IMG/VR virus record: IMGVR_UViG_3300023116_000009
Span: 62,001-126,000 of that record
Direction: 5' to 3' (one strand)
Source of the DNA: a virus
DNA length: 64,000 nt
In this document: in pieces, positions 1 to 64,000 of the stretch
Layout of the letters: every line of letters begins with the position of its first letter
How positions within the stretch are numbered: position 1 is the stretch's first letter
Position numbers and translations under genes: made by a program
The notes under the pieces: model-generated
Told to the model about the DNA's origin: nothing
What the model saw: only the letters and a program-made list of their open reading frames with translations
Databases searched by the model: none

Positions 1-236
1 ATTGTGCCCTAAAATCAATGAATGTAAATTACACTCCCAATAATGTAATTTCATTGACTCCTGGTAGTTTTGTAACCGCAGTGACACTTTCACTTTCATT
101 CACAGAACTCACCAACCTCGTAAGAGAAGATATTGAAGATTTTGAAGACACTCAAGATATGGACGGCATCTCGTTCAGTGCTAGATCTGAACAGTCCCAA
201 CGTGAATCTGATGGTTATTACGGTCCTGCATTCTAA
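1..236 (+). CDS. Baseplate tail-tube cap protein gp48-like, 3' end only
   Basis: The frame is open to the left edge, so this is the C-terminal part of a longer gene. Visible residues contain a VNYTPNNVISL stretch followed by AVTLSLSFTEL, a pattern known from the C-termini of gp48/gp54-type baseplate tube-cap proteins of contractile phages. The next gene, gp53, starts 5 bases downstream, which supports a baseplate role. The internal ATG at 18 is not a likely start because coding continues upstream. It could be gp54 rather than gp48; the fragment is too short to decide. Confidence 0.6.
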   Translation, partial: CALKSMNVNYTPNNVISLTPGSFVTAVTLSLSFTELTNLVREDIEDFEDTQDMDGISFSARSEQSQRESDGYYGPAF

Positions 237-241
237 AACAA

Positions 242-865
242 ATGTCATACTTTAACAGAATCCCAGACATTCTTTACTTAAAATACGACAAAAATCCATA
301 TGATGGAACTTATATTCGTATCAAAAACATTTTTGGTCGAATTAAGGTTGTCGATGACGTTTTAGCGGGATCAACCGTTTTTAACGACTATTTTGTCTCT
401 GATGAGGAGCGACCAGATACCATTTCTTTTGATTATTATGGAGATCCTGGTTATGATTGGGTCATTATGCTGATAAACAATATCAGAAACTTGTACGAGG
501 ATTGGCCAAGGAATACACTTTCTCTAAATGAGTACATCAATAAAAAATACGTAGATCCTGACGCTATCCACCATTACGAAACCGTAGAACAGTTATTTAA
601 AGGAAGAACCATTTTAAATGGTGGTATTGAAGTTGGAGAATCCTTCAGATTCATCGATCCACTTGGAAATCAAAGAACTGCAGCAGAATCCAGGATTGGG
701 GTAACCAACTATTTGTACGAAACCCGCAGAAATGACGAAAAAAAGCAAATCTACATTTTGAAACCAGAATTGCTAGAGGACTTTTTAAACATCTTTGAGA
801 AAGAGATGAAATTTACCCCTAGCACTGAATTCGTCACAGAATCTTTAAAACTGTCAAATAATTAA
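242..865 (+). CDS. 53: Baseplate wedge subunit gp53
   Basis: This 207-residue protein resembles T4 gp53, a baseplate wedge component. It shows the N-terminal YF.RIP pattern and the GDPGYDWVIMLINN block with an aromatic-rich centre typical of the family. It follows the gp48-like gene directly on the plus strand. Its stop codon overlaps by four bases the stop of the convergent minus-strand gene, with no terminator hairpin between them. Confidence 0.85.
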   Translation: MSYFNRIPDILYLKYDKNPYDGTYIRIKNIFGRIKVVDDVLAGSTVFNDYFVSDEERPDTISFDYYGDPGYDWVIMLINNIRNLYEDWPRNTLSLNEYINKKYVDPDAIHHYETVEQLFKGRTILNGGIEVGESFRFIDPLGNQRTAAESRIGVTNYLYETRRNDEKKQIYILKPELLEDFLNIFEKEMKFTPSTEFVTESLKLSNN

Positions 866-1176
866 TCACGTTGTCTCCAATCATCAGGTTTGTCTTGTTT
901 GAACCACTCTACAATTTCATCTGCACTTTCAAATTTGCTTTTGTGGTTTGATGGGTCTGGGTCTCCTAGACCCATTTTGTTCATGAAATCGTCCAGAGAA
1001 CCTTCTTCTGCTGGATTTGCCGCAATGCGTCTTGCCCTTGTGAGCATTTCTCTAGCAGACCCATTCGCCTTTGCTAACTTGTCTGCCCAAATCATGTCCT
1101 CAAGTTGAACCTCTTCTCCATTTACAATTCTAGAACAAATAAACTCCAGACGGAGGCGATACTGCGTCGATAACAT
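862..1176 (-). CDS. Conserved cyanophage protein of unknown function
   Basis: The product is a hydrophilic protein of about 104 residues with an ADKLAKAN..AREML helical stretch and a DDWRQRD C-terminus. I recognise the pattern as conserved in cyanomyoviruses but know no function. I prefer the ATG at 1176 to the one at 1191, because a late-promoter-like CATAAATA lies at 1200-1207 and would leave almost no leader for the earlier start. It lies downstream of gp32 but behind the gp32 terminator. Confidence 0.65.
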   Translation of the reverse strand: MLSTQYRLRLEFICSRIVNGEEVQLEDMIWADKLAKANGSAREMLTRARRIAANPAEEGSLDDFMNKMGLGDPDPSNHKSKFESADEIVEWFKQDKPDDWRQRD

Positions 1177-1199
1177 AAAAATGCCCACCATTACTGGAT

Positions 1200-1207
1200 T
1201 ATTTATG
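1200..1207 (-). promoter_or_regulatory. Late-promoter-like CATAAATA
   Basis: The minus strand reads CATAAATA, one base from the T4 late -10 element TATAAATA. It lies about 24 bases before the preferred start of the gene ending at 862, and after the gp32 terminator. Confidence 0.4.
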
Positions 1208-1287
1208 ATCGACCCTTTTGACCAAATTTTTGGCGGGATTTTTTTCCCGACTTTTTTGTAACTAAAAAGTGATTTTCGTTTTGGGAC

Positions 1288-1315
1288 AAAAAAAAGGGAT
1301 CCTTTTCAGGACCCC
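1288..1315 (-). terminator. Rho-independent terminator after gp32
   Basis: On the minus strand a GGGTCC/GGATCCC stem (with one G-U pair) is followed by a run of eight T. It begins a few bases after the gp32 stop codon. Confidence 0.8.
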
Positions 1316-1323
1316 CTTCTCTA

Positions 1324-2226
1324 TCAGAACTCTTCGTTGGCGAGAGAGTCGAAGTAACTGTAGGTGTCGTCACTAGCGTTGGCAGCAACAGCAGTCAACT
1401 CTTGCTTCAACTCTTGAGGCACAGGAGGTGCTTCATAGCGAGGAGTAGGAGCACCGAAGTCCATCTCTTCATCACGAACTTCAGCAGCAACAGGACGACC
1501 ACTCAGCACAGCATTGAGTCGTGCCTGAAGTTCAGCATACGTTTTGAAACTCTTTGCGTCGGTGAACTCACGAAGGTCGTGGAGTTGATCATAGATCTGC
1601 TTCAGTTCAGCATCACCAAATCCACCAAGGACAGAGGGACGAGCAAAGGAAGAAGAATCGTAGTTCCAGAAACCAGCAACCTTCTTGATACGCAGGTTGA
1701 AATCAGCACCTTGCCAGAAGTCAAATGGATCAATTGATTCTTGATCACCAAACTCAGGTTGCATTGCTTCGTTGATCTTATCAAAGATCTTCTTGCCAAA
1801 CTTGTAAAGCATAACCTTGCCTTCGTTCTGAGGATTGGCAGGATCCTTGAGAACATAGATGTTTGCATAGTAAGACAGTTTACGCTTCTGCTTACGAGCA
1901 ACTTCTTTATCGCTATCAAGTCCACTATTCCAGAGTTGACGATTCAGTTCTGCAATAGGATCTTGCTGTCCAATGGTGGTGAGAGAGTTCTCAATGTACC
2001 AACCACCAGGACCCTGGAAGGCATGGGACCAGACCTTTGCCCATGGCAGTTCATTGCCCTCTGCCACAGGGAGGAAGCGAATTACAGCACTACCGACGTT
2101 ATCTTTGCCCATGGCAGGTTTCCAGATGCGATCGTCGATATAACCTGATTTACCTTCAGTTTTGTTCAGTTCTGCGGTCAACTTGCTGAGCAGGGAACCT
2201 TTGGACTTCAGGGATTCGAAAGACAT
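1324..2226 (-). CDS. 32: Single-stranded DNA-binding protein gp32
   Basis: This 300-residue protein matches T4 gp32 in length and architecture. A basic LKSKGSLLSKL N-terminus (cooperativity region) is followed by the OB-fold core with KRKLSYYANIYVLKDP and GKVMLYKFG segments. The C-terminus is acidic and ends DSLANEEF, the usual protein-interaction tail. The T4 zinc-binding cysteines are absent; the protein has no cysteine at all. A consensus promoter lies upstream at 2280-2308 and a terminator downstream, so it probably forms its own transcription unit. Confidence 0.95.
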   Translation of the reverse strand: MSFESLKSKGSLLSKLTAELNKTEGKSGYIDDRIWKPAMGKDNVGSAVIRFLPVAEGNELPWAKVWSHAFQGPGGWYIENSLTTIGQQDPIAELNRQLWNSGLDSDKEVARKQKRKLSYYANIYVLKDPANPQNEGKVMLYKFGKKIFDKINEAMQPEFGDQESIDPFDFWQGADFNLRIKKVAGFWNYDSSSFARPSVLGGFGDAELKQIYDQLHDLREFTDAKSFKTYAELQARLNAVLSGRPVAAEVRDEEMDFGAPTPRYEAPPVPQELKQELTAVAANASDDTYSYFDSLANEEF

Positions 2227-2279
2227 TTGTATTCTCCGTATTAGTTGGATTGGTTGGATTGTGTCGTATTGACTGGATT

Positions 2280-2308
2280 ATCATAGCAAGGGGGGAGGGT
2301 CTTGTCAA
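2280..2308 (-). promoter_or_regulatory. Sigma70-type promoter for gp32, with -35 in a hairpin loop
   Basis: The minus strand reads TTGACA (2308-2303), 17 bases, then TATGAT (2285-2280). The -35 lies in the loop of a GAGGGT/ACCCTC stem (2295-2300 and 2308-2313). The stem overlaps the stop codon of the DUF1825 gene, so readthrough from upstream would form a terminator-like hairpin here, followed by C-rich and not U-rich sequence. Confidence 0.8.
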
Positions 2309-2652
2309 CCCTCTTCTGCTTCAAGAGTTTCTCTGAGGGAATCGACCGCTTGCTTGGCAAGACGAAACACCTCTGGTCCTACTTGACTGGTAGGTATTCC
2401 CATTTGCTTGGCAGCAATTCGGAAATTCTCCTTCACCATTTCACTGTCATCATCATCTGAAAGCATGACCCTAGTATATAGTATCTGTTGTTTTTCGACA
2501 AGAGTATCCATGTCGTCAAACATTTGCAACTTCTCTTCCTTTGAAAGATCTGCAAAGCGATACATTTTTTGAGTCACATCTCGATACAATCGATACATGA
2601 CTTCTGCTTCTCTTTTAACTATCTCCGAAGAGAATAAATTCTTATCATTCAT
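2305..2652 (-). CDS. DUF1825 family protein
   Basis: The 115-residue product has the N-terminal FSSEIVKREAEVMYRLY pattern of DUF1825, a small helical family found in cyanobacteria and their phages. Its function is unknown. It overlaps the gp59 gene by four bases (ATGA type), so the two are probably co-translated. A cyanobacterial origin is likely from the family distribution. Confidence 0.7.
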   Translation of the reverse strand: MNDKNLFSSEIVKREAEVMYRLYRDVTQKMYRFADLSKEEKLQMFDDMDTLVEKQQILYTRVMLSDDDDSEMVKENFRIAAKQMGIPTSQVGPEVFRLAKQAVDSLRETLEAEEG

Positions 2653-3230
2653 AAGTGTTCTGCTACAATTTGTTTTGCTTTTGAAGTTTCATAGTTGACG
2701 AAGGGATCATACTTCTTTATCATTTTTGACATGCGTTTCCAAATCACATCATCACCAATAATTGTATCATACCTACTGGCAAAATTGGTAATCCTATTTA
2801 AAAGAACCAATGTCTCTAGCATAATATGACCACCAAGGTACATCCTCAATGCCTTTGAATGAGTGCCCCTCTCACATTGAAGCGACTTATTAAGGGACTC
2901 ACATTCATTCATAATATTTTCCAAATCCGTCTTGAACAAATAAGTTATACTCTGCTGCCTTCTTTTCCACTCAACTAAATTTGAGGGATTCATATTTTTA
3001 ATATAGAAGTTAGAGTTAACTACAAAATTTGATACAAAAAATTCTACGACATCATTTTCATTGTACTGTCCACCAAGACGTTCAAAGAAATAGATGTCGT
3101 TTCTTTTTTGAAAAGATTCTTTTGAAACTCTGTTGAGTTTAGTTTTTTCATACCGAAAATAATCGTACCTGTCCGTTGTAAAATGTGTTTTAATTGCAAC
3201 GTAGGTAAGATACACTTCAAAAGCAGACAT
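2649..3230 (-). CDS. 59: Helicase loader gp59
   Basis: The product resembles T4 gp59, which loads the gp41 helicase onto gp32-coated forked DNA. An N-terminal YLTYVAIKTHF helix is followed by QKRNDIYFFERLGGQY, NDVVEFFVSNFVVN and a C-terminal KRMSKMIKKYDPF segment, all matching T4 gp59 blocks. At 193 residues it is slightly shorter than T4 gp59 (217). It sits between gp33 and DUF1825. Confidence 0.85.
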   Translation of the reverse strand: MSAFEVYLTYVAIKTHFTTDRYDYFRYEKTKLNRVSKESFQKRNDIYFFERLGGQYNENDVVEFFVSNFVVNSNFYIKNMNPSNLVEWKRRQQSITYLFKTDLENIMNECESLNKSLQCERGTHSKALRMYLGGHIMLETLVLLNRITNFASRYDTIIGDDVIWKRMSKMIKKYDPFVNYETSKAKQIVAEHL

Positions 3231-3232
3231 AA

Positions 3233-3505
3233 TTAAATAGGAAGTACACCTCTGGTTGTTTTCTTGATGTAGTTGAGGCGGGTTGCCTCTGCTTTAATTT
3301 TTTCTTTCAATGACGGTGCGATCAACTTAACAACGGACTCAACTTCAAGGTCTTTTGCCTCACAGAAATCTACGATAGCATCAATATAGTTGAGTGTTTT
3401 ATTGCTGTCTTTCACAATGTTTTCAATTGTCATTGAAAACTTATTCTTATCCATAAAGTTGTCATCAATTAACTGATCAATGTTTTTGTTTGGTTTAATG
3501 GGCAT
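3233..3505 (-). CDS. 33: Late promoter transcription accessory protein gp33
   Basis: This protein of about 90 residues resembles T4 gp33, the co-activator that links RNA polymerase to the gp45 clamp during late transcription. The helical core NYIDAIVDFCEAKDLEVESVVKLI and the following LKEKIKAEATRLN fit the family. I prefer the ATG at 3505 to the one at 3520 because it overlaps the upstream nuclease gene less. It acts with gp55 and gp45, both also in this window. Confidence 0.75.
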   Translation of the reverse strand: MPIKPNKNIDQLIDDNFMDKNKFSMTIENIVKDSNKTLNYIDAIVDFCEAKDLEVESVVKLIAPSLKEKIKAEATRLNYIKKTTRGVLPI

Positions 3506-4154
3506 CTCTGTACTCTGCAATGTAATCTTTTAGCAGAGGCACATAATCGTCAGGATTTTTGATGAACACTTGGGTCTCCCCGTTTTGGCATGTAATTAGG
3601 GTGACAATTTGCTCGACCCTAATGCCAGACCTTTCTTCATACATCTTAGCATACCCTGTCTCTTGAACAAAGTAGTTCTCAATCCAGGATTCTTGCTTCT
3701 CTTTTGATGATGTCTTAAAGTCAATGATAGACAAGACATCATCAAATTCAGCAATGCAATCTACTCGTCCAGCAATACCAAACTCGTGACTGTATAAAGG
3801 TGCCTCTTGAAAGTGAATGTTGTTAATACGATTAAACATGGACTTTGCCTGTTTAAACAGTAACAACGCAAGATACTTATCTTTGTACCTTTCTAAGTCA
3901 AGATTATTGTTTAGATAATCTTCCACAATACTATGTAGCGAGGTTCCAACTAACGCTGCACGAGTTGAGATCTTGTTTGCTTCTTCTGCACCTACTCTAC
4001 TCCTCCACTCTGCAATTGATTTGCGTTTGCGGAAGGAGCAGATGGTGGAGATTGAAGGATAATTCTCTTCACCTACGGCATACACCCTTTTCCCTTCGAC
4101 AGTAGTTGCTTTAATGTCTTCAAGGATGACGCCCATATCAACGTGATTAAACAT
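3495..4154 (-). CDS. PD-(D/E)xK exonuclease (Cas4/MGME1-like)
   Basis: This 219-residue protein has the RecB-type nuclease signature: GTSLHSIVEDYL near residues 71-81, an acidic residue at 124, D132 in GRVDC and D145-F-K147 in IIDFKTS, then Q164. Cyanomyoviruses carry a homologue often annotated as an MGME1-like exonuclease. The substrate is probably single-stranded or linear DNA during recombination or repair. It overlaps phoH by one base. Confidence 0.75.
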   Translation of the reverse strand: MFNHVDMGVILEDIKATTVEGKRVYAVGEENYPSISTICSFRKRKSIAEWRSRVGAEEANKISTRAALVGTSLHSIVEDYLNNNLDLERYKDKYLALLLFKQAKSMFNRINNIHFQEAPLYSHEFGIAGRVDCIAEFDDVLSIIDFKTSSKEKQESWIENYFVQETGYAKMYEERSGIRVEQIVTLITCQNGETQVFIKNPDDYVPLLKDYIAEYRDAH

Positions 4155-4909
4155 TAAGCAAACCCCAAATGCATTTTACTAAGAATGTAACTCTTGATGA
4201 GACCACTTCTCACAATATCATTGACATCAAATTCAATGCTTGCAAACTCATCCATAACCTCAAGAATCTTCATGAAATCAAGGATGCCATTCTTTTCGTT
4301 GGTCTTAACCAAGTCAGTTTGAAGTGCATCACCTGCAAAAATAATCTTACAATCAGTACCCACACGAGTGATGATTGAATCTAATTCATGGAAGTTTAGA
4401 TTCTGTGCTTCGTCCACAATGACAATAGCATTGTCTAAAGTTGTGCCACGAAGGAATGAAGTGCTCCAGAATGAGACAGTTTCCTGTGCCTTTAGATTAT
4501 CATACAGCATATTGTACGCTGGATCATCAGGCATCTTGAACATGTGTTCAACCATGTTCTTGTAAGGAATTTGATACAAGTTTGACTTGTCATCATGATC
4601 TCCTGGAAGGAAACCAATCTCTCTAGTAGGAACCAAAGAGCGGACAATGTACAGTTTTTCATAAGGAGAAGTTCCTGAGAGAATCTCCTTCAATGCAAGG
4701 TACATAGCAATAAAGGTTTTACCAGTACCAGCACAACCATACAGGAACAAATGCTTGCCTGCTTCATATGCTTCATATGCCTTTTCCTGATTCTCAGTAA
4801 GAGGTGGTAGATCCTTAAGTTGATCAATGTTGATGGGTTTCTTACGTCTCATTTGCTTAGGAGTACTATTAACAAAATCGAACTGGTTGTCCTTTCTTCT
4901 TCTGGGCAT
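4154..4909 (-). CDS. phoH: PhoH-like ATPase
   Basis: The product is a P-loop ATPase of the PhoH family. Walker A is GCAGTGKT near residue 58, Walker B is VIVDEAQN, and the following region contains the sensor segment IIFAGDALQTDL. PhoH is widespread in phages of marine cyanobacteria. It is linked to the phosphate-starvation regulon in bacteria, but its phage role is not settled. The gene lies in an early-type operon with thyX and gp33. Confidence 0.9.
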   Translation of the reverse strand: MPRRRKDNQFDFVNSTPKQMRRKKPINIDQLKDLPPLTENQEKAYEAYEAGKHLFLYGCAGTGKTFIAMYLALKEILSGTSPYEKLYIVRSLVPTREIGFLPGDHDDKSNLYQIPYKNMVEHMFKMPDDPAYNMLYDNLKAQETVSFWSTSFLRGTTLDNAIVIVDEAQNLNFHELDSIITRVGTDCKIIFAGDALQTDLVKTNEKNGILDFMKILEVMDEFASIEFDVNDIVRSGLIKSYILSKMHLGFA

Positions 4910-4915
4910 ACGTGT

Positions 4916-5149
4916 TTAAGGAGGAGTAATAGTAGAACCGTAGTTTGCTTTCTTGATTGACTTCAGAACATCTCTGAAACCATCAGGAACTTTGTTTCGG
5001 ATACCTGCATCAGCAACAACTCCAGGGAAGTTTCCATGATACTGTTCCAGATGAGGATTATCTTGCTTGTATTTATCGAGCTCAGTGAAACTCATGCGAA
5101 CTTCAATGATCTCTCCTGTTTCCTTGTTCCTAAAATCATACAGGGGCAT
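4916..5149 (-). CDS. Conserved small protein (MPLYDF type)
   Basis: The 77-residue product begins MPLYDFRNKETGE, resembling FmdB-type small regulators common in cyanophages, but without the usual zinc-ribbon cysteines. The start at 5149 overlaps thyX by 14 bases. The function is unknown. Confidence 0.65.
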   Translation of the reverse strand: MPLYDFRNKETGEIIEVRMSFTELDKYKQDNPHLEQYHGNFPGVVADAGIRNKVPDGFRDVLKSIKKANYGSTITPP

Positions 5150-5798
5150 TGTTTTCTCCGTGTGTTGTCCACCCCATTGCCTCAGCAACAATAGGGAATT
5201 GACCTGCAAAGATGCACTTACATTCGTTTGCAATGTCCATATGTTCTTTCTGTGTACCGTGAGCAGAACGCAACTCGATATAATGGATCCATGAACGCAC
5301 AGATCCCGTCATGTAAATACGAGTTGGCGTTGCCAAAGGCAATACAAAACGGGCACACTCTTTTGCAATTCCTTTGTCAAGCATGTTCTTGTAGAGATCC
5401 ATAGCAGAAGCAAAGTGCTTCTGGATCTCAATCTGAAACTGCTGCTTTGTAAAGTCGTCGATGTCGTCAATAGAATTCTGACGGTTCTTTGTATCCTGAC
5501 GACGAAGATCAAAGAGAGGAATCTCTTCAGCAAGCAGAGAAGAATCTGCGTAGCGTTGTGAGAATTCTTGATATGTAAATGAGCGATGTCGGAGTATCTG
5601 AGCTGCCAGTCCCCTGGTGGTCTCGATCTCAAGCGTCATATGCGCCTGCTCAAAGACGCTCCAATGCCCGTGTTTAATGCAGTAGGACAAAAGACCCGCA
5701 ACCTTTGGATTATCCTGGTTGTTGGGGTTGCTAACACGTGCTACATACCCCATCGTCTTTTCAGCATCAGGGGTAACTGAAATCAATTTAACTTGCAT
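5136..5798 (-). CDS. thyX: Flavin-dependent thymidylate synthase ThyX
   Basis: This 220-residue ThyX makes dTMP from dUMP using FAD and methylene-tetrahydrofolate. The diagnostic motif RHRSFTYQEFSQRY (RHRx7-8SxRY) is present, and the C-terminal RSWIHYIELR block matches the family. With nrdA/B and talC it would raise the supply of deoxynucleotides during infection. Confidence 0.92.
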   Translation of the reverse strand: MQVKLISVTPDAEKTMGYVARVSNPNNQDNPKVAGLLSYCIKHGHWSVFEQAHMTLEIETTRGLAAQILRHRSFTYQEFSQRYADSSLLAEEIPLFDLRRQDTKNRQNSIDDIDDFTKQQFQIEIQKHFASAMDLYKNMLDKGIAKECARFVLPLATPTRIYMTGSVRSWIHYIELRSAHGTQKEHMDIANECKCIFAGQFPIVAEAMGWTTHGENNAPV

Positions 5799-6003
5799 AA
5801 TACGTTTGATAATACTTTACAATACCATTAGGAAGTGCATGTCCTTGGGAAACCCAATCATTACAGCATTCAGTAATTGACTGCATACTGTAACGGGGTT
5901 CACCGTTTTCATCGGTCAACCCACCAAATCGATTGAGAAGGATGTTGTAAACTTCTTGGCGTAATTCCATACGCTCATCGTTGTAGCGCCAATCTTCATT
6001 CAT
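5788..6003 (-). CDS. Conserved cyanophage protein, unknown function
   Basis: The 71-residue protein starts MNEDWRYNDERMELR. The ATG at 6003 overlaps the upstream stop as ATGA, which favours it over an in-frame ATG at 6057. It overlaps thyX by 11 bases. I recognise no domain. Confidence 0.65.
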   Translation of the reverse strand: MNEDWRYNDERMELRQEVYNILLNRFGGLTDENGEPRYSMQSITECCNDWVSQGHALPNGIVKYYQTYYAS

Positions 6004-6383
6004 TTTTTCTTGGGTTTGGAGTTGTTCCATAACTTCGGGTTTATCATACCATACCATGGATCCATATGCAAGATCTTTCCACCAATAGGATTTAGCATAT
6101 CATAGTAGGCATCAAAAACAATGACCATCTTAGGTCCCCTTACGTGGTCATGGATAACTCTACCATCCAGTTCATACGTAATAAGAATAGCGTCTGATGG
6201 CCATTGTTTTTTATTAATATCTGACGGAACGCATTGATGATTGAAAATTTCCACGCCATACCTAGAGCGTAGAAATTTCTTATCAGATTCAGTCAGTCCT
6301 TGTTGCATTGATGAGTTCTCTAATTCTGTTTTCACAGAATCCTGGGTTTGATAGTCGGACTCTGTGGAAAGTTTCTTGGACAT
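6000..6383 (-). CDS. Conserved hypothetical protein
   Basis: About 127 residues, starting MSKKLSTESD, with an SDKKFLRSRYGVEIF segment and a basic KPKKK end. The start at 6383 is preceded by a good GGAGGA ribosome site. The first part overlaps another short gene (6289-6450) in a different frame. The function is unknown. Confidence 0.65.
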   Translation of the reverse strand: MSKKLSTESDYQTQDSVKTELENSSMQQGLTESDKKFLRSRYGVEIFNHQCVPSDINKKQWPSDAILITYELDGRVIHDHVRGPKMVIVFDAYYDMLNPIGGKILHMDPWYGMINPKLWNNSKPKKK

Positions 6384-6450
6384 TGTGCTCCTCCTGAATG
6401 CACTTTTCAATCATATAAATCACTCTGTCTTCATTGACAATACTAACCAT
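6289..6450 (-). CDS. Small conserved-looking protein, 53 aa
   Basis: The ATG at 6450 overlaps the stop of the DUF6433 gene as TAATG. The 53 residues contain IYMIEKCIQEEHN and GFCENRIRELINAT, a helical and well-balanced composition. Its last 95 bases are shared with the gene ending at 6000 in another frame. The ribosome site of that gene lies inside this one, suggesting translational coupling. Confidence 0.55.
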   Translation of the reverse strand: MVSIVNEDRVIYMIEKCIQEEHNVQETFHRVRLSNPGFCENRIRELINATRTD

Positions 6451-6875
6451 TATTCACTCCATTTGATTTCAGGAAATGCTTCTTTAACTACGGCATGAGT
6501 AATTCTAAATTTTGTCTGAAGGCAACCGTCCTTAGCAAGACATACAATGTCTGCTTCTGACTCATGAAGTCCTTCCAGGAGTTGAATGAACAGTTGCTCT
6601 CTCTTCATGCGAGAAAGGGTATTTGCTCCTTTAATGAATCGCCATAGATTACGTGCTTCCCTTTCAAGAACAGTATGTTCTGTACCAATAGGAGCATCGT
6701 TTCTATTAAATGGCACTTCACCTTCAGGAAGATCAGAACTAATGTTAGGATCAAAATTCCATTTCAAAATGGAGCGAAGTGCTTGTGAATTATTATCCCT
6801 AAGGATTTTAATCTTTTCTTGTTTGGTCTTGGCATTAGATGCCTTTTTAATAACTTCAGAAATCAAGAGTTTCAT
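6450..6875 (-). CDS. DUF6433 family protein
   Basis: This 141-residue helical protein has the ISEVIKKASNAKTKQEKIKIL N-terminus and EGLHESEADIVCLAKDG block that I associate with DUF6433, a conserved protein of T4-like marine phages. The function is unknown. Confidence 0.7.
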   Translation of the reverse strand: MKLLISEVIKKASNAKTKQEKIKILRDNNSQALRSILKWNFDPNISSDLPEGEVPFNRNDAPIGTEHTVLEREARNLWRFIKGANTLSRMKREQLFIQLLEGLHESEADIVCLAKDGCLQTKFRITHAVVKEAFPEIKWSE

Positions 6876-6903
6876 AAGTAATACAAAGTGTCGTGTGTTT
6901 TAT

Positions 6904-7242
6904 TTAGTCGTCAGGGAATGGATCAGAATCAAAGGCGTCTGTAGGATCAAACTCTACGCTAATTAATTTAGCAACTTGGAATGGAATAGTATTGCCATCT
7001 TCATCCATCATCTCTGGATGTGGTGTAAAGGTGACTTCCTCTTCCTCCTCCTGATTTGCTAAGGTCTCCATAAACGTAGTGAAATATGCATGACCAAACC
7101 ATCCAAATAAAAATCCAATTAGTGCGCTTCCAACCGTAAATAACGTGGAAAATACTAGGATAACTGCTGTCGTCATCTTCTTGTCTCCTTCCTGGGATTT
7201 ATCCTCTATGGGTAAGTTAGGTTTCTTCCTCCTAAGACGCAT
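6904..7242 (-). CDS. Membrane protein, unknown function
   Basis: A basic N-terminus (MRLRRKKPNLPIED) is followed by a glycine-containing membrane helix and an acidic C-terminal tail ending DSDPFPDD. The start at 7242 avoids overlap with the upstream gene. An alternative ATG at 7176 has a stronger ribosome site (AAGGAG) and would give a 90-residue protein starting MTTAVILVF. Topology is probably N-in. Confidence 0.6.
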   Translation of the reverse strand: MRLRRKKPNLPIEDKSQEGDKKMTTAVILVFSTLFTVGSALIGFLFGWFGHAYFTTFMETLANQEEEEEVTFTPHPEMMDEDGNTIPFQVAKLISVEFDPTDAFDSDPFPDD

Positions 7243-7255
7243 GAACTCATCACCT

Positions 7256-7630
7256 TTATTTATGGGCAATTCCTGACTTTCGCTTTTTGATTGTGGTTCC
7301 AGGTTTTCTTCCTGGTCTTCGTTCTTTTTCATACTTCCATGCGTCTGTGAGAATTTTGTAAAGATAGTCCTTAATCTTTCTTGCTTGTGGTTTTGAAAGA
7401 TGACCGTATGCTTCCTTTGCGATTTTATCTTTACCCTTAATGTAAAGTTCTAACTCCAGTACGATGTTAGAAATACTGACAGCAGTAGGACTTTCAATAA
7501 ATGCGGTCACTTCTCTACGAGTGAACTTAGATGATTTCACATATGTGTAGAGATTAAATAGAAACTTTCCGTCAAAGGCAGCATCGATTGACTTTTCGAC
7601 GAGGACGTAAATTTCTTCGGTGGGTTCCAT
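7256..7630 (-). CDS. Conserved hypothetical protein
   Basis: This 124-residue protein has an acidic N-terminus and a basic C-terminus (RRPGRKPGTTIKKRK) that might bind nucleic acid. Its ATG overlaps the glutaredoxin stop as TAATG. No known domain is recognised. Confidence 0.65.
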   Translation of the reverse strand: MEPTEEIYVLVEKSIDAAFDGKFLFNLYTYVKSSKFTRREVTAFIESPTAVSISNIVLELELYIKGKDKIAKEAYGHLSKPQARKIKDYLYKILTDAWKYEKERRPGRKPGTTIKKRKSGIAHK

Positions 7631-7866
7631 TAGATAAGTTCGTTTTCTTGAAGGTAATGCAGTGTGTCTTTGAATCCTCCGATGTGTTTGGTGTTAATAG
7701 AAATCTGAGGGAACGTAGCACCCTCACCAAACTCAGCGTAAAACTCTTTCTTAGTAAAGTGTTTTTCGTACTTATACTCAGTGTATTTAACAGATAAATT
7801 ATCAAATAACATCTTGGCACGGTCGCACCACTGACAATTATCTTTTGAATAAAGAATGACTTCCAT
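7630..7866 (-). CDS. grx: Glutaredoxin
   Basis: This 78-residue thiol-disulfide oxidoreductase has the active site CQWC at residues 11-14 and the cis-proline TFPQI segment, with GGFKDT completing the glutathione-binding edge. It may reduce the phage ribonucleotide reductase. I chose the ATG at 7866, where the glutaredoxin fold begins. A promoter fused to a terminator lies just upstream (7891-7925). Confidence 0.9.
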   Translation of the reverse strand: MEVILYSKDNCQWCDRAKMLFDNLSVKYTEYKYEKHFTKKEFYAEFGEGATFPQISINTKHIGGFKDTLHYLQENELI

Positions 7867-7890
7867 GACCTCCAGGGGTAACTTCAAACA

Positions 7891-7925
7891 AGTATACCAA
7901 TAAAAAAGGGGGGTGTCAACCCCCC
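7891..7925 (-). promoter_or_regulatory. Composite terminator-promoter: -35 is the hairpin loop
   Basis: On the minus strand a GGGGGG/CCCCCC stem encloses exactly TTGACA as its six-base loop (7919-7914). Six T follow, and TATACT (7896-7891) lies 17 bases after TTGACA. The same bases therefore form a rho-independent terminator for the gene ending at 7916 and a consensus sigma70 promoter for the glutaredoxin gene. Confidence 0.85.
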
Positions 7926-8122
7926 AGATCATTGACGATGCGTTTACATTCGTCTATGTTCTTTTTGCAAAAATTGCGAACATAAGAATCAGTATCTACT
8001 TCCATACTATGGTGAGCATGTGTGTGTATCAATTGAATAAAACAAAGAGACCCAAAAGTTATCAATACTAAATGACAAACTGGACTGCTTACACAACAGA
8101 ATAGATTCTTTTTAAAGTTCAT
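7916..8122 (-). CDS. Small membrane-anchored protein, unknown
   Basis: The 68 residues start with a hydrophobic helix and end FCKKNIDECKRIVNDLGG. The stop lies inside the terminator stem at 7908-7925. The ATG at 8122 directly follows the T-run of another terminator and has no ribosome site, so the real start may be the ATG at 8005 (29 residues). The function is unknown. Confidence 0.45.
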   Translation of the reverse strand: MNFKKNLFCCVSSPVCHLVLITFGSLCFIQLIHTHAHHSMEVDTDSYVRNFCKKNIDECKRIVNDLGG

Positions 8123-8147
8123 AAAAAAAGGGGGTCATAAGACCCCC
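8123..8147 (-). terminator. Rho-independent terminator after the beta-barrel-like gene
   Basis: On the minus strand a GGGGGTC/GACCCCC stem with a four-base loop is followed by seven T. It starts nine bases after the stop at 8156. Confidence 0.85.
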
Positions 8148-8155
8148 AACAGAGA

Positions 8156-8521
8156 TCAGAAGGAGTACTTCAGACCAACCTTGGTTCCATAGTTGTTGTC
8201 ACCACCGTCAACGGTAGCGAATGAGATCTCACCATAGATACCCAGGGATTCGGTAGCAGCAACGCCAACACCTGCCTTACCAGAGAAAACAGTGCTGGTT
8301 TCACCACCATCAGGAGTGGCGATAGAAGGACCTGCTTGAGCGTACCAGGAAGCGGACTCACCCAGAGCACCTTCGTAACCGACGTGAAGGTCGGTGGTGG
8401 TGCCAGAGTAGTTGCTGCCGCTGAAACCAGAATTAGCTTCAACGTTCACATAAGGACCTGCCATTGCAGCGCCAGCGAAAAGGGGAGCAGCAGCCAGAGC
8501 TGCGAATGCGGATTTAATCAT
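8156..8521 (-). CDS. Secreted outer-membrane beta-barrel-like protein
   Basis: This 121-residue protein has a clear signal peptide (MIKSAFAALAAAPLFAGAAMA). Alternating polar and hydrophobic strands follow, with LHVGYEG, SWYAQAGP, GVGVAA and a terminal LKYSF whose last aromatic residue is typical of outer-membrane barrels. It may be a minimal porin or opacity-type protein made for the host envelope. The barrel function is inferred from pattern only. Confidence 0.7.
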   Translation of the reverse strand: MIKSAFAALAAAPLFAGAAMAGPYVNVEANSGFSGSNYSGTTTDLHVGYEGALGESASWYAQAGPSIATPDGGETSTVFSGKAGVGVAATESLGIYGEISFATVDGGDNNYGTKVGLKYSF

Positions 8522-8671
8522 TTGAAAATACCTCGTAGAATTTTTACTTGTGGAATGGTTACCCACAGATGTTGGTCGGATCGACTTCCAACGCTTGCTA
8601 ATCATAACAGATCCCGTTGCGAGTAATTGAGGCATTGGTGCTGTTATCCAACTGGCACATGTGACAGTTGT

Positions 8672-8722
8672 AATATATGTATACAAAAAGTATACAAATG
8701 TTAGGTAGTGATAACCACCTAA
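8672..8722. repeat. Hairpin and repeated GTATACAA elements
   Basis: A TTAGGT/ACCTAA inverted repeat (8701-8722) follows tRNA-Ser on the minus strand and may terminate or process it. Next to it TGTATACAAA-like sites occur twice (about 8678-8699). The same GTATAC core occurs in the palindrome at 19840-19853. It may be a protein-binding site. Confidence 0.35.
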
Positions 8723-8725
8723 CAA

Positions 8726-8810
8726 CGGAGAGTCAGGGATTCGAACCCTGGGAGGTGTGACCCTCGCTGGTTTTCAAGACCAGTGCCATAAACCACTCGA
8801 CCAACTCTCC
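8726..8810 (-). tRNA. tRNA-Ser (UGA)
   Basis: The 85-base cloverleaf has a 7-bp acceptor stem (GGAGAGT/ACTCTCC), a TTCGAAT T-loop, a serine-type long variable arm and an anticodon loop CTTGAAA giving UGA. CCA is not encoded. Confidence 0.95.
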
Positions 8811-8812
8811 AG

Positions 8813-9052
8813 TCAGCGACGACTACAATAGTAACCGCCGCGAGGTTTGTCGGCACAAATCCAAACGTTTGTACCTGTATTGTTCCAATGTCTTACTGCG
8901 TTTGCAACAATGAAACAGTTAGTGACAAAATAAGTGAGAAGTATAAGAGTGCGTATACCAGCAACGATATTCGCCTCTTTGTCACTTCGTCCTTCTTTTC
9001 GTCCGAGTGCATAACTCCACAATCTCCATGCATTAGTCAGGATACCCATCAT
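8813..9052 (-). CDS. Small membrane protein, conserved in cyanophages
   Basis: About 79 residues with an N-terminal AWRLWSYALG amphipathic segment and a hydrophobic helix TYFVTNCFIVANAV, a pattern I recognise in cyanomyoviruses. The ATG at 9052 lies inside the preceding short gene, so the frames overlap by 20 bases. The function is unknown. Confidence 0.65.
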   Translation of the reverse strand: MMGILTNAWRLWSYALGRKEGRSDKEANIVAGIRTLILLTYFVTNCFIVANAVRHWNNTGTNVWICADKPRGGYYCSRR

Positions 9053-9197
9053 CATCGTCAAAGATTGGGGTGCATTTTGTGATGTCATCATAAGAAAGAT
9101 ACGATGTCTCATCAGAATAAACTTCTGATTCAATCTCGCTCACCAGTCGCTTAAGTTCTTTAAGCAACTCCTTTAATCTTACTCGATCCATGCCCAT
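9033..9197 (-). CDS. Small acidic-tailed protein, 54 aa
   Basis: The ATG at 9197 lies four bases after the upstream stop with a G-rich ribosome site. The product starts with a basic LKELLKELKRL helix and ends DDDDGYPD, a tail I recognise in small cyanophage proteins. It overlaps the start of the next gene. Confidence 0.65.
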   Translation of the reverse strand: MGMDRVRLKELLKELKRLVSEIESEVYSDETSYLSYDDITKCTPIFDDDDGYPD

Positions 9198-9200
9198 TTG

Positions 9201-9878
9201 TCAACCCCCCTTGAGGAATCCATTTTCCTTCAACCACTTTCGAGTCAGTGGTGTTGGTTCGTAGTCAGTCCACATTGTACCAGAAGCACACGATTCAAGT
9301 GCTTTCATAGTCATACCTTCAGTTCTACCTGCCCATTGTGCTTCTGCCTCCCAAGGAACTGCAGAACTAGGATACGTCCTTTCTGCTAACGTGCGCCAAA
9401 GCATGGGCACTTTCTCTTCTGGCATAATGATAGCGATCATCGAGTTCTTGATGCTACCTGCCATGCAATCCTGAGCAGCGTGCCATCCTTCATGACGCAT
9501 TACCATCATTAGTGTGCCAGGTTCATCCATGTATCTCTTGTTGAGATAGAAGTTATTAGTTACAGTATGGTATACACCACGGTGCATCACAGGAAAATAC
9601 TTACTATCCGCTAGAAACACCTTAACTCCGATTGAATTAAGGGAAGAGAGCATGTTGTTAAACTCAGCAGCAAAAGGAGTATACTCATCAGTATTGGGAT
9701 ACTGAGAAGAAATATCAAGAATGCTGTATACCTCTTTGACTCCATCTGTACATTCCCTGACTATCATACAACCCATGGAATCCATAGAATTGTATCCTTT
9801 AATGTGACCTTTTGTATGGTCCGCAAGTGCAGGGGTAGCAAGAAGAGATGCTGCTAACGCTGCTAAAATCCTTTTCAT
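9201..9878 (-). CDS. Secreted protein with HExxH metallopeptidase motif
   Basis: This 225-residue protein has a signal peptide (MKRILAALAASLLATPALA) and H129-E-G-W-H133. A glutamate-rich WEAEAQWAG segment 44 residues later could supply the third zinc ligand. Several cysteines (37, 43, 138) suggest disulfides. This fits a periplasmic or surface zinc peptidase, perhaps acting on the envelope. Enzyme activity is inferred, not shown. It overlaps the upstream gene by four bases. Confidence 0.7.
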   Translation of the reverse strand: MKRILAALAASLLATPALADHTKGHIKGYNSMDSMGCMIVRECTDGVKEVYSILDISSQYPNTDEYTPFAAEFNNMLSSLNSIGVKVFLADSKYFPVMHRGVYHTVTNNFYLNKRYMDEPGTLMMVMRHEGWHAAQDCMAGSIKNSMIAIIMPEEKVPMLWRTLAERTYPSSAVPWEAEAQWAGRTEGMTMKALESCASGTMWTDYEPTPLTRKWLKENGFLKGG

Positions 9879-10204
9879 TTACGTAATACTCCATCAATAA
9901 ATGTAATGTTTATTCTTGGGAATGCTGCGTAGTGGCAATCCCATTTGGAAGGATAAACTTCTATGGTTCTAGTTATGTAAACTGGTTTAACTTTACCATG
10001 AGATCCATTAGGAACTGCATCCCAACCAATCGCACCATTCAATTCAAAATCTTGAGTTCCTGAATAATCAATCTCAAATAACTGACCAGCAGGATCGATC
10101 CAGTATGTCATCATTGAACATTCAAGATCCTTTGTCTGTAAATCTCTATGCCAAAAACTAGGACCCAAATCAATGGAAGACCTAATCGTATCAAACATTC
10201 CCAT
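9875..10204 (-). CDS. Conserved cyanophage protein MGMFDTI type
   Basis: This 109-residue soluble protein begins MGMFDTIRSSIDLG and has a QLFEIDYSGTQDF segment, a pattern I recognise from cyanomyoviruses. The function is unknown. A consensus composite promoter lies upstream at 10225-10253, so it leads its own unit with the secreted HExxH gene behind it. Confidence 0.7.
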   Translation of the reverse strand: MGMFDTIRSSIDLGPSFWHRDLQTKDLECSMMTYWIDPAGQLFEIDYSGTQDFELNGAIGWDAVPNGSHGKVKPVYITRTIEVYPSKWDCHYAAFPRINITFIDGVLRK

Positions 10205-10224
10205 GTTAGATTGCGGTTATACTA

Positions 10225-10261
10225 ATTATACCGAAAAAAAGAGAGGGTGTCAACCCTCTCT
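10225..10261 (-). promoter_or_regulatory. Composite terminator-promoter: -35 is the hairpin loop
   Basis: The minus strand has an 8-bp AGAGAGGG/CCCTCTCT stem whose loop is exactly TTGACA (10253-10248). A T-run follows and TATAAT (10230-10225) lies exactly 17 bases after TTGACA. It terminates the DUF4278 gene and starts the MGMFDTI gene. Confidence 0.87.
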
Positions 10262-10274
10262 GTCTACAAGTAAC

Positions 10275-10439
10275 TCACTTATTATAAGTGTGACCACGAT
10301 AACAGAATGTACCGTGGGTCTCATCGACTCCTTGCTTACACTCATACTTGACACCACGATAGGATGTCATGTGAATTTGTGCATCATGAAGTGCAGATGC
10401 CTTTTGGATCTGCTGGCGAATGAGGTTAAGTGTGTTCAT
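10275..10439 (-). CDS. DUF4278 protein, 54 aa
   Basis: The C-terminal half contains YRGVKYEC and TFCYRGHTYN, the DUF4278 signature found in small proteins of cyanobacteria and their phages. The ATG at 10439 has a TAGGAG ribosome site eight bases upstream. The function is unknown. It ends just before the composite terminator-promoter at 10225-10261. Confidence 0.8.
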   Translation of the reverse strand: MNTLNLIRQQIQKASALHDAQIHMTSYRGVKYECKQGVDETHGTFCYRGHTYNK

Positions 10440-10496
10440 GATTTTACTCCTAAAAGAATGGGTGAATTAACTCCCGTTCCTTCAGTCGTTTGCGTC

Positions 10497-10682
10497 CTAT
10501 GCCTCTAAAGAAAAGCATACAGGATCAGTATGATCCATCCATTTAAAGATAAGTTCGACCTTTTCAGATGGACTAAAAAGTTCGGACTCTAATATTCCTT
10601 GAGATAACCACTCAAAGTCCTCACACTTTAAATAATCTGAAGATGGGACATGAGTAGCGAGTAGTAAACTGAGAAATAGCAT
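10497..10682 (-). CDS. Small protein with signal-like N-terminus
   Basis: The 61 residues start MLFLSLLLATHVPSSDY, which may be a signal or anchor, then an acidic segment ending DHTDPVCF. It looks conserved in cyanophages. A TTGACT-17-TATACT promoter lies about 80 bases upstream. The function is unknown. Confidence 0.6.
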   Translation of the reverse strand: MLFLSLLLATHVPSSDYLKCEDFEWLSQGILESELFSPSEKVELIFKWMDHTDPVCFSLEA

Positions 10683-10716
10683 AGGATGAACGCTCCGTTC
10701 CGCGACTTACTTGCGT

Positions 10717-10748
10717 CTCATTCGCTATTCGCAAACAGCGAATGGGAT
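10717..10748 (-). repeat. Strong inverted repeat in 5' leader
   Basis: CATTCGCT and AGCGAATG form a perfect 8-bp stem with a 10-base loop in the leader between the promoter at 10762-10790 and the gene starting at 10682. Copies of GATGAACG flank it. It could be a leader regulatory structure. Confidence 0.45.
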
Positions 10749-10761
10749 GAACGACAGGTCT

Positions 10762-10797
10762 AGTATAGACCACATCAACTATTTAGTCAAGTGGTCT
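10762..10797 (-). promoter_or_regulatory. Promoter with -35 in hairpin loop
   Basis: The minus strand reads TTGACT (10790-10785), 17 bases, TATACT (10767-10762). An AGACCAC/GTGGTCT stem (10797-10791 with 10773-10767) encloses the -35 in its loop. There is no T-run, but A/T-rich sequence precedes it. The layout matches the other composite elements. Confidence 0.65.
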
Positions 10798-10905
10798 TTA
10801 TTTTTTCTTCCCCCCGTTCTTAGCTTTCTTCGCAGTCGCGTTGCCCTGGTTCTGCTTCTTGTTGTTCGCAGTGCCCTTCTTGCCCTTGTTTGGTGACTTG
10901 GACAT
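10798..10905 (-). CDS. Tiny lysine-rich protein, 35 aa
   Basis: The ATG at 10905 has a strong AAGGAG site seven bases upstream. The product starts MSKSPNKGKKGT and consists almost only of K, N, G, A, Q, T and S, with about 13 lysines and a GGKKK end. It probably binds nucleic acid. Most of it overlaps the C-terminal codons of the gene ending at 10820 in another frame. Confidence 0.65.
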   Translation of the reverse strand: MSKSPNKGKKGTANNKKQNQGNATAKKAKNGGKKK

Positions 10906-11041
10906 CAGTCATCTCCTTAAAAGATATATTCAATATGTATGCAACATAATACAAAACTCCCGCCAATAATATGACGAGAGAAATGATTACAGACCAAGTT
11001 GGGTCATTAACGTCATTCAGAGGGCGAAGAAACAAGTTCAT
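10820..11041 (-). CDS. Small single-pass membrane protein
   Basis: 73 residues: a short N-terminus MNLFLRPLNDVNDP, one hydrophobic helix and a charged tail. I recognise the first 45 residues in cyanophages. The last 28 overlap the lysine-rich gene and may be poorly conserved. The start overlaps the upstream stop by four bases. Confidence 0.6.
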   Translation of the reverse strand: MNLFLRPLNDVNDPTWSVIISLVILLAGVLYYVAYILNISFKEMTDVQVTKQGQEGHCEQQEAEPGQRDCEES

Positions 11042-11265
11042 GGATTCTTTGGATCAATTCCTAAACTAGTTAGGTAATCAATCCACCATTGAGGATCTTT
11101 ATTTCTTTTCCAGTTGGGAACCTCTTGACCCTTATCGAAGTAGTACTTCCAGAGTGCCTCATCGATAATCTGTGCGGTCTCCATACTCCTCTTCCTCTTC
11201 ATCAACGTCTGCATACGGATTTTCCACAAAGGGTCCTCGTTTTCGTAGAGGTTCTTGTCTGACAT
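11038..11265 (-). CDS. Conserved small protein MSDKNLYENE type
   Basis: 75 residues, with DEALWKYYFDKG and KRNKDPQWWIDYLTSLG segments that look conserved in cyanophages. I chose the ATG at 11265 over 11280. About 107 bases (11159-11265) also encode the C-terminus of the membrane protein ending at 11159. The function is unknown. Confidence 0.65.
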   Translation of the reverse strand: MSDKNLYENEDPLWKIRMQTLMKRKRSMETAQIIDEALWKYYFDKGQEVPNWKRNKDPQWWIDYLTSLGIDPKNP

Positions 11266-11368
11266 AATCCGTCTCAGCATTAACAGCGTCTATCCAAACA
11301 GCAAGTTTCATCACAATAAACATAATCACAAGTGGAAGAAAACATGCAATTAAAATTAGTGATTTCAT
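11159..11368 (-). CDS. Small membrane protein with acidic tail
   Basis: 69 residues: an N-terminal hydrophobic helix MKSLILIACFLPLVIMF and a charged tail ending YGDRTDYR. The ATG at 11368 overlaps the upstream stop as ATGA. The tail-coding part overlaps the next gene in another frame. Confidence 0.6.
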   Translation of the reverse strand: MKSLILIACFLPLVIMFIVMKLAVWIDAVNAETDYVRQEPLRKRGPFVENPYADVDEEEEEYGDRTDYR

Positions 11369-11526
11369 CTGTGCTTTCTGGTAAAAGGTTCCCAGTGCTC
11401 CCATTTGTATTTATGTACTGCCCACATTCCTAAGATAGGAAAGAAGACCAAAGAGAACCCCATGACGCCTAAGCACCAGGGGGTTTCCATTACCATTCTT
11501 GCTATGTGTCCTGCTTCGTGCATCAT
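11365..11526 (-). CDS. Small membrane protein, 53 aa
   Basis: The start MMHEAGHIARMV is followed by a membrane helix (LGVMGFSLVFFPILGMW) and a basic WEPFTRKHR end. The ATG at 11526 overlaps the stop of the 28-residue gene. The longer open frame to 11661 is a shadow, because two other small genes fill it. Confidence 0.55.
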   Translation of the reverse strand: MMHEAGHIARMVMETPWCLGVMGFSLVFFPILGMWAVHKYKWEHWEPFTRKHR

Positions 11527-11609
11527 TGATCTGATAGAATAGAAACTAAAAAAATAAAGATACCAAACGAAAGCATAAAAACTGCGATTACTACTTGCGA
11601 GAAATCCAT
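11523..11609 (-). CDS. Tiny hydrophobic peptide, 28 aa
   Basis: MDFSQVVIAVFML is followed by one membrane helix ending SILSDQ. It overlaps its neighbours by ATGA-type and 19-base overlaps. The size and the single helix resemble other tiny phage membrane peptides. The function is unknown. Confidence 0.5.
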   Translation of the reverse strand: MDFSQVVIAVFMLSFGIFIFLVSILSDQ

Positions 11610-11752
11610 GTTGCCCAGGGGTCAGCGTTGTGTAAACATGATTTTGGATGTTTCCAATCATTGTCTCTAAGAATCTTTAACTCAAGGTTGAGACGTTCTA
11701 CCTCAATTTTGAGCATATGATTTTCTTCTTCTAATTCTTTGATTCTGTCCAT
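11591..11752 (-). CDS. Small coiled-coil protein, 53 aa
   Basis: MDRIKELEEENHMLKIEVER forms a leucine-zipper-like heptad pattern, followed by a short WKHPKSC..WATWI tail. It overlaps the upstream gene by 22 bases and the next by 19. It probably dimerises; the function is unknown. Confidence 0.55.
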   Translation of the reverse strand: MDRIKELEEENHMLKIEVERLNLELKILRDNDWKHPKSCLHNADPWATWISRK

Positions 11753-11925
11753 AGTTTTCTAAAGTATCTATCAACATGATTTAAACAATCAAGGGGTGCT
11801 ATCTCTTCACCCAATGCCCAAACAAAGCAAAGGTCAGACATCTCTTGAGTGACATGTGGCACCCCAAATATTCTAGAAAAAGATGATAGGGCAAAATCAT
11901 ACCGCCTCTTAGTGGGCGGTTCCAT
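11731..11925 (-). CDS. Conserved small protein
   Basis: 64 residues starting MEPPTKRRYDFALSSF, with a HVTQEMSDLCFVWALGEE segment. The ATG at 11925 has an AAGGG ribosome site. It starts inside the C-terminus of the preceding membrane protein. The function is unknown. Confidence 0.55.
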   Translation of the reverse strand: MEPPTKRRYDFALSSFSRIFGVPHVTQEMSDLCFVWALGEEIAPLDCLNHVDRYFRKLWTESKN

Positions 11926-12040
11926 TTCCCTTGTACATATCGGTGTCATAGTATCCACCCTTTCTAGAACCGAAGTAAAGTGTAGTTAAAACAAAAGGCA
12001 CCGCTATGATAACTAGTGCCCGTCCCAATAAATGCTCCAT
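11909..12040 (-). CDS. Small single-pass membrane protein, 43 aa
   Basis: An N-terminal helix MEHLLGRALVIIAVPFVL is followed by a glycine- and tyrosine-rich tail GGYYDTDMYKGNGTAH, which I recognise from cyanophage small proteins. It overlaps both neighbours. Confidence 0.6.
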   Translation of the reverse strand: MEHLLGRALVIIAVPFVLTTLYFGSRKGGYYDTDMYKGNGTAH

Positions 12041-12150
12041 GTTTTTTTATCCTCTATATGAGAAATGACTGAAGTTAATACAAACCATTCGGATGCTGTG
12101 GAATAGACCACATGCTTCTTATCGTTTACTGTAACGATATACTTTCTCAT
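12013..12150 (-). CDS. Small protein, 45 aa
   Basis: MRKYIVTVNDKKHVVYSTAS shows alternating beta-strand-like residues. The ATG at 12150 overlaps the upstream stop as ATGA. The last 28 bases are shared with the next gene. The function is unknown. Confidence 0.5.
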   Translation of the reverse strand: MRKYIVTVNDKKHVVYSTASEWFVLTSVISHIEDKKTWSIYWDGH

Positions 12151-12323
12151 TTAAATAAATCTTCTATTTGTTTTCTAGTGTCTGCCATCTTTTGTTTCTC
12201 ACGTTCTGAATGTTTGTATCCATGCTTCCCGTGGAAAATAAAGTGACCTTGACAGATCATAGTCATACCAAACAGGAACAGGGCGATTACCCCTGCCCAC
12301 TCTATAATGTGATGTTCAACCAT
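12147..12323 (-). CDS. Small membrane protein, 58 aa
   Basis: One hydrophobic helix (WAGVIALFLFGMTMI) is followed by a basic tail rich in H and K. The ATG at 12323 lies inside the preceding gene. The function is unknown. Confidence 0.6.
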   Translation of the reverse strand: MVEHHIIEWAGVIALFLFGMTMICQGHFIFHGKHGYKHSEREKQKMADTRKQIEDLFK

Positions 12324-12526
12324 GGCACCAGGGGAGGGATCACTCCGATAAGTCGAAGCAAACCCTCAGCAAAAAGTGCAAGAACAACCCACCCAACACA
12401 CATAGAGATAATTGAAGCATTACGATTATGTTTTCGTATGGCATCATCAATCATCTCCTGTACTCGTTCTTCTGTTAATCTTTCGGGGGGTTCTACACCT
12501 TCTCCCCAGTTTTTAAAGTTCAGCAT
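12302..12526 (-). CDS. Small membrane protein next to talC
   Basis: 74 residues: a charged N-terminus with ERLTEERVQEMIDDAIRK and a C-terminal membrane helix. The pattern is familiar from cyanophages. Its start overlaps talC by 14 bases, so translation is probably coupled. Confidence 0.65.
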   Translation of the reverse strand: MLNFKNWGEGVEPPERLTEERVQEMIDDAIRKHNRNASIISMCVGWVVLALFAEGLLRLIGVIPPLVPWLNITL

Positions 12527-13172
12527 TAGCAGCGTCCCAATCTTTTTGGAATAGTTCTAGACCCTTATCAGTAAGAATATGATCATACATCTTCCAGAAA
12601 ACTTGAGGAGGCATGGTTACTACAGCAGCACCGTTATACCAGGAGCGAACTGCCCTATGTACTTCACGAATAGACGCTGCAAGAACCTTTGTCTTAACGC
12701 CGTGAACGCGATAAACTTCGGAGATAGAACGAACTACCTCAAGACCTGCAATTGAGTTGTCATCAAGACGACCAACAAAGGGAGAAACATATGTTGCTCC
12801 TGCCTTTGCAGCAAGGATTGCTTGAGCAGCATTAAAGATCAAAGTAATATTGGTATTAATACCTTTACTATTAAGAACTTTGCACGCTTTCAATCCTTCA
12901 ACTGTACACGGAAGTTTGATAGTAATTGCAGGACTACCAAGAGCAATAAACTGCTCTGCTTGACTGAGCATTTCCTCAGCAGTATCACCCACAACCTCAG
13001 TAGAAATACTTTCAAAGTTTGGGAACTCATCCACAAGTTGCTTAGCAACTGCTTGAAGAGTTCTTCCACTACGAAGAATCAATGTAGGGTTGGTAGTAAC
13101 ACCATCAATCAAACCAGTTTTGTTTGCTTCACGGATCTCATTGAGATCAGCAGTATCAAGATAAATTTTCAT
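12513..13172 (-). CDS. talC: Transaldolase TalC
   Basis: This 219-residue transaldolase is of the short TalC/FSA-like class common in cyanophages. It interconverts sugar phosphates in the pentose phosphate pathway. MKIYLDTADLNEI, GVTTNPTL, the Schiff-base lysine in TIKLP and NITLIFNAAQA are visible. The ATG at 13172 fits the family start; an ATG at 13196 that overlaps the upstream stop would add eight residues. It should feed ribose-5-phosphate and NADPH into nucleotide synthesis. Confidence 0.93.
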   Translation of the reverse strand: MKIYLDTADLNEIREANKTGLIDGVTTNPTLILRSGRTLQAVAKQLVDEFPNFESISTEVVGDTAEEMLSQAEQFIALGSPAITIKLPCTVEGLKACKVLNSKGINTNITLIFNAAQAILAAKAGATYVSPFVGRLDDNSIAGLEVVRSISEVYRVHGVKTKVLAASIREVHRAVRSWYNGAAVVTMPPQVFWKMYDHILTDKGLELFQKDWDAANAEL

Positions 13173-13192
13173 CAGGTTGTGAGTGTATGTTT

Positions 13193-13312
13193 TCATGGAT
13201 TGTGATTTCTAGAATCTTTAATTTTATTAAATGCCCAGACGCCAAGTGCGCCTGCTCCTAATCCGACAATGCAACAAACGATCATGTGAATAAAATGGGT
13301 AGTGTGGTTCAT
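13193..13312 (-). CDS. Small single-pass membrane protein, 39 aa
   Basis: A histidine-rich N-terminus is followed by a glycine-rich membrane helix and a basic tail. Both ends overlap neighbouring genes by four bases (ATGA type), which supports real translation in a coupled string. Confidence 0.55.
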   Translation of the reverse strand: MNHTTHFIHMIVCCIVGLGAGALGVWAFNKIKDSRNHNP

Positions 13313-13425
13313 CCAAAATACATTACAGAAAGTGTGAAGATCACAAAAATCATGACAGTAAAGATCATCAGTCCTAGACCTGCCCAGGCAACCCAGTCAG
13401 GCATATGTTCGTGTTTATGAGACAT
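13309..13425 (-). CDS. Small single-pass membrane protein, 38 aa
   Basis: MSHKHEHMPDWVAWAG leads into one membrane helix ending SVMYFG. The start lies within the last codons of petE and the stop overlaps the next ATG. It may be co-expressed with plastocyanin. The function is unknown. Confidence 0.6.
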   Translation of the reverse strand: MSHKHEHMPDWVAWAGLGLMIFTVMIFVIFTLSVMYFG

Positions 13426-13738
13426 GAACGGTTCCGATCATACCTGCTCCTTTGTGGGGGGCACACCAATAAGTATAGTCCCCTGGTTCAGGAAATGCAA
13501 CCTCAAAGTTTTCGCCTGGTAACATTGCGAGACCTTCGTGTGACCACTCAGGATGATTCTCAACAATCACATTATGAGGAGGAAGCATGTTGTTAATAAA
13601 GTGTACTGATTCTCCAGCAGCGATACTAACCTCTGCTGGTTCAAATACTAATTGCCCATTGGCACCCATTTGAACATCTACTGCCCAAGCAGGAAGAGCA
13701 AAGAATAAAACTGCGAAAAGAGAAAGAATAAATCGCAT
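13415..13738 (-). CDS. petE: Plastocyanin
   Basis: This 107-residue copper protein has a signal peptide (cleavage after WA near residue 19). The type I copper ligands H55, C92, H95 and M100 are all present in PPHNVIV and WCAPHKGAGM. It carries electrons from cytochrome b6f to photosystem I in the thylakoid lumen and so could sustain host electron flow in infection. It is shorter than some host plastocyanins but complete. Confidence 0.94.
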   Translation of the reverse strand: MRFILSLFAVLFFALPAWAVDVQMGANGQLVFEPAEVSIAAGESVHFINNMLPPHNVIVENHPEWSHEGLAMLPGENFEVAFPEPGDYTYWCAPHKGAGMIGTVHVS

Positions 13739-13804
13739 TAGGTATTTGCAACTACTCTATCTATTTTTCAAAGACCAATTGTTACAAAGAAATGTCAGCG
13801 ATTA

Positions 13805-14020
13805 CTAATCTTTTGGGTGATCGTTCTCAAGATCATTCAATCTCTTTGCCCACGTATCACCAAGTTCAGATCCTCTACAAGGATTGATACATCTGTCATC
13901 TCCAAACTTATTGCAGACAAGACCAGCAAGGTCATGTTCATTTCCAGGTTTTCCAGTTGCCCAGAAATGCTGATCATCTACCCACTTTGCTTCACATTTT
14001 GGACAGATACGAATGTTCAT
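13805..14020 (-). CDS. Small cysteine-rich protein
   Basis: 71 residues with CPKC near the N-terminus and GLVCNKFG..RCINPCRG further on. This suggests one zinc site. I recognise the HDLAGLVCN pattern in cyanophages. A CTAAATAAT late-promoter-like element lies about 30 bases upstream. The function is unknown. Confidence 0.65.
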   Translation of the reverse strand: MNIRICPKCEAKWVDDQHFWATGKPGNEHDLAGLVCNKFGDDRCINPCRGSELGDTWAKRLNDLENDHPKD

Positions 14021-14079
14021 GTTGTTACTTAAAAAGGGGTCTAAAAATTATTTAGATTTTTAACCATTGCTTAAGCATT

Positions 14080-14105
14080 AAAAAAGAGGGTCATTTGACC
14101 CTCTC
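14080..14105 (-). terminator. Rho-independent terminator after psbA
   Basis: An AGAGGGTC/GACCCTCT stem is followed by six T on the minus strand. T residues on the other side could allow weak function in the opposite direction. Confidence 0.8.
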
Positions 14106-14216
14106 ATTTTTAGTATTCAATTTTGATGGAGGTTTCCAATCTTTGGGTGGACGGTACAAGTTGGGGAAAGTATCTTGGATAATCTCCGCCAACTTGTAGT
14201 TATCCGTATCAACCAA
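14091..14216 (-). CDS. Possible small protein downstream of psbA
   Basis: A frame of 41 codons starts at a TTG that overlaps the psbA stop and encodes [19 protein letters not shown], a protein-like composition. It ends inside the terminator stem at 14080-14105. There is no ATG and no clear ribosome site, so it may instead be the remnant of a larger gene. Confidence 0.35.
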
Positions 14217-15291
14217 CGGCAGGTGCCTTGAGGGCGACGGGAGTTGCTTCGACACTTGCAAGATCCAGAGGGAAGTTGTGTGCATTACGCTCGTGCATTA
14301 CCTCAAAACCGAGGTTAGCACGGTTGAGAATGTCTGCCCAAGTGTTGATGACACGCCCTTCGTTGTCAAGGAGTGACTGGTTAAAGTTAAACCCGTTGAG
14401 GTTAAATGCCATCGTGGAGACACCCAGTGCCGCGAACCAAATTCCCACGACAGGCCATGCTGCGAGGAAGAAGTGTAGCGAGCGAGAATTGTTGAAGGAT
14501 GCATACTGGAAGATCAGACGACCGAAGTAACCGTGGGCAGCGACGATGTTATACGTCTCTTCTTCTTGACCAAACTTGTAACCATAGTTCTGGGACTCAG
14601 TTTCAGTGGTTTCACGAACCAGCGAAGAAGTAACCAGAGAACCGTGCATTGCACTAAACAGAGAACCACCAAAGACACCAGCAACTCCAAGCATGTGGAA
14701 GGGGTGCATCAGGATGTTGTGCTCTGCTTGGAAGACAAGCATGTAGTTAAAAGTACCAGAGATGCCAAGAGGCATTGCGTCAGAGAAAGAACCTTGACCG
14801 AAAGGATAGACCAGGAATACAGCAGATGCAGCAGCAACAGGTGCAGAGTATGCAACGCAGATCCAAGGACGCATACCCAGGCGGTAGGACAGTTCCCACT
14901 CACGTCCCATGTAGGCATAGATGCCGATCAGGAAGTGGAAGACAACCAGTTGGAAAGGACCACCATTGTAGAGCCACTCATCCAGAGATGCCGCTTCCCA
15001 GATGGGATAGAAGTGAAGACCAATAGCATTGGAACTGGGGACAACAGCACCAGAGATGATGTTGTTTCCATACATGAGTGAACCAGCAACGGGTTCACGG
15101 ATACCATCAATGTCCACAGGAGGAGCACCGATGAAAGCGATGATGAAACAAGTTGTAGCAGCAAGCAGGCAAGGAATCATCAGGACTCCAAACCAACCAA
15201 CGTAAAGACGATTGTCAGTGCTGGTAACCCAGTTGCAAAACTGTTCCCAAGTGTTATTCGATTGTTGTTGACGTGAAAGAGTAGCAGTCAT
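14209..15291 (-). CDS. psbA: Photosystem II D1 protein
   Basis: The 360-residue D1 is complete and uninterrupted by introns. Redox Tyr at 162, the manganese-site region SDAMP, the P680 ligand H199, H216 and H273 for iron/quinone, and S265 at the QB/herbicide site are present (numbers are +1 from the usual ones). E131 corresponds to the Glu-130 high-light type. Processing would follow LDLA. The C-terminal extension is [15 protein letters not shown]. It replaces photodamaged host D1. No Shine-Dalgarno site is visible before the ATG. Confidence 0.98.
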
Positions 15292-15344
15292 TGTTTTAAA
15301 AAAAAGTAAGTAAGTCCATCAGGGAAATGGTGGAGGTACTTATT

Positions 15345-15367
15345 TCTCTGTCACCCTCAGACAGAGA
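15345..15367 (-). promoter_or_regulatory. Perfect hairpin in the psbA leader
   Basis: TCTCTGTC and GACAGAGA form a perfect 8-bp stem with a seven-base loop in the 5' leader, about 54 bases before the psbA ATG. It may control translation or stability, or be part of a light-gene leader RNA. Confidence 0.5.
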
Positions 15368-15475
15368 TATGAGAGGCATCTTTTACTTGTGTAGCCTCGG
15401 TAAGGTGGTTAGACCCTTTGCCACAAGTTTGTTACAACATCTTAAAGAATCGTTACATTCCTTAACGTGTTGATG

Positions 15476-15509
15476 TATTTATAATACTACGGATTTCCGT
15501 GCCTGTCAA
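15476..15509 (-). promoter_or_regulatory. psbA promoter, overlapping early and late elements
   Basis: TTGACA (15509-15504), 17 bases and TATTAT (15486-15481) form a sigma70-type promoter. A perfect T4 late TATAAATA (15483-15476) overlaps that -10. The psbA transcript could therefore start from nearly the same point both early and late. The -35 lies over the stop codon of the upstream gene. The leader is about 180 bases. Confidence 0.82.
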
Positions 15510-15694
15510 GTCCCAGAGACAGTTCCAGAAGTGTCCTCGTTGTACCAGAAGTCATCCCAATCCTCATCTGTCGCTTCATAGATGGGGCATGGTTCTTCCA
15601 TTAAGAGATCGTTCTTTGCCTTTGCAACACGTTCTCTCAGTTTTCTGTAGTCATCTTCATCCATGAGGTTGTCAATGAAATCAAGATCTTTCAT
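15506..15694 (-). CDS. Small acidic protein upstream of psbA
   Basis: 62 residues, with an LRERVAKAKNDLLMEEP helix and an aspartate- and tryptophan-rich segment. It overlaps the upstream gene by four bases, and its stop overlaps the psbA -35. The function is unknown. Confidence 0.6.
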   Translation of the reverse strand: MKDLDFIDNLMDEDDYRKLRERVAKAKNDLLMEEPCPIYEATDEDWDDFWYNEDTSGTVSGT

Positions 15695-15840
15695 TCTCGA
15701 TACTCCTGAAGAATTTCAAGTACTTTACCCAGTGCATAGTGAGCACCATCATGCCAATCTCCATTCTTGTCTTCATGTTGTCCATTGAAGAGTGCTGTTT
15801 TTAACTTATACACTCTTGGTTCAATGTCAATCTTTCTCAT
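15691..15840 (-). CDS. Small conserved protein, 49 aa
   Basis: MRKIDIEPRVYKLKTALFNG is followed by DWHDGAHYALGKVLEIL. Its ATG lies within the end of the membrane-protein gene and its stop overlaps the next ATG (ATGA). The function is unknown. Confidence 0.65.
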   Translation of the reverse strand: MRKIDIEPRVYKLKTALFNGQHEDKNGDWHDGAHYALGKVLEILQEYRE

Positions 15841-16063
15841 GTGATTTCTTGGCATTGATCTCCTTTAATAACTGATTGGTTTCACTAAGCAATTGCTTCT
15901 TAAGTTTACGACCCATTCTCCACATAATAAATCTAATGTACGCATATTTAATTTGAAGTTCCAGGTAAACAAAAACTCTCATTGTTCCCTCGAACCCTGC
16001 ATATGCAATCATCATCATTAATATAATGATGAGTACATAAAACTCAATTAAGAATGATGTCAT
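15827..16063 (-). CDS. Membrane protein with amphipathic tail
   Basis: 78 residues: an N-terminal membrane helix, a GFEGTMRVF linker familiar from cyanophages, and a basic helical tail. The promoter TTGACA-16-TATAAT lies just upstream (16084-16111). The function is unknown. Confidence 0.7.
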   Translation of the reverse strand: MTSFLIEFYVLIIILMMMIAYAGFEGTMRVFVYLELQIKYAYIRFIMWRMGRKLKKQLLSETNQLLKEINAKKSHEKD

Positions 16064-16083
16064 AAACTTAGAGCGTAGTACTA

Positions 16084-16111
16084 ATTATACAAGCAGTATC
16101 AAAGTTGTCAA
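16084..16111 (-). promoter_or_regulatory. Sigma70-type promoter
   Basis: The minus strand reads TTGACA (16111-16106), 16 bases, TATAAT (16089-16084), about 20 bases upstream of the ATG at 16063. No terminator stem encloses this one. Confidence 0.75.
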
Positions 16112-16112
16112 C

Positions 16113-16307
16113 TCAAAGTTCGTGTCTCCTAACAGAACCTTTAATTTCATTCTCTTTGATAAATGCCTTTGCTGCTCGTTGGGTATCGAACATTTTTGCG
16201 AATCTAGGATCAAGATTCCATTTGTGGGCGGACATCAAGTACTCAGTCCTACCATCATTTTTTCTTGTGACTCTCCACAAGATGTTATTCTCTGCATCAG
16301 TTGCCAT
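16113..16307 (-). CDS. Small soluble protein, 64 aa
   Basis: MATDAENNILWRVTRKNDGR is followed by WNLDPRFAKMFDTQRAAKAF. I chose the ATG at 16307 because the upstream ATG at 16340 falls inside a late-promoter-like GATAAATA. The function is unknown. Confidence 0.6.
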   Translation of the reverse strand: MATDAENNILWRVTRKNDGRTEYLMSAHKWNLDPRFAKMFDTQRAAKAFIKENEIKGSVRRHEL

Positions 16308-16336
16308 AGTAATTAATAATTCGGTAGAATTATTTA

Positions 16337-16507
16337 TCAATAACTAGCATCCTGATAATCTTCTTCGGTAAAACATGGTTGGACTTCCCATCGATCCCAG
16401 TCAACATCCCTGGCAGCAATCATGTTTTCCATCTCTTCTACAGTCAAACTGTGCTTAACTACTTTGTTAGTTTCCTTAGTGTAGATATGAAACAGTTGAG
16501 TAATCAT
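16337..16507 (-). CDS. Small protein, 56 aa
   Basis: MITQLFHIYTKETNKVV is followed by a helical LTVEEMENMIAARD. The frame is open to 16570, but that part is a terminator hairpin, so I chose the ATG at 16507. The function is unknown. Confidence 0.6.
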   Translation of the reverse strand: MITQLFHIYTKETNKVVKHSLTVEEMENMIAARDVDWDRWEVQPCFTEEDYQDASY

Positions 16508-16525
16508 AGACCTCTTTGTAAACAA

Positions 16526-16562
16526 TAAAAAAGGGACCGTTCTGTTATTTGGCAGAGGTCCC
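16526..16562 (-). terminator. Rho-independent terminator
   Basis: A GGGACC/GGTCCC stem, with an inner TCTG/CAGA pairing, is followed by six T on the minus strand. It lies after the small membrane peptide gene at 16610. Confidence 0.75.
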
Positions 16563-16591
16563 TTTGGCATAGCGCCGACGATATTCAGTTT

Positions 16592-16599
16592 TATTTATA
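16592..16599 (-). promoter_or_regulatory. Late promoter TATAAATA
   Basis: A perfect TATAAATA on the minus strand lies just after the stop of the gene ending at 16610 and before the terminator at 16526-16562. Its transcript would meet that terminator before the gene starting at 16507. Confidence 0.5.
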
Positions 16600-16609
16600 A
16601 GGTGGCGGA

Positions 16610-16714
16610 TTAGGGTATGACTGGGGCAAGGATCGCCCAACTGAAAAGAGAAGTTACTGTTCCTAAAAGAAGTGTAGTCGTGGTGAAGTTCATAGATCTT
16701 CCATCAGAGTACAT
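16610..16714 (-). CDS. Tiny membrane protein, 34 aa
   Basis: MYSDGRSMNFTTTTLLLGTV continues through one membrane helix to APVIP. An internal ATG at 16693 would give 27 residues. Size and placement beside hli suggest a small thylakoid-membrane peptide, but I cannot match it to a known photosystem subunit. Confidence 0.5.
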   Translation of the reverse strand: MYSDGRSMNFTTTTLLLGTVTSLFSWAILAPVIP

Positions 16715-16754
16715 ATTATATATCAGTTTTGTATCATAGTGATACAATTTGGTA

Positions 16755-16835
16755 TCATTCGTCACCAGGTTTTGTCAGGAAAGCAGCACCTGCAAATGTT
16801 CCCAAAAGAATTGCTGCAACTGCTATCAATTCCAT
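16755..16835 (-). CDS. Tiny hydrophobic protein after hli, 26 aa
   Basis: MELIAVAAILLGTFAGAAFL is one membrane helix followed by TKPGDE. Its ATG overlaps the hli stop (TGATG), so it should be translated together with the high-light protein. Confidence 0.55.
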   Translation of the reverse strand: MELIAVAAILLGTFAGAAFLTKPGDE

Positions 16836-16954
16836 CACCATACTCCAGGAATGACTTGACCAGTAGTGAAGTAAGCACCAATAGCAGCAACAAAACCAAT
16901 CATTGCCAGACGTGCGTTGAGGATCTCTGCCTCAGGGGTAAACAGTTTTTTCAT
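16835..16954 (-). CDS. hli: High-light-inducible protein (Hli)
   Basis: This 39-residue one-helix protein has the chlorophyll-binding motif ExLNARLAMIGF, then TGQVIPGVW. Hli proteins bind chlorophyll and protect photosystem II assembly and pigment under stress in thylakoids. A strong GGAGG site precedes the ATG. It overlaps the upstream stop (ATGA). Confidence 0.93.
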   Translation of the reverse strand: MKKLFTPEAEILNARLAMIGFVAAIGAYFTTGQVIPGVW

Positions 16955-17100
16955 TGTTGTTCCTCCAAAGTTTTGTTTTTGATGATGACCCTGCCATTTT
17001 CATGAGTGAACACTAGTTCATCATCATGTGCCCAGCAGAGTTCTTCGTAAAGGGCATTGAGTTTCTCCATGTCTTCATAGAGAGCATTGGGATTAGGCAT
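16951..17100 (-). CDS. Small acidic protein upstream of hli, 49 aa
   Basis: MPNPNALYEDMEKLNALYEE is followed by a strand-like GRVIIKNK. Its stop overlaps the hli start and its start overlaps the thioredoxin-like gene. The function is unknown. Confidence 0.65.
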   Translation of the reverse strand: MPNPNALYEDMEKLNALYEELCWAHDDELVFTHENGRVIIKNKTLEEQQ

Positions 17101-17380
17101 ATTGTTCTACTAAAGTTCTAATGTTCTGTGTGATTTGCATTCCACCAACCTTCTCTTCCAGTTTTACACCGTCAGCATCAGTAATAATAAGAACAGGTGT
17201 AGCAGTTACACCATACTTCTTAGCGAGATCTAGATTCTCTTGTGGAATAGGTACATCACTAAAATCTTCAAGGTCAATCTTTTCAATCATACTGGTATCA
17301 ACTTTAATTGATTTAAAGTATTTGTCTACCAGGGCACAGGGACCACAAGAAGTTTTAGAGAACAAATAAAACTTATTCAT
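17093..17380 (-). CDS. Thioredoxin-like protein
   Basis: About 95 residues, with the active site CGPC near residues 12-15 and a cis-proline ATPVLII. It probably reduces disulfides in phage or host enzymes such as ribonucleotide reductase. I chose the ATG at 17380, just inside the upstream gene. It differs from the glutaredoxin at 7630 in its WCGPC-like site. Confidence 0.85.
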   Translation of the reverse strand: MNKFYLFSKTSCGPCALVDKYFKSIKVDTSMIEKIDLEDFSDVPIPQENLDLAKKYGVTATPVLIITDADGVKLEEKVGGMQITQNIRTLVEQYA

Positions 17381-17582
17381 TTGGTTTACTTGGTTCAAAC
17401 GGTGTACGACTGTTATTCTTAATTACAATGAAGGCATCCTTGTTGTATTTACGGGTCCCTTTGGTGGGTGCCCACTTACTACCGTCACCTTCAATACCAT
17501 AAACTGAAGTACCTGCAATTTGAATTACAATATCGTCCTTGGGATCCCATCCCAAGGTATCAAACGCTTCGTAAATGTTCAA
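17373..17582 (-). CDS. Conserved hypothetical protein, 69 aa
   Basis: [21 protein letters not shown] is followed by a beta-rich middle. It lies between petF and the thioredoxin-like gene, with short overlaps. A link to ferredoxin or thioredoxin electron transfer is possible but not supported by any motif. Confidence 0.6.
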
Positions 17583-17869
17583 AGATTTTCCTCTTGTTCA
17601 CTCAGAATAACACAATCACTAGTGGGGTATGCAACACAGGTCAAGATAAACCCATCTGCAATTTGATCATCATCAAGGAAGGATTGCTCATCATTATCTA
17701 CGGTGCCAGAGAGGAGTTTTCCTGCACAAGCTGAGCAAGCACCTGCTTTACACGACGAAGGGAGGTCAACACCTGCCTCTTCTGCTGCCTCAAGAATGTA
17801 CTGATCATCAGCACACTCAAAGGTAGTTTCAGTGCCATCGGGGGTTTGGATAGTAACGTTGAATGCCAT
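17579..17869 (-). CDS. petF: Ferredoxin (2Fe-2S)
   Basis: This 96-residue plant-type ferredoxin has cluster ligands C40, C45, C48 and C78 in [13 protein letters not shown] and LTCVAYP. It can supply electrons to the phage bilin reductase PebS (48679-49365), thioredoxin reduction or nucleotide synthesis. I chose the ATG at 17869, where the ferredoxin fold begins. A perfect consensus promoter lies at 17933-17961. Confidence 0.95.
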
Positions 17870-17955
17870 TAGTAAGTTTCGCAAAGTTTTTCTACGGATG
17901 CTGCCAGGAGGACGAACCAGGCAACGGAAGTAATTATACCTACTAGTTCTGCCAT
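17869..17955 (-). CDS. Tiny membrane peptide before petF, 28 aa
   Basis: [17 protein letters not shown] is one helix, then a short tail. The TAATG overlap with petF suggests coupling. However, the petF promoter overlaps its 5' end, so only longer transcripts from the hli promoter could express it. Confidence 0.45.
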
Positions 17956-17961
17956 TGTCAA
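17933..17961 (-). promoter_or_regulatory. Consensus promoter for petF
   Basis: The minus strand reads TTGACA (17961-17956), exactly 17 bases, TATAAT (17938-17933), a perfect sigma70 match. It gives a leader of about 55-60 bases before petF. Confidence 0.82.
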
Positions 17962-17969
17962 ATCCTTTG

Positions 17970-18173
17970 TCAGAAAATGCCAAAAAAGAGTTTGCCCGTG
18001 GCAGCGTAGGAGATGGCACCGAAGATGATTCCCATCATCGCCCAACGTCCATTGTAATTTTCAACACGCTCCATAGGAGTCATGAGACCTTTGCGATGAT
18101 ATGATTCAACTACCATCTGTGGTTCTTTCGCCCACATGTTTTGTTGACCACGATCATTAGTTGTTACTGTCAT
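17970..18173 (-). CDS. hli: High-light-inducible protein (Hli), longer form
   Basis: This 67-residue protein has an N-terminal extension, then [18 protein letters not shown], the Hli/CAB chlorophyll-binding helix. I chose the ATG at 18173 ([10 protein letters not shown]). A TTGACA-17-TATACT promoter lies just upstream. It should protect photosystem II beside phage D1. Confidence 0.92.
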
Positions 18174-18196
18174 TTGTAAAGAATTGTTACTAACCA

Positions 18197-18225
18197 AGTA
18201 TATAGGAAATATTAAGGAATGTCAA
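18197..18225 (-). promoter_or_regulatory. Sigma70-type promoter for hli
   Basis: The minus strand reads TTGACA (18225-18220), 17 bases, TATACT (18202-18197). A short AAGG/CCTT stem encloses the -35, a weak version of the composite layout seen at 7891 and 10225. Confidence 0.8.
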
Positions 18226-18524
18226 CCCTTGAATTTTAGGACATCCTCATAAAGGACTTCAGGATTGTATCCTTGATCACAAAGATCCACATGACGGTGA
18301 CCCATCATCAACATTTTAAATTCTACCCAGCGATCCATATTGTTCTTATGGTAGTCAATCCACTCTTGAGCAGATGCCAGGATCTCCTCGTAGCACTGCC
18401 TGGGGTCTGTCTTAGTGTCATCGTTCAGATACTCAGCAATGGCATCGTCAAGGCGATCACGACGCTGCTTGCGAAACTGTGCTTCCCAGTCAACTTGGAG
18501 GTCTGGGCGTCCTTCAATAGTCAT
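18222..18524 (-). CDS. Conserved hypothetical protein, 100 aa
   Basis: A charged, helical protein containing WEAQFRKQRRDRLDDAIAEYL and HRHVDLCDQGYNPEVL. Its stop lies within the hli -35 region. The function is unknown. Confidence 0.65.
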   Translation of the reverse strand: MTIEGRPDLQVDWEAQFRKQRRDRLDDAIAEYLNDDTKTDPRQCYEEILASAQEWIDYHKNNMDRWVEFKMLMMGHRHVDLCDQGYNPEVLYEDVLKFKG

Positions 18525-18533
18525 GAGTCAAAT

Positions 18534-18565
18534 AAAAAAAGACCCCTGCATCGTAGCAGAGGTCT
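18534..18565 (-). terminator. Rho-independent terminator
   Basis: An AGACC/GGTCT stem with an inner TGC/GCA pairing is followed by seven T on the minus strand, just after the stop at 18575. Confidence 0.75.
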
Positions 18566-18574
18566 TGGGGTCTG

Positions 18575-19186
18575 TCAACTAACTCGCATGATGAAAGCGA
18601 GAGCAAAGTATGGCGGGAGGTTTGCATTAGTTCCAGCACTACCTGCATTGTCAATAGAGATTCCTGTAGTTGCAGAATCAATGGTAATTCCTGTAACAGA
18701 TGACCCACTAGTGTTCGATTCTGCAATATCATTATCACCAGATCCAGAACCTGCCTGGTCTTGACCACTGGAATCTCTCGAACCCTCTTCTGTATGAGTG
18801 TGACCAGGGTCAGTAATATCATGACTATGACCGTCATCGGTAATAGTGTGGGTGTGACTAACTACAATCGCATCTTTTGATCCACCTGTTGCAGTGTCTG
18901 TACCAGTGATATTTGTTTGCCACTCATTATCATTATTATCCTCATATGCTTGTGCTGCAATGACAAACTTGTTTCTCAGGTCTGGAGTTCCATTAGTACC
19001 ATCACACAAACTCCAGTTAGCAGGGACTTCTGATGCTGTACCAGAGAACATAATAATTCCTTTAACAGGAACTAATGCATTAGTCAGTGAGGATGCCGCT
19101 TGATTAAGAGTAACTGCAGCAGTATCAATTTTATCTGTAGTTACTGCCTGGTCTTGTAATCCAGGTGTGTCTATCTTGTATACCAT
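18575..19186 (-). CDS. Tail-collar-domain structural protein, paralogue 1
   Basis: This 203-residue protein has a phage tail-collar pattern: GIIMFSG, WSLCDGT, TPDLRNKFVI, several HTH or HSH histidine motifs that may bind metal along a fibre, and a terminal NLPPYFALAFIMRV. It is probably a fibre-tip or short-fibre virion component. About half is shared with the gene at 19188. Confidence 0.8.
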   Translation of the reverse strand: MVYKIDTPGLQDQAVTTDKIDTAAVTLNQAASSLTNALVPVKGIIMFSGTASEVPANWSLCDGTNGTPDLRNKFVIAAQAYEDNNDNEWQTNITGTDTATGGSKDAIVVSHTHTITDDGHSHDITDPGHTHTEEGSRDSSGQDQAGSGSGDNDIAESNTSGSSVTGITIDSATTGISIDNAGSAGTNANLPPYFALAFIMRVS

Positions 19187-19187
19187 T

Positions 19188-19841
19188 TTAGTTAATCCTA
19201 ATAATGTATGCTAATGCATAATATGGTGGGAGGTTTTGGTTCGTTCCAGCAGAACCTGCACTGTCAATAGTGATTCCTGTAGTTCCAGAATCAATGGTGA
19301 TGTTTGCCGAAGCACCATTAATAGCAAAGTTATTAACACGAGTAGCACCTTGGCTTCCTGGTCCCATACTGAAAGCACCTCCACTGACTTGAACATTATA
19401 TCCATCAAGATTTGAGGTGTGAGTGTGATCAGTTTGAGTAATACTATGACTGTGACCGTCATCAGTAAGAGTGTGATTGTGATCAACTACAATCGCATCT
19501 TTTGATCCACCTGTTTGGGTATCAGATCCAGTAATGTCAGTTTGCCATTCCGCACCAGTATCATCATAAGTACCTGTACCAATAACAAATCTGTTAACTA
19601 AATTTGGTGTATTTGAACCACTCAAAGTACCAGAAGTAATGGCACTTCCGTCACACAACTGCCAGTTGGGGAATCCTGCAAGTGCATCTGCAGTGCCACT
19701 CCACAAAATAATTCCACCAATAGGAACTAATGCACCAGAAACTTCGGATGACAACCTGCTAATACTAATCGTAGCAGTGTCAATTTTATCATCAGTAACT
19801 GCCTGGTCTTGTAGTCCAGGCGTATCTATTTTATATACCAC
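19188..19841 (-). CDS. Tail-collar-domain structural protein, paralogue 2
   Basis: This 217-residue copy shares the N-terminus MVYKIDTPGLQDQAV and the collar core with its neighbour, and ends NLPPYYALAYIIRI. It starts with GTG, which lies within the palindrome ACTTGTATACAAGT (19840-19853). The distinct middle segment suggests diversification of a duplicated fibre gene. Confidence 0.8.
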   Translation of the reverse strand: MVYKIDTPGLQDQAVTDDKIDTATISISRLSSEVSGALVPIGGIILWSGTADALAGFPNWQLCDGSAITSGTLSGSNTPNLVNRFVIGTGTYDDTGAEWQTDITGSDTQTGGSKDAIVVDHNHTLTDDGHSHSITQTDHTHTSNLDGYNVQVSGGAFSMGPGSQGATRVNNFAINGASANITIDSGTTGITIDSAGSAGTNQNLPPYYALAYIIRIN

Positions 19842-19853
19842 TTGTATACAAGT
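19840..19853. promoter_or_regulatory. Perfect palindrome over a start codon
   Basis: ACTTGTATACAAGT is a perfect 14-base palindrome that covers the GTG start of paralogue 2. It could be an operator or a translation-blocking stem. A GATAAATA late-like element lies about 25 bases upstream. Confidence 0.45.
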
Positions 19854-19864
19854 ATTCTACTGTT

Positions 19865-20290
19865 TTATTTATCCTTATCAAAATAGAAAGGTCCGTTCTC
19901 AGAACCCCATTTCTGTTCTCCAGTTTCAGGATCAAATCCAGCGTCAATAACTTTATAAAAATCAGGACCCATTTGTATTTTACTTACCAATACAGTCCCT
20001 TTGAATATGCATCCTGGAACAGTTTGTCCCCAATACAATCCCCCTCGTTTAACAAAGATCAAATTACATTGATCATTCTCTACTATCAGATGATCTTTCT
20101 TATCAACAACTTTAATTAGTTTATCTCGATAGGGTTTATCATCATGTTTATATCTCTGAGTCACATGAAATTCATTATGAGAAATCTTTTCATGAGTCAA
20201 GATGATATGAGCAAATCTTGTCGGACGACTTGATGCTTGTTTCCAATTATTGTAACTGCCTTCAAACCAGTTGATAAATTCTTCAAACAT
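19865..20290 (-). CDS. cpeT: CpeT-like phycobiliprotein lyase family
   Basis: This 141-residue protein resembles CpeT/CpcT (DUF1001), bilin lyases that attach phycoerythrobilin to phycoerythrin in host phycobilisomes. The N-terminal WFEGSYNNWKQASS, FAHI and KPYRDKLIKV, and the C-terminal GFDPETGEQKWGS..GPF, match. The catalytic role of the phage protein is uncertain. It may bind bilin made by PebS. Confidence 0.87.
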   Translation of the reverse strand: MFEEFINWFEGSYNNWKQASSRPTRFAHIILTHEKISHNEFHVTQRYKHDDKPYRDKLIKVVDKKDHLIVENDQCNLIFVKRGGLYWGQTVPGCIFKGTVLVSKIQMGPDFYKVIDAGFDPETGEQKWGSENGPFYFDKDK

Positions 20291-20306
20291 TTTAAGTATT
20301 CAAATA

Positions 20307-20378
20307 AGCGGGTGATCGGAATCGAACCGACGACATCTAACTTGGAAGGATAGCGTTCTACCGCTGAACTACACCCGC
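20307..20378 (-). tRNA. tRNA-Gly (UCC)
   Basis: The 72-base cloverleaf has acceptor GCGGGTG/CACCCGC, anticodon loop CTTCCAA giving UCC, and T-loop TTCGATT. CCA is not encoded. Confidence 0.95.
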
Positions 20379-20381
20379 AGG

Positions 20382-20402
20382 AAAGGGGGTGGTCAGACCC
20401 CC
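20382..20402 (-). terminator. Possible terminator before tRNA-Gly
   Basis: A GGGGGT/ACCCCC stem followed by TTTC on the minus strand lies between the repeat block and tRNA-Gly. The U-run is short, so it could also be an RNA-processing site. Confidence 0.5.
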
Positions 20403-20416
20403 AAGGACACATGCAC

Positions 20417-20620
20417 GCCACCTGTTTTAGTTTCAGTTGCAAAACAGGAAATCAACCACACGGAAGGGGTCGTTTGGATCCACCACTTGCTCTTTGACTG
20501 GAAGCAAGAAACCAGGCGGGGAGAGATATCCCATCCGCACCACTTGTTCTTATGGAAAAACAAGAAACCCGAGGGGTCGTTAAACCCATCCCGACCAGGG
20601 CGCTTTTAGCGTCATCCCGA
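20417..20620 (-). repeat. Tandem two-hairpin repeat, candidate structured RNA
   Basis: Three imperfect units with starts 57-65 bases apart each carry a hairpin: CCTGTTTT/AAAACAGG (20421-20448), CTTGCT/AGCAAG (20486-20508) and CTTGTT/AACAAG (20543-20564). Each is joined by a GGTTTC-like linker to a GC-rich GGG/CCC stem (for example 20513-20537). A fourth short CGCT/AGCG hairpin is at 20601-20611. There is no open frame. It lies between tRNA-Gly and the gene at 20631. The function is unknown. Confidence 0.55.
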
Positions 20621-20630
20621 GACGTTTCAT

Positions 20631-20858
20631 TTAGGCATAAACACCAGATTCAATAAGATCTGCTTCAACCTGATCGAGAATTACATTATAATCATCTTCA
20701 GGATCATCGTACAATTGTACTCCTTGGTCTTCATAGAAACGAATAAGTTTCTGATAAAGTTTAGGGTAATCTTCATCAAGGGAAATATTACCCTCGATTG
20801 CTGCAGTCAGTTTTTTGAGATCGTTTTTGAACTTTGAATGAAATTTAGAACGAGACAT
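20631..20858 (-). CDS. Conserved hypothetical protein, 75 aa
   Basis: A basic N-terminus (MSRSKFHSKFKNDLKKL) is followed by an acidic C-terminal half with DDPEDDYNVIL. It lies downstream of tRNA-Pro in the same direction. The function is unknown. Confidence 0.65.
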   Translation of the reverse strand: MSRSKFHSKFKNDLKKLTAAIEGNISLDEDYPKLYQKLIRFYEDQGVQLYDDPEDDYNVILDQVEADLIESGVYA

Positions 20859-20901
20859 TGCCTTTGCAATTTAGTTGTAGGAATGGAGGGGGAACCTCCA
20901 A

Positions 20902-20975
20902 TCGGGACGACAGGATTCGAACCTGCGACATCTCGCTCCCAAAGCGAGTGCTCTACCAAACTGAGCTACGTCCCG
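20902..20975 (-). tRNA. tRNA-Pro (UGG)
   Basis: The 74-base cloverleaf has acceptor CGGGACG/CGTCCCG, anticodon loop TTTGGGA giving UGG, and T-loop TTCGAAT. It lies 15 bases after the consensus -10 at 20990-20995. Confidence 0.95.
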
Positions 20976-20983
20976 TTGTTGAT

Positions 20984-21018
20984 GCAAGTATTATACTGGA
21001 TAATACTTGCGGTGTCAA
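20984..21018 (-). promoter_or_regulatory. Consensus promoter for tRNA-Pro inside a palindrome
   Basis: The minus strand reads TTGACA (21018-21013), 17 bases, TATAAT (20995-20990). A perfect 11-bp inverted repeat, GCAAGTATTAT/ATAATACTTGC (20984-21010, five-base centre), covers the -10 and most of the spacer. This would suit an operator. Confidence 0.8.
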
Positions 21019-21022
21019 GAGG

Positions 21023-21205
21023 TCAGCTGAAAAATTCTTCGTTCCGCCTGCGATCCAAGTACTCAATGATCTCACCACGCCATTCTAGCAGTTCGTGGTA
21101 GCACTCCTGTTCGTGTGCAGTTTGACGCAGTTCATGATCTGGTTTGAGAACACTCTCATAGAAAATAAAAAATGCGTCTTTGCGTTTGGTTTGTTTAGGA
21201 TTCAT
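21023..21205 (-). CDS. Small conserved protein, 60 aa
   Basis: A charged helical protein with ECYHELLEWRGEIIEYLDRRR. It overlaps the upstream gene by four bases. The function is unknown. Confidence 0.65.
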   Translation of the reverse strand: MNPKQTKRKDAFFIFYESVLKPDHELRQTAHEQECYHELLEWRGEIIEYLDRRRNEEFFS

Positions 21206-21450
21206 CTTTCCTCGAAATCAAGTTTGCGGACACGTCGTTTCCTCCGTGCCTCCTGGTATTCTAACTCTTGATTTGAGAAAACACTTCCTTTCTTAAGGAT
21301 TTCTTCTGAATTAATCATGATAACCTGAGCGAGGTCCACTGCCGTAATTTTATCTTCGGTTACTGTTGTTTGATTTGGGCATCCACATATCTGTGGTCTC
21401 GTACTGCTGGTCAATTCCTTATTGCAACACTTGCATCTGACTGATAGCAT
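21202..21450 (-). CDS. Small zinc-binding-like protein, 82 aa
   Basis: CKCCNKE and CGCP near the N-terminus form a four-cysteine set that may bind zinc, and the protein ends KRRVRKLDFE. I recognise this arrangement in cyanophages. The function is unknown. Confidence 0.7.
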   Translation of the reverse strand: MLSVRCKCCNKELTSSTRPQICGCPNQTTVTEDKITAVDLAQVIMINSEEILKKGSVFSNQELEYQEARRKRRVRKLDFEER

Positions 21451-21490
21451 AATTTAACATTCCTTTATCTTTCAAGTTCCTATTCTTCAT

Positions 21491-21721
21491 TTATTTATTT
21501 GGGTTATGGTCTTTCATACCATCGTGATTACCGTCCTTTGGAAGTTCACCCAAAGTAATATACTTAACAACCTGAATAGATCCTTCAAGTCGAGCAATAC
21601 TCCTTTCGCACTTTATATACTCTTCATAAGCAGGTCGAAGTTCTTCCAACTTACCCTGAAGTTCTATTGTTCTTTTAGTAAATCTTTGTAGAAGTTGTTC
21701 GTTAGATTCTATTGGTTTCAT
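21491..21721 (-). CDS. Small coiled-coil protein, 76 aa
   Basis: Heptad-rich from residue 6 to 50 (ELQGKLEELRPAYEEYIKCE), then a hydrophilic tail. It lies just before tRNA-Val. The function is unknown. Confidence 0.55.
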   Translation of the reverse strand: MKPIESNEQLLQRFTKRTIELQGKLEELRPAYEEYIKCERSIARLEGSIQVVKYITLGELPKDGNHDGMKDHNPNK

Positions 21722-21739
21722 TTCTTTAGTTGTAACTAA

Positions 21740-21811
21740 TGGGCGAAGAGGGATTCGAACCCCCGACTGCCTCGGTGTAAACGAGGAACTCTACCGCTGA
21801 GTTATTCGCCC
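21740..21811 (-). tRNA. tRNA-Val (UAC)
   Basis: The 72-base cloverleaf has acceptor GGGCGAA/TTCGCCC, anticodon loop TTTACAC giving UAC, and T-loop TTCGAAT. It is three bases from tRNA-Arg. Confidence 0.95.
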
Positions 21812-21814
21812 TGG

Positions 21815-21888
21815 CGTCTCAGGAGGGACTTGAACCCCCGACCAACTGCTTAGAAGGCAGATGCTCTATCCAACTGAGCTACTGAGAC
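21815..21888 (-). tRNA. tRNA-Arg (UCU)
   Basis: The 74-base cloverleaf has acceptor GTCTCAG/CTGAGAC, anticodon loop CTTCTAA giving UCU, and T-loop TTCAAGT. CCA is not encoded. Confidence 0.95.
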
Positions 21889-21902
21889 AGGAAAGGTGGG
21901 AC

Positions 21903-22523
21903 TTATGCCCACACAAGTTTCTTAGTATAATCGTAAGCATAGTGCTCACGATATCCTTTAATACCCCAACCTAACCAGTAATATGCAGCAACCATATACT
22001 GACTAACAGGTCTACCATGACCCTCAAACTCTGGAAGAACCTTTTGGAAATTGTATTCGTTAATCAGGTATGCTGTCTGACCCTCAAGTGTAGAGGGATC
22101 ATAACCATACTTTTTAGAGAAACGACCTAACCCCAAATAACGGTTCGTAGAGGTCCACTGAATGAGTCCGTAACCACCGCTATAGCAACGATCGTAAGGA
22201 ACTCTAGCACCTCCTTCGCAAATATTGGGATGGAAGTTGCTTTCAGATTTAATGTTTCCCATGATCGTTGCCAAGGCATTGCGATCAGAGATGTTTGTTT
22301 TTTGTTGAAGTTTTTCAAGGACGTATTGTTCATTGTAATTGCACCCTGGGCACTTCCAGGACTTCTCTACCACTTCAATAGGAGTAACTTTTGGTTCTTC
22401 CTTCTTAACTTCTACTACAGGTGTAATAGGAGCAGGTGGTGCTGCAATCTCACTGAGTGTGGGGTAAGCACAAGCAGCAGGAATGACAGTCAAAAGAGGC
22501 AGAACAAACAATTGTCTTAGCAT
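21903..22523 (-). CDS. Secreted phage-tail lysozyme-like protein
   Basis: This 206-residue protein has an N-terminal signal or lipoprotein-like region, a proline- and valine-rich linker, and a lysozyme-type domain with IMGNIKSESNF (E94 likely catalytic) and GGYGLIQWTS, as in phage-tail lysozymes (PF18013 type). It may cut peptidoglycan during lysis or entry. The signal peptide favours an export-dependent endolysin. An internal promoter in the upstream gene (22612-22641) could drive it. Confidence 0.75.
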   Translation of the reverse strand: MLRQLFVLPLLTVIPAACAYPTLSEIAAPPAPITPVVEVKKEEPKVTPIEVVEKSWKCPGCNYNEQYVLEKLQQKTNISDRNALATIMGNIKSESNFHPNICEGGARVPYDRCYSGGYGLIQWTSTNRYLGLGRFSKKYGYDPSTLEGQTAYLINEYNFQKVLPEFEGHGRPVSQYMVAAYYWLGWGIKGYREHYAYDYTKKLVWA

Positions 22524-22554
22524 GAAAAAAATAGAACTCTACATTCACCTCTCG

Positions 22555-22992
22555 CTAAAGCGATGGTGATTCAAAGTAATCCTTGCGGTAATAACGACCG
22601 AGGATGTTGCTATTATAGTAGGCAGGAGTGCCATTTGTCAAGCCCTCTACCAAAACGTTGTTTAGGAACAACTGACGGGTCTCTTCGTAATTGCATTTAC
22701 CTAGAGTGGTATGCAAACTTAAGATTTCCCTTTTGAAGTTTTGTTTACCAAACTCCTTAATGTCTTCTTTTAATTCTGGGCAAGAACCATAATACTTTTT
22801 CCAGTCAGATTCTTGCCTTTGCCTTCGCTTTTCTCCTTTCTTTTTCCTAAAAGACCAGAAGTATTTTCTTCCTATGTATCTTCTGCTATTAACAGTATTA
22901 GTTATTAAGTATACAAAACCATAATAACCATTGATACTATCGGAATCAAATACTTCACCTTCATACCACCATGGATTATCGTACATACACAA
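22555..22992 (-). CDS. GIY-YIG nuclease-like protein
   Basis: This 145-residue protein has GFVYLITN..SRRYIGRKYF, the two-part GIY-YIG motif, followed by a KKGEKRRQRQESDWKKYYGS region and a likely catalytic glutamate in YEETRQLF. It may be a free-standing endonuclease of homing or recombination type. It lies just downstream of nrdB. Confidence 0.75.
   Translation of the reverse strand: MCMYDNPWWYEGEVFDSDSINGYYGFVYLITNTVNSRRYIGRKYFWSFRKKKGEKRRQRQESDWKKYYGSCPELKEDIKEFGKQNFKREILSLHTTLGKCNYEETRQLFLNNVLVEGLTNGTPAYYNSNILGRYYRKDYFESPSL
22612..22641 (-). promoter_or_regulatory. Possible internal promoter for the lysozyme-like gene
   Basis: TTGACA (22641-22636), 18 bases, TATAAT (22617-22612) on the minus strand lie inside the GIY-YIG gene, about 95 bases before the lysozyme-like ATG. 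Confidence 0.6.
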
Positions 22993-23004
22993 GACATCAC
23001 TGTC

Positions 23005-23163
23005 TTATATATCAACTCCACGGATCTGGTATTTCAATTTTAGTGCTTGGAGTTGGAATGCTTGCCCCAAGGTCTGTGGACCCAGTTTTAATAGAGTCCA
23101 CTCCCTGTCTGACAGATTTGGATCTGCCAATGCTCTCATCTTCCAAGGTGCTGGATTTGTCAC
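23005..23163 (-). CDS. Small protein coupled to nrdB, GTG start
   Basis: A GTG at 23163 overlaps the nrdB stop (GTGA) and opens a 52-codon frame containing PNLSDREWTLLKLGP and LKLKYQIRGVDI, which looks protein-like. A second frame in the same region (ATG at 23197, to 23012) encodes VRQGVDSIKTGSTDLGA and is also plausible. I could not decide which is real. Confidence 0.45.
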   Translation of the reverse strand: MTNPAPWKMRALADPNLSDREWTLLKLGPQTLGQAFQLQALKLKYQIRGVDI

Positions 23164-24290
23164 AGCGAAAAACCAGCGAAAGTATTTTCTGTAACATCCT
23201 GCTTGATACCACCACTAATGTAACTTTCAACTTCTGTTTCTTGAGGAGCAACTTGAAGACCTTTAGATGAAATCCAATGCTCAGTCCAAGGAAGAGGATT
23301 GTTCTTGGCGGGGATATCATACTCTGGTTTGAGACCAATCGCTTTCATACGACGGTTTGCAATCCACTCCACATAATTGTAGAGAAGTTTGTCATTCAAA
23401 CCAATCATAGAACCATCTTTAAACAGATACTGTGCCCATGTCTTTTCCTCATCGACACAGCGTTTAAACATCTGTCTAACTACTGGTTCCTCTTCCCTAG
23501 CAATTTCTTGCATCTCTGGGTCATCTCCTTCACGCCATTTGTTGAGGATGTTTTGAGTAAGGACAAGATGCTGGCTTTCGTCTCTGGCGATGAGAGAGAT
23601 AATTTTAGCGGATCCCTCCATAAGTTTGAGTTCACCAAACGCAAACGAGCAAGCAAACGAGACATAGAATCGAATTCCTTCCAGGATGTTGACATTAGCA
23701 ACTGCTCTGTAGAGTTTACGCTTCAGAGCATAGCGTTCAGATAGACCGAGGTCAACCCCATCGTTAGCAAACTCCCACAAACTCCCATTACCATACTCTT
23801 GTGCAGAGTGAATAAAGTCGTTGTAAGATTCAGTTACAGAAGAGGCACGAGATAGAATCTTCTCGTCATCAAGAATTGTATCAAATACTTCAGACGGATC
23901 TGAATATACATTCTTAATGATATATGTATATGAACGAGAGTGGATCATCTCCATAAACTCCCACACAGTCATAGCAGATTCAAGTTCTGGAAGTGAACAG
24001 TATGGAACAAATGCCATACCAGGACCACGACCTTGAACAGAGTCCAGCATGATCTGATATTTCAGATTAGAAGTAAAGATATGCTTCTGCTCTGGACGAA
24101 GAGTTTGATAATCTCCACGATCTTTCTGGAGGGAGACCTCCTCAGGTCTCCAAAAGTATCCCAATTGTTGTTGTGTAAGTTTTTCAAAGACGGGGTACTT
24201 TGCCCCGTCATATCTCTGAACTCCCAGTGGTTGCCCAAAAAACATTGGTTGCTTTTTAGTATCTACTTTGTTGGTATTAAATACCGTCAT
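23160..24290 (-). CDS. nrdB: Ribonucleotide reductase class I beta subunit
   Basis: This 376-residue R2 protein has the di-iron ligand pairs ExxH in EFMEMIHSRSY (followed by the radical tyrosine) and in ARDESQHLV. It makes the tyrosyl radical used by NrdA to reduce ribonucleotides. I chose the ATG at 24290, after the nrdA stop, with an AAAGGT site. It ends next to GIY-YIG and small genes. Confidence 0.95.
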   Translation of the reverse strand: MTVFNTNKVDTKKQPMFFGQPLGVQRYDGAKYPVFEKLTQQQLGYFWRPEEVSLQKDRGDYQTLRPEQKHIFTSNLKYQIMLDSVQGRGPGMAFVPYCSLPELESAMTVWEFMEMIHSRSYTYIIKNVYSDPSEVFDTILDDEKILSRASSVTESYNDFIHSAQEYGNGSLWEFANDGVDLGLSERYALKRKLYRAVANVNILEGIRFYVSFACSFAFGELKLMEGSAKIISLIARDESQHLVLTQNILNKWREGDDPEMQEIAREEEPVVRQMFKRCVDEEKTWAQYLFKDGSMIGLNDKLLYNYVEWIANRRMKAIGLKPEYDIPAKNNPLPWTEHWISSKGLQVAPQETEVESYISGGIKQDVTENTFAGFSL

Positions 24291-24309
24291 ACCTTTGATT
24301 TTCTTTGGT

Positions 24310-26604
24310 TCAGATTTTACAAGATTCACAGTCGTCCTCCTCTTCTGCAATTGACATGAGTTGCTCTAATTGATTGCGCTTTTCTTCTAATTCCTCTTCT
24401 CCTTTTCCATCATAGGTGTTCTGGTAATAAGATGTTTTCCAACCGTATTTGTATGTAGTCAGTAGATCTTGTGCCCATACTGAGATAGGAATTTCCTTAT
24501 TAGGATAGTTCTCAGGATTGTAAGACCAGTTGCCAGAGATTGCTTGGTCAAAGAACTTCTGCATCACCGCCAAGATCTTAATATATCCTTCATTGGATTC
24601 CATATCCCAGAGAAGAGTGTAATTATTCTTAAGCGAAGAGTACTGAGGTACGACTTGCTTAAGGGTTCCCTTCTTGCTCTTCTTAACGGACAGATATCCT
24701 CTAGGGGGTTCAACTCCATTTGTGGCATTTGACACAACGGAACTGCTCTCCGATGGCATCTGTGCGGACAACGTTGAATGTCGTAGTCCATGTACTTGGA
24801 TCTCGGTACGTAGAGTTTCCCAATCATAATTGTACTCAGGTACTACCAGTTCATCAACGTCCTTTTTGTATGTATCAATTGGAAGGATTCCGTCATAATA
24901 CTTGGTACGATGGAATGCTTCACATGGACCTTTCTCTTTAGCAAGTTGATTGGATGCCTTCAACAGATAATACTGGAATGCCTCACTAAGATCATGAACC
25001 AATTTCAAAGCACCAGGATCATCATAATGTTCTCCATGGCGTGCCAAATAATGAGCAAGACCGATGAAACCCACTCCAAGCGATCTACGTGCCCTTGTAG
25101 CACGTTCTGCTGCCCTTACAGGGTATCCCTGATAGTCGATCAACTCTTCCAAGGCACGAACGGAAAGATCGCAAAGTTCTTCCATTTCCTCTAGTTTGTG
25201 AATCTTACCTACGTTAATAGCAGAAAGAATACACAAAGCAATCTCGCCACCCTCATCATCAATGTGTCGAATGGGATCTGTAGGTAGGGTAATCTCCTGG
25301 CAAAGGTTAGACATACTCACCTTATCCTTAAAGGAAGAATGAGTATTGCAGTGGTCGATGTTCATGATGTAGATACGACCCATCTCTGCCCTCTCCTTCA
25401 GCAGATTCAAAATCAATTCTTGAGCACCAATGGTTTTCCTAGGGACCTTCGTGTCTCCTTCGTACTTTCTATAAAGGTTATCAAACTCAGGAGTGCCGAA
25501 AGCATCATAAAGCCCAGGCACATCGTGAGGACTAAAGAGAGTAATGTTCTCGTTAGCAATAAACCGTTCGTAGAATAGTTTAGAAATCTGGATGGAGTAG
25601 TCAAGTTTGCGGACACGGTTGTCTTCAGTACCTTTATTGTTCTTTAGAACGATGATGTCTTCGATTTCTTGGTGCCAGATTGGGAAGTGGACAGTTGCTG
25701 ATCCACCTCGGATGCCATTTTGAGTGCAGCATTTGACAGTTGCTTCAAACTTTTTGAGGAAAGGGATAACACCTGTGTGCTGAACTTCTCCACCTCGGAT
25801 CTTACTGTTGATGCCACGGATTCTGCCTGCGTTGATGCCGATTCCCGCCCTTTGTGCAACGTATTTGCCAATTGCCATATCAGAGCTAAAGATAGAATCG
25901 AGGGTGTCATCAACGTCAACAAGAACACAGCTAGCAAATTGTCGAAGTGGAGTTCGCACTCCCGCCATGATAGGTGTGGGAATGTTGATTTTGTGTTTTG
26001 AGATTGCATTGTAGTATCTACGGATGTAAGACAGACGAACGTCTTTATCATAGTTAGCAAAGATCGTCACTGCAATCATCATGTACATGAATTGTGGTGT
26101 TTCATATACTTGCCCAGTGTTACGATCCTGAACCAAATACTTATCAACTACCTGGCGAAGACCAGCATATGTAAACAAGAAGTCACGATCATGATCAACC
26201 CACTCACCAATGGTATTAAGTTCTTCTTCTGTATAGTTATTAAGAACTTCAGAGTCATAAACTCCCCATTCAATACAACGAATGATTTGAGCATAGAATG
26301 AAGGATGGTCCCAACAAAGACCATAAATTTGCTTACGAATCCCAAACAAGAGGAGTCGTGCAGCAACGTATTGATAATTAGGATTCTCCAAAGAGATCAA
26401 ATCAGCAGCAGATCTTACAAGAATCTTTTGGATTTCATCTGTAGTAATCCCATCATAAAATTGAATTCCAGATTGGATTTCTACTTGACTTGCAGAAACC
26501 CCTGAGAGACCGTCACAAGCGGCGTCAACCATCTTGTGCATCTTGTCAAGATCAATTGCTTCAACTGTGCCGTTTCTTTTCTTTACTTGAATGCCGTTGC
26601 TCAT
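24310..26604 (-). CDS. nrdA: Ribonucleotide reductase class I alpha subunit
   Basis: About 764 residues: an N-terminal ATP-cone-like region, FASCVLVDV (redox cysteine), SNLCQEI (active-site Asn-Leu-Cys-x-Glu), ALCILSAINV (partner cysteine), and a C-terminal CESC pair for thioredoxin or glutaredoxin. It converts NDPs to dNDPs with NrdB. The ATG at 26604 overlaps the primase stop (ATGA). Confidence 0.96.
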   Translation of the reverse strand: MSNGIQVKKRNGTVEAIDLDKMHKMVDAACDGLSGVSASQVEIQSGIQFYDGITTDEIQKILVRSAADLISLENPNYQYVAARLLLFGIRKQIYGLCWDHPSFYAQIIRCIEWGVYDSEVLNNYTEEELNTIGEWVDHDRDFLFTYAGLRQVVDKYLVQDRNTGQVYETPQFMYMMIAVTIFANYDKDVRLSYIRRYYNAISKHKINIPTPIMAGVRTPLRQFASCVLVDVDDTLDSIFSSDMAIGKYVAQRAGIGINAGRIRGINSKIRGGEVQHTGVIPFLKKFEATVKCCTQNGIRGGSATVHFPIWHQEIEDIIVLKNNKGTEDNRVRKLDYSIQISKLFYERFIANENITLFSPHDVPGLYDAFGTPEFDNLYRKYEGDTKVPRKTIGAQELILNLLKERAEMGRIYIMNIDHCNTHSSFKDKVSMSNLCQEITLPTDPIRHIDDEGGEIALCILSAINVGKIHKLEEMEELCDLSVRALEELIDYQGYPVRAAERATRARRSLGVGFIGLAHYLARHGEHYDDPGALKLVHDLSEAFQYYLLKASNQLAKEKGPCEAFHRTKYYDGILPIDTYKKDVDELVVPEYNYDWETLRTEIQVHGLRHSTLSAQMPSESSSVVSNATNGVEPPRGYLSVKKSKKGTLKQVVPQYSSLKNNYTLLWDMESNEGYIKILAVMQKFFDQAISGNWSYNPENYPNKEIPISVWAQDLLTTYKYGWKTSYYQNTYDGKGEEELEEKRNQLEQLMSIAEEEDDCESCKI

Positions 26605-27581
26605 ACCTTTTTCCACTGTGTAAATTTGAGAGTTGCTTCTAGTCCTTGGTAGGTGTTCGATTCTACCATACTTTGAACGTCATGTCCAGCAAGAACCATG
26701 TCGTTCAGATCTTTTTGAGTTACAGAAGATGGAAATATTACCACCTTGTATCCCTCTTGGATGGTCTTATTAATTTTAGAACAGATTTCTCTGTTTCTCG
26801 GTTCGTTGTCGTAGACGAATACGTGTCGATTATCAAAATTGCTGTTGTTAACATCGCTACCGCACATAGCAATAGCATTCCGCAAGAAATGGGAGTCGAA
26901 GGGTCCTTCGGTGACATAGATGGTCTGCTCTTGGTTTACTTTGTCCATACCATACAGTTTAAGTTTATCCTCGTCAAGCATCACTGTAATATAACGTATT
27001 TGCGCTTGAGGATACAAAGATCTACCCTGGTATCCAAAGACACCATCTTTATCCCGAAGAGGAATAATTATTCTTGACTCATCATACCTTGCATCTTTGA
27101 AAACTTTCTTATGTTTGTTTGTCCATTCTTTAAATTTCGGGCAGAAATAGAATGGTTCAGTTGGTAACTTGCGTGCTTCAAGGAACCGACGAGCGATGTG
27201 TGTTTTATTTAGATCTGAGATCTTTTGCAGGTCTGAGAATATGTCGATTTGGAAACGTGGTGGTTCAAACTTAAATTTTGGTAGTGGAATTTTAGTTCCC
27301 TTACCAGTAGAACCTTCCTTGTATGCTTCCAGAACATACTCACCATACAACTGAGCATCATGATCTTTCAGAAAGTTTGGTAATGTCCTTCCTACTCCAC
27401 AGTTGTGGCATTTAAAGATGTAAGAACCCTTCTTCTGAAAGAAATAACCCCTAGCACGATTCTTGTTCTTTTGAGAATCGCCACAATAGGGGCATCTGAA
27501 ATTGTATGTATTCTCGGACTTTTTAAACTTCTCTAAACGTAGAGAAACCAGGGAGATGTACTTCCTGTCGAGATGCAACAT
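26601..27581 (-). CDS. 61: DNA primase gp61
   Basis: A T4 gp61-type primase. Zinc ribbon cysteines CPYCGDS and CHNCG lie within the first 60 residues. TOPRIM-like segments follow: YVTEGPFDS with the catalytic glutamate and HVFVYDNEPRN with the aspartate. It primes lagging-strand synthesis with the gp41 helicase. The first 59 bases overlap the upstream gene. Confidence 0.92.
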   Translation of the reverse strand: MLHLDRKYISLVSLRLEKFKKSENTYNFRCPYCGDSQKNKNRARGYFFQKKGSYIFKCHNCGVGRTLPNFLKDHDAQLYGEYVLEAYKEGSTGKGTKIPLPKFKFEPPRFQIDIFSDLQKISDLNKTHIARRFLEARKLPTEPFYFCPKFKEWTNKHKKVFKDARYDESRIIIPLRDKDGVFGYQGRSLYPQAQIRYITVMLDEDKLKLYGMDKVNQEQTIYVTEGPFDSHFLRNAIAMCGSDVNNSNFDNRHVFVYDNEPRNREICSKINKTIQEGYKVVIFPSSVTQKDLNDMVLAGHDVQSMVESNTYQGLEATLKFTQWKKV

Positions 27582-27999
27582 AATCAAAAGACGTTTTATC
27601 AATACTAACAGAGGAACCCACAGGTGTCAACAGTTTGATAATAGGAGGGACCACTTGTAACACTGCCACAAGGGTAGCAAGAACAGCACCAGCACCAATG
27701 ACAAACTTAGCATTGGTATCTACTCTCTTCTGCAACTGAGAAACTCTCTGGTGCATTACTTCGTGGTCCTTATCCACCTTGGTTTTCAGATCCTCAATCA
27801 TTTTGATGATGAGTTTATCTGATTTTTCACTGTCTTCTAAGCGTCCTTCATGGCGCTCTAAGATTATAGCAATCTTATTGCTATTGTCAGAGATGGTTCC
27901 AACTGCTCTTTCAAGTTTGTCAAGCATCTCTTTGGAGAGATCTTCATAAATGTCCAGTTTACTTTCTAAAACTGCTAATTTACCAAGACCAAACGCCAT
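27523..27999 (-). CDS. Coiled-coil membrane protein, unknown
   Basis: 158 residues: a long N-terminal coiled coil (about residues 10-95), one membrane helix (FVIGAGAVLATLVAVLQVV) and a short tail that overlaps primase. The layout resembles XhlA-like or tether proteins. The function is unknown. A weak TTGACA-17-TAGTAT element at 27602-27630 lies inside it and could serve primase. Confidence 0.6.
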   Translation of the reverse strand: MAFGLGKLAVLESKLDIYEDLSKEMLDKLERAVGTISDNSNKIAIILERHEGRLEDSEKSDKLIIKMIEDLKTKVDKDHEVMHQRVSQLQKRVDTNAKFVIGAGAVLATLVAVLQVVPPIIKLLTPVGSSVSIDKTSFDYVASRQEVHLPGFSTFREV

Positions 28000-28616
28000 T
28001 AGAGGGTCTCCACAAACTCCGCTGCTCTGTCGAAGTTTTCTGAGATCATATCAGTAAACTTATCTTGATTAGATTCACTCATTTCCATCCAAGTAAAAAG
28101 AAACTTTTCCTTTTGCTCTGGCGAAAGAGTTGCAAACTGTTCATTAAGTTCAGTAAATGCACCTTCCCAGTCAAAAGAATTGTTCTGCTGCTTTCTTTCG
28201 GAAGATGCTTTACTTACATCCTTAGCAACTTGCTGTTGGCGAGCACCTGCTTTCTTTGCATAGTCCTTTGCCTTTGCTTTAGATAATGCTTGAATCTCTT
28301 GCTTGCGATTTGCAGCACGCTTCTCACGCTCTTGCTTCTTTTGCAGTTTGCGTTTTGTCTGAATCATACGCATTGCTGCGGATACTTCAGTATTTTTATT
28401 ATCTTCTTCGTGAATGACAGTTTGGTCTTCCATGGTTTCTTCTTTTAATCTAGCGTTTCTAATCCTTTGAAAAATATCGGTTTTGAACTTGCGCTTCCGT
28501 TTCCTAACAGGGGGTGAGTCAGGGGGAAGACCAGCAATCGCACCAGAAGATGCATTGTTGGTAGGAACTTCCTCAGTATATACTCTACCATTCATTTTTA
28601 GAGTTAACACCTTCAT
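27999..28616 (-). CDS. Basic coiled-coil protein, unknown
   Basis: About 205 residues. The N-terminal segment contains VRKRKRKFK, then a very basic KKQEREKRAANRKQE helix, and the C-terminal half is acidic. It may bind nucleic acid or scaffold. The ATG at 28616 overlaps the upstream stop (ATGA). Confidence 0.6.
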   Translation of the reverse strand: MKVLTLKMNGRVYTEEVPTNNASSGAIAGLPPDSPPVRKRKRKFKTDIFQRIRNARLKEETMEDQTVIHEEDNKNTEVSAAMRMIQTKRKLQKKQEREKRAANRKQEIQALSKAKAKDYAKKAGARQQQVAKDVSKASSERKQQNNSFDWEGAFTELNEQFATLSPEQKEKFLFTWMEMSESNQDKFTDMISENFDRAAEFVETL

Positions 28617-28975
28617 AGTTTTTGAAGTTCCTGAATACAAAATTGATCGATTTGAATCGTATCATTATTTATTTGCGGATATCGATTCAAGTAAATCATA
28701 AAACTTTTTAGAACTGTCCAATACTCACTAGAAATTTTATAGAAAAGTAATGGAGTTGCCGCTTCACCAAAAACATTATAAATGATAATCATATGATTTA
28801 ATATCAAGTGTAGTTTGAGGTTGCCCGTCTTTAAATAAGTTTTGAGCAACCTCTTTAGATACTTAAATCTTTTAAGATCATCGTAGAAGTCATCCTTAGT
28901 TACTGCCTGAGGATTATCATAATGTTTAATTGCAAAGAAGAGGTAGTTATCCTCATTCAATTCAGTAAACTTCAT
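28613..28975 (-). CDS. Conserved cyanophage protein, 120 aa
   Basis: Helical, with DDFYDDLKRFKYLKRLLKTY and GEAATPLLFYKI segments that I recognise as widely conserved in T4-like marine phages. The function is unknown. Confidence 0.7.
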   Translation of the reverse strand: MKFTELNEDNYLFFAIKHYDNPQAVTKDDFYDDLKRFKYLKRLLKTYLKTGNLKLHLILNHMIIIYNVFGEAATPLLFYKISSEYWTVLKSFMIYLNRYPQINNDTIQIDQFCIQELQKL

Positions 28976-28981
28976 AGATTA

Positions 28982-29560
28982 TCATGCAATAGTGAGAGTA
29001 AGGTCATCACCAGAACCACCTGCACCCAGGATATTGGTGTAAGTAAGTTCAGATGCAACAGAGGTGCCCTTATCAAAGATAGTACCACCGTTCAGATCAA
29101 TTGGCAATCCAGGCAGTGACAGATCTTCTGCTTGTGAAGGAACAGTGAAGTCAAACTCAAGACGGTTTGATCCAGTTCCACGTGCATATGCTGCATTGAT
29201 GTTACCAGTTACACTACCAACAAGGGTAAATTGTGGTGTTCCAGTAACGTCAACTTGCTCGTTGTAGACAACAACAACGGTTCCAGTATCGCCCTGTGCC
29301 AGTGCTTCTTGCTCAAAGAATACAGCAGTGATGTCTGCCTCTCCAAGAGCAGCAGCAGGATCAGTTCCACCAGCAAGACCACCAATCGCTACCAGGACTT
29401 CATCCCAGTAACGTGCAGTATTCTTATCAGCACCCTTGTAGTGACGCAGAACCCATCCTTGCTCTGTTGCAAAGCAATCTTCAGCAAGACCTACCTTGTT
29501 TACATTATCTAACCACTTTGGTTTTGATTCGTCAGTTTCTGTTTTTCCCCAGAGAGGCAT
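28982..29560 (-). CDS. Virion structural protein, Ig-like C-terminus
   Basis: This 192-residue protein starts MPLWGKTETDESKPKWL, a start seen in cyanophage structural proteins, and its C-terminal half has beta-sandwich repeats (VDVTGTPQFTLVG). A late promoter TATAAATA (29602-29609) and a CAGGAG site precede it, consistent with late virion expression. Confidence 0.7.
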   Translation of the reverse strand: MPLWGKTETDESKPKWLDNVNKVGLAEDCFATEQGWVLRHYKGADKNTARYWDEVLVAIGGLAGGTDPAAALGEADITAVFFEQEALAQGDTGTVVVVYNEQVDVTGTPQFTLVGSVTGNINAAYARGTGSNRLEFDFTVPSQAEDLSLPGLPIDLNGGTIFDKGTSVASELTYTNILGAGGSGDDLTLTIA

Positions 29561-29601
29561 CGTTAAACTCCTGTATAATACTATTTGATTGCGTATAAAG
29601 A

Positions 29602-29632
29602 TATTTATAAAAAAAGGAGGGTTACCCCTCCT
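29602..29632 (-). promoter_or_regulatory. Terminator fused to late promoter
   Basis: On the minus strand an AGGAGGG/CCCTCCT stem is followed by seven T that run directly into TATAAATA (29609-29602). Upstream transcripts stop where the late transcript of the virion gene at 28982-29560 begins. Confidence 0.82.
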
Positions 29633-29638
29633 GGTAGA

Positions 29639-29833
29639 TTATCGTTTGGGAGGGAATAGTGCTTTCTCTAATTCCGCTACCAAACGATCATCAATTTTAT
29701 TGTCAGTTCTTGATACTGCCTTTTTGGCAAGTTCAAGCATGAATCTCTTGATGAGATCATCAAGGTTGTCGGGGATTGCATCAACTGCAGCGTTGATGAT
29801 TTTGATTGCAAGTGGTACTAAAAAGTTTGCCAT
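29639..29833 (-). CDS. Small conserved helical protein, 64 aa
   Basis: MANFLVPLAIKIINAAVDAI is followed by DDLIKRFMLELAKKAVSR. It looks conserved in cyanophages and is perhaps a virion or internal protein. It lies right before a terminator. Confidence 0.6.
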   Translation of the reverse strand: MANFLVPLAIKIINAAVDAIPDNLDDLIKRFMLELAKKAVSRTDNKIDDRLVAELEKALFPPKR

Positions 29834-29861
29834 GATTAAAACAGCAAGGTCAAATTATATA

Positions 29862-31076
29862 TCACTTTTTAGCGTTTTTATTGGCAGTAGCATACATGAC
29901 TTGCTTCGCCTTGTCACCATAACGTGCCTTAAGGTCACCCATATTCTTCTTCATGCCCTTGACAATATCTTCTTTCTTCTCTTTGTCAACTTCTTCGTTG
30001 ACACCATCTTGATACTTACGACGCTTGACTTTAGATGCTTTCTTTGCAAGGCATTTCTCACATCCACAATCTTCGCCTGAGCATGTTTCACACTCTTCTT
30101 TCATGTTGTTAGCACCTTTCAGTTTCTTATTCTTATCAAAGACACTCTCAGGATCAGTAGCATCTTCAATCTGAGGATTAACTACTACACCCTTAACATC
30201 CTTCTCAAGAAGTTCAGTTCTCCAATCAGAGTACTCTTCCTTCTTAGTTCCTTTCTTTGCTTTAATTGCAGCAGAGACCGTAGCACGTCTCTTGAGAAGA
30301 TAAGAATCAGATGCGTCCTTGTCACCGTCATTATCTACATCACCATCTTCTTTACCAACGGGATCCAGTTTCTTCTTCTCTTCAATCATTTCACCTTCTG
30401 CCTCAAATCCTGCCTTGACACAGTTATCAACAGTTTTACCACCCTTTTGTTTGGTGCCAGCAAGTTTGTATCCTTTCCAACATGCCTTACCATCAAGACC
30501 CTTTGCCTTACCTTCACTGATGATTTCAATGTATTGAACTGCAAGATCCTTCATACGCTCAGTGCCAAACTGAGCATCAATTGCTTCAATCAGTTCTTCA
30601 TCTGTCGAATTCTCTACAATAATTCTATCAACTTTAGATGCAATCTCTCTTTGCTCAGAGACATTCAATCCAAGCATCCACGCTGATAATTCTACAGTGG
30701 TATTCATCTTCTCTTCTTTAATCGGTTTAGTTTTATTTATACGCTGCTTAACTTCGGAAGGTTTCTTCAACATGTCATAATCAGATCCAGGTGCCATGTC
30801 AGATGCTAACTTACGATACGCATCAGTTCCAACTAAACGTTGATCAGAACTAACAGTAGATCCTGATTTGTTCCACTGTTTATATTCTTTAATATCAGTC
30901 ACCCAAGACCTAAACATTGTACCTTCTTCTGTAATAGCAATAACATAGTTAGGACCACGACGATGTACTTTCCCAACTACACCTTCACCATTCTGCACAT
31001 ACGAACCAACCTCATACAGGTTTCCATGCCTGTATGAGGTCTTTGTTGCATTTGAACTAAACTGTGAGAATTTCAT
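29862..31076 (-). CDS. Unknown protein with EF-hand-like loop
   Basis: 404 residues in several parts: a N-terminal SH3-like RHGNLYEVGSYVQ region, a helical middle, a GLDGKACWKGYKLAG..TVDNCVKAG segment common in marine phages, an acidic DVDNDGDKDASD loop resembling a calcium-binding dockerin/EF-hand site, a CETC..CGCEKC cysteine cluster and a basic tail. It is probably virion-associated. The function is unknown. Confidence 0.55.
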   Translation of the reverse strand: MKFSQFSSNATKTSYRHGNLYEVGSYVQNGEGVVGKVHRRGPNYVIAITEEGTMFRSWVTDIKEYKQWNKSGSTVSSDQRLVGTDAYRKLASDMAPGSDYDMLKKPSEVKQRINKTKPIKEEKMNTTVELSAWMLGLNVSEQREIASKVDRIIVENSTDEELIEAIDAQFGTERMKDLAVQYIEIISEGKAKGLDGKACWKGYKLAGTKQKGGKTVDNCVKAGFEAEGEMIEEKKKLDPVGKEDGDVDNDGDKDASDSYLLKRRATVSAAIKAKKGTKKEEYSDWRTELLEKDVKGVVVNPQIEDATDPESVFDKNKKLKGANNMKEECETCSGEDCGCEKCLAKKASKVKRRKYQDGVNEEVDKEKKEDIVKGMKKNMGDLKARYGDKAKQVMYATANKNAKK

Positions 31077-32225
31077 TTAATCTTCTTCTGATGAAACGTC
31101 TATGGACATTGATCTACTTTGTATATATTCATCCGAAAATACTCCAGCACGAACTCCTCTGACTACACTACCTTTATACTCTACATCATCAGATAAAGAT
31201 GGGTCTTTATAAGAAACGGTTCTGTATTCTTCACCTTGTCTAGCAAACAAAGTTGGTTCATAAGTGCCGTTCAAATCATTAATTTGACCCCTGTCAAGTA
31301 ATTTAGTTGTAAAATCCATACGAAGTTTTGCCCTTTTTCTTTTAGTTGCTCGTTCTATAATAGTTAAATTTACCTGCCCTTGAGCAAACAAATTTATATT
31401 ATTAGACGACAATCTATCTGCACCATTGTCAAAATCTTTACCAAACACAGCACGTTGTTTGAGGTTAGTGTCTTTGATTTTCATGTAGTATCCTCTACCA
31501 TAAAAATCAGTTTCTTGCTTTTCAGAAATTATTTTTCTAAATTCAACTACTTGTTCATGATCATGAATGGAATCTCCAGCACGACTAGAGATTCCAGAAT
31601 ACTGTTGGAAAGATCTAGCAGTATTTCCATCTTTATGTGAGATGAAAAATTTAGCAGCGCCGTTTACATCTATTCCAACAAAATCTGCTTTATGCCCAAA
31701 AGGACCAGGAACCATTCCAATAATGTTTTGATACAAATCACCTTTAATTAACACATGTACTGGAGATCCTCGCCCAAGATCTTCTAGTTTATCATTAAAC
31801 TTTTTGATAATCTCATACTCAGTTGCATTGTCTGGAGTTCCGTTAATATACGTTGCTTGAGGATTATTATTCTTAAAATTCTCAAGCAACGTATTTCTAA
31901 ATCCAGTTTTTAACCACGCATTTCCTATAAGAGGTTTAATTAAAATCCTAGTGAGTACAGATAAACCCTTTATCTCAAACGATAGAACCGTACTAGATCC
32001 TTGGGTACTCCATTCCCATGGGATCCCCTTTGTGTTTAAGAACTCTTGCATAGAATCATGAAGAGAGGTTCTATCTTTTGTTCTCATAACTATGTTATGA
32101 AGGGCACTAGAACTTTTTGGAGCAAAAGCTCCAGTCGATGGAATGCCAGATGTTCTTGGATCGTATCGACTAGAACTTATTGTACTCGAAATCAAACTCC
32201 AAAGTTCTTGGGGAGTGGTTGGCAT
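31077..32225 (-). CDS. Unknown protein, possible PD-(D/E)xK-like core
   Basis: 382 residues. A central HKADFVGIDV..FFISHKDG segment followed by SFQQYSGI resembles restriction-endonuclease-like folds with D-x(n)-SxK, but the catalytic glutamate is replaced by serine. The C-terminal part has charged beta strands. An AGATAAATAA late-like element lies at the junction with mazG. A structural role is equally possible. Confidence 0.5.
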   Translation of the reverse strand: MPTTPQELWSLISSTISSSRYDPRTSGIPSTGAFAPKSSSALHNIVMRTKDRTSLHDSMQEFLNTKGIPWEWSTQGSSTVLSFEIKGLSVLTRILIKPLIGNAWLKTGFRNTLLENFKNNNPQATYINGTPDNATEYEIIKKFNDKLEDLGRGSPVHVLIKGDLYQNIIGMVPGPFGHKADFVGIDVNGAAKFFISHKDGNTARSFQQYSGISSRAGDSIHDHEQVVEFRKIISEKQETDFYGRGYYMKIKDTNLKQRAVFGKDFDNGADRLSSNNINLFAQGQVNLTIIERATKRKRAKLRMDFTTKLLDRGQINDLNGTYEPTLFARQGEEYRTVSYKDPSLSDDVEYKGSVVRGVRAGVFSDEYIQSRSMSIDVSSEED

Positions 32226-32237
32226 TTTTACTTTTAT

Positions 32238-32648
32238 TTATCTGTCGCCTTGCTTACGATTCTCTGAGAAGTAAACATCAAAGGCACCTTCAGGATAACG
32301 TTTCTGAAGTTTATTGACGTTAGTTTCAACCACTTCATCAAAAGAAACTTCTAGTGCCATACATGCTTGAGCAACGTACCACATAAGGTCACCCAACTCA
32401 ATAATAAGATGCTCTCGATTATCGTCGTTCCAAGGTTTACCTTGGAAAACCATCTTCTTAATGATCTCAAGGAACTCACCACCTTCAGCATTAATACCAA
32501 CCCCAGCAGTAAGCAGTCGTTCAATATTGGCACCCTGACGATCCAACTCGCCAATTCGATCAGCAAAATCAACAAAATTTGTTGAGCACTTAGAAGTAAC
32601 TGCTGCCACAAATTCTGCATAACGATCAAAATCAATATGCTTAGTCAA
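32238..32648 (-). CDS. mazG: MazG nucleotide pyrophosphohydrolase
   Basis: About 136 residues with the MazG motifs EGGEFLEII and ELGDLMWYV and the ENRKQGD tail typical of cyanophage MazG. The family hydrolyses NTPs, and in phages it may recycle host nucleotides. I chose the TTG at 32648, which overlaps the gp41 stop behind a GGAGG site, because cyanophage homologues begin there (MTK.DF). An ATG at 32696 would add 16 residues. Confidence 0.88.
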   Translation of the reverse strand: MTKHIDFDRYAEFVAAVTSKCSTNFVDFADRIGELDRQGANIERLLTAGVGINAEGGEFLEIIKKMVFQGKPWNDDNREHLIIELGDLMWYVAQACMALEVSFDEVVETNVNKLQKRYPEGAFDVYFSENRKQGDR

Positions 32649-34008
32649 AAGTAAATCCTCCAAATTTGTTTTTGTTAGTAGGGGTTTCGTCGTCATTATC
32701 ACCTGCATCCAGGATGTCGTTCTGGGCAGATTGCTCACAATCATACAACCTCATCTTGGATCTGTCAATACCTATGGCAAACCTCTTATTGACAGTGATG
32801 TCGTTGTAACGATTCTTTAATTGTTTTACAAGTATCTGCCCGAGTTGCTCCGATTCTTCAGTGCTAATAAGGGCAAACATAAGATCAGCAGTAGCAGGGA
32901 GACCAAAGGACTCAGAAGTGTCAGTAAGGTCAACATCAGTGCTGCCATAACCGCTGCGAGTGGTTTGAGTAGCAGAGACGATTGGCACATTTTGTTCCAC
33001 AGCAAGACCACGAAGTTCTTCTGCAATTCCCTTAACCAAGGTGTACGAGTTAACAAAACTTGCCTTGAATCTTTGTGAAGTACAGATATTAAGGTAATCC
33101 ACAAATATAATATCGGGTCTAAAACCTTTCTTGAGAGACAGATCACTAATAAGAGACCTAAAATGTCCCACATGGGCAGATGCAGTAGGATATTCTTTAA
33201 TGATAAGTTTACCATTGGTCTTCTTCATCAAGTTAGTAACCTTACTCTCATACATTTTATGAGGTAAAGTAGCAAGATCTCGAATAGGAACACCAAGCAA
33301 GTTAGCATCAATACGTTCTGCAATCCTTTCTTCTGCCATCTCACAAGTAATGTATAGTACATTCTTACCTTGGAGAAGACATGCTGCTGCTACGTGGCAC
33401 ATGAACAAAGATTTACCCACACCAGTACCAGCGAGGGCAATGTTTAATGATTTATTAGGAAGACCACCCTTAGTGATCTTATTAAACATTGCTAAATCAA
33501 AAGGCATCTTTGCTTCTACAGTATTGTAGAAATCATATCTCTCTTGATAATCCCCTAAGTAATCGTGACCAATCCTATTATCAAAAGAAACAGCAATAGC
33601 ATCAGAAAGAATAGAAGGTATAGAACCTTTATCTCTTTCCTTATCATCACCATCAGCAATTTTAATACTATCAAGTAATGCAAGATAGATGGCACGATTA
33701 CGACACCACTCTTCTGTTGTATCTAGCAACCATTGGAAATCACATTGCTCATCTTCTAAGTTTTGTATGGACGCACTGACATTCTTGAAAGTGTCATCAC
33801 TCAGATGAGATGCTGCTTGGAGATCAACCTCCAGAGATTCTTTGGTTGGGCACTTTTCATACTTCTCAATGAAAGTTTTGATCAATTTGAAAAGTGTTAC
33901 GTTAGTGTCCGACTCAAAGTAAGACACCTTCAAATATGGAAACACTTGACGACGATATTCGTCGTTACATACAAGGTTTTTTAAAATTGTAAATTCAAGT
34001 GAATTCAT
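32641..34008 (-). CDS. 41: Replicative helicase gp41
   Basis: This 455-residue DnaB-like helicase has Walker A GTGVGKS, the H3-type IIFVDYLNI and the C-terminal VKQLKNRYNDI region. It unwinds the fork with gp61 primase and the gp59 loader. It is a little shorter than T4 gp41 (475) but complete. Confidence 0.93.
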   Translation of the reverse strand: MNSLEFTILKNLVCNDEYRRQVFPYLKVSYFESDTNVTLFKLIKTFIEKYEKCPTKESLEVDLQAASHLSDDTFKNVSASIQNLEDEQCDFQWLLDTTEEWCRNRAIYLALLDSIKIADGDDKERDKGSIPSILSDAIAVSFDNRIGHDYLGDYQERYDFYNTVEAKMPFDLAMFNKITKGGLPNKSLNIALAGTGVGKSLFMCHVAAACLLQGKNVLYITCEMAEERIAERIDANLLGVPIRDLATLPHKMYESKVTNLMKKTNGKLIIKEYPTASAHVGHFRSLISDLSLKKGFRPDIIFVDYLNICTSQRFKASFVNSYTLVKGIAEELRGLAVEQNVPIVSATQTTRSGYGSTDVDLTDTSESFGLPATADLMFALISTEESEQLGQILVKQLKNRYNDITVNKRFAIGIDRSKMRLYDCEQSAQNDILDAGDNDDETPTNKNKFGGFTFD

Positions 34009-34556
34009 AAGTAATGCAAATAAGTGCTTAGAATGTATTTGTCCTCACTTATTGTAGGGTTTCCCCTGTGAGGTATCATCCATAGCGGAGGGAACACGAT
34101 CATTCTACCACGCTTTGGTCTGATAAATTTATTGATTCCAGCAAAATAAGTTTCTCCACCCTTCTCTACATCATTTAAGTAGATCAGGAATGTAAGAAAC
34201 CTTCTTGCGGATACATGATCCCCAACATCGACATGGGTATCAAATTGATCTGTAGTGCCTTTCCTATATTTCTTTACCCGTGGATACTCATATGTGTACC
34301 TCCCAGGTAACCATTCATCACAATCAACTTGATCCACGTACTTGTCTAGGAATGGATTGAGTTTATGAATACATTCTTGAACCATTGATTCATCAAACAC
34401 GTATTCATGAAATCTTGGTTTCAATTCATGGTCTATGAATTTTGCCTTTCCAGAATCAATACCACTATTGATATATTCAATCAAAAAGTCGCAGTAAGAT
34501 TCTGAAAAGACATTATCATATACTCTAATGAAATCTTCAATACTACTCAATGCCAT
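34005..34556 (-). CDS. 2OG-Fe(II) oxygenase (prolyl-4-hydroxylase-like)
   Basis: 183 residues with H108-V-D110, distal H163 in IPHRG, K173 ten residues later (2-oxoglutarate contact) and GGETYF. All iron and cosubstrate positions are present, so it should be active. Targets in phages are unknown; hydroxylation of protein or nucleic acid is possible. It overlaps uvsX by 14 bases. Confidence 0.85.
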   Translation of the reverse strand: MALSSIEDFIRVYDNVFSESYCDFLIEYINSGIDSGKAKFIDHELKPRFHEYVFDESMVQECIHKLNPFLDKYVDQVDCDEWLPGRYTYEYPRVKKYRKGTTDQFDTHVDVGDHVSARRFLTFLIYLNDVEKGGETYFAGINKFIRPKRGRMIVFPPLWMIPHRGNPTISEDKYILSTYLHYL

Positions 34557-35550
34557 ACTTAAACTCCTGCTCTGCTGCCCAATCAAGTTTCTCCATTATT
34601 TCTTCGGTGAAATATTTTTCGGGATCAGCAAGTACAGCAGAAGGATAAACAGAGGATTCGTTAATAACGACACGATTGCCCTTGCGCTCGAATACTCCGT
34701 ACTTCTCACCCAGTTCCAATAATCCATAGTACTTGTCAAGACCACGGGCATCGAAGAAGAGTCGAGTTGCAACTTGGGAGTTCTCCTTTGTAAAACGAGA
34801 TTTGTTTGCTTTAACTTTAATAATATTTCCTACAACATCAGTGCCATCTTTCTCTTTCGATTTAGAAAGATGAATGATTGTAGAAGCAGCATACTTAAGA
34901 CCACTGCCGCCCCCCATGTCGGTTTGTTCTCCATAGGGATTCATCGTTTTATATGTATGATTGGTTACAATCATAGGAACTCTCAGTTTACCAAGTTTAC
35001 TGGTAATGATTCTGAATACTGACTTAATGACTTGAGATTTAGTCATGTCTCGAACTTGTTTATCAGACAAGGCATCATCAAGTTCTTTTGCTGATGCCAA
35101 CATGCCAAGAGAATCCAAGATAATCAAAAGAGGTTTACGATCCTCTTCCTTTGTCTTGAGAAGATTATCAAGGATGCGAATGATTTGAGTACGAAACTCT
35201 TCAATAGTGTCTACTGGAAAGTGCCATGCACGCTCTGGATCAATACCCCTGTTCTTGAAAAGATCTGAAGTTGCTGCTGCTTCACTATCAAAATAGAAAA
35301 CTGCACCATCAGGATTATTGTCAAGGAAGTTCTTAGCAATAGCAATTGCATAAAAAGTTTTGCCAGTTGCCTGTTCACCTGCAATAGCAGTGACTCGGTT
35401 GTCAGGTATTCCACCATGAATACTGCCACTCAACATGGCGTTAAGGATATAAGATCCCGTAGGAATGTATCCCTGTTCGGTAGATGATTCCGAAACTACT
35501 TTAGCATATTCATTCTTTGCCTCTTTGGCAAGTGTTTCAAAAATACTCAT
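34543..35550 (-). CDS. uvsX: RecA-like recombinase UvsX
   Basis: This 335-residue strand-exchange protein has Walker A GEQATGKT, an LLIILDSLG Walker B region and MGGGSGLKYAAST. It pairs homologous DNA during recombination-dependent replication, with UvsY and UvsW also in this window. It overlaps the DNA polymerase by four bases. Confidence 0.93.
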   Translation of the reverse strand: MSIFETLAKEAKNEYAKVVSESSTEQGYIPTGSYILNAMLSGSIHGGIPDNRVTAIAGEQATGKTFYAIAIAKNFLDNNPDGAVFYFDSEAAATSDLFKNRGIDPERAWHFPVDTIEEFRTQIIRILDNLLKTKEEDRKPLLIILDSLGMLASAKELDDALSDKQVRDMTKSQVIKSVFRIITSKLGKLRVPMIVTNHTYKTMNPYGEQTDMGGGSGLKYAASTIIHLSKSKEKDGTDVVGNIIKVKANKSRFTKENSQVATRLFFDARGLDKYYGLLELGEKYGVFERKGNRVVINESSVYPSAVLADPEKYFTEEIMEKLDWAAEQEFKYGIE

Positions 35551-38042
35551 GCGAATAGAAACTCCAAGTTAACTTCTTTTTCTGTTTTCCAACCAATCAC
35601 GTCAAGAATAATCTTGAGTGGATCCAAGAATGATTTTTGAAATTGCATCTTGTAATCGATGTTCTTGCTTATGTTAATTTCACCAGGGAAATTAGAAATA
35701 AACGAGATGACATTTTCACCAAGAATGTTAGGTGTTTGCAGATATACAAACTTAATCTTTTCCCCCTCTTGGATCAAAGGATACTTGTGAATAAGTTTGT
35801 TCTTTTTGAGTTGGAAGTTGTAGAGGAGAGAACCTCGTACATGGATTGGGCAACTCTTCTTATACAGGGTAGCATCTCCCTTCCACTTTGTCAATCCATT
35901 CACGCTCCGAGGGAACGCAATCTGCTCAGGTGGCATTTGATAAAAGTCACTTTTAAATTTGTCAATGAACTTAATCAAATCCTCTTCCGTTCGAGTCATG
36001 ATAATATTGAGTGCTTCTTTAATCTTAGTCCTACAAGGTGCAGGAGTGGAAGATTTAACTGCTTCAATACCCATCATCTTCAGTTTAGGTTCTGCATAGC
36101 GGACACCTTCACTGTCCCAAACATTTAGAATGTAGCGTTTCTTTGCTGTCCAAATTCCTTTGTCAGCAATGTTCTCACGCTTCATAATCATCTTTTGCTC
36201 ATATGCCGAAACATAATCCGCAAGTTCCTGATAACTGGATTCGATGAACGGTTCCAATTTGTCCTGACAGATCTTATCCAATATGGAAACAATTGCTGCT
36301 TTATCGCCAGACCTAGCACTAAAGAATTTATCAACAAGAGGTCCAAGATTAAGATAGATTGAGTCGGTATCGCTAGCGATAACATAATCGACTTCCTCCG
36401 TTTTTAACAGGTTATTTAGGTAACCATTCATCTTATTCTCAATCCAGCGGATTGATACCTGACCAGAGAGCGTAATCGCTTCTGCATTGGCAAGCTTGTA
36501 ATACCTGAAATACTGGTTGCCAATAGCACCATAAGCACTGTTAAGTTGAATCTTACGTGCCATCTGGATGTTATTGAATTTAGAAATGTCCTTAATAAGT
36601 TGAGGATCTTTCGTATTCTCATATTCTTGCTTGGCAACAAGCATCTTCTTTTTGTAAATCTTTCGTTCATTGTAAATCTTTTCCATCAATTCAGGAAGAA
36701 ATCCACGAACATCTTTCTTGTATTGTGCCCCATTAGCACAAACACAATTGTCACCATCAATTTCAACCTTCTTATTAAGAATGCGATCTACTGTTGCTGA
36801 TGGGTGTCTGTTTTCAAGTAACGTCTCTGGCGAGATGTTGTACTGCATAATGAGGTGAGGGTATAGGGAGTTGAGATCAAAAGAGACCACCCATTCATAA
36901 AGACCTGGAACGGGTTCTTTAACATACGCCCCAGCGTACTTTGAATCTTTGTCATTTTTTTCATTGGGAGGAACAACAATACCTTTCGGTGTAAGATAGT
37001 TATAAATGATACTATCCCACATACGTACCTGATAGTAAACATCTTCAAAATTAACCTTAGCATCATATGCAAGATTAATTGCAAGATCAATTAGTTTCAT
37101 CTTGTCTTCCAAACGGTCAACAAGTTCCACGTCATGAATGTTATACGTAACAAACTTCTGCCAATTCTGAGTATAAAAATCCCTAAAGGTTTCAAACTCA
37201 GAGTGATCTAGTTTCTGCTCGCCCAGTTCGACATTGGCGATATGGTCAAGTCGATAGGATTCTTGGTTAGTGTATGTAAACTTTTGATAAAGATCAAGAT
37301 AGTCAAGGACACTGACACCAATGATATCGTAAACAATATTAACTCTGCCTTTAATTTCAACTTCCTTTTCATAAACCTTGTTCCAAGGAGAAAGAGATTT
37401 CATGTGTTTTGTAGAAAGAATCCTATCAACCCTCCTACAAATATATGGAACGTCGAACAGTTTGACGTTCCACCCAGTCAAAATATCTGGGGTATTCTGT
37501 GCCCACCATGCAAGAAAATCTTTCAGCATGTCTTCTTCTTTCCAGAAGACACGATACTCAACGTCACTCCGAGAGTTTTCATACTCACGGGTTCCCCACA
37601 CAATTAATTTCTTGGAAGAGAAATCTTTTACAGTAAGGCAAAGAATTTCTTCTGAGGTTTCTCTAATATTTGGAAATCCATTCTCAGAAGATGTCTCAAT
37701 ATCAATCGTATAAATCCTCAGCAAAGAAGAATCATAGTCGATTTGTTCTTCAGTAAAATTGTCACTGATGTATTGATACAGAAACTTATCGTTACCGTAG
37801 ATTTTGAAATTGTCTACGTCTTTATACTGATCAATAAACTCTCTGGCATCTTTTACTGATTCAAAATTAATCTTTTGGGCATATCTACCCTCAAGAGTTT
37901 TGTATTCTGTTTGCTTATTTGTTGGAGCAAACAGAACTGGAGAGAAAGATTCTTCATATTGAACACGTTCATCGTTTTCATATCCAATGTAGAGAATCTT
38001 ATCTCCACTCAAAAACACATTACTGTAGAAGTTCTTCGTCAT
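35547..38042 (-). CDS. 43: DNA polymerase gp43
   Basis: A family B polymerase of 831 residues in one unbroken frame. Proofreading motifs are D114-I-E116, GWNVKLFD and YNIHDVELV. Polymerase motifs are DLNSLYPHLIM (A), KIQLNSAYGAIGN (B) and SDTDSIYL (C). I chose the ATG at 38042, which overlaps the upstream gene by 23 bases and gives the family N-terminus. The C-terminus LEFLFA could be the clamp-binding peptide. Confidence 0.96.
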   Translation of the reverse strand: MTKNFYSNVFLSGDKILYIGYENDERVQYEESFSPVLFAPTNKQTEYKTLEGRYAQKINFESVKDAREFIDQYKDVDNFKIYGNDKFLYQYISDNFTEEQIDYDSSLLRIYTIDIETSSENGFPNIRETSEEILCLTVKDFSSKKLIVWGTREYENSRSDVEYRVFWKEEDMLKDFLAWWAQNTPDILTGWNVKLFDVPYICRRVDRILSTKHMKSLSPWNKVYEKEVEIKGRVNIVYDIIGVSVLDYLDLYQKFTYTNQESYRLDHIANVELGEQKLDHSEFETFRDFYTQNWQKFVTYNIHDVELVDRLEDKMKLIDLAINLAYDAKVNFEDVYYQVRMWDSIIYNYLTPKGIVVPPNEKNDKDSKYAGAYVKEPVPGLYEWVVSFDLNSLYPHLIMQYNISPETLLENRHPSATVDRILNKKVEIDGDNCVCANGAQYKKDVRGFLPELMEKIYNERKIYKKKMLVAKQEYENTKDPQLIKDISKFNNIQMARKIQLNSAYGAIGNQYFRYYKLANAEAITLSGQVSIRWIENKMNGYLNNLLKTEEVDYVIASDTDSIYLNLGPLVDKFFSARSGDKAAIVSILDKICQDKLEPFIESSYQELADYVSAYEQKMIMKRENIADKGIWTAKKRYILNVWDSEGVRYAEPKLKMMGIEAVKSSTPAPCRTKIKEALNIIMTRTEEDLIKFIDKFKSDFYQMPPEQIAFPRSVNGLTKWKGDATLYKKSCPIHVRGSLLYNFQLKKNKLIHKYPLIQEGEKIKFVYLQTPNILGENVISFISNFPGEINISKNIDYKMQFQKSFLDPLKIILDVIGWKTEKEVNLEFLFA

Positions 38043-38283
38043 CAGGGGGAACAAGTTTCTGGTACTTAGAGAGGATCTCTGGGTCTGGATCTGCCAGTGT
38101 AGCAAGGGATTCGGAATAAAGCAAGACATTCCTTTGCTTGGAATATCTTGGGAATTCCCTGAGTTCACCCTCTACAATCTCCATTGGGTCTGCCAAGAAG
38201 CAAGAGGGTTCCATCTCCATCTCCGAAATGTTAGAGATTAAATAAGTACCATTACGAAGTAGGATCAGTTTTATATCCATCAT
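38020..38283 (-). CDS. Sm-like small protein, paralogue A
   Basis: 87 residues starting MMDIKLILLRNGTYLISNISE, then DPMEIV. The pattern of a short strand, a glycine turn, strand and DP resembles the Sm/LSm-like small phage proteins at 38283, 39407 and 56355. Its ATG overlaps the upstream stop (TAATG). It may bind RNA; this is inferred from pattern only. Confidence 0.55.
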   Translation of the reverse strand: MMDIKLILLRNGTYLISNISEMEMEPSCFLADPMEIVEGELREFPRYSKQRNVLLYSESLATLADPDPEILSKYQKLVPPDDEELLQ

Positions 38284-38681
38284 TATGCACTTTCAATAGG
38301 GGTTTCAGTAACTTCTGGAATTTCTGGGGCAGCAGGTTGATTCTGAGCAACTTCCTCATCAAGAGCAATGTTGTTCTTTGCACAATAATCACGCAGGATA
38401 TTATCATGCGGATCATAAATCGTAACTAACCAATCTGCAGGGATGATAAATGAACGCTGCTTAGAAAGAGGTGCCCAATGAGTATACCGAACAGAATACT
38501 TTGTACGTGGTGCATCTTCACCTTCTACCTGAAGTTCATCAGATTCTTCAGCGGTGAGTTGCATCACAAATGGATTTGAAAGATGATAGGCAACGATACC
38601 TTTATTTTCAGTGTCCAAAATTTCTCTGGCGTCGGAGATAACATCCTCGCCAGATTTCAACAGCATAACTTTAACGGTCAT
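38283..38681 (-). CDS. Sm-like small protein, paralogue B
   Basis: 132 residues: MTVKVMLLKSGEDVISDARE, then NPFVMQL, PLSKQ, DWLVTIYDPHDNIL and a proline/glutamate-rich tail. It shares its layout with three other genes in the window. It overlaps the nucleotidyltransferase-like gene by four bases. Confidence 0.6.
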   Translation of the reverse strand: MTVKVMLLKSGEDVISDAREILDTENKGIVAYHLSNPFVMQLTAEESDELQVEGEDAPRTKYSVRYTHWAPLSKQRSFIIPADWLVTIYDPHDNILRDYCAKNNIALDEEVAQNQPAAPEIPEVTETPIESA

Positions 38682-39352
38682 AGCGATAACTTAGTGTCTT
38701 CTAAATGTCTAATGTGGTTTGAAAGTTTGTCAAGGTATCCACGATTGCGTAACTCTTTGAATACAAGATTCTCAAGTGCAAACTCTCCACCTTGTTGAAT
38801 GGCAGACGCCCTCATATCACGAATTCTTTTTTGAAGTTTTCTAAGAACATCAGCATCATTTGCATCGCTCTCAATGAGGTCGTCAATCTTTGCCATCATA
38901 TCACGAACCTTGCGAATAAGCAAGGGGTCTGCAAGGTCAACCTTGACTTTGTTTGGTGCCATCAACCATTTGTCTTGAGTGAGTGAATACACACCCTGGT
39001 TAGCAGGCAGTGGATCACTCTCATCTTGAGCATACAACTCAACTGGATGAGAGTAGATCTTAATGTCGTGGACAAGTGCCCACAATTTCTTTTTATCTCT
39101 TAGATAATCATCTAAGAGTTCTGGACAGTCAGCAATCTGACTCTTATCAACAACCAAATGAAGATCAAGATCAGAGAATCTGGTGTAATTATAGTTAGCG
39201 TTACCACCAACCAGAATCATATCCTTTACAGCAGTAGCAGGAATCTTAGCAAACTCCGCCCACTTAGTTCCAATTTGTAAAAGTTTATCCTTTACTTCAG
39301 GTCTGAGTCCACCTTCATCCCAAAACTTAATATTCAATTTGTTGTGGTACAT
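38678..39352 (-). CDS. Nucleotidyltransferase-fold protein
   Basis: About 224 residues with LVGGNANYNYTRFSDLDLHLVV, the G-x(n)-DxD motif of the nucleotidyltransferase superfamily, and a helical C-terminus. This could transfer nucleotides to RNA or protein. I chose the ATG at 39352. The target is unknown, and no partner toxin or antitoxin is obvious. Confidence 0.65.
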   Translation of the reverse strand: MYHNKLNIKFWDEGGLRPEVKDKLLQIGTKWAEFAKIPATAVKDMILVGGNANYNYTRFSDLDLHLVVDKSQIADCPELLDDYLRDKKKLWALVHDIKIYSHPVELYAQDESDPLPANQGVYSLTQDKWLMAPNKVKVDLADPLLIRKVRDMMAKIDDLIESDANDADVLRKLQKRIRDMRASAIQQGGEFALENLVFKELRNRGYLDKLSNHIRHLEDTKLSL

Positions 39353-39406
39353 CAGGGTTAACCTGAGAGATTGGAACGTTTTCACTGTTCGACTGTCACT
39401 TTATTA

Positions 39407-39772
39407 TTATTTATCTTCTTCAGTTTCAGTCATCACTGTTTCTTCAGGTTGTGTCATCTTTACAAAACTCTCGACAATACTCATCATAGGATCTGAGATA
39501 GAGATAACCCAATCTGGATTTACTGCAATTTGATTATCAGGAGTAAAAGGATTCCAACGAGAAAGAAGAATTTTATACTGACCTTTGATACTTTGCCTTG
39601 CTTCAGGATCGTCAATATCAAATTCAAGTTCAGAACCTTCAAGAGGTTCGATCTTTACGCAATAAGGATTGTTAAAAACAAACGCCTGCCTGCGTTGTTG
39701 ATCGTCAACTGCTTCTTGCAATTCAGTCACAACATATTCCCCAGATTTAAGGGATACAATTTTTACCGCCAT
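39407..39772 (-). CDS. Sm-like small protein, paralogue C
   Basis: 121 residues: MAVKIVSLKSGEYVVTELQE, NPYCVKI, PFTPDNQIAV and DWVISISDPM. It closely matches paralogue B in layout. The terminal GAT AAA TAA doubles as a GATAAATAA late-like element for the following gene. A consensus composite promoter lies upstream. Confidence 0.6.
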   Translation of the reverse strand: MAVKIVSLKSGEYVVTELQEAVDDQQRRQAFVFNNPYCVKIEPLEGSELEFDIDDPEARQSIKGQYKILLSRWNPFTPDNQIAVNPDWVISISDPMMSIVESFVKMTQPEETVMTETEEDK

Positions 39773-39795
39773 TTTGATACAAAGGTTGAATTACT

Positions 39796-39831
39796 ATTAT
39801 AAAAGGGTCTCAACCATTTGTCAAGACCCTT
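39796..39831 (-). promoter_or_regulatory. Composite terminator-promoter
   Basis: An AAGGGTC/GACCCTT stem (39831-39825 with 39809-39803) ends in TTTT. TTGACA (39824-39819) lies in its loop, and TATAAT (39801-39796) follows 17 bases later, sharing the T-run. It terminates hsp20 and starts paralogue C. Confidence 0.85.
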
Positions 39832-39839
39832 AACATTAT

Positions 39840-40286
39840 TTATTGAATCTCATAAACCTTTCGCTTCTGGTGCTCAGGTACGATTCTATTCAATTCAATA
39901 ATCAACATACCATTCTCAAATTTAACTTCTCCGACTTCTACATCGTCAGATAAGTTGAATCCTCTAGCGAAGGTGCGAGTCGCAACCCCACGGTGCATGT
40001 ACTCACCGTCTCCTTTATCCTTCGCTGCCTTGGACGAGATGATTAGAACATTGGTTTCGGTGCTGACTTCAATGTCATCTTTTGACCATCCCGCAAGTGC
40101 TAGTTCGATCCTCCACTTTGTCTCTGAATCTTTTACCAGATTATAAGGGGGATACGAATTCTGTGGTGTACCCATTCCATACGAATGAAGTCGATAGAAA
40201 AGGTCATCGTAACCGACACTGAATCTTTCTACAGCATCGACAATGGCACCCAAATCTTTGGTGCCGAACTTTCTAAGTCCAGTCAT
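39840..40286 (-). CDS. hsp20: Small heat-shock protein Hsp20
   Basis: This 148-residue chaperone has an alpha-crystallin domain: IELALAGWSKDDIEV, the core ATRTFARGFNLSDDVEV and NGMLIIEL. It may keep virion or photosynthetic proteins folded. The AGGAG site favours the ATG at 40286. It ends in a composite terminator-promoter. Confidence 0.92.
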   Translation of the reverse strand: MTGLRKFGTKDLGAIVDAVERFSVGYDDLFYRLHSYGMGTPQNSYPPYNLVKDSETKWRIELALAGWSKDDIEVSTETNVLIISSKAAKDKGDGEYMHRGVATRTFARGFNLSDDVEVGEVKFENGMLIIELNRIVPEHQKRKVYEIQ

Positions 40287-40339
40287 TATGGTAGCTCCTT
40301 TAAAAGCGAGTTTGTGTTTTGAGGACCCCGAAGGCATCC

Positions 40340-40460
40340 ATAGTATATATTACTCAATACAAAAATAGTGGCACAGTAATAACCGTACCACTATGTAGGG
40401 TGTTCCGACTTTCGTAGAGACCGCACGAAAGGTCTCAGAGTTATTTATGCCTAAATAATT
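40340..40460. promoter_or_regulatory. Divergent regulatory region with late elements and hairpins
   Basis: CATAAATA on the minus strand (40442-40449) and CTAAATAA on the plus strand (40451-40458) point outward to hsp20 and to the gene at 40484. On the hsp20 side are ATAGTGG/CCACTAT (followed by TTTTT on the minus strand) and two mutually exclusive stems, CTTTCGT/ACGAAAG (40409-40431) and GAGACC/GGTCTC (40417-40436). Confidence 0.6.
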
Positions 40461-40483
40461 TTAGTTGATACAAAGACCAAAAA

Positions 40484-40981
40484 ATGAAAAAAGCATTATT
40501 TGCTTTTGGAATGTTATTGATGACCGCAGGTGCAGCAAATGCTGGCGGACTTGTTACTAAACACGCTTCCAGTGTTCAACTGACTGTTGATGCTGCAAGA
40601 TCTACTGCAACCAGAGTTGGTAACTCCTACGCCATTTCTGGTGTTGGTATTGATACTATGTCTGGCACTGATGCAGATGTTGTTTCTACTGGTTCTATTA
40701 CCAGTGGCATCTATTCTCCTGGCACGATTGAAGCAACCCAACAAACTGCTGGCAACTCATTCTCTTTTAGCACATCCTTCACAGAAGGTGATGCAGTCCC
40801 AACCAGTGCTGCAACTACGGGAGCAATCCCTAACTTCTCCAATGTAACTTCTTACAGTGCTGGAACTGCTGGTTCTCTAGCTGGTACTGTTGGCACTACT
40901 GGTGCTGTTACGGTTACTGCTGGTGGAGCTGGTACATCTGCTACAGGACAATTTGTATCTGAGATTACTGTAATCGACTAA
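40484..40981 (+). CDS. Secreted glycine/threonine-rich protein
   Basis: 165 residues: a signal peptide MKKALFAFGMLLMTAGAANA, then a low-complexity T/S/G-rich beta-like region. It is conserved in cyanophages as a plus-strand exception. It may be surface-exposed or virion-associated. It is coupled to the next gene by TAATG. Confidence 0.6.
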   Translation: MKKALFAFGMLLMTAGAANAGGLVTKHASSVQLTVDAARSTATRVGNSYAISGVGIDTMSGTDADVVSTGSITSGIYSPGTIEATQQTAGNSFSFSTSFTEGDAVPTSAATTGAIPNFSNVTSYSAGTAGSLAGTVGTTGAVTVTAGGAGTSATGQFVSEITVID

Positions 40982-41418
40982 TGGATAGATTACAAGAAGC
41001 AATCGGTCTCGGGTTGGTTCTTGGTGCATTACATGGGACTGTCGCACAGGCAGTCCCAGTGGTCCCAAACTTTACCCAGGGAAGTATGACTAGTCATACA
41101 GAGACAACAACAAAAGTAACAGAAACTATTAACTCAATGGATTATAGCACAGGGTATCAATACTCTGTGACTGGTTCAGGAGTATCAGCAAGTGGGAACC
41201 TGTCCCCTGGAACAGGAACTAACAATGTAACTATAGACGGAGTGACTTCATCATGGACAGGAGTAACAAGCAAACCAACATTCACACAGACAACACCAGG
41301 AGCAGCGTTTCAGTTCACAGAAACATATCAAGGTCCTGGTTTAAGCAATCAAACGATAATTCAAAGAACCACAGAAATTCAAAGCGTCACAGACACTACA
41401 AGTATCTTCTCGCAGTAG
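40981..41418 (+). CDS. Threonine-rich secreted or structural protein
   Basis: 145 residues; a short N-terminal helix that may act as a signal, then a T/S-rich beta region. Its ATG overlaps the upstream stop (TAATG). It shares composition with the preceding gene. The function is unknown. Confidence 0.55.
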   Translation: MDRLQEAIGLGLVLGALHGTVAQAVPVVPNFTQGSMTSHTETTTKVTETINSMDYSTGYQYSVTGSGVSASGNLSPGTGTNNVTIDGVTSSWTGVTSKPTFTQTTPGAAFQFTETYQGPGLSNQTIIQRTTEIQSVTDTTSIFSQ

Positions 41419-42137
41419 GACTTAATTGTGTATTCCCGTCTCAAGCATTCGCTGAGGTTGGTGGCGTTAGTGCTACCGCTGCTCCTGTTGCTAACTCTTC
41501 AGGTAGTGTTACTAATCAAGCAATACAAGTTTTACAAGGTCCGTACATCACAAACACTTACGGTGGTGGGGTCCAGTGTCAGGGACCAACTAGAAACTTC
41601 ACACCTTATGTAACAGGTTCTGCCTCGGCAACTAAACCTTATGAACCATATTATTGGGATCCTGTTTATGATATGCGGGATCTCGATGAGGATGGTGCTC
41701 CTGATAATCCTGGTTCTATTCTTTACACTGTTCCTGTAAGGACTGGACAGAAAGATAATTACAACCTGGGTGTAGGGTTCTCTATGACATGGAGCACACC
41801 TACAGATAAGAAGTTACAAGCACTGTGTAAGGAAGCAGCAACAGCACAAATTGAATTAAATAAACAACTCACTGCTAACAAGAGATTAGATTTTGAGATT
41901 GCCCGACTAAAAAACTGCGGGGAATTGATGAAACAAGGTATCATGTTTCATCCAAAATCACCATACTTTAAAGTATGTGCCGATGTCGTAGTAAACAACC
42001 CACCTGGACATCAGCATCCACACGTTCATAAGATCAACGTTTCTTCTTCCTCGGAAAAACAGAACGTAACTCACGAACAGCATAATTCATCTGCCGCTGC
42101 TCTGCTCGGCGCTCCCCTACAGACAGGACAGGAATAG
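41253..42137 (+). CDS. Secreted protein with uncertain start
   Basis: The conserved part begins with a signal-like YLLAVGLNCVFPSQAFA near 41405-41455, and continues through GPYITNTYGGGVQCQGP, EPYYWDPVYD, a DLDEDGAPDNPG calcium-like loop and PYFKVCADVVV. The only in-frame ATG, at 41253, lies 165 bases inside the previous gene and gives an atypically long charged N-terminus. A non-ATG start or frameshift from the previous gene is possible. The 3' end overlaps the opposite-strand gene by 104 bases. Confidence 0.7.
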   Translation: MDRSNKQTNIHTDNTRSSVSVHRNISRSWFKQSNDNSKNHRNSKRHRHYKYLLAVGLNCVFPSQAFAEVGGVSATAAPVANSSGSVTNQAIQVLQGPYITNTYGGGVQCQGPTRNFTPYVTGSASATKPYEPYYWDPVYDMRDLDEDGAPDNPGSILYTVPVRTGQKDNYNLGVGFSMTWSTPTDKKLQALCKEAATAQIELNKQLTANKRLDFEIARLKNCGELMKQGIMFHPKSPYFKVCADVVVNNPPGHQHPHVHKINVSSSSEKQNVTHEQHNSSAAALLGAPLQTGQE

Positions 42138-42831
42138 TTTTCTTCCTGATCGCTGCAATCTTTTTCATAACTTTCTTAACCGTTGGTTTGACTGCCTTTA
42201 ATAGGATGTCTGCCAGCGGTTTTGCTAATAGCGCCGACGACGTAGCAATGACAGCAATGCCGCCAACCTGTACGACTGAACCACCACTAGGGAGTCCAGC
42301 GACAATCTGTTGTGGTAATGGAACCGCTTCTGTAATTTGAACACATTCGTTACCTAGTAGTTTATACTCAATAACTTTTTTTCGGAAACCCTCTACATAT
42401 GTTCCGACTGGTTCTTTTGCGTTTTGTGCTGGTGTAGGACAGTCAACCTTAGCAGTAACAGGTGGTGCTGCTGGTGGAAGTTCTACCTGACCTGGTGGTT
42501 CTGGTTTCTCTTTCTGTCTAGTATCAACACCTGATGGTTTAGTAGGAATTATTTGTTCAGGTTCAAAATTAATAGGATTATAACTGGGAATGCCAGCGTC
42601 ACAAATTGTAAAAGTACCTCTTTGGTCATCAGATTTAATCTGATTGTTTTTAGAGTTATTGGTACTGTGAACTTCAACACATCCAGGAACATCAACAATA
42701 GGCACACCAATATTTACCACGACAGGGGGTGGAAGTGGTGGTGTTGTGTAATATTCTGTTGCAGTTATTACTTTTGGAATTTCAATCTCCCGAATTTCAA
42801 TATCGGGAGAAGATATAATTTGTACATCCAT
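42034..42831 (-). CDS. Conserved membrane protein, proline-rich N-terminus
   Basis: 265 residues: a proline- and glutamate-rich N-terminal half, a hydrophobic helix (GGIAVIATSSALLAKPLAD) and a basic C-terminus ending FPRKKKR. Its end overlaps convergently with the plus-strand gene. The function is unknown. Confidence 0.65.
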   Translation of the reverse strand: MDVQIISSPDIEIREIEIPKVITATEYYTTPPLPPPVVVNIGVPIVDVPGCVEVHSTNNSKNNQIKSDDQRGTFTICDAGIPSYNPINFEPEQIIPTKPSGVDTRQKEKPEPPGQVELPPAAPPVTAKVDCPTPAQNAKEPVGTYVEGFRKKVIEYKLLGNECVQITEAVPLPQQIVAGLPSGGSVVQVGGIAVIATSSALLAKPLADILLKAVKPTVKKVMKKIAAIRKKTIPVLSVGERRAEQRQMNYAVRELRSVFPRKKKR

Positions 42832-42944
42832 TAATCTTCAAATAATTTAAAAATACTAGTCCAAATAGAATGGAAGAACACATACAGAAAGAAAGTTTCC
42901 GTTGCTTCTTTCTTAGCTTTTCTTTTATACGTTGTCGGTGCCAT
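42831..42944 (-). CDS. Tiny basic and hydrophobic protein, 37 aa
   Basis: MAPTTYKRKAKKEATETFFL begins basic and ends aromatic and hydrophobic. It has a GAGGT site and a TAATG overlap with the next gene, supporting translation. The function is unknown. Confidence 0.55.
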   Translation of the reverse strand: MAPTTYKRKAKKEATETFFLYVFFHSIWTSIFKLFED

Positions 42945-42969
42945 AATGTTACCTCAAACTTTTAACTAT

Positions 42970-43599
42970 TTAACAATCATTAAAAACTGTTCCGATTTCA
43001 GAACCTAATTCCGATCCTGCTTTCTGCCCTAGGAGCAATGCCCAACCACCTGCCAACCATCCGATGTATGGGATGCTGGTAATTGCTGGGACAATTAGAC
43101 CAGCACTAATTGCGGTCCCTGCCATCGCACCTTGTGAGCGTGCTCCAGCGTCCGCCCTGATGCACTCTTCGCTTTTGGCAAGGGTCTTTCCCTCAGCATC
43201 TACTGAAGCGCCTCCTAGATTGCGTGTACCTTCTCTGGTGTATTCATCACGACGATATTCACTACGCTTTTCAGATCCACCACCAAACCATCCTTTCTTA
43301 TTTCTATCAACATCAAGAGATCTTTCGGACTCCAATACTTTAGGATCATCAGCACGGTATTCAATCTCATATCCATCCTTGCCAGCTTTGATTCTGTAGG
43401 ATGAGTATGGTCCCCTGGGGATGTTGAACGTAGGTGGTTGATGCACCTGAGTTTGTGGTCTCAATACATATCCAAGAAGACCGATGTGAGAAATACCCAC
43501 AACTGCACCCAATGCCAATGCAGCAATCTTAATTGGCGATTGTTTGTTGGTTGGCATTTGTGTTGGCATTTCTACCTCTGTCTTCTTAGAATTAAACAT
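42970..43599 (-). CDS. Membrane protein, 209 aa
   Basis: An N-terminal helix (IKIAALALGAVVGISHIGLLGYVL), a charged central region with YEIEYRADDPKVLE, and a C-terminal hydrophobic glycine-rich segment. It looks conserved in cyanophages. The function is unknown. Confidence 0.6.
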   Translation of the reverse strand: MFNSKKTEVEMPTQMPTNKQSPIKIAALALGAVVGISHIGLLGYVLRPQTQVHQPPTFNIPRGPYSSYRIKAGKDGYEIEYRADDPKVLESERSLDVDRNKKGWFGGGSEKRSEYRRDEYTREGTRNLGGASVDAEGKTLAKSEECIRADAGARSQGAMAGTAISAGLIVPAITSIPYIGWLAGGWALLLGQKAGSELGSEIGTVFNDC

Positions 43600-43601
43600 G
43601 G

Positions 43602-43850
43602 TTAGAATGGGATAGCAGGACCAGTTGTAGTAGGAACAGCAGGACCAGTGACTTCTGGCATCTTGGGCATAGCAGCGTCTAACATACTAGGAAGTGCAGA
43701 TTGAATTGATTCTACTGCTGCTTTGGTAATTTTACCTCTAGCATCCTCAATGAGGACATCTGCATTCTTATACAGATAAACCCCACCGCCGAGAACTGAT
43801 AGTGATACCAGTCCCGACAGCAGGGCAACAACGTTAACTAGTTTTTGCAT
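43602..43850 (-). CDS. Small membrane protein
   Basis: 82 residues: MQKLVNVVALLSGLVSLSVL helix and a P/T-rich tail ending TGPAIPF. It overlaps the upstream gene by 17 bases. Confidence 0.6.
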   Translation of the reverse strand: MQKLVNVVALLSGLVSLSVLGGGVYLYKNADVLIEDARGKITKAAVESIQSALPSMLDAAMPKMPEVTGPAVPTTTGPAIPF

Positions 43851-44160
43851 CTTTCTTAGGTTCAATAGCGGAAACAACTTCTGGTTCTTTCTTCGCCTGT
43901 GGTTTTACTGGAGCAGCACCACCAGATTTGGCAGGACTCAATCCAAATGCAGCAAGCGATCCAGAGAACACAGAGGCAATGAAGGTAGGATCAAAATCTA
44001 AAATCTTTTGTCCGTTAGGAAGTCGGACGTAACTAAAGGTGAGCAGAGAGGCAGACCAAATAAGGACAACAACTTTCACCAGATTACCAAGGACTTCACT
44101 TTTATCTTCATGATCGTGGTCTTTCTCTTCTACCTTTGCTTTGGTTTTATTTCCAAGCAT
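43834..44160 (-). CDS. Small membrane protein, 108 aa
   Basis: A charged N-terminus with EEKDHDHEDK, a membrane helix (VVVLIWSASLLTF), a second hydrophobic segment and a P/K-rich tail. I recognise the core from cyanophages. A late promoter overlapping a terminator lies just upstream. Confidence 0.6.
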   Translation of the reverse strand: MLGNKTKAKVEEKDHDHEDKSEVLGNLVKVVVLIWSASLLTFSYVRLPNGQKILDFDPTFIASVFSGSLAAFGLSPAKSGGAAPVKPQAKKEPEVVSAIEPKKDAKTS

Positions 44161-44164
44161 AAAA

Positions 44165-44192
44165 ATAGAGGAGTTAGGCTCCTCTATTTATA
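44165..44192 (-). promoter_or_regulatory. Terminator overlapping a late promoter
   Basis: A perfect 9-bp ATAGAGGAG/CTCCTCTAT stem with TTTT ends regA on the minus strand. TATAAATA (44192-44185) overlaps the start of its 5' arm. A transcript starting about seven bases on would begin inside the stem and lack the terminator. Confidence 0.82.
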
Positions 44193-44193
44193 A

Positions 44194-44625
44194 CTATGCT
44201 ACTGTCGAGGCAGTTTTCTTTTTTCCGATATTGTACTTTGATTCCAGTTCCCATTCGCCTTTTTCTTTGTACGACAGGACTTTGATCTGATTTAGTGGTG
44301 CGATGTCAAGAACACTATCAGTGTTAACAATACTAATCAAACCCCAATCGGAGAGAAGTTGGGCGATACGATTGCGACGCTGAACATCATTTTGAGTCAG
44401 GTTTGCTGTCTTGCCATCAAGGGCAAACAGTTCCTTAAAATGAACAATGTAATACTTACCTTGTTTGTGCAAAATGTGACAGGATTGATAGAGTTTTTTC
44501 TCTTTGCGTGATGCAACACCAATCCTTGAAAGTGTTTCTCTTACCTTAAGAAAGTCATCTGGTTGAGAGAGTTTTACCTCTACCATACTTTCACGAGTCC
44601 ACTGAACCTCAGCAACCTGAGTCAT
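44194..44625 (-). CDS. regA: Translational repressor RegA
   Basis: RegA core VEVKLSQPDDFLKVRETL, LYQSCHILHKQGKYYIVHFKE and LSDWGLISIV. RegA binds mRNA starts to switch off early gene translation. The ATG at 44625 has a strong GGAGGT site and a TAATG overlap with gp62, and adds 13 residues before the family start at 44586. Either may be used. Confidence 0.92.
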   Translation of the reverse strand: MTQVAEVQWTRESMVEVKLSQPDDFLKVRETLSRIGVASRKEKKLYQSCHILHKQGKYYIVHFKELFALDGKTANLTQNDVQRRNRIAQLLSDWGLISIVNTDSVLDIAPLNQIKVLSYKEKGEWELESKYNIGKKKTASTVA

Positions 44626-45023
44626 TACGTTTTACCTCCACGATTTAATTTTGATTTAATATAATCAATTTGTTTACTATTTAGAATTTTCAAAACTGCT
44701 TGTGCCTTCTCAGTACTATAATTATAGTATTCTTTGATGACTTCAAGATTGTCCAGTTTGTCCTTCTTTTCCCAGGGCGAGAAACGCTTTCTCTTCCTAA
44801 CGGTATTTATATAGAAATCGTACTGCATACGATTGGGTATATCGTGGTAGGTATTCATCTCATTAGCGAACATAATTGTATCGTAAAAAGACGACATACA
44901 CTTATTGACGATCCAAGATGGGTAGTTCTTCTCCCACCCTGGATCATCAGTGTTCATCAAGTTGGTTTTAGTTTCATTAATGGACTTTAAATAGTCCGTC
45001 AAACTATGACTGTACTTGCTCAT
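44625..45023 (-). CDS. 62: Clamp-loader small subunit gp62
   Basis: This 132-residue protein matches T4 gp62 in its SLTDYLKSINETK start and the FYINTVRKRKRFSPW block. With gp44 it loads the gp45 clamp. In this genome it is separated from gp44 by a methylase and a nuclease-like gene. Confidence 0.85.
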   Translation of the reverse strand: MSKYSHSLTDYLKSINETKTNLMNTDDPGWEKNYPSWIVNKCMSSFYDTIMFANEMNTYHDIPNRMQYDFYINTVRKRKRFSPWEKKDKLDNLEVIKEYYNYSTEKAQAVLKILNSKQIDYIKSKLNRGGKT

Positions 45024-45832
45024 CAGTAATTTAAAAGAAGAAGTTCTTTACGTTTCTTTTGATCTTCAGTATAAGTTCCAGTAGATCTCATGGTGTAAGT
45101 AAGGTCCCAATCTTTTTGTGTCCAGTCAGGAAATCTTTCCTTAACAAAAAGGTCAGAATTGTAAGTGATCATACACTTATGTTCAGAGTTTCTACAATGA
45201 GCAGCAAACATCTCATGATTAAAACCTTTGTGCATATTGCCCTTCTTACCATACAAGTTATCCTTGATATCGTATGGAGGGTCTAGAAAAACAAAGGCAT
45301 CATCACCATAAAGAAACTCACTGTAATCCTGGTTGGTAATCTTCCAAAACTGAATGATCTCAGAAACTCCAGGTAACTTATCAATACCCCTGAAGGTAAA
45401 ATTCTGCACAGATGCCTGCTTACTAAATGAAGAGGACTCAGACAGACCACTAAAAGAACACTTGTTGATAATGTAAAAATTGAATCCAGTAGAATACAAA
45501 TCCCCATGATCAATCTGACTCTTAGCATTTAGAAACGCTTCTCTGTGAGCGTCTTCACTCTCGCCCAGTTCGGTCTTGAGTTCTCTCAAATCACTATGAA
45601 GACGGTCTCCATCCTGCTGTAAGGTCTTCCAGAAGGCATACAGTGGGTAGTAGAGGTCATTGACCCAAATATGAGTGCGAGGTCTTTCCTGGGTCACGTG
45701 GAGTGCCATAGAACCGCCACCAAGAAAAGGTTCTATGTATTTGTCAAACTTCTTTGGAAGGTGTTGATCTAAGTATTTGATCGCCCTGGACTTGCCACCA
45801 GGATATCGAAGAGGTGTTTTAATTTTTGCCAT
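45023..45832 (-). CDS. dam: Adenine-specific DNA methyltransferase (D12/Dam class)
   Basis: 269 residues with PLRYPGGKSR, EPFLGGGSMA (SAM-binding motif I) and FLDPPYD (catalytic motif IV). Order I then IV is the alpha/D12 class that includes Dam and M.MboI; GATC is a plausible target but not proved. It lies in the replication operon between gp62 and a PD-(D/E)xK gene, with one-base overlaps on both sides. Confidence 0.9.
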   Translation of the reverse strand: MAKIKTPLRYPGGKSRAIKYLDQHLPKKFDKYIEPFLGGGSMALHVTQERPRTHIWVNDLYYPLYAFWKTLQQDGDRLHSDLRELKTELGESEDAHREAFLNAKSQIDHGDLYSTGFNFYIINKCSFSGLSESSSFSKQASVQNFTFRGIDKLPGVSEIIQFWKITNQDYSEFLYGDDAFVFLDPPYDIKDNLYGKKGNMHKGFNHEMFAAHCRNSEHKCMITYNSDLFVKERFPDWTQKDWDLTYTMRSTGTYTEDQKKRKELLLLNY

Positions 45833-46356
45833 CAGAGAATCCGCTCAACTCCATCAAGTATATCAGATGCCGTGATACTCTTGGGTGCTGGTGTAATACC
45901 AGTGAAAAGAACCGTAAAGTCCCCTGGTTGAAACTTCACTTTTGCAGTCGTTGATTTGGGAGTAAAGTACACACGTTTATTAACAGTATCCCAATCAGTG
46001 TAACCAATAGACATCCTTTCAGTATCAACTAAAAACATGTAATCAAAAGTTTTAGTTACAACTTTACTATCACCTGCAAAGTTCTTTAGAGTGATTACCT
46101 TTGTTGCTCCATTCTGTTGAAACAATTTAAGAGTTCCTTTCATTTCATAGCGAAGTTCATCTTCACCAATAAAATCAACTCCGTTCATATGATCACCAAC
46201 ATAACGGACTTGGTTGTCGCTCCACTTTGCAAACGACTTCTCTTGAAGATAAGTTCGGAAAGTTTTGAACGTGTTGGACTTCATCTCTTTGGTATTGGTA
46301 GCATTTACACAACCAAAGAACTCTTTCAAGTTGATGCGAGAAAAATCAAGATTCAT
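45832..46356 (-). CDS. PD-(D/E)xK nuclease-like partner of the methylase
   Basis: 174 residues. D61 and E71-M-K73 in VDFIGEDELRYEMKG fit D-x(9)-ExK. VITLKNF and FDYMFLVD follow, as in many type II restriction enzymes. It sits directly beside the adenine methylase. A restriction or methyl-directed nuclease role is inferred. It overlaps gp44 by four bases. Confidence 0.55.
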   Translation of the reverse strand: MNLDFSRINLKEFFGCVNATNTKEMKSNTFKTFRTYLQEKSFAKWSDNQVRYVGDHMNGVDFIGEDELRYEMKGTLKLFQQNGATKVITLKNFAGDSKVVTKTFDYMFLVDTERMSIGYTDWDTVNKRVYFTPKSTTAKVKFQPGDFTVLFTGITPAPKSITASDILDGVERIL

Positions 46357-47300
46357 TTAAATTCACACTCCACCATAATTTGAGTAAGGGCAGCAAGCAA
46401 GTTAATTTCCTGATCAGCAACAAATGCTGCTTTGTATTGATAGTCAGCAATAATCAATACTGCTTGAGGAATTGTACTTGGTTGAAGTTTAGAGTACAGG
46501 TTATCATAGATAGAACGAAAAATATGAGATGGTTCATTATCCATATTGTTCACAACCCATTTTTTCACAGTAGTAAACTGCTTATTCTTCAGTGCATCTA
46601 CGAGTTGCTCAAACTTAATGTCAGACAAACTAGCAAGAATGCCACTGTCAATTTGACCACCAACTGCATAACGTTGACACTCGTTAAGGGTACGACGCCA
46701 GTCAGGGAAGAACTTAAGAATTAGTTGGGGAAGAACCTTTTCATCATATTGTACGCCCTCATTCTCAAGTATAAACCTGAGACGGTCGAAAAACTTTCCT
46801 GCAAGGATTCGTTTGTCTGCTCCTGGGATGCCAAAGTCAACGACTGAGCATCTTGAGTGGAGGGGTTCAATGATTTTGTTTTTGAAGTTACAGGTGAAAA
46901 TAAACCGACAGTTGCCATGAAACGCCTCAATGTTCGCCCGTAGGGCGAGTTGAACATCGTGGGTCGTGTTGTCAGCTTCGTCAACAATAACGACTTTGTG
47001 TTTGGAGTCACTAGATAGTGATACGGTCGATGCAAAATTTTTGACCTTGTTTCGTACTGTGTCAAGATAGCGTCCCTCGTCAGATCCGTTAATGATAATG
47101 TAACTGGCACCAAGTTCCTCACAAAGTGCCCTGGCAACGGTTGTCTTACCAATGCCTGCGGTTCCATGAAGTAACAGGTTAGAAATCTGACCCGACTTCA
47201 AAAAACTTTTGAATGTTTCTTTGGTATTCTCTGGGAGAATACAATCTTCAATTGTCTTGGGTCGATACTTTTCAACCCAAAGAAATTCATCACGAGACAT
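46353..47300 (-). CDS. 44: Clamp-loader large subunit gp44
   Basis: This 315-residue AAA+ ATPase has FLWVEKYRP, Walker A HGTAGIGKTT, VDEADN Walker B and the arginine-finger region PLHSRC. It opens and loads gp45 with gp62. Confidence 0.94.
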   Translation of the reverse strand: MSRDEFLWVEKYRPKTIEDCILPENTKETFKSFLKSGQISNLLLHGTAGIGKTTVARALCEELGASYIIINGSDEGRYLDTVRNKVKNFASTVSLSSDSKHKVVIVDEADNTTHDVQLALRANIEAFHGNCRFIFTCNFKNKIIEPLHSRCSVVDFGIPGADKRILAGKFFDRLRFILENEGVQYDEKVLPQLILKFFPDWRRTLNECQRYAVGGQIDSGILASLSDIKFEQLVDALKNKQFTTVKKWVVNNMDNEPSHIFRSIYDNLYSKLQPSTIPQAVLIIADYQYKAAFVADQEINLLAALTQIMVECEFK

Positions 47301-47305
47301 AAAAT

Positions 47306-47641
47306 CTACTCAAGAGGTCTTACAAATTCGTTAGCAACCATGTCATTAGCGTGCATAGTGCTAAACATATATCTTACTGCAGATTCAGGTGAAGTGTGAT
47401 CTCCACATGTAAAAACGTCACATACTGCCATACCCAGTTCTGGCCAAGTATGAATGCTAATATGGGACTCAGCAAGCATAGCAACAGCAGTTACGCCTTG
47501 CGGTTCAAACTTGTGCGACACAAGATCGAGCAAAGTGCTTTGAGCAAGTGTCGCAGCATTAACTAACATTTCCCTAATGTAGGGTTCATCATCAAGAAGG
47601 ACTGCTGAACAATCCTTAAGAGTAAAAAGAATGTGTTTCAT
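47306..47641 (-). CDS. speD: S-adenosylmethionine decarboxylase
   Basis: This 111-residue prokaryote-type enzyme has the self-cleavage site E58-S59 in LAESHISIHTWPE and the proton-donor cysteine in CDVFTCGDH. It makes decarboxylated SAM for spermidine, which may help package DNA. It lies between gp44 and gp45. Confidence 0.94.
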   Translation of the reverse strand: MKHILFTLKDCSAVLLDDEPYIREMLVNAATLAQSTLLDLVSHKFEPQGVTAVAMLAESHISIHTWPELGMAVCDVFTCGDHTSPESAVRYMFSTMHANDMVANEFVRPLE

Positions 47642-48309
47642 ACACCATACTTAGAATCTGGTTCAAGTGCAATAAAATATTCTAAGTCCTGAGTTTCTGC
47701 TTCAACAAACCTTGCTGCTTTAGTAGAGAGTTCTACTGTGTAAGAAGAAGGAATCAGTTTCAAGTTCTCTACTTTAAAGTTGAAAGAAAATGGTGTCTCA
47801 GAAGTTCCTACGTGATGAGTAACAGCGTTAGAAGTTTCATTCTCTTTGTCTTTAATCACAAGAGATACGTCACCATTAGAATCAGTTTCAACGCAGAGAT
47901 CGGGAAGGTTATAAATCGCTGCGAGTTTCCTGAGATTTCCAAAGTGCTCAGAATCTAAGTTAAAGGAGAAGTTGTAGTTAGGAATGTTCAATCCTTTATC
48001 AGGAGGTTTAACTACAACGTCTGGATCAGCAAAGAAATACTTTACCTTAGATCTACCAGAACTCATGGTAACATAAGAAGTGTTACCAAAATCAACATCA
48101 GGTCGATCCCAAACTCGAAGACCAACTAGAAACTCATGCAAATCATAAATTGCAAAAGAGATAGGAAACTCTTCCGTAATGTTTGCTTTTGCATAGATGT
48201 TATTTGTAACTGAGATTGTACTCAGGACAGAACCATTCCTAACATAAATTGAATTGTTGATGTTAGAAAAATTGGTTAAAAGATCAATAGTTCTTTGGGA
48301 AAGATGCAT
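47638..48309 (-). CDS. 45: Sliding clamp gp45
   Basis: About 223 residues with the gp45 pattern: MHLSQRTIDLLTNFSNINN, a charged acidic mid-strand and the C-terminal DLEYFIALEPDSKY. It acts in DNA replication and as the mobile enhancer of late transcription with gp33 and gp55. I chose the ATG at 48309. Confidence 0.92.
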   Translation of the reverse strand: MHLSQRTIDLLTNFSNINNSIYVRNGSVLSTISVTNNIYAKANITEEFPISFAIYDLHEFLVGLRVWDRPDVDFGNTSYVTMSSGRSKVKYFFADPDVVVKPPDKGLNIPNYNFSFNLDSEHFGNLRKLAAIYNLPDLCVETDSNGDVSLVIKDKENETSNAVTHHVGTSETPFSFNFKVENLKLIPSSYTVELSTKAARFVEAETQDLEYFIALEPDSKYGV

Positions 48310-48311
48310 AA

Positions 48312-48686
48312 TCAATGAGGGTAGTTGCTGGTTTGTTTATGGAGACCTGAGAAGTGATACAGAAGAATGCAATAATGAATTGCTTTCAGGATGTCCATCT
48401 TGGACTTACCATCTTTCTTTCCAAATCGTGAAAGGTATTTAATAGCATTGCTGCGGCAGAATGCTTCAGCATCACCAATACTCTCAATCAAATCAAGAGT
48501 TTGGGTTTTAGAATCTTGGGAAGTATAGTGCTGACGATACGTGCCTGAAAGGTAATCTCGTACCTCTTTCATCGTCAGGTCTTCTTCATACTTCCAAAAT
48601 CCATTGGTGTTGTCCATGTTCAAATTGAATTCGTGTTTTTCGTCCATTTCAAGTACATCGTAAAGTAGGGACCAAGCATTAGGCAT
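48312..48686 (-). CDS. DUF3310 protein
   Basis: About 124 residues; the C-terminal half has QTLDLIESIGDAEAFCRSNAIKYL.RFGKKDG, the DUF3310 signature of phage proteins that may bind nucleotides. The function is unknown. The ATG at 48686 overlaps pebS by eight bases. Confidence 0.8.
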   Translation of the reverse strand: MPNAWSLLYDVLEMDEKHEFNLNMDNTNGFWKYEEDLTMKEVRDYLSGTYRQHYTSQDSKTQTLDLIESIGDAEAFCRSNAIKYLSRFGKKDGKSKMDILKAIHYCILLYHFSGLHKQTSNYPH

Positions 48687-49365
48687 AATTAAAAAGAAAA
48701 TCGTGTACAAGTGACTTGGATTTCTCCTTGCCAAACTTACTGTCAAGGTATCCACTCACGGGATCTAACTTCGTCATGTATCTGTCGAAGTCACCGTAAG
48801 TAGAGTGTACCGCAAACCCGCTGGGTTTCTTAGATTCTAGCATGGATTTGTACACTTGTAAATAGGCACGGAAGTCATCAAGGTAATTGTCAACTTCGGA
48901 CATTGTGCATTTACGAACATACACATTCTCTGAGAAATGGTTTCCAGGTTCAAAGAATCTAAATGTTCCTTCTGCTTTTGGAAGTTCAGGAACAGAGAAG
49001 AAATAGTTCTCTACAGGATGCTGAAAGTCAAATACAATAATGACTTTCTTTTCAAAGAACCCCATCAAGTCCATACCAAAGCAAGGTAGATTTTCTCCTG
49101 TCTTTGGATAGATAATGTTGTTGTATATACAGGACTTCTCATCCCATATATCAACTTCTCTGGACTTAATAATGTACTTGTTGCTGTAGAGTTTGGCAGA
49201 AAGGTTTGCACCGTTGTCAGACCAATCTGCCCATATATCAGTGTTCTCTAGATCAGGAAACGTTTCCCACAGTACCTTCTTGTACTGGTTCCAGAGATTC
49301 TTCAAGTTGGATTTCTGCATCGACTTTATCGTAGAGTTCAAGGAAGGATTGTTTGGTTTCGTCAT
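48679..49365 (-). CDS. pebS: Phycoerythrobilin synthase PebS
   Basis: This 228-residue ferredoxin-dependent bilin reductase converts biliverdin to phycoerythrobilin. The segment YPKTGENLPCFGMDLM (catalytic D99), VIIVFDFQHP, FRFFEPGNHFSEN and FDRYMTKLDP (D201) match PebS of cyanophages. The ATG at 49365 aligns best with known PebS N-termini but overlaps the cobS-like gene by 113 bases; an ATG at 49320 is the alternative. The phage petF could donate electrons. Confidence 0.95.
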   Translation of the reverse strand: MTKPNNPSLNSTIKSMQKSNLKNLWNQYKKVLWETFPDLENTDIWADWSDNGANLSAKLYSNKYIIKSREVDIWDEKSCIYNNIIYPKTGENLPCFGMDLMGFFEKKVIIVFDFQHPVENYFFSVPELPKAEGTFRFFEPGNHFSENVYVRKCTMSEVDNYLDDFRAYLQVYKSMLESKKPSGFAVHSTYGDFDRYMTKLDPVSGYLDSKFGKEKSKSLVHDFLFNYA

Positions 49366-50368
49366 CGAAACGATTCAGGCAAACTTGAATTGCCTTTGCT
49401 TTGTCACCAAAGATGCTGTAAGCACGGATGATGTGAACAAGACGGCGGGTGCTGATGATCTCATCAATGCCACCATCATAGAAGGTCTTACGGATGATAC
49501 CTGCCCAGTCAACAAGGTGCTTGCAGAAGTCACGATCCTCCACACCAAGGTCCAGAGAGTTGCCCTCAAGGATGCGTTGCTCAACGCTGGCAGCAGGATA
49601 CTCCTGCTCAAAGGTTACGGGGAATCGCTCAAGGAATGCTTCGTTAAGGACGTTGGTGCCGATGAAGCGCCCATCATCAGAACCCTTTCCTTTAGTGTTA
49701 GCAGTAGCAAATACATTGAACCCAGCAGCAGGACGGACATACTTACCAGTTTTTTTGAGGAATACACCTTTGCCTTCTAGAATGGATTGGAGGCAAAGGA
49801 TCTTGTTAGAGGCAAGGTCGATTTCATCGAGAAGAAGGATTGCTCCCCGCTCAAGTGCATCAATAACGGGACCATTATGCCACACAGTGTTCCCATCCAC
49901 AAGGCGGAAACCGCCGATGAGGTCATCTTCATCAGTTTCAATAGTAATGTTTACACGAATCATTTCACGATTCAGTTGAGAACATGCTTGTTCAACACCA
50001 AAGGTCTTGCCGTTACCAGAGAGACCAGTGATAAAGCATGGATAGAAGATACCAGATTTGATAATCTTTTTGACATCAGTAAAGTTCCCGAACGGGATGA
50101 AAGTGTCATCCTTACTAGGAACGAGGTCGATATCTTCCCGTTCGGTAACGCGAACTTGATCTTCAAGTTTTTCACGAACTTCTTGAACAGTCAGGTCCCA
50201 CTTGCCACGACCAGTTTTGTACATCTCAAGACGTTTGCAAATGGTAGGATAGGAGACATCAAACACATCAGCAGCAGCAAGAACTGCCTCGGTGTTCACT
50301 TGAGTGCCATAGTTTTCAGTCAGGTAGTGAGTGACTTCTTTGACGTTGAGGTTAGACATGCGAGGCAT
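49253..50368 (-). CDS. cobS: CobS-like AAA+ ATPase (MoxR type)
   Basis: About 371 residues. A helical N-terminal domain precedes Walker A GLSGNGKT, Walker B ILLLDEIDLA and the NTKGKGSDDGRF..NEAFLERF sensor region. Cyanophages call this CobS, after the cobaltochelatase ATPase; it acts with the VWA partner at 50441-52585. Its real substrate, cobalt insertion or a virion/host remodelling task, is uncertain. Its last 113 bases overlap pebS. Confidence 0.85.
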   Translation of the reverse strand: MPRMSNLNVKEVTHYLTENYGTQVNTEAVLAAADVFDVSYPTICKRLEMYKTGRGKWDLTVQEVREKLEDQVRVTEREDIDLVPSKDDTFIPFGNFTDVKKIIKSGIFYPCFITGLSGNGKTFGVEQACSQLNREMIRVNITIETDEDDLIGGFRLVDGNTVWHNGPVIDALERGAILLLDEIDLASNKILCLQSILEGKGVFLKKTGKYVRPAAGFNVFATANTKGKGSDDGRFIGTNVLNEAFLERFPVTFEQEYPAASVEQRILEGNSLDLGVEDRDFCKHLVDWAGIIRKTFYDGGIDEIISTRRLVHIIRAYSIFGDKAKAIQVCLNRFDDETKQSFLELYDKVDAEIQLEESLEPVQEGTVGNVS

Positions 50369-50407
50369 TGCGATGGGAATCAATAACAAAGTTAGTATAG
50401 GGGGGGA

Positions 50408-50427
50408 TGATCGGAAAAAATCCGATC
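50408..50427 (-). repeat. Inverted repeat between cobT and cobS
   Basis: GATCGGA/TCCGATC forms a perfect 7-bp stem with a T6 (or A6) centre, followed on the minus strand by C7 and TATACT. It resembles the composite elements but lacks a TTGACA -35. It may pause or end cobT transcripts. Confidence 0.4.
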
Positions 50428-50440
50428 TTGTGCCAGTTTT

Positions 50441-52585
50441 TCAAGCGACCATAGTCGCAAAAGAAGAAAGGATCTTCTTGTTTGCTGCCTTGGACTTTAG
50501 TGACTTCTTAAATGCTGCACGAATCTGTGCCTTAGTAGCATCTTCAGCAACAGTGAAGTCACTTGATTGATTCAAACTAGATGAAGCAATGGCATACATG
50601 ACATCATAACCACTAGTATTTAATATAGCAGATTTCTCTTTAGACCATTGCTTTTTGTTGATATCAGTATAAACACCCGTGTAGTAATTAAAAACATTCG
50701 ACACATCTTTACCTTCAACTACACGATAAGAAATAAAGTTGATGTTGGGGAACTTGTCTTTAAGATTCCTCATGAGAATATTCGTGGTTCCATTGTACCA
50801 ATTGTAATTGTTGAATTGTGGGTAGGTCGCACCAATTTCAGTATCACGAAGTTGACAATGAGTTCCAATAGAAATCTTTCCATAGCGACCAAGAACCTCG
50901 CTGTACTTGTTCTTCAATTCAACAACCCTACCGATAGTGTTAGATTCACCATCGGTAAGAAATACCGTGTTGACCTTATCGACACCAGTTTCCTTAATGA
51001 ACTTAGGAAGGAGGTGATGGAGAGTAACGATGCTTTCGTTAAGAGGAGTTCCAGAAAGAGAGAACCCAGGAGGAATCATTGCACTACCCCAATGGTTACG
51101 AACATTGTAAGCAAGACGCCAGATGTTACGGCAATCCTTTTCAAAGTCAGAACTAGACCTTTTGTGAGAAAGAAGATTCAACAAACGGAATGATTTGTTC
51201 AAATACATTTCATTCTCAGCAAGTTCTTGAACCTCACAAAGATGATTGTCCTCATCAAAATCAGAATCTTGAGGAGGGAACTCGTAGGTAAATGCATAAA
51301 CCTCAAAAGGAATGTTTACCTTTCGGCAGAACCAAATAAGGTTAAGAAGTTGCTTAACCGTATCCAACATCACGTTAGACATAGAACCAGACCAGTCAAG
51401 AATAAAAACAAGACCATGGTTCTTACCTTCAGGAAGGACAGTAATCTTTTTAAAGATGTCTTCACTGAACTTGTAGTTATGAAGTTTGGTCGTATCAAGA
51501 GATCCAGTTTTAGATACTGCAGCACGAGAATATGCTGCAGCAGATTTCTTCATCTCAAACTCCTTAACGAGATAGTTCACACCCTTAGCAGCATCCTTTT
51601 TGTAAGAAACATATTCTGCATCAGTGTGCTTGAGGTGTTCAGATTCCCAACGAGTGTGATTGAAAACACTCTCGTTTACATAGTACTCAGACATCATATT
51701 TTGAATCCAAGCACAATCAATCACAATGCGATCAAGATCAATCTTTGCAGGAATCTTCAGATAGACAGTTTCGAATGAACTGTGATTGATCAGATCTTGT
51801 TGGTTTTCAGTAAACGCAGAATCAGTAGAAGATTCAAACTCATCAGGAATAAACTCTTCTCCGCCACCATGACCCCCAAAGGACTCTTCATCGCCCTCTG
51901 AGGCGTCTCCAGGAGCGTCTCCAGGGGCACCGTCGCCTTCGTCCGAGGGTTCGATATCTACAGTTTTGTTTTGCTGTTCTTGCCCTTGACCTTGCTGCAG
52001 ATCTTTGCTGTCAAATTTCTCTTTCTTAGCATTGTCTTCTTTCTCTTTCAGGTACAAATAAATGTCTTTGCTGATGTCAAGGACTTCATCAAAAGTTTCT
52101 GATTGACCCACACGATGAACAAAAGGTTTCTCTTCTTCAGAAAACTTGAATACATGATACGCACCAATTTTGTAGTAGAGATTGATGCGGTCAATAAACG
52201 ACATGCTGTTGATATCTTCACCATCAAGAGAGAAGAAATCTTGGTCATGAAGTTCTTGATAACCTTTGTAAAAAGTTTTACCCAGACCTGCATAACGACG
52301 CTTCATTAGTTTCTCAATGCGAGCATCCTCAACAACGTTAACAAAGGAGATGGGGACACAAGCATAGTCATCAACTTTCCAGTTGAGGTTAGGAGTGTAA
52401 AGAGCATGACCAACCTCATGACCAACAAGCAAATCATACACACGGTTGGATGCTTTCTCCCACATAGGCAGAGTCAGCACACGCTTCTCCACATCAAAAG
52501 ATGCAGTAGAAACCTTGCGGTGCTCAACGATCAAGTTCTCGGTAGCAAGCAGGCGGGCGAGAGTGTCTTTGATTTCAAAGTTCAT
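50441..52585 (-). CDS. cobT: CobT-like VWA protein with HExxH motif
   Basis: 714 residues: HEVGH near residue 76 (possible zinc site), a long acidic glutamine/aspartate-rich linker (about 195-260), and a C-terminal VWA domain with MIDAS DWSGSMS and TDGES. This pairs with the MoxR-like ATPase as a metal-chelatase-type complex, as described for cyanophage CobS/CobT. The extra HExxH motif suggests a peptidase or metal-binding role. Confidence 0.85.
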   Translation of the reverse strand: MNFEIKDTLARLLATENLIVEHRKVSTASFDVEKRVLTLPMWEKASNRVYDLLVGHEVGHALYTPNLNWKVDDYACVPISFVNVVEDARIEKLMKRRYAGLGKTFYKGYQELHDQDFFSLDGEDINSMSFIDRINLYYKIGAYHVFKFSEEEKPFVHRVGQSETFDEVLDISKDIYLYLKEKEDNAKKEKFDSKDLQQGQGQEQQNKTVDIEPSDEGDGAPGDAPGDASEGDEESFGGHGGGEEFIPDEFESSTDSAFTENQQDLINHSSFETVYLKIPAKIDLDRIVIDCAWIQNMMSEYYVNESVFNHTRWESEHLKHTDAEYVSYKKDAAKGVNYLVKEFEMKKSAAAYSRAAVSKTGSLDTTKLHNYKFSEDIFKKITVLPEGKNHGLVFILDWSGSMSNVMLDTVKQLLNLIWFCRKVNIPFEVYAFTYEFPPQDSDFDEDNHLCEVQELAENEMYLNKSFRLLNLLSHKRSSSDFEKDCRNIWRLAYNVRNHWGSAMIPPGFSLSGTPLNESIVTLHHLLPKFIKETGVDKVNTVFLTDGESNTIGRVVELKNKYSEVLGRYGKISIGTHCQLRDTEIGATYPQFNNYNWYNGTTNILMRNLKDKFPNINFISYRVVEGKDVSNVFNYYTGVYTDINKKQWSKEKSAILNTSGYDVMYAIASSSLNQSSDFTVAEDATKAQIRAAFKKSLKSKAANKKILSSFATMVA

Positions 52586-52594
52586 GGGACCGTT

Positions 52595-52762
52595 TCAGTG
52601 ATGAACGTATCCTACAAAAAAAGACCCCCCTTTACGGGAGGTCTTGTGACAGTTCTTCAAGTGCCTGAGGGACTGTTTGCTTGCACGGATTCTTCCTTTG
52701 CAAGTCCCCTTGCCGTTCTTGTCTTTCTTACTGTGGTGTTGCCAGTTCGGTAGTTGTGCCAT
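52595..52762 (-). CDS. Possible small basic protein across a terminator
   Basis: A 55-codon frame, MAQLPNWQHHSKKDKNGKG, continues through CKGRIRASKQSLRHLKNC. It overlaps the gp46 end by 35 bases, and its later codons lie in the terminator at 52617-52644. The composition is basic and plausible, but the terminator makes the C-terminal part doubtful. Confidence 0.4.
   Translation of the reverse strand: MAQLPNWQHHSKKDKNGKGTCKGRIRASKQSLRHLKNCHKTSRKGGSFFVGYVHH
52617..52644 (-). terminator. Rho-independent terminator after gp46
   Basis: An AGACC..CCC/GGG..GGTCT stem is followed by seven T on the minus strand, between gp46 and the cobT-like gene. Confidence 0.8.
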
Positions 52763-54479
52763 TGGTCTGGAATGGTTTAGAAAAGTTTTTGACCTTCTTG
52801 AACTGTATCACATTATCAAACTTATCGTGCAGCATGTCCTCTTTGTGTGAGATCACAAACACATTGTTACCATCGGTAACAGTTCTGAGAATGTTAATGA
52901 AATCAGCAGTTCCACTACTATCTAGCGAACTATCAAAAATTTCGTCCAAGATAAGAATGTTGGTATTGACTGAGTTCTTCAGTTTAGCAACCTCTCTCCA
53001 AGTGAATAGAAGTGCCAGGTCAATCCTCATCTTCTCACCTTCAGAGAAAGAAGCATAAGAGAACTCATCTCTAAATCGTGACTTGATTGTTTCGTTGAAC
53101 GTATCATCAAGATTGAAGTTAACATAGAACTCAAGTTCTTGAAGATACTTATTGATCAACGTGTTCATCACAGGAAGATACTTTCTGATGATGCTGGATT
53201 TGACTCCACCATCTTTGAGGATCTCAGCAATAATTTTAAGTTCAGTATTTCTCTTGGCAATCTGACGACGCTGCAATTCTTGTGACTTGCCCTGCTCAAT
53301 CAGAGTTTTGGTCTTCTCAGTTTCATCCACAATAAGAGAATCATTTGAGTTGATTGCTCCAATCTCAGCAAGAGTATCAGCAACACGCTTCTCGTTCCAT
53401 TCTACTTCTTTGAAGCACTCTCTAATTTTAGATTGCACTTCGCTGATAGAATCTAAGATCTCTTTCTTTTCAGAAAGAACCTTATTAACTTCCTTTTGAT
53501 CCCCCTCCAGTTTCTCAAGTGCTTCTTTGAACTTCTCAATCTTACCAGAGGTTTCGGAGATCTTGGATTGTTTAAGATCTTCGCTGATCTCCTGGTTGCA
53601 GGTAGGGCAACTGGCGTTGTTAGTGAAGAACTTCTGTTCCTTGGTTAGTTCTTTGATTTTACCACTAAAGGTAATATCATACTCTCTGAGTTTGTTGACC
53701 TTAGCATCCACATCAGAATACTTCTCAACTTCCTCGTTCAGTAAATCCATACGAGACATGTAGGATTCAACCTCATCTCGCTTAAGTCGAATGTTTTCCT
53801 CAAGAACAGAAATAATATTTTCTTTCTCTTCAACGTTCTGTTGACTTTGATCTTTGAGGTTCTGAATGTACTTACGTTGAACGTCTACCTTCTCTTTGAG
53901 AATTGAAATGGAATAGTCAATATCAGACATCGACTCTTTATTCTCTTTGACCCTATCTTTTAAAATAGTATTCATTGTAGAGAAGATACTGATATCAAGG
54001 ATGTCCTCAATAACTTCTCTACGACCAGCAGCAGGTAACTGCATAAAGGGAACAAACGTAGATGACCCAAGCACCACAATCTGAGTGAATGATTTGTAGT
54101 TAAGTTTCAGTACGTTCTGCTCAAACCACTTCTGCTGATCAGCAGCAGAAGCACTCTGATCCAATTGAACTCCATCTTTAAAGATCTCAAATACCGTTGG
54201 TTTTATACCACGATTAATTTGCCAATTGATCTTACCAATAGAAAATTCAATCTCAACTCTACAGTCAGCAAGATTAATAGAGTTGACTAGTTGTGGTTTA
54301 TTAATCTTTCGAAAAGGTTTATTGAACAAACCAAAGCACAGGGCATCTAAGATCGTCGATTTGCCTGCACCATTTTCACCAACGATTAATGTCTTATTAT
54401 GATCATTGAGATTAATCTCAGTAAAGTTATTTCCTGTGCTCAGGAAATTTTTCCATTTAATAGTTTTAAATTCAATCAT
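52728..54479 (-). CDS. 46: Recombination nuclease subunit gp46
   Basis: This 583-residue Rad50/SbcC-like ATPase has Walker A GENGAGKST, long coiled coils around a zinc hook CPTCNQ, and C-terminal SEGEKMRIDLAL and LILDEIFDS. With gp47 it processes DNA ends for recombination and degrades host DNA. Confidence 0.94.
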   Translation of the reverse strand: MIEFKTIKWKNFLSTGNNFTEINLNDHNKTLIVGENGAGKSTILDALCFGLFNKPFRKINKPQLVNSINLADCRVEIEFSIGKINWQINRGIKPTVFEIFKDGVQLDQSASAADQQKWFEQNVLKLNYKSFTQIVVLGSSTFVPFMQLPAAGRREVIEDILDISIFSTMNTILKDRVKENKESMSDIDYSISILKEKVDVQRKYIQNLKDQSQQNVEEKENIISVLEENIRLKRDEVESYMSRMDLLNEEVEKYSDVDAKVNKLREYDITFSGKIKELTKEQKFFTNNASCPTCNQEISEDLKQSKISETSGKIEKFKEALEKLEGDQKEVNKVLSEKKEILDSISEVQSKIRECFKEVEWNEKRVADTLAEIGAINSNDSLIVDETEKTKTLIEQGKSQELQRRQIAKRNTELKIIAEILKDGGVKSSIIRKYLPVMNTLINKYLQELEFYVNFNLDDTFNETIKSRFRDEFSYASFSEGEKMRIDLALLFTWREVAKLKNSVNTNILILDEIFDSSLDSSGTADFINILRTVTDGNNVFVISHKEDMLHDKFDNVIQFKKVKNFSKPFQTNGTTTELATPQ

Positions 54480-54732
54480 CAGCGGTAGGGGGAATGATAA
54501 TGTCGTCAGGAGTTACAATGCAGTATGAGTAACCATTCTCTTTACAAATACCAATGGCAACGTCATCGTCTACTTCAGTTACAACCATCTCAGGATAATC
54601 GTCTGCTGCTAAAAGACCAGAGTGTCGTTCAGCATCATCTTCATCAATAAAAAGATACAAGATGTTTTGTTGATTAAAACTAGGAGCATACGCTCCTTCA
54701 TCTTCTTTTCCTTTAACGGTGAGTATGTACAT
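54472..54732 (-). CDS. DUF3110 protein
   Basis: 86 residues with ILYLFIDEDDAERHSGLLAADDYPE, the pattern of DUF3110, a cyanobacterial family of unknown function. It lies between gp46 and gp47 with short overlaps and was probably acquired from a host. Confidence 0.7.
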   Translation of the reverse strand: MYILTVKGKEDEGAYAPSFNQQNILYLFIDEDDAERHSGLLAADDYPEMVVTEVDDDVAIGICKENGYSYCIVTPDDIIIPPTADD

Positions 54733-55772
54733 TATTCCAACTGTAGAGATTCTGCATAAATTGAACCAATAATCGATTTCAAAGTATCTTTGTCTTCGTA
54801 GTCAATTTCTTCTATATATTTTTCAAGAAAGGAAAGTGTACCTTCAACCTCAATATCTCCACTAGGATTAATTTCTTCCTGAGTGTTGTCAATAATCTTG
54901 AGATCATGAGTCCCAGATTGATAGAGGCGCTCTACAATATTATCATATGCGTAGTAATTACTACGCTTCTCCACAATGAGTTTTACAAACTTATTTGAAT
55001 ACTCATTAGTATCTACAGAGTCAGGGTCTGTAACCGTATCGTTGTAGTAAATCTTCTCAAACATGTTGAAAGGATTCTTGATAAACTTCAGGTTTGTTGT
55101 CTCTGTATCAAATAAATGAAACCCTCGTACATCTCCAAAATCGTTCCAATACATTTGATAAGGATTTCCTAGGTAATATACATTACCATAATTAGAGCGA
55201 TGGTGGAAGTGACCAGATAATACTTTCTTGAACTTAGAGAACACATCAGCACTCATCCCATGTTCCATAATGTATCCAGGGTGTGCTTCAAATCCTGACA
55301 ACTCAAGATGTCCCATTGCAACTGTTGCTTCGGTATTGGCAATCTCTTCAAATGTCTCCGTCTCATTATCGACACAGATCCAGGGGATGAAGCAGATTGG
55401 TAAATTCCCAATCGTGATTGTTATTGGTTTAGTGATGTGAAAAACATTTTCATATTCACTCAAGAGCATGTTGACTGCGTTTAAGTCAAGAGTGTTCTTG
55501 TAATAAGAAGTGTGGTTTCCCACTACCGTGTATACAGAGATATCTCGTTCAGCAAGTTTGTCATAATAATTTTTCTTTGCCCAATCTAGTGACCAAAAAT
55601 CAATCGACTTACGATTGTCAAAGGTATCACCAAGATCAAGCACAACAGAGATGTTGTTCTTATCTAATGTCGGAAAGAATACTTCATCATAAAACTTCTT
55701 CATGTAGTCATGAAAAATCTGACTACCCTTCCTCATGCCGAAGTGCTGGTCAGTAATAATAGCAACTTTCAT
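54732..55772 (-). CDS. 47: Recombination nuclease subunit gp47
   Basis: This 346-residue Mre11/SbcD-like phosphoesterase has DQHFG, LDLGDTFDNR, VVGNHTSY and SGHFHHR metal-binding motifs. It pairs with gp46. The ATG at 55772 overlaps the gp55 stop. Confidence 0.93.
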   Translation of the reverse strand: MKVAIITDQHFGMRKGSQIFHDYMKKFYDEVFFPTLDKNNISVVLDLGDTFDNRKSIDFWSLDWAKKNYYDKLAERDISVYTVVGNHTSYYKNTLDLNAVNMLLSEYENVFHITKPITITIGNLPICFIPWICVDNETETFEEIANTEATVAMGHLELSGFEAHPGYIMEHGMSADVFSKFKKVLSGHFHHRSNYGNVYYLGNPYQMYWNDFGDVRGFHLFDTETTNLKFIKNPFNMFEKIYYNDTVTDPDSVDTNEYSNKFVKLIVEKRSNYYAYDNIVERLYQSGTHDLKIIDNTQEEINPSGDIEVEGTLSFLEKYIEEIDYEDKDTLKSIIGSIYAESLQLE

Positions 55773-56236
55773 CAATACCTCATTTTCTGTTCAAGAGAAT
55801 TTTTAATCTGTTCGTATGAAGCGTCACACCCGTATTCATCACCAGTGAATACTTCACTGTATCCCGACTTCTCAATCATCTTGTTCTTAATGTCTACCTG
55901 CTTCTTCTCCTTCTGAATCCTCCGAAGGAATGCGTAGTAGATGATTTGAGTAAAGTATGCAAACGGATTCTGTGACTTCTCTGGATTGAAGTTATCAATA
56001 TATGTAATGCAGTTCTCGATCCCGTCACCAATCATGTCATCCTTAAACATGTAGTTGACGAAGTTAGGTTTGTACGATAAGTGCTGGGCGATCTTCAGGA
56101 AGCACCCACCGATGTATTCACCGACAGGTGGTTTTGGATCTCCATTCTTTGCCGCGATCTCCACTTTTTTCTTGTATTGAACGATGGCATGAAGGAAATC
56201 CTTGTTGTTTACATAGTGTTCCTTTTCTTTAGGCAT
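55772..56236 (-). CDS. 55: Late sigma factor gp55
   Basis: This 154-residue protein resembles T4 gp55: DDMIGDGIENCITYIDNF and NPFAYFTQIIYYAFLRRIQKEKKQ, the sigma2-like region that recognises TATAAATA. It directs host RNA polymerase to late promoters with gp33 and gp45. A consensus-like promoter is just upstream. Confidence 0.93.
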   Translation of the reverse strand: MPKEKEHYVNNKDFLHAIVQYKKKVEIAAKNGDPKPPVGEYIGGCFLKIAQHLSYKPNFVNYMFKDDMIGDGIENCITYIDNFNPEKSQNPFAYFTQIIYYAFLRRIQKEKKQVDIKNKMIEKSGYSEVFTGDEYGCDASYEQIKNSLEQKMRY

Positions 56237-56262
56237 GTTAACTAGATTGGATTTCTCACCAT

Positions 56263-56291
56263 ATCATAACACAATATTGATGGCTTGACAA
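56263..56291 (-). promoter_or_regulatory. Promoter for gp55, -35 shared with an opposite promoter
   Basis: The minus strand reads TTGTCA (56291-56286), 17 bases, TATGAT (56268-56263), 27 bases before the gp55 ATG. The -35 is the palindrome CTTGACAAG shared with the plus-strand promoter. Confidence 0.7.
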
Positions 56292-56313
56292 GGGTCTGGA
56301 ATCTGTGTATAAT
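56285..56313 (+). promoter_or_regulatory. Perfect consensus promoter on the plus strand, antisense
   Basis: TTGACA (56285-56290), 17 bases, TATAAT (56308-56313) is an exact sigma70 consensus, pointing into genes that are all on the minus strand. The predicted RNA begins near 56320 with an AACTC/GAGTT hairpin region and runs antisense to the gene at 56355-56807. Confidence 0.7.
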
Positions 56314-56354
56314 AACTCGGTCAGAGTTCAGAAAACAGCTTTAAGTACTTAGAG

Positions 56355-56807
56355 TTATTCTTTATTATCTTTAGAATATGACTCTGAGTTCCACATATTT
56401 TCTAGAAGGTTTATAGCATCATCAAGATCAGAGATAAATCCCATGTCTCTATCTAATGGTACTTGACCTTCTTTCTTTTTTGGTGTGGGCGGTTGTCGTC
56501 TCTTCAGTTCCTTTCTGATCTCATTGTGTTCCAATTTTGCCAAACTGTGGTGGTAGAACTTGATGACTTCTCCTTCAACTTCTTTGAATGTAATGATGTC
56601 ACTACCGTTAATAACGAATTCATTTTGGTGGGCGATTTTCATCCACGATTTAATTTTCATTCCCTGGAACATGCCAGGGATTTCAATCTCTTCAATTCCG
56701 ATTGGATCTTTGATTGAGATGTAATCATCCTCTGGGCATGTTTCTGTAACAATGCAAATTAATTCTTCACCACATTTTAATTTAATACTTGCGTAAAACT
56801 CTTGCAT
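56355..56807 (-). CDS. Sm-like protein, paralogue D
   Basis: 150 residues: FYASIKLKCGEELICIVTET, DPIGIEEI, NEFVINGSDIITF, then a long charged helical tail with KRRQPPTPKKK. The N-terminal domain matches paralogues A-C in layout. It may bind RNA; an antisense promoter lies downstream. Confidence 0.6.
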   Translation of the reverse strand: MQEFYASIKLKCGEELICIVTETCPEDDYISIKDPIGIEEIEIPGMFQGMKIKSWMKIAHQNEFVINGSDIITFKEVEGEVIKFYHHSLAKLEHNEIRKELKRRQPPTPKKKEGQVPLDRDMGFISDLDDAINLLENMWNSESYSKDNKE

Positions 56808-56808
56808 A

Positions 56809-58275
56809 CTACTTTCTGAATTTAATGTTTACAATTTCGTAGTCGAAATTTTCCTGGTTGTAAATCTTAATTCTTTCAAACAAATGATTTAATGTGTAGT
56901 TCGGTGACTTATCATTATTGCTAATGTCGTCAGCGATGTCATAAAGCACAGCACTGTTTTTATTTTCCCCCTTCCTTAAGACCCTACCAATTGACTGGAG
57001 GTTTCTTACTCTTGATTTTGAAGGTGATGCAAAAATAATGTTGTGTAATTTTTTAATATTAATGCCTGTAGAAAATGTCCCATAACTTGCGATGATGATT
57101 GCGTTGGACTCCTGCTCAGTGATTGCTCGGATCTCTTCTCGGTCCTTTACATCAACACCACCGTGTACAAAGAAAATCTTTCTATCAGGTTTAGCATTAT
57201 TATTTATTAATTCATAAAGTGGTTCGCCATGCTTCTCCACGTAGTTAAAAAGAATCAAAGTATTTCCAGCAAGATCTAATGATAGATTCTTGATAAAATT
57301 ATTTCTCTTTTCATGGGTGACGAGATATTCAATCTCATCTTGATACGTTTCAAATTTTTGATGCTGGTGTTTCAGTACAAGCACCTTGATTTTTAATCTT
57401 GAAAGATGCCCCTGTTTAATTAGGTCATTAGTGTTTGTAATCTTTTCGTAAGGACCGAACAAACCTTCAAGAACTAGTTTGTTTGTCTTACTACCATCTA
57501 GAGTACCTGTAAAACCAATACGATACTTTGCTTCGTAACACTTGGTGAGAATATCTGTCAGGGACTTTGCTTTAAATAAATGTGCTTCGTCACCAATAAC
57601 AGCAGTAAACTCTTCAAAGAATGATTTTTTCTGTTTGTATACAGATTGCCAAGTGGTAATAGTTACTGGTTTAGGAGATACCTTTTCATATCCAGCATAT
57701 ACCTTATGGCAATGCTCTTCTGAATTCCATCCATAATCTTCAAAATCCTTATACATCTGTTCAACAAGAGATGTAGTGGGGACTACAATCATAATTTTTT
57801 GTCCAGTTTCTTGGAGAAACCGAACAATAGAATAGATCATAAATGACTTCCCAGACCCTGTAGGGGATACAATTAATTTACGCTTTTTTCTAAGTGCTTC
57901 GTAAATTGCTTTGTATTGGTAATCCCTTGCTTTTAAAGAAGTAAATCTTTTTACAAAGGATTTGACACCATCAAAAGATACCAGTTCGTCCTCAGCATCG
58001 GGCATTCCATAATACTGATTGTCAGCAAAATCATAAACATAACCCCGCTCCTTACAGAATTGTTCTACGTATTCTCTAAGTCCGCAATATAACTCTCCTG
58101 TACCAGGAGAGAACAATCTAATTTTACCATCCCAGTGGCGCTGCCTGTAGGCAGGCATGAACTTTGCACCTTCTACTTCAAATGTAAAATGGTCTGTTAA
58201 TTCGTAAGCAATGTGTGGGTGCGTTTTGATTTGCAAGTATACTTCATTTTTCTTCTTGATAATGACATCACTCAT
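56809..58275 (-). CDS. uvsW: Recombination helicase UvsW
   Basis: This 488-residue SF2 helicase has an N-terminal DNA-binding domain, PTGSGKS (Walker A), GDEAH (motif II), FTGTLDG, and QSIGRVLRKG (motif VI). It branch-migrates recombination intermediates and shuts off origin-type initiation. It overlaps uvsY by eight bases. Confidence 0.93.
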   Translation of the reverse strand: MSDVIIKKKNEVYLQIKTHPHIAYELTDHFTFEVEGAKFMPAYRQRHWDGKIRLFSPGTGELYCGLREYVEQFCKERGYVYDFADNQYYGMPDAEDELVSFDGVKSFVKRFTSLKARDYQYKAIYEALRKKRKLIVSPTGSGKSFMIYSIVRFLQETGQKIMIVVPTTSLVEQMYKDFEDYGWNSEEHCHKVYAGYEKVSPKPVTITTWQSVYKQKKSFFEEFTAVIGDEAHLFKAKSLTDILTKCYEAKYRIGFTGTLDGSKTNKLVLEGLFGPYEKITNTNDLIKQGHLSRLKIKVLVLKHQHQKFETYQDEIEYLVTHEKRNNFIKNLSLDLAGNTLILFNYVEKHGEPLYELINNNAKPDRKIFFVHGGVDVKDREEIRAITEQESNAIIIASYGTFSTGINIKKLHNIIFASPSKSRVRNLQSIGRVLRKGENKNSAVLYDIADDISNNDKSPNYTLNHLFERIKIYNQENFDYEIVNIKFRK

Positions 58276-58681
58276 CTAAACCCTTTGCATATTTCATCCA
58301 ATCAATTGCATTCTTAATTTGGAATGAACGATTGTTAATATTATTTATTATCTCTTTTAATGTGTTCTCTAACTTATCATAGTAATCCACTATAGCTAGA
58401 GAGTTAATTACTTCTTGGTCTCCTTTGATGTAAATAGGAACTTCTGTTTTAATGATCCTATCATCAGGAGCAGTTTCTTCTCTTCCCATATAAAAACTGT
58501 ACTTCTGTAAATACAGTTGGTTGTGGGCATATTCTTTTTCTTTTTTTAGTAGTTGAATCTTTAAATATTTTTCCAACCACTTTGCATGAAGTATTGGGAT
58601 CCTACGTGCTTCTTCAAACAGATCATCTCCCATTGCAGCATCTTCACGCCACTCATTAATAAATTTATCATGTAAGTTCAT
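58268..58681 (-). CDS. uvsY: Recombination mediator UvsY
   Basis: This 137-residue protein has the length of T4 UvsY, with RIPILHAKWLEKYLKIQ, a YSFYMGRE segment and the C-terminal NRSFQIKNAIDWMKY. It helps UvsX displace gp32. Confidence 0.87.
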   Translation of the reverse strand: MNLHDKFINEWREDAAMGDDLFEEARRIPILHAKWLEKYLKIQLLKKEKEYAHNQLYLQKYSFYMGREETAPDDRIIKTEVPIYIKGDQEVINSLAIVDYYDKLENTLKEIINNINNRSFQIKNAIDWMKYAKGLDE

Positions 58682-59217
58682 AAAGTCAAATTCTTGTCAG
58701 TGGTATCGGTTAGTTTAAAATAAACATATCTAAAAGTCACTTCTGCAGTTAGATATTGTACATCAGATTGCTCGGTGCTAAACTCTAAAGTACTTAATGA
58801 AATTGGAGCAGCATCTAAAAATTTACATTTAAACGCAGTATTATAATTGCTGGTTAGAATTCTTAGAGTCAGATCAATGGTGTCTGGATCGTCTGTTTTG
58901 AAATCTTTATCTTGCATCTCCTGTTTAAATTCTTTCCACTGCTCTAAGTATTGTGGATAGGTAATTCCAACCATCCAATTATGAATCAATGCATAGTTTG
59001 CACAATATTCATCAACAAGAAATCTAACAGTAAGATTATCATAACTTAATTTGTCGGCACTCAATTGAAAATCATTAAATGGAGTTGCTTGTTGAGGACC
59101 ACCCATACTAATTCCAGGAATATTAGCACTGACGCAATGAAATCCTATACTAGAAAATCCAGGAATATCTAATATAAATCCTGTTGGAGATAAAAAATTG
59201 TCGTTACATTGGGTCAT
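58678..59217 (-). CDS. Tail-tube-fold structural protein
   Basis: This 179-residue protein resembles the tube fold of T4 gp54/gp19: FHCVSANIPG, LTVRFLVDEYCANYALIHNWM and AAPISLSTLEFST..VQYLTAEVTFRY. It is probably a tail tube or baseplate-tube adaptor. It overlaps both neighbours by four bases. Confidence 0.65.
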   Translation of the reverse strand: MTQCNDNFLSPTGFILDIPGFSSIGFHCVSANIPGISMGGPQQATPFNDFQLSADKLSYDNLTVRFLVDEYCANYALIHNWMVGITYPQYLEQWKEFKQEMQDKDFKTDDPDTIDLTLRILTSNYNTAFKCKFLDAAPISLSTLEFSTEQSDVQYLTAEVTFRYVYFKLTDTTDKNLTL

Positions 59218-59972
59218 GGGAGATCTCTAAACCAGGGGTGTGGAACAATGCCATAAAGAAAACAAGAACTTAATCTGTATTCAACGTCTTCTGGTATGTA
59301 GGCAACATGAGGGCGTTTAAATTCATAGATGGTCATTTTCCAAGGATCTGCAGGTGCTTCACCTTCATATGTAAATCCAAATCTACTTAGAGTTGCCTCA
59401 TCTAAATTTGGAAAAGTATTACATGTTGCCTTTCGCATCCTTTCAAATTCTGGATTCAATGGATGAAACGGACGACATGCGAAATCAAAAAATGCATTCC
59501 AATTTCCATTTGGTTCTTTAATGTACTCACCTTCCCAACTATAGAATTTAGTAGAACTGGTTTGAATATTCTCGCTCATCCAAAAATTAGCAACAATACC
59601 TTCTATCATTTCTTGACAATCATTATGTGGGATACCAGCAGTACCTTTACATATTACATTTGATTTTTCATATTTGTTGATCCACCCCATTACACCATCT
59701 TTTTGTTTAGGTCTTTTGGATTCCCCAACAACATGCTTGTAAAAATCTCTTAAAAATACCCACGAAACATATTCCGTCTCTTCCCAAAATTGACTATTGA
59801 TAACTTGAAACGGATTATTACTTGCTCCTTTATTTTCGTTAGTGTAGTTCTTTTGAGATTCTACTTTTTTAACATACTCATCAACACCTGCGGAAAATGG
59901 ATTATGAATCACCCAGTATCCTGGTTCTTTATATTCATACCTAAGTTCATTGGGATGTGTCAGTTCAAGCAT
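59214..59972 (-). CDS. Unknown protein, possible 2OG oxygenase relative
   Basis: 252 residues. H116-N-D118 in GIPHNDCQ, then NFWMSENIQTSSTKFYSW, resembles the HxD region of 2OG-Fe(II) oxygenases. A clear distal His plus Arg/Lys pair is not certain. Late promoter TATAAATA (59992-59999) lies just upstream, so it is expressed with the virion genes. Confidence 0.45.
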   Translation of the reverse strand: MLELTHPNELRYEYKEPGYWVIHNPFSAGVDEYVKKVESQKNYTNENKGASNNPFQVINSQFWEETEYVSWVFLRDFYKHVVGESKRPKQKDGVMGWINKYEKSNVICKGTAGIPHNDCQEMIEGIVANFWMSENIQTSSTKFYSWEGEYIKEPNGNWNAFFDFACRPFHPLNPEFERMRKATCNTFPNLDEATLSRFGFTYEGEAPADPWKMTIYEFKRPHVAYIPEDVEYRLSSCFLYGIVPHPWFRDLP

Positions 59973-59991
59973 AGCAAATACCAGTTTTAAT

Positions 59992-60029
59992 TATTTATAG
60001 ACATAAAAAAAGGACCCCCGAAGGGGTCC
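59992..60029 (-). promoter_or_regulatory. Terminator of gp23 followed by late promoter
   Basis: A GGACCCC/GGGGTCC stem with a TTCG loop and T-run ends gp23 on the minus strand, and TATAAATA (59999-59992) follows six bases after. Confidence 0.85.
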
Positions 60030-60046
60030 AGTAAGATGTGAATGGA

Positions 60047-61510
60047 TCACATGAGGTTTGCAACAGAAACTCTTCTGTAGTAAACGTTGGAGCTGAGGTT
60101 TGCTGCAGCAGCAGGATCAGCATCAGCGAGGTGGGAATCATAACCCTTAGCGAATGGGTTCAGGACCATGCCATAGCGGGTCTTGAATCCGATACGTGGC
60201 TGGAAGTCATCCTGACCAACGCTACGTACCATCTGCAGAGGTACATATGGGCAGTAGAACATACCAGCGTCATAAGGTGAAGTACCCTTATAACCGATGA
60301 CGTAGTACTGGTTGCCTGACTGACCCGAAGCAGCAGAACCACCACGGGTGATGGTTGCATAAGGATCGATATAGACGCGATAGCGACCGTTCAGAACACC
60401 AGCGAAGGTGTTACCAGTTTCGTCAACTGCAAGGCGGTTGTTGCCTTCCAGAGCAGGGGTGTAATCAAGTACGCCTGCCATTGCCAGTGCCGAAGCAACG
60501 TCAGCAGAGCACATGATCATGTTGCCCTTTCCTCTACGAGTTTCGCGTGCGATTGCGTTCGCATCACGCTCGATTTGGAACAGAAGACCCTTGAACTTCT
60601 CAACCGACCAACGACCATTGGAGTCAACGTCCAGGTCGAAAGTACCAGCGGTAGCGGTATCGTGCTGAGCACCACGCTTAGCGGACTTATAAATGGTACG
60701 AACAACTTCGCGGTTGATTTCAGCAAGGATCTCAGAGGACAGAATGTTTGCCAGCTCTGACTCAGCATCAAGACCGTGGATAGCACGCAGGTCTTGTGCG
60801 AGTTCGATGCTGTACTCTGCCTTCAGAGCACGTGACTTAGCGGTAACAGCAATCTTTTCGATGCTGAAACCCATCTCACGGAAGTCAGGAGCGTTACCAT
60901 CGCTATCCAGACCTTCCGAAACTTCAGTGCCCATAGCGCCAGGAGCACCATAGTAACCTTGAACGGTTGCTTCGTTAGAACCAGTGAATCCGTCGTTCAG
61001 AACTGCAGGGTTGTCTCCAGTCAGTGCATCAGCAGCACCAGAAACATCGTTAGCACCCTGAGCACCAGATTGGTTAGGATTAACTTCGTTGAAGAATGCT
61101 TCAGCGTTGGTGGTTGCCTGACCGTCATAACGGGCACGCATTGCGAAGATCAGTCCAGTAGGACCAGACATTGGTTGAACGCCAGCGAGGTCATATGCGA
61201 CCAAGTTTGGCATTGAGCGGCGGATCAGTGAGATCAGAACTGGGTCGAAACCAGCAACAGGACCAGCAGCAGTTGCATCAGAACTGAAACCAGCAACGCC
61301 TACACCAGCGCCAGCAGCAGCATTAGAACCAGTGCTCATGGTGGGGATTGCTTCAGACAGGATCTGACGCTCCTCACGGATTACACGCTCTTGGTTTTCC
61401 AGCAGGATGGAAGTGACAGCTCTCTTGTAGTTATCTTCAATCTTAGGAAGATCACCGTGCTCAAGAACAGGTGCCCACTTCTCCTGGAGTTGTTGGGACA
61501 TGCCTAACAT
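60047..61510 (-). CDS. 23: Major capsid protein gp23
   Basis: This 487-residue protein has the gp23 pattern: a N-terminal helical propeptide, FDPVLISLIRRSMPNLVAYDLAGVQPMSGPTGLIFAMRARY in two conserved blocks, ending near SSNVYYRRVSVANLM. The propeptide is removed by gp21. A clear AGGAG site supports the ATG at 61510. Strong expression is expected. Confidence 0.97.
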   Translation of the reverse strand: MLGMSQQLQEKWAPVLEHGDLPKIEDNYKRAVTSILLENQERVIREERQILSEAIPTMSTGSNAAAGAGVGVAGFSSDATAAGPVAGFDPVLISLIRRSMPNLVAYDLAGVQPMSGPTGLIFAMRARYDGQATTNAEAFFNEVNPNQSGAQGANDVSGAADALTGDNPAVLNDGFTGSNEATVQGYYGAPGAMGTEVSEGLDSDGNAPDFREMGFSIEKIAVTAKSRALKAEYSIELAQDLRAIHGLDAESELANILSSEILAEINREVVRTIYKSAKRGAQHDTATAGTFDLDVDSNGRWSVEKFKGLLFQIERDANAIARETRRGKGNMIMCSADVASALAMAGVLDYTPALEGNNRLAVDETGNTFAGVLNGRYRVYIDPYATITRGGSAASGQSGNQYYVIGYKGTSPYDAGMFYCPYVPLQMVRSVGQDDFQPRIGFKTRYGMVLNPFAKGYDSHLADADPAAAANLSSNVYYRRVSVANLM

Positions 61511-61547
61511 TTGTTTTTCTCCTAGTAAGTAAGTAGTAGTTTAATAA

Positions 61548-62585
61548 TTATTTCCAACGGGAAATTGCCTGTACATAGGCAGCCATTGGACCCTCTACGG
61601 GCGATGCAACTTCACCAGTTGCAATGTCTTCCTTCAGTTCAACTTTTGCCTTGGGGAAATAAGATTCCTTGATGGTTTCGAGTTTGGACTTAAAGGACTC
61701 CTCGGTTTCGAATTCAACACCTTCTGCGAGTGAAGCGAACTTCTCTGCTTGGGTGTCAGCGAGACCTTTGGAAACTTCAGCAACAATCGATTCCTTTACA
61801 AAGGTCTTGATTGTGCCATTGAGTGACATATTGGTTTCAATCTGCTCATTGAGCTTTGCTTCCATCTCATCAAGTTTGTCTGTCATCTCTTGCATAACAT
61901 CATATTTTTCTTCAGGGAGTTGTACATAATTTTCTTCAAAAAGATTCTTCATGCCGTCCATGAAGGACTGCATCATCTCAAGTTTAATGCCGTTGTGGAG
62001 TTCGATTTCATTCTCTTTCTTCCACTCTTCAGCAACATAGGTGAGGAACTTGTCCATCTTCTCAGCAAGTTCCGACTTAACGGTTTCGACTTGCTCAGTA
62101 AGACGTGCCTCGTAGGACTCTTCAATCTTCTTGGTCTCTTCAGCAAGTTTCGACTTGACTGCTGCCTCAAAGATTGTCTTGGTCTTTTCTTTAAATTCTT
62201 CGGAGAGTTCTTCGCCAGTCAGAAGTGCTTTAACATCCTCTTCAACACTGAACGCTTCAGTTTCAGTAGTTTCTGCAACTACTTCTTCTGTGGTCTCTTC
62301 TTCTTCCTTCAGTTTGCCAGGTGCTGCATCGCCTGGTTTAGCAGATTTGGTTACGTGACCATCGCTAACCTTTGATGTGCCCTTATTGGCAATCTTAGCA
62401 GAATCATTATCCTGCTTGTAATTCTGATTTGTAGGACCGCCGAGATTATCCTTAGCGGTGTCTTGAGGACCAGGAATAGATGCAGCAACCATGCCGTCTG
62501 CCCCTTTGGCACCATCAGTTGGCGCTTTTTCCTCAAGAGTTTCTTCTACGAAGGTTTCAAATTTCTGGTCAACTGATGCTGACAT
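61548..62585 (-). CDS. 22: Prohead core scaffold gp22
   Basis: 345 residues, highly helical and acidic, with repeated K/E-rich coiled coil as in T4 gp22 scaffold, and located between gp21 and gp23. It should form the prohead core and be digested by gp21. The late promoter at 62629-62636 precedes it. Confidence 0.88.
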   Translation of the reverse strand: MSASVDQKFETFVEETLEEKAPTDGAKGADGMVAASIPGPQDTAKDNLGGPTNQNYKQDNDSAKIANKGTSKVSDGHVTKSAKPGDAAPGKLKEEEETTEEVVAETTETEAFSVEEDVKALLTGEELSEEFKEKTKTIFEAAVKSKLAEETKKIEESYEARLTEQVETVKSELAEKMDKFLTYVAEEWKKENEIELHNGIKLEMMQSFMDGMKNLFEENYVQLPEEKYDVMQEMTDKLDEMEAKLNEQIETNMSLNGTIKTFVKESIVAEVSKGLADTQAEKFASLAEGVEFETEESFKSKLETIKESYFPKAKVELKEDIATGEVASPVEGPMAAYVQAISRWK

Positions 62586-62628
62586 GTGCTAGTTCTCCTT
62601 AATATAATCTGTTGTATTTGCTATAAGT

Positions 62629-62636
62629 TATTTATA
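62629..62636 (-). promoter_or_regulatory. Late promoter TATAAATA before gp22
   Basis: A perfect TATAAATA on the minus strand overlaps the end of gp21 and gives a leader of about 35-40 bases before gp22, with an AAGGAG site. Confidence 0.8.
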
Positions 62637-62638
62637 AA

Positions 62639-63283
62639 TTATAATCCTTTTAAGAATTTTTCAAACGCGGAAACTTTGCGCTCCTGAAGGTTATGCCAAG
62701 TTGCTGCGTCTAATTCTTTCTTAATTGAACTGATATGGCGCTCTGTAAGAATGCCATTGTTCCATACCCATTCTTTTCCTTCCATAATACCTTCAACAAA
62801 AGCATCAGGTGCAGAAGGATCTGCTACAATATCAGCAGCAGTTGCAAGCATGAAATCATCACGGACATAATTTACTCCGCTTTTTTCTTGAAGCGAACCA
62901 ACTCCTCTGGACGAAACTCCTAACTTAACTCCTTCATCGATTAAAGATTTTGCAATCTTACCCATAGGGGTATCGAGAATTTTTGCTTTCCCAATAAAAT
63001 TAGATCCTTCTTTTTGAAGAGAAACAATTTTATGAGATACGCGATCTAAGTTTACAGTCGGACCTTCAGGGTGACCAAGTTCACCGAGAGCACGATCTTT
63101 AGAAATGTAAGATTCAGTATATCTTTGAACTTCTTTTTCAAGAACGTTCATTGGATACACTCTTCCATTTCTATTTTTAATGTCAGATTGCAAGAAGATA
63201 CCCTCAATGAAGTGATTCTTTTTAGAACCATTTTCTTCAATGAGAAATTCTACTGCTTCAATCTGTTCCGTGATCAGTTTCAT
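62639..63283 (-). CDS. 21: Prohead protease gp21
   Basis: This 214-residue serine protease has the family's NGRVYP, ELGHPEGPTVN (catalytic His) and GVSSRGVGS (Ser). It cleaves gp22, gp23 and itself. It overlaps the upstream small gene by 26 bases. Confidence 0.93.
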   Translation of the reverse strand: MKLITEQIEAVEFLIEENGSKKNHFIEGIFLQSDIKNRNGRVYPMNVLEKEVQRYTESYISKDRALGELGHPEGPTVNLDRVSHKIVSLQKEGSNFIGKAKILDTPMGKIAKSLIDEGVKLGVSSRGVGSLQEKSGVNYVRDDFMLATAADIVADPSAPDAFVEGIMEGKEWVWNNGILTERHISSIKKELDAATWHNLQERKVSAFEKFLKGL

Positions 63284-63455
63284 CTTCGGTCTGTTCGGGT
63301 TCGTTTTCTAAATGGTTGAACATGTTAGCGCCAACCTTTTCTTTTTCAAGAGTAAGGATTTGCGCTGCTTTGTTCATAATCATATCTTTCACAGCATCAG
63401 AAGCATCAGAAAGTTGATCCTTCATAATCATATCAACAATTTTGGTTGGTTCCAT
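63258..63455 (-). CDS. Small prohead-core-like protein
   Basis: 65 residues, helical and acidic C-terminus, between gp20 and gp21, where T4 has the core proteins gp67 and gp68. It is probably an internal core protein by position. Confidence 0.6.
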   Translation of the reverse strand: MEPTKIVDMIMKDQLSDASDAVKDMIMNKAAQILTLEKEKVGANMFNHLENEPEQTEDETDHGTD

Positions 63456-63468
63456 GATCTAACCTCTA

Positions 63469-64000
63469 TTATTTAGTGTTTGAATTTCCTGACGTTTTAG
63501 GTGCAGGAGGATTTTTCATTTGGTCAATCTGAACCTTCTTAGTTTCCATATCCAGTTCAGCGGATTGCTTTTCTTGAGCAACCGTATCAAGAGGATCAAT
63601 AACTTGACCCGCCTTAATCTCATTATTTATCTGCTCTCTCATTTCTTCAATTTCTTGCTCAGTAAACTGCAGCAGTTGACGCATTACATATTCTTGAGAG
63701 AAGTATTTACCAACATAGAGATCTAGTTTATCCAGAACATCCATTTTGGTTTGAAGCATCTCCAGTTGTGCCATTTCAGCAAACTGATTATCATAAAGAT
63801 AATCATACTGAATGTGCTCTTTCATTTCTTCCCAATCTTCAGGTGCAATGATACCTTTGAGGATCAGTTGAGTTTTGAGAAGATCATGGAGTAAATCAGA
63901 GAACTTCTTACGGAGACGACCGACAAACTTTGTAAATTTAATCTCATCTCTATTGATCTCTTCTGATTTACCGAGATCAAATGACTTGTCGCTCTCCAAT
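63469..64000 (-). CDS. 20: Portal protein gp20, C-terminal part
   Basis: The frame is open to the right edge and is the C-terminal 176 residues. SEEINRDEIKFTKFVGRLRKKFSDL, HIQYDYLYDN and YVGKYFSQEYVMRQLL match gp20. The ATG-like Met at the edge is not a likely start. It forms the 12-mer packaging vertex. Confidence 0.92.
   Translation of the reverse strand, partial: LESDKSFDLGKSEEINRDEIKFTKFVGRLRKKFSDLLHDLLKTQLILKGIIAPEDWEEMKEHIQYDYLYDNQFAEMAQLEMLQTKMDVLDKLDLYVGKYFSQEYVMRQLLQFTEQEIEEMREQINNEIKAGQVIDPLDTVAQEKQSAELDMETKKVQIDQMKNPPAPKTSGNSNTK

Follow-up and report, generated by a model that had tools for sequence, protein, structure and literature searches.

A 37-base element on the minus strand of a T4-like cyanophage genome very probably ends one transcript and starts the next. 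We consider it highly probable that this element is both the terminator of a DUF4278-like gene and the sigma70-type promoter of the phrog_1615 gene behind it, with the -35 box forming the hairpin loop of the terminator. Pattern counts and alignments indicate that the nested design is not due to chance and that it recurs across many cyanophages with different, compensating stems.

The element and its neighbours

The window analysed here is a stretch of 64,000 bases, corresponding to bases 62001-126000 of a 186,087-base IMG/VR virus record. In DNA as well as in gene content, it matches T4-like Synechococcus cyanophages of the family Kyanoviridae. On the plus strand, positions 10225-10261 read ATTATA CC G AAAAAA AGAGAGGG TGTCAA CCCTCTCT; the element therefore lies on the minus strand, where the 37 bases from 10261 to 10225 read AGAGAGGG-TTGACA-CCCTCTCT-TTTTTT-CGG-TATAAT. 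All the parts named in the initial annotation, that is, an 8-bp stem, an exact TTGACA loop, a T-run and TATAAT at a spacing of 17, can be seen by direct reading of this strand (Table 1).

Table 1. Features of the element at 10225-10261, of the second element near 7891 and of the hli promoter used for comparison (window coordinates).
Feature	Position	Strand	Basis
Downstream gene, 109 aa, phrog_1615 (unknown function)	9875..10204	-	ORF and family matches
-10 hexamer TATAAT, 17-base spacer	10225..10230	-	sequence
T-run 3' of the hairpin, predicted terminator U-tract, inside the -35/-10 spacer	10234..10239	-	
Hairpin AGAGAGGG-TTGACA-CCCTCTCT, predicted terminator, 8 bp (9 if the loop T-A pairs)	10240..10261	-	sequence, fold
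Hairpin arms AGAGAGGG; CCCTCTCT	10261-10254; 10247-10240	-	sequence
-35 hexamer TTGACA, the hairpin loop	10248..10253	-	sequence
Upstream gene, 54 aa, phrog_545, weakly DUF4278-like, would-be target of the hairpin	10275..10439	-	ORF and family matches
Glutaredoxin gene downstream of the second element	7630-7866	-	
-10 of the second element, TATACT, preceded by extended -10 TG	7891..7896	-	
Second nested element, hairpin GGGGGG-TTGACA-CCCCCC, then TTTTTT	7908..7925	-	sequence, fold
Own hli promoter (comparator), TTGACA-17-TATACT, without strong hairpin or T-run	18197..18225	-	

The hairpin has the features of an intrinsic terminator, namely a GC-rich stem of at least 5 bp, a short loop and at least five T in the next eight bases; the run comprises six T, or seven if the last stem base is included. 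The RNA fold of the inverted repeat has an energy of -14.5 kcal/mol (z -2.6), with a 9-bp stem and a TGAC loop. The promoter agrees with the sigma70 consensus at 12 of 12 positions with a spacer of exactly 17 (16-18 being the accepted range), has an exact TTGACA and has no extended -10 TG. The flanking genes, whose bounds are mechanical ORF calls, are co-directional, both being on the minus strand, and the ATG of the 109-aa gene lies about 20 bases past the -10 box. A search of positions 7000-11500 against Rfam gave a tRNA (8726-8810) as the sole match and none above the gathering score at the element.

The element had been annotated initially as a second exact copy of a design present near 7891. 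The hairpin-loop design is indeed shared by the two sites; the promoter is not copied exactly, since the -10 box near 7891 is TATACT with an extended -10. The same annotation held that this is not a simple duplication, and an origin by duplication of the 7891 copy can be ruled out, because the two stems differ and many further stems are known among the IMG/VR instances. Exact TTGACA-N15-19-TATAAT sites number seven in the window, compared with 0.08 expected. The whole 186-kb genome has two sites at which TTGACA lies in a stem of 6 bp or longer and is accompanied by a T-run and by a -10 box matching at 5 or more of 6 positions, and this combination was absent from 60 genome shuffles (approximate dinucleotide resampling) even with stems of at least 4 bp.

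Several other signals in the window can be noted. At 39796-39831 (minus strand), the sequence AAGGGTCTTGACAAATGGTTGAGACCCTTTTATAAT has an 8-bp stem and a long loop containing most of the -35 box, with the -10 box immediately after; it is a second nesting geometry. The -10 box of an exact promoter at 20990-21018 (minus strand) is part of the inverted repeat GCAAGTATTAT/ATAATACTTGC, which may be an operator. Directly downstream of psbA, the hairpin AGAGGGTC/GACCCTCT at 14084-14105 is T-rich on either side and is likely a bidirectional terminator. Positions 8156-8521 of the minus strand encode a beta barrel similar to cyanophage outer-membrane proteins (PF24653, E 7e-50); a protein with a similar C-terminus is encoded immediately 5' of hli elements in other phages.

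Recurrence and context dependence in cyanophages

IMG/VR was scanned with patterns that had a common tail and differed in the flanks or the loop alone. GGG-TTGACA-CCC was found in 118 stretches and CCC-TTGACA-GGG in 81, whereas the non-complementary controls GGG-TTGACA-GGG and CCC-TTGACA-CCC gave 4 and 1, i.e., 199 complementary versus 5 non-complementary instances IMG/VR-wide. A permuted loop, GGG-TCAGTA-CCC, was found in 0 stretches of IMG/VR (one permutation was tried). The flank counts alone could merely mirror the abundance of terminators, so what matters is the empty loop control together with the clustering of spacers and the outer stem pairs. The spacer was 16-18 in 124 of the 132 unique complementary instances, although the pattern permitted about 7-31, and complementarity at stem pairs 4-7, beyond the fixed seed, exceeded that of all 2000 shuffles. 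Contigs with proteins best matching cyanophages carried 125 of these 132 instances and none of the five controls. Cultured cyanophages with such an element include S-RIM32 and S-PM2 (at the hli locus), ACG-2014h (at 181726) and S-SCSM1 (at 146713). The initial claim of selection on the design is supported by the excess of complementary flanks and by compensating stems around a constant loop.

A host origin of the design was rejected: a scan of genomes from bacteria and archaea, 257 Gb in all, gave just 14 pattern matches, none of them cyanobacterial by title. Among the IMG/VR matches listed (L447-L562), another hairpin, GGAGGGG-TTGCGA-CCCCTCC, followed by a T-run and ATGCTATAAT, recurs; its TTGCGA loop is a poor -35 box but a possible candidate for a stable tetraloop.

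The high-light-inducible (hli) genes make it possible to follow the design at one locus. Eighty hli loci (L563-L642) were collected via the protein, and a TTGACN-type promoter lies upstream of hli in 76 of them. The 57 unique promoter regions include 29 in which a hairpin surrounds the -35 box. Where the hairpin is present, the end of a co-directional gene lies 8-75 bases upstream in 26 of 28 cases, compared with 3 of 28 where it is missing (p = 3e-10; this and the other p-values are optimistic, the related and metagenomic sequences not being independent). The genes upstream of the hairpin-type promoters belong to about eight unrelated families. Since the hairpin tracks the co-directional upstream gene, it behaves like a terminator retained solely where the neighbouring gene requires one. 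Retention of the promoter with loss of the stem had been named at the outset as a finding that would speak against a dual role; it does occur, in about half of the hli orthologues, mostly in those without a co-directional gene just upstream.

Covariation was analysed in 17 distinct hli elements sharing one register. Two stem pairs repeatedly change on both sides and are never broken, with GC replaced by AU in seven elements and UA by GC or GU in six. The covariation score of 0.324 was matched by none of 500 shuffles, and the maximum obtained with slid registers was 0.151. The second of these pairs includes the sixth base of the -35 box, the co-change being TA to GC, while TTGAC is invariant in all 17 elements despite the stem changes. 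Thus, the compensating changes around a constant loop that the initial annotation had proposed to look for are present. Both constraints are visible in the hli family, where the sixth -35 base changes with its stem partner and TTGAC stays fixed: a loop doubling as a -35 box would subject one short sequence to two codes at a time, that of sigma recognition and that of RNA folding.

The sixth base of the -35 box is A in 15 hairpin-type hli promoters and another base in 14, whereas it is A in 26 of 27 promoters without the hairpin (p = 1.7e-4). The -10 box is TATAAT in 23 of 29 hairpin-type promoters versus 6 of 28 hairpin-free ones, which mostly have TATACT (p = 1.6e-5). This may reflect either a stronger -10 box where the -35 box is nested or shared ancestry.

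Proposed function and alternative explanations

Dual use of the element is very likely, to judge from its sequence and context, and could proceed as follows. Having passed through the upstream gene (10439 to 10275, minus strand), RNA polymerase would transcribe the inverted repeat, and the RNA hairpin AGAGAGGG/CCCTCTCT together with the U run would release the transcript near 10234-10240. In its double-stranded form, the element would be a consensus promoter for the host sigma70-type (RpoD/SigA) RNA polymerase, with the loop as the -35 box, the 3' arm and the T-run as the 17-bp spacer, and the TATAAT after the T-run as the -10 box. Initiation would be expected about 7 bases beyond the -10 box, ahead of the 109-aa gene, and the host polymerase would probably use the promoter early in infection. 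Such a design would insulate the gene from its upstream neighbour and let it be started on its own within very little DNA. The arm (about 8 bp), the U-tract (about 7 bases) and 2-3 further bases add up to about 17 bp, the optimum for a promoter spacer, which means that a terminator abutting a -10 box already has its loop at -35; selection would need only to adjust the loop sequence to TTGAC(A). For genome annotation and cyanobacterial synthetic biology, the element may represent a compact insulator-promoter part, and in cyanophages, promoter and terminator predictors are better run jointly.

Three forms of the element were found at the phrog_1615 gene. The arms are AGAGAGGG/CCCTCTCT in the window, GAAGGGG/CCCCTTC in L133-L135 and GGGGGGG/CCCCTCC in L151, and all three forms have the TTGACA loop, the T-run and TATAAT at 17. 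Therefore, at this gene too, the comparison of orthologues suggested by the initial annotation reveals different stems with an unchanged loop. Most of the 63 phrog_1615 relatives are located behind other genes, and the element is absent there. In the S-H25 phage, the upstream gene is shared as far as the element, with 89.7% nucleotide identity, after which a different, talC-like gene follows, and a plain terminator stands after the same upstream gene. This plain terminator and the hli promoters without a stem indicate that the terminator and promoter functions are separable; the nested form is apparently used where both are needed.

These comparisons bear on the explanation that the element acts primarily as a short stretch of common sequence at which genes are shuffled, like the promoter early stem-loop (PeSL) cassettes of RB49-type phages, its regulatory role being secondary. 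The variety of gene families preceding the hli elements, one breakpoint at the element in the comparison with S-H25 and the role of PeSLs in gene shuffling reported for T4-like phages, as cited in PMC4503421, are consistent with such a recombination site. However, the stems diverge between copies, which weakens the homology, the gene order around phrog_1615 changes both with and without the element, and Puxty et al. considered gain through PeSLs improbable in the case of the S-PM2 ORFanage (PMC4503421). We regard this explanation as unlikely, although it deserves some weight.

Another possibility adds to the dual use rather than replacing it: the polymerase would stay on the DNA after RNA release and restart at the co-located promoter, coupling both genes. 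After termination, RNA polymerase was reported to remain on the DNA in vitro, to diffuse and, if sigma is kept, to be able to reinitiate at nearby promoters (PMC6978380, PMC6978322). A distance of about 20 bases separates the predicted release site from the expected start, which fits such a hand-off, but coupling and mere insulation agree equally well with the data, and a terminating polymerase could instead block the promoter. The hand-off is improbable on balance. There is likewise a small chance that the polymerase ending the upstream transcript is retained at, or brought to, the promoter sharing its hairpin, in which case terminators with the -35 box in the loop would act as a relay passing the host polymerase between successive early units of cyanophages. 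In any case, the element offers a natural test bed for the effect of a terminating polymerase on a promoter at the same site.

The nested arrangement could also be a geometric by-product, i.e., a terminator fused to an extended -10 promoter, whose loop has no promoter role and lies at -35 because of the ~17-bp geometry. To list terminators without regard to promoters, we took 276 strong ones from 13 cyanophage genomes (the window's own among them) and, for comparison, 133 from T4, RB49 and KVP40. The -10 boxes of the cyanophages peak 19-20 nt past the centre of the terminator loop, which corresponds to a loop at -35: 28 were observed at these distances, with a background of about 2.1 per position (about 4 expected; p = 2e-14). 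One terminator of the comparison set has a -10 box in this register (p = 1.4e-4 versus the cyanophages), and nested units account for 17 of the 276 cyanophage terminators versus none of the 133 others. Many cyanophage terminators abutting a -10 box, most commonly in P-SSM2 and P-SSM4, have a loop that is not -35-like and are often followed by TGnTATAAT; by their sequence, they form a fused terminator/extended -10 type. The commonest loop of all terminators in the surveyed genomes is TTCG. Accordingly, the loop -35 may add little in some cases, as the by-product explanation supposes. Against it, loops match the -35 box at 5 or more of 6 positions in 9 of 28 terminators in register versus 6 of 239 others (p = 1.4e-6), and the permuted loop gave 0 matches against 118 (for the one permutation). 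Moreover, the window element combines an exact TTGACA with the lack of an extended -10 TG, and in the hli family, TTGAC is constant despite the variation of the stem. A mere by-product is thus quite unlikely.

When the search starts from cyanophage TTGACA promoters, 5 of 246 (~2%) lie tightly within a stem, and slid controls gave 0-6; only a minority of these promoters use the nested form. The weakness of this enrichment is due to the facts that the T-run and stem quality were not demanded and that registers vary. Searches starting from terminators or from orthologues are more informative.

It is very improbable that the inverted repeat, although it overlaps the promoter, serves to attenuate the downstream gene or to bind a repressor, since the hairpin lies 5' of the expected start and would be absent from the downstream RNA, Rfam gave only the tRNA in this region, the stems vary freely with compensation, a freedom incompatible with sequence-specific protein binding to the DNA, and the presence of the hairpin follows the co-directional upstream gene.

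Comparison with known systems

PeSL cassettes of T4-like phages were reportedly described by Arbiol in 2010 and Comeau in 2014. The window element resembles them in that a strong sigma70-like early promoter and a terminator stem-loop form one intergenic unit in T4-like myoviruses; PeSL cassettes also adjoin shuffled genes. By sequence, the window has both the T4-like myovirus host, given the Kyanoviridae match, and the promoter/terminator cassette. In the citing text of PMC4503421, the PeSL is likewise a composite of a promoter and a stem-loop in T4-like phages. The difference is in the geometry. About a dozen of the 66 promoters of RB49 have a terminator stem that ends 12-32 nt before the -35 box, so that terminator and promoter stand in tandem, whereas in cyanophages the hairpin is nested around the -35 box and the U-tract lies in the spacer; the window element does not have the RB49 arrangement, in which the terminator is ahead without overlap. 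Since the element would work like a PeSL but departs from the RB49 geometry, nesting is probably a variant of the PeSL kind that belongs to cyanophages, as far as that kind is described in the citing text. Puxty et al. found PeSL-like signals to be merely sparse near the S-PM2 ORFanage (PMC4503421), and the hli element of S-PM2 at 124309, with a TTGACT loop and TATAAT, is absent from the coordinates in their paper. The part of the literature that was searched contained no report of a -35 box within a terminator loop in phages.

With intrinsic (Rho-independent) terminators, the element shares the GC-rich hairpin, the T-run directly after it and the position behind a stop codon; unlike them, it has the -35 box as its loop rather than a stabilizing one like TTCG. 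With consensus sigma70 promoters, i.e., host-like early cyanophage promoters, it shares TTGACA-17-TATAAT. The difference is that the promoter of the window is embedded in a terminator, and for this reason, transcription from upstream should end within the promoter itself.

Follow-up and report, generated by a model that had tools for sequence, protein, structure and literature searches.

What is the block of imperfect repeats that lies just ahead of a tRNA-Gly gene in this viral genome, and does it act on the genes that follow it or belong to the transcript that precedes it? The window analyzed here is a stretch of 64,000 nucleotides from a 186-kb virus record (IMGVR_UViG_3300023116_000009) and is part of a T4-like cyanophage, with genes for photosystem II D1, a CpeT-like protein and tail proteins. 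An initial annotation placed the block, correctly, between a protein gene and tRNA-Gly, and described it as three units built from plain pairs of hairpins without resemblance to any known array. The Rfam search that it proposed gives a different picture: the minus strand from 20572 to 20472 matches family RF01761 (wcaG) with 86.2 bits against a gathering score of 42, and this match spans all 98 model positions and includes two of the three units. The Rfam scan of the window returned wcaG and tRNAs only, with no T-box match. As the score exceeds the gathering score, the block can be assigned to this family; on sequence grounds, the block is a genuine structured RNA, and its family, wcaG, is known but uncharacterized.

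The array exceeds the Rfam model, which covers two units. It occupies the minus strand from 20625 to 20410, followed by a GC hairpin at 20402-20385, and consists of four stem units (20625-20421), the tail UGGCGUGCAUG and this hairpin. The three stems named previously (CCTGTTTT/AAAACAGG, CTTGCT/AGCAAG and CTTGTT/AACAAG) are present on the minus strand, and the three units stand as pseudoknots at 20572-20543, 20515-20486 and 20456-20421, but a fourth, 5'-most unit at 20625-20598 had been missed. The 75-aa CDS upstream stops 5 nt before the first stem, tRNA-Gly starts at 20378, and the CpeT-like gene and tail proteins come after it. In the direction of the minus strand, the features are as follows.

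20990 to 21018, minus strand: predicted sigma70-type promoter TTGACA-N17-TATAAT, 12 of 12 consensus positions
20902 to 20975, minus strand: tRNA-Pro(UGG)
20631 to 20858, minus strand: 75-aa CDS, phrog_552, function unassigned
20598 to 20625, minus strand: array unit 1 (type II), hairpin ACGUC-UCGGGAU-GACG with GGG in the loop, then CUAAAAGCGCCC
20573 to 20597, minus strand: linker hairpin UGGUCGGGAUGGGUUUAACGACCCC
20543 to 20572, minus strand: array unit 2 (type I, B position), stem CUUGUU/AACAAG and weak pseudoknot GGG/UCC
20472 to 20572, minus strand: RF01761 (wcaG) match, 86.2 bits
20515 to 20542, minus strand: linker hairpin UGGUGCGGAUGGGAUAUCUCUCCCCGCC
20486 to 20515, minus strand: array unit 3 (type I), H-type pseudoknot CUGG-UUU-CUUGCUU-CCAG-UCAAA-GAGCAAG, with C-position covariation
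20456 to 20485, minus strand: linker UGGUGGAUCCAAACGACCCCUUCCGUGUGG
20421 to 20456, minus strand: array unit 4 (type I, terminal, beyond the Rfam model), pseudoknot GUUG/CAAC and stem CCUGUUUU/AAAACAGG
20410 to 20420, minus strand: conserved array tail UGGCGUGCAUG, for which relatives have the alternative UGGCGAGCCUG
20385 to 20402, minus strand: GC hairpin GGGGGU-CUGACC-ACCCCC with tail UUUCCU, a weak terminator or none
20307 to 20378, minus strand: tRNA-Gly(UCC)
19865 to 20290, minus strand: CpeT-like auxiliary metabolic gene, 3' of tRNA-Gly

Thermodynamic folding of the block was unremarkable (z = -0.43 for the minus strand and -0.41 for the plus strand), and the absence of a minimum-free-energy signal is expected if the units are pseudoknots. 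Comparison with relatives supports this well: the CTTG/CAAG units are H-type pseudoknots rather than plain hairpins, with the bases before UUU pairing with the hairpin loop. Unit 3 reads CUGG (S1), UUU, CUUGCUU (S2), CCAG (S1), UCAAA, GAGCAAG (S2) and UGG. The two sides of S1 change together in relatives (CUGG/CCAG, CCUG/CAGG, CCAG/CUGG, CAGG/CCUG and CUAG/CUAG), and the S1 column pairs are among those with the strongest covariation (z of 12.2, 11.1 and 8.6; top-ranked pseudoknot pairs 7-20, 6-21 and 5-22) in 122 distinct 47-nt terminal units, which were aligned gap-free and have a small effective sequence number (8.4), the covariation counts ignoring kinship. Among 32 diversified units, standard pairs occupy 352/352 pair cells with 72 double-sided changes, three of the four S1 pairs have changed on both sides, and sliding the partners cuts pairing from the observed 100% to 37-55%. 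Selection on RNA shape, as first proposed, is thus borne out by compensatory changes in the stems of relatives. An S1 of at least 3 bp occurs in 137 of 149 distinct C units, compared with at most 67 after re-pairing with the loops of other units; S1 is weaker at the B position (80/135 against at most 55) and at the A position (38/89 against at most 27). Within the window, S1 is clear in units 3 (CUGG/CCAG) and 4 (GUUG/CAAC) and weak in unit 2 (GGG/UCC), and a GGG/CCC pseudoknot is possible in unit 1. The terminal-unit pseudoknot has the variants GGUUG/CAAC and GGCUGU/GCAGUU among relatives.

This pattern of change bears on whether the block works as RNA at all. If it were a DNA-level hot spot for recombination or cassette insertion, its inverted repeats having no role in RNA, one could account for the small genes that split some arrays (L094 and G001) and for the variable flanking genes. 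However, the compensatory changes keep pairing, including that of the pseudoknot helix, instead of sequence, and the array keeps one orientation with respect to terminators and genes. We consider such a hot spot very improbable.

The relatives also contain a second type of unit, located 5' of the pseudoknots. This type II unit is a hairpin of 4-6 bp whose loop contains GG or GGA, followed by an A-rich stretch and UGG (for example AGUC-ACGGAUG-GACU, with variants); a stem of at least 4 bp was found in 269 of 280 distinct candidates, compared with a mean of 84 after shuffling. Complete arrays have one to five units counting both types, and that of the window has four. The arrangement common to both types, well supported by these comparisons, is a stem or H-type pseudoknot, then UGG(U/C), then a linker hairpin. 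The conservation of UGG is partly built in, as the unit detector required it as an anchor; the Rfam consensus shows UGG independently. The RF01761 model resembles the window in its CUUG/CAAG stems, UGGUGCGGAUGGG linker, UGGCG tail and marine cyanophage source. As printed, however, it has nested pairs only and two units, in contrast to the four units, pseudoknots, GG-loop unit type and 3'-terminal location of the window array.

Matches to the array were found by blastn in 102 phage records, nearly all from Synechococcus phages. The relatives comprise IMG/VR contigs as well as Kyanoviridae isolates, with the isolates S-PM2, S-RSM4 and S-H35 among the carriers. In S-RSM4 (L122:2666-2779), a CDS annotated as "hypothetical protein" (SRSM4_042) falls within the wcaG array and is unlikely to be a real gene. 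Whole-genome searches gave one RF01761 place per genome; a second match in G008 overlaps the first. The linker signature had 38 exact matches in 85,000 bacterial and archaeal genomes, and an Rfam scan of 37 of these 38 contigs (L414 was left out) gave one real wcaG match, in a contig from a marine MAG. This RNA is at L417:950-1049; the contig was assigned to a marine Euryarchaeota MAG (TMED129) but is probably misbinned phage DNA. From this distribution, the wcaG family looks phage-borne.

Weinberg et al. (2010; PMC2864571) proposed wcaG as a riboswitch candidate, its RNAs lying in potential 5' UTRs of high-light or exopolysaccharide genes; later phage papers repeat this label. The main text and legend of that description give a 5'-UTR location and leave a pseudoknot unmentioned. 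The window array does not have the published location, although this is a descriptive rather than a defining feature of the family. The flanks of the relatives are informative in this respect. Because loci were fetched by sequence patterns, canonical arrays are over-represented, and the array counts given here are among the matches listed.

On the 5' side, first stems cluster at positions -4 to +8 of an ORF stop, and many arrays begin at or overlap the stop codon; with ORFs called by a simple procedure, no ORF stop was found in the tested interval for 185 of 342 array groups. In 179/215 listed arrays, the first feature on the upstream side is a CDS on the same strand, and the upstream genes are mostly small and varied. 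On the 3' side, an intrinsic terminator is located within 90 nt downstream of 189 of the 221 listed distinct complete arrays with enough flank, compared with 44 of 1105 random windows (~4%). Many arrays without a terminator are followed by a GC hairpin and then a tRNA, or by a tRNA directly: the tRNA is 8 nt past the array in S-H35 and, after a hairpin, approximately 30 nt past it in ACG-2014j and in the window. A few arrays lead directly into coding sequence without a terminator. A possible terminator had been noted on the tRNA side in the window, and the GC hairpin at 20402-20385 does resemble one, but it ends in no more than UUUCCU, and the scan of the window for consensus terminators omits it. 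Taken together, these positions support well the view that complete arrays are 3'-terminal, located after a stop codon and before a terminator or tRNA.

Promoter-like sequences are also found 3' of the arrays. A -10 hexamer with TTG 16-18 nt upstream follows 134 of the 221 listed arrays, compared with 67/1105 random and 31/1105 shuffled windows, and the spacing is exactly 17 nt in 130 of these 134. A strict count of TTGACA-like -35 sequences gives only 52/221 listed arrays because TTGCAT is the common form, and so the looser TTG test with controls was used instead. In 46 of the 52 strict cases the -35 is inside the terminator loop, such that terminator and promoter are superimposed. Hairpins with TTGACA in the loop and TATAAT or TATACT 17 nt further on follow the array in L071 and L121. 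They occur away from the array as well: in the window, terminator-like or GC hairpins of this form are found at 10253-10225 and 7919-7891 on the minus strand.

If the array were a cis-regulatory leader or riboswitch, it would sense a ligand or light-linked state and control read-through of the terminator into the next gene. The published 5'-UTR assignment is in keeping with this (PMC2864571), as are the terminator directly after most arrays, the CpeT-like gene past tRNA-Gly in the window, and the downstream proteins, among which the GDP-mannose dehydratase type is enriched and forms the largest cluster (103/219). However, where the TTG-N17-TATAAT-like promoter lies 3' of the array, the next gene's own transcript would lack the array; this and the 3'-terminal position weaken a 5'-UTR or riboswitch function as the main role. 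Furthermore, first stems abut stop codons, a tRNA can follow without a terminator (8 to 33 nt away), no alternative terminator/antiterminator pairing was noticed, and the downstream genes are heterogeneous: cytidylyltransferase-like genes (31), hli, glycosyltransferases, nucleotidyltransferases and tRNAs are also found, and in the isolates the downstream neighbors are tRNA-Gly, tRNA-Leu, tRNA-Met and GDP-mannose dehydratase or epimerase. Read-through from upstream into the downstream gene is possible, but a leader or riboswitch seems quite unlikely.

We give about an even chance to the reading that the wcaG array is a structured 3'-UTR tail that a terminator or tRNA processing would set free as a stable RNA, and that would protect RNA or bind protein. 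The perfect promoter upstream of tRNA-Pro makes tRNA-Pro, CDS, array, tRNA-Gly, CpeT-like gene the likely order. In the window, transcription from the TTGACA/TATAAT promoter at 21018-20990 would proceed through tRNA-Pro, the 75-aa CDS and the array, and RNase P cleavage at the 5' end of tRNA-Gly would create the 3' end of the array. The product would be either a 75-aa mRNA with a pseudoknot tail or, once the coding portion had decayed or been cleaved off, a stable ~230-nt array RNA. The compact chain of pseudoknots might resist exonucleases or bind a protein, thereby providing protection or a stable noncoding RNA. The array would then belong to an early small-gene transcript and would not be a ligand-sensing leader for the next gene. 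In favor of this reading, the genes on either side differ widely, whereas the array persists. Against this 3'-tail reading, the downstream enrichment of the GDP-mannose dehydratase type (103/219) fits a cis-regulatory link, and there are the array groups without a stop (185/342) and the few arrays that run into coding sequence. No expression data for the array turned up in the literature. That there is one array per genome disfavors a general mRNA-stability element and favors a specific role.

Chains of pseudoknots are known from other systems. ToxI consists of tandem H-type pseudoknot repeats, and plant-virus 3' UTRs such as the tobamovirus upstream pseudoknot domain contain consecutive H-type pseudoknots, some beside a tRNA or tRNA-like structure. 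The plant-virus chains share with the array a run of H-type pseudoknots at the 3' end of an RNA, but their sequence is unrelated, and the array is in a DNA phage and is followed by a real tRNA gene. With type III antitoxin RNAs (ToxI/CptI) the array shares the layout of tandem H-type pseudoknots closed by a terminator, and one could read it as a type III toxin-antitoxin RNA ahead of a toxin gene, either a genuine antitoxin or a phage imitation. Yet sugar-nucleotide enzymes, nucleotidyltransferases, hli or tRNAs are found downstream rather than a toxin gene, the units are heterogeneous in stem and linker instead of near-identical repeats, and there is one array per genome. ToxN_toxin gave no match in the genome, in a search whose positive control gave no match either. 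An antitoxin function is hardly credible.

The array might also act in trans. As a phage decoy, it would titrate host molecules through its repeated UGG(U/C) junctions or its GG(A) loops; candidates are the NCCA ends of tRNAs, to which the UGGN of T-box RNAs binds, and an RNA-binding protein. UGG(U/C) is found between helices in every unit (a conservation that derives in part from the detector anchor), GGA-type loops recur in type II units, each genome has a single multivalent array in varying gene contexts, and many arrays are in tRNA-rich regions, with a tRNA within 3 kb of 183/225 listed arrays. T-box leaders likewise have a UGGN-like sequence between two helices, but the window array has no Rfam T-box match, no specifier loop and no leader position. 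CsrB/RsmZ-type sponge RNAs have GGA motifs in hairpin loops and CsrA as partner; GG(A) loops occur in the type II units of the arrays, and no CsrA gene was found in the phage genome by a search whose controls matched in three genomes. The acceptor stems of phage tRNAs, judged by eye, are not systematically complementary to the linkers. This titration model is fairly unlikely. A specific form of it, pairing of UGG linkers with tRNA 3' ends (UGGUCGGG with tRNA-Pro), was set aside as phage acceptor stems generally disagree by eye, and is kept as a rival idea only. A broader proposal, in which wcaG is no riboswitch but a phage-specific, one-per-genome modular noncoding RNA of one to five pseudoknot or GG(A)-hairpin units, may be put forward tentatively. 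A terminator or tRNA processing would free this RNA from the 3' ends of early transcripts, and it would then serve in trans, as a multivalent decoy that binds a host RNA or an RNA-binding protein.

Other RNA matches were seen beside tRNAs in related phages. In S-CREM1 (L121:3204-3418), a manA RNA (RF01745, called cis-regulatory) is located between tRNA-Asn (3132-3204) and tRNA-Leu (3420-3501) with gaps of 0-1 nt; as it fits exactly between two tRNAs, it looks like a tRNA-operon RNA rather than a 5' UTR. The same phage has an abiF RNA match (RF03085, 52 bits; L121:3066-3102) 4 nt from tRNA-Gly. In S-CAM1 (L420:4985-5126), a borderline, 5'-cut permuted tmRNA match (47.6 against 47 bits) is beside tRNA-Arg.

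What the relatives add to the published family is well supported by their alignments and flanks: pseudoknots, a second unit type and the 3'-terminal placement of complete arrays. Since 2010, wcaG has been listed as a cyanophage candidate riboswitch that steers host metabolism, a label repeated in phage genome papers. If the arrays are indeed pseudoknot chains at RNA 3' ends, often followed by a new promoter, this label should change, and the search should be for a stable RNA and its partner rather than for a metabolite.

What the first reader, a model, noticed from the sequence alone, without database searches (positions are those of the whole stretch)
45023..46356. Methylase plus PD-(D/E)xK gene pair inserted between clamp-loader genes
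T4 gp44 and gp62 are adjacent, but here they are split by a D12-class adenine methylase and a 174-residue protein with D61 and E71-x-K73 plus strands typical of type II restriction enzymes. All four genes are joined by one- to four-base overlaps. It could be a phage-borne restriction-modification pair that attacks host or rival DNA while protecting phage DNA, or a methyl-controlled nuclease tied to the replisome.
Basis: partly seen in the sequence, partly recalled or inferred. Interest (0 to 1): 0.8.

Follow-up and report, generated by a model that had tools for sequence, protein, structure and literature searches.

The report
Phage restriction-like nuclease beside DNA methylase
A marine cyanobacterial phage, like many of its uncultured relatives, carries a small restriction-enzyme-like DNA-cutting gene that overlaps a DNA-methylase gene, which looks like a virus-borne restriction-modification pair (rare in phages) that would cut unmarked host or rival DNA while sparing the phage's own.

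Summary
In detail: gp44, a 174-aa protein, a D12-class methylase and gp62 follow each other with 4-, 1- and 1-nt overlaps. The 174-aa protein has a confident predicted PD-(D/E)xK restriction fold (pLDDT 91; best PDB matches Eco15I, NhoI, DpnI, PvuII). E39, D61, E71 and K73 are invariant in 170 distinct relatives, down to about 20% identity. Cultured phages hold only two remote homologues, but more than 160 environmental cyanophage loci encode it. In 53 of 69 distinct copies it directly abuts the methylase, usually by the same 1-nt overlap, whereas its gap to gp44 varies. It was gained or lost at least four times beside the methylase, and divergent nucleases replace it in that slot in other phages. 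The methylase is the ordinary resident of this slot (>400 phage records) and is probably not a Dam: its closest characterised relative is the GGCC N4-cytosine methylase M.CbeI, and Bacteroidota relatives sit next to HaeIII-type enzymes. Genomes of the host family lack it (0 of 120). Best reading: a phage-borne type II-like restriction-modification pair. Activity, target site and in vivo target are untested. A homing endonuclease, or a nuclease evaded by loss of sites, is not excluded.

The parts
45832..46356 (-). 174-aa PD-(D/E)xK restriction-like endonuclease ('nuc')
   Evidence: AF2 model pLDDT 91; Foldseek PDB hits all restriction or homing endonucleases at the top; E39/D61/E71/K73 invariant in 170 distinct relatives; dN/dS about 0.10
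46138..46176 (-). active-site stretch D61-x9-E71-M-K73 (codons 46176-46174, 46146-46144, 46140-46138); E39 codon at 46242-46240
   Evidence: codon arithmetic; conservation; D61 and E71/K73 lie at the E62-64/E69-75 hairpin of the model
45023..45832 (-). 269-aa D12-class DNA methyltransferase (annotated 'Dam' in relatives), probably M.CbeI/DmtB-like N4-cytosine GGCC type
   Evidence: PF02086 E 2.4e-28; 39% identical to M.CbeI 7m6b; NCBIfam dam below cut-off; DPPY motif at about 45272-45283
45832..45832 (-). 1-nt TGATG overlap, nuclease stop / methylase start (translational coupling, inferred)
   Evidence: the same overlap in 40 of the 56 copies that have the methylase downstream
46353..46356 (-). 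4-nt ATGA overlap gp44 stop / nuclease start
   Evidence: this junction is variable in relatives
46353..47300 (-). gp44 clamp-loader large subunit (flank)
   Evidence: phrog_168 E 7.8e-132
44625..45023 (-). gp62 clamp-loader small subunit (flank)
   Evidence: phrog_225 E 1.7e-47

Best explanation
The two genes form a phage-borne type II-like restriction-modification pair. Shown: the 174-aa protein has a predicted PD-(D/E)xK restriction fold with complete, strictly conserved catalytic residues, and its gene overlaps that of a DNA methyltransferase. Inferred: the methylase (resident in most cyanomyoviruses; most likely N4-cytosine methylation of GGCC) marks the phage genome; the nuclease, made with the replication proteins, cuts DNA lacking that mark. 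The likeliest substrate is the host chromosome, because picocyanobacteria lack this methylase, giving host shut-off and nucleotide salvage; unmarked competing phages or plasmids are a second possible substrate. Phages that carry the methylase alone would be immune to the nucleases of their neighbours. The nuclease is an exchangeable part, gained and lost beside a fixed methylase.
For: Fold and active site. Linkage: 53 of 69 distinct nuclease genes lie within 18 nt of the methylase, 40 with a 1-nt overlap, while the gp44 gap runs from -4 to about 1400 nt. Gains/losses: 6 changes on the methylase tree, at least 4 forced by supported branches. Slot exchange: other nuclease types abut the same methylase in other phages (nuc397, nuc365, nuc329, nuc380/S-SM1 type, nuc366) and one HNH. 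Outside the clamp-loader locus the nuclease sits 54-86 bp after a different D12 methylase that has its own putative nuclease. Purifying selection, median dN/dS 0.10, like gp44 and the methylase. The methylase family works in R-M elsewhere: M.CbeI with CbeI (PMC3425538), Bacteroidota relatives next to PF09556 HaeIII enzymes. Host side: 0 of 120 other genomes of the host family have a close homologue. The presumed recognition block of the methylase is almost invariant with or without the nuclease, so one mark could pair with the nuclease in all of them.
Against: No activity data. More than 400 phage records have the methylase without this nuclease, so the methylase has a life of its own. Remote homologues occur without an adjacent methylase: the S-SCSM1 type near a helicase and S-SM1; one locus, L038, has the nuclease and a DruA-like gene in the methylase's place. 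Nucleases only 20-30% alike beside one constant methylase are awkward if all must share its site. Depleted palindromes do not track this nuclease, so its site is unknown. GGCC is already rare in all these phages (9 seen, 102 expected in this genome), so GGCC protection would matter little for the phage itself. Closest folds include modification-dependent enzymes (NhoI, Eco15I, DpnI), TM only about 0.45.
Confidence: 0.55

Rival explanations
1. A free-standing homing-type endonuclease (selfish): it cuts relatives lacking it near this slot and is copied in; the methylase next door is only a neighbour.
For: HNH endonuclease genes also enter this slot (L021, L338). The nuclease gene moves partly independently of the methylase: L014 nuclease 77% but methylase 51% identical to the window. 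A PD-(D/E)xK homing enzyme exists, I-Ssp6803I, and is a weak fold match (2ost, E 0.08). Patchy distribution.
Against: Contact is with the methylase start in different methylase clades, while the gap to gp44 varies; 1-nt coupling conserved; dN/dS 0.10; no broken copy among 69; found beside another D12 methylase in a different genome region. Several nuclease types take the same place.
Confidence: 0.2
2. A restriction-like nuclease that attacks host DNA, while the phage escapes by having lost the target site rather than by methylation; the methylase serves another purpose.
For: Phage genomes have totally missing palindromes: in this genome AGWCT 0 of 203 expected and CCGG 0 of 98; TTAA absent in G008/G009, GTAC in S-SM1. 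Carriers of the EcoRI-like nuclease deplete AATT in 18 of 18 loci.
Against: None of the missing palindromes tracks this nuclease: AGNCT is missing also in relatives with other nucleases and present in L004, L006 and L013, which have it. Conserved coupling to the methylase is then unexplained.
Confidence: 0.17
3. A methyl-directed repair or replication nuclease (MutH-like nick of unmethylated strands, or DpnI/BisI-like cut of methylated DNA) working with the clamp loader.
For: Position in the replication operon; top fold matches Eco15I-N, NhoI and DpnI are modification-dependent.
Against: MutH is not among the 50 best PDB matches; the clamp-loader contact is not conserved; cutting methylated DNA would destroy the phage's own genome; no room for a separate modification-reading domain in 174 aa.
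Confidence: 0.05

Closest known systems
M.CbeI / CbeI (Caldicellulosiruptor bescii GGCC R-M) and cyanobacterial DmtB / M.Ssp6803II
   Same: The methylase is a full-length homologue of M.CbeI (39% identity over 258 aa); the family is paired with a GGCC nuclease in bacteria (PMC3425538).
   Different: The phage nuclease is a separate small PD-(D/E)xK family with no Pfam HaeIII hit; the GGCC target of the phage methylase is inferred, not measured.
Chlorovirus R-M systems (e.g. CviAII; PMC7019647)
   Same: Virus-encoded methylase and nuclease genes side by side, used to degrade host DNA.
   Different: Eukaryotic algal viruses; nuclease packaged in the virion, packaging untested here. No direct sequence comparison was made.
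Marseillevirus mel_015/mel_016 R-M (PMC7253447)
   Same: Adjacent virus-borne pair, patchy presence, maintained without pseudogenes; proposed weapon against rival viruses.
   Different: GATC Dam-type, giant viruses of amoebae.
BisI family (Eco15I, NhoI; PMC11347163), DpnI, PvuII
   Same: Nearest solved folds to the nuclease; PvuII is of like size (157-residue chain).
   Different: TM about 0.3-0.5, 8-16% identity; no evidence for modification dependence or for a shared site.
I-Ssp6803I (PD-(D/E)xK homing endonuclease)
   Same: Small PD-(D/E)xK nuclease of mobile DNA.
   Different: Weak fold match (E 0.08); no methylase partner.

Membership tests
PD-(D/E)xK nuclease superfamily | alpha/beta restriction core | tested here: met
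   AF2 pLDDT 91, top PDB matches restriction enzymes, best E 1.2e-4
PD-(D/E)xK nuclease superfamily | D and (D/E)xK residues on the core hairpin, conserved | tested here: met
   D61, E71, K73 (and E39) in 170 of 170 distinct proteins
PD-(D/E)xK nuclease superfamily | metal-dependent DNA cleavage | not testable with these tools
   no experiment
Type II restriction-modification system | nuclease and methylase genes closely linked | tested here: met
   53 of 69 distinct copies directly adjacent
Type II restriction-modification system | both enzymes recognise the same short site; methylation blocks cutting | not testable with these tools
   site of the nuclease unknown; depletion analysis gave no answer
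Type II restriction-modification system | nuclease depends on the methylase for its presence | tested here: inconclusive
   close family nearly always with a methylase nearby; remote homologues without an adjacent one, genomes incomplete
Dam (GATC adenine methylase) | passes the curated dam model | tested here: not met
   TIGR00571 100.6 bits against a cut-off of 114.85
M.CbeI/DmtB alpha-class N4-cytosine methylase | full-length sequence relationship well above that to Dam-type enzymes | tested here: met
   7m6b 171 bits against DpnM 26 bits
M.CbeI/DmtB alpha-class N4-cytosine methylase | N4-methylation of GGCC | not testable with these tools
   needs long-read methylation data or digestion of phage DNA
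Homing endonuclease | conserved insertion point at or near its own long target | tested here: inconclusive
   insertion point varies relative to gp44, constant relative to methylase; target unknown
Homing endonuclease | degenerate copies from the homing cycle | tested here: not met
   none seen among 69 distinct copies; dN/dS 0.10

The most novel reading that the evidence does not exclude
Cyanomyoviruses keep one fixed, mis-annotated N4-cytosine (GGCC-type) methylase as a shared protection mark and plug interchangeable small restriction nucleases into the slot before it; further nuclease-methylase pairs (an EcoRI-like one whose carriers have lost AATT sites) sit elsewhere. Phage-borne R-M would then be a common weapon in marine phage-host or phage-phage conflict rather than a rarity.
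Probability: 0.3. Interest if true: 0.85.

Novelty: new variant of a known kind. Interest (0 to 1): 0.63.

Why it matters
Type II nucleases are said to occur only rarely on phages (PMC4081073), and my searches of the held library found none described in cyanophages. If right, it suggests what the methylase present in hundreds of cyanophage genomes protects against, gives a route for host DNA degradation in abundant marine phages, corrects the 'Dam' label, and can be tested directly with HaeIII digestion and long-read methylation calls on cultured phages.

Tried and rejected
Family libraries gave nothing for the nuclease. Bacterial relatives: none found in 84,980 genomes with the narrow profile. 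F-CphI of S-PM2 as a relative: rejected, it uses the Endo VII motif (PMC6083498). GATC as the site: dropped, because the methylase is M.CbeI-like (GATC is also not depleted, 0.89). AGNCT as the nuclease's site: 2 of about 208 in this genome, but rejected as nuclease-specific because relatives with other nucleases in the slot lack it too and three carriers of the nuclease have it (the pooled rows suffer from a cache error of mine and were redone, its per-locus rows are sound). EcoRI fold for the EcoRI-like protein: the model was weak (pLDDT 77) and PDB matches were not significant, so the resemblance rests on the PDGG...FExKKQ motif (recalled from EcoRI) and on AATT depletion.

Full report
Observation. 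On the minus strand the window holds gp45, speD, gp44, a 174-aa ORF (46356-45832), a 269-aa D12-class methylase (45832-45023), gp62 and regA. The junctions are ATGA (gp44/ORF), TGATG (ORF/methylase) and a 1-nt overlap with gp62. The record is an uncultured viral contig of 186,087 bases with one D12 methylase and one such nuclease. Its nearest isolates are T4-like cyanophages of Synechococcus.

What the ORF is. No library names it. Cultured phages hold only two remote homologues, S-SCSM1 (27%, E 0.6; pairwise E 6e-8) and S-SM1 SSM1_072 (23%; by length and position the best match in the viral structure library, TM 0.70). IMG/VR holds 162-210 relatives. An AlphaFold2 model from 50 relatives has pLDDT 91; the best PDB matches are Eco15I-N (E 1.2e-4), NhoI, DpnI and PvuII, with I-Ssp6803I weaker. 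In 50 close relatives D61, E71 and K73 never vary; in 170 distinct members of the wider superfamily E39, G59, D61, E71 and K73 never vary, although members are only 19-33% alike. Median dN/dS is 0.10, like the methylase (0.096) and gp44 (0.124). So it is a maintained PD-(D/E)xK nuclease (fold and residues shown; cleavage inferred).

Where it sits. Of 69 distinct nuclease genes, 53 are followed by the methylase within 18 nt; 40 share the window's 1-nt overlap; three more have the methylase 0.4-2.2 kb downstream. The distance to gp44 varies from a 4-nt overlap to about 1.4 kb. On a tree of 69 methylases, nuclease presence needs 6 changes, at least 4 forced by supported branches. The nuclease also moves without its methylase: L014 has 77% nuclease but 51% methylase identity to the window. 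A minority lies elsewhere: L058, L072 and L080 types follow a second D12 methylase that is preceded by an EcoRI-like gene; L065/L067 lie about 1.5 kb from another putative nuclease-methylase pair; L066/L131 lie 2.5 kb from a further methylase-like gene.

The slot. The methylase between gp44 and gp62 is ordinary: 421 phage records carry it. In cultured phages the space before it holds small ORFs, DenV, a 2OG oxygenase or nothing. In uncultured phages without this nuclease the place directly before the methylase can hold other nuclease-like genes: nuc397 (12 loci), nuc365 (2), nuc329 (4 contigs), nuc380/S-SM1 type (2), nuc366 (1; and after the methylase in P-RSM1), and one HNH. This exchange in one position, with contact to the methylase, is the strongest argument for a working pair; an HNH gene in the same place, and one between gp44 and the nuclease in L021, are the strongest arguments for a homing hot spot.

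The methylase. It is called Dam in databases, but the curated dam model is not passed. Its closest solved relative is 7m6b (171 bits; DpnM 26 bits), which is M.CbeI, an alpha-class N4-cytosine methylase of the GGCC system of C. bescii, related to DmtB of Anabaena (PMC8616854, PMC3425538). Identity is 39% over 258 aa. In Bacteroidota, relatives at about 30% identity lie directly before PF09556 HaeIII restriction genes, again pointing to GGCC. The block NKCSFSGL..SSSFS.QAS..NF is nearly invariant with and without the nuclease. I infer GGm4CC methylation; it is not measured. A search of the family of a Synechococcus MAG found no close homologue in 120 other genomes, the only strong match being a phage-like contig in that MAG itself, so host DNA would lack this mark.

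Mechanism. Most likely the methylase marks phage DNA and the nuclease, coupled to it in a replication operon, cuts unmarked DNA: the host chromosome first, rival phages second. Shown: predicted fold, residues, linkage, selection, host lack of the methylase. Inferred: activity, shared site, coupling, target.

Site depletion. This genome lacks AGWCT (0 of 203 expected) and CCGG (0 of 98) and is poor in GGCC (9 of 102) and AGCT (60 of 388). CCGG, GGCC and AGCT are widely avoided across cyanophages regardless of the nuclease, and AGNCT does not track it. The method does give a signal for another gene: all 18 loci with the EcoRI-like nuclease are depleted of AATT (pooled 0.33; other sets 0.82-1.07), the core of the EcoRI site. 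That pair is present in cultured S-BM1 (SBM1_00185/00186, 4-nt overlap), the nuclease in 65 phage records, and in L326 the two form one 470-aa ORF. This supports the general claim that cyanophages carry restriction-modification-like pairs, while showing that some also lose sites.

Known comparisons. Type II nucleases 'rarely occur on bacteriophages' (PMC4081073). Chloroviruses and marseilleviruses have adjacent virus-borne R-M genes used against host DNA or proposed against rivals (PMC7019647, PMC7253447). The finding works like these; membership as a type II R-M system is not established, because the shared site and the protection are untested. I therefore rate it a new variant of a known kind, interest 0.63.

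Noticed in passing
whole record G000, 184 kb incl. window: AGWCT is absent (0 seen, about 203 expected; AGNCT 2 of 208) and CCGG is absent (0 of 98); AGNCT is also missing in several relatives with or without the nuclease.
   Followed up: partly
L251:3547-4949, S-BM1 OQ319120.1:146858-148245: EcoRI-like gene (PDGG..FEGKKQ) overlapping a D12 methylase; 24 IMG/VR loci, 65 phage records; all 18 loci checked are depleted of AATT.
   Followed up: partly
L326:1887-3296: EcoRI-like domain and D12 methylase in one 470-aa open reading frame, a natural fusion.
   Followed up: no
L232:2190-3535: Another putative PD-(D/E)xK gene overlapping an N6/N4 methylase gene, 1.5 kb before a copy of the nuclease.
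   Followed up: partly
G008, G009 (L444-L449); S-SM1 L267: TTAA is completely absent from G008/G009 and GTAC from 50 kb of S-SM1.
   Followed up: no
Kyanoviridae T4-GC 161 'Dam' genes: Probably mis-annotated: closest characterised relative is the N4-cytosine GGCC methylase M.CbeI.
   Followed up: partly
L038:1568-2638: A DruA-like gene (PF14236) stands where the methylase usually is, next to the nuclease.
   Followed up: no
IMG/VR loci L143-L222; S-SCSM1: A second nuclease family (S-SCSM1 type) lies shortly after a ResIII-type helicase in 47 of 81 loci, without an adjacent methylase.
   Followed up: partly
window 47306-47641: speD (S-adenosylmethionine decarboxylase) between gp45 and gp44; it draws on the methylase's cofactor pool.
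   Followed up: no
L013:1925-2377: An unnamed 150-aa gene inserted between nuclease and methylase, no family hit.
   Followed up: no
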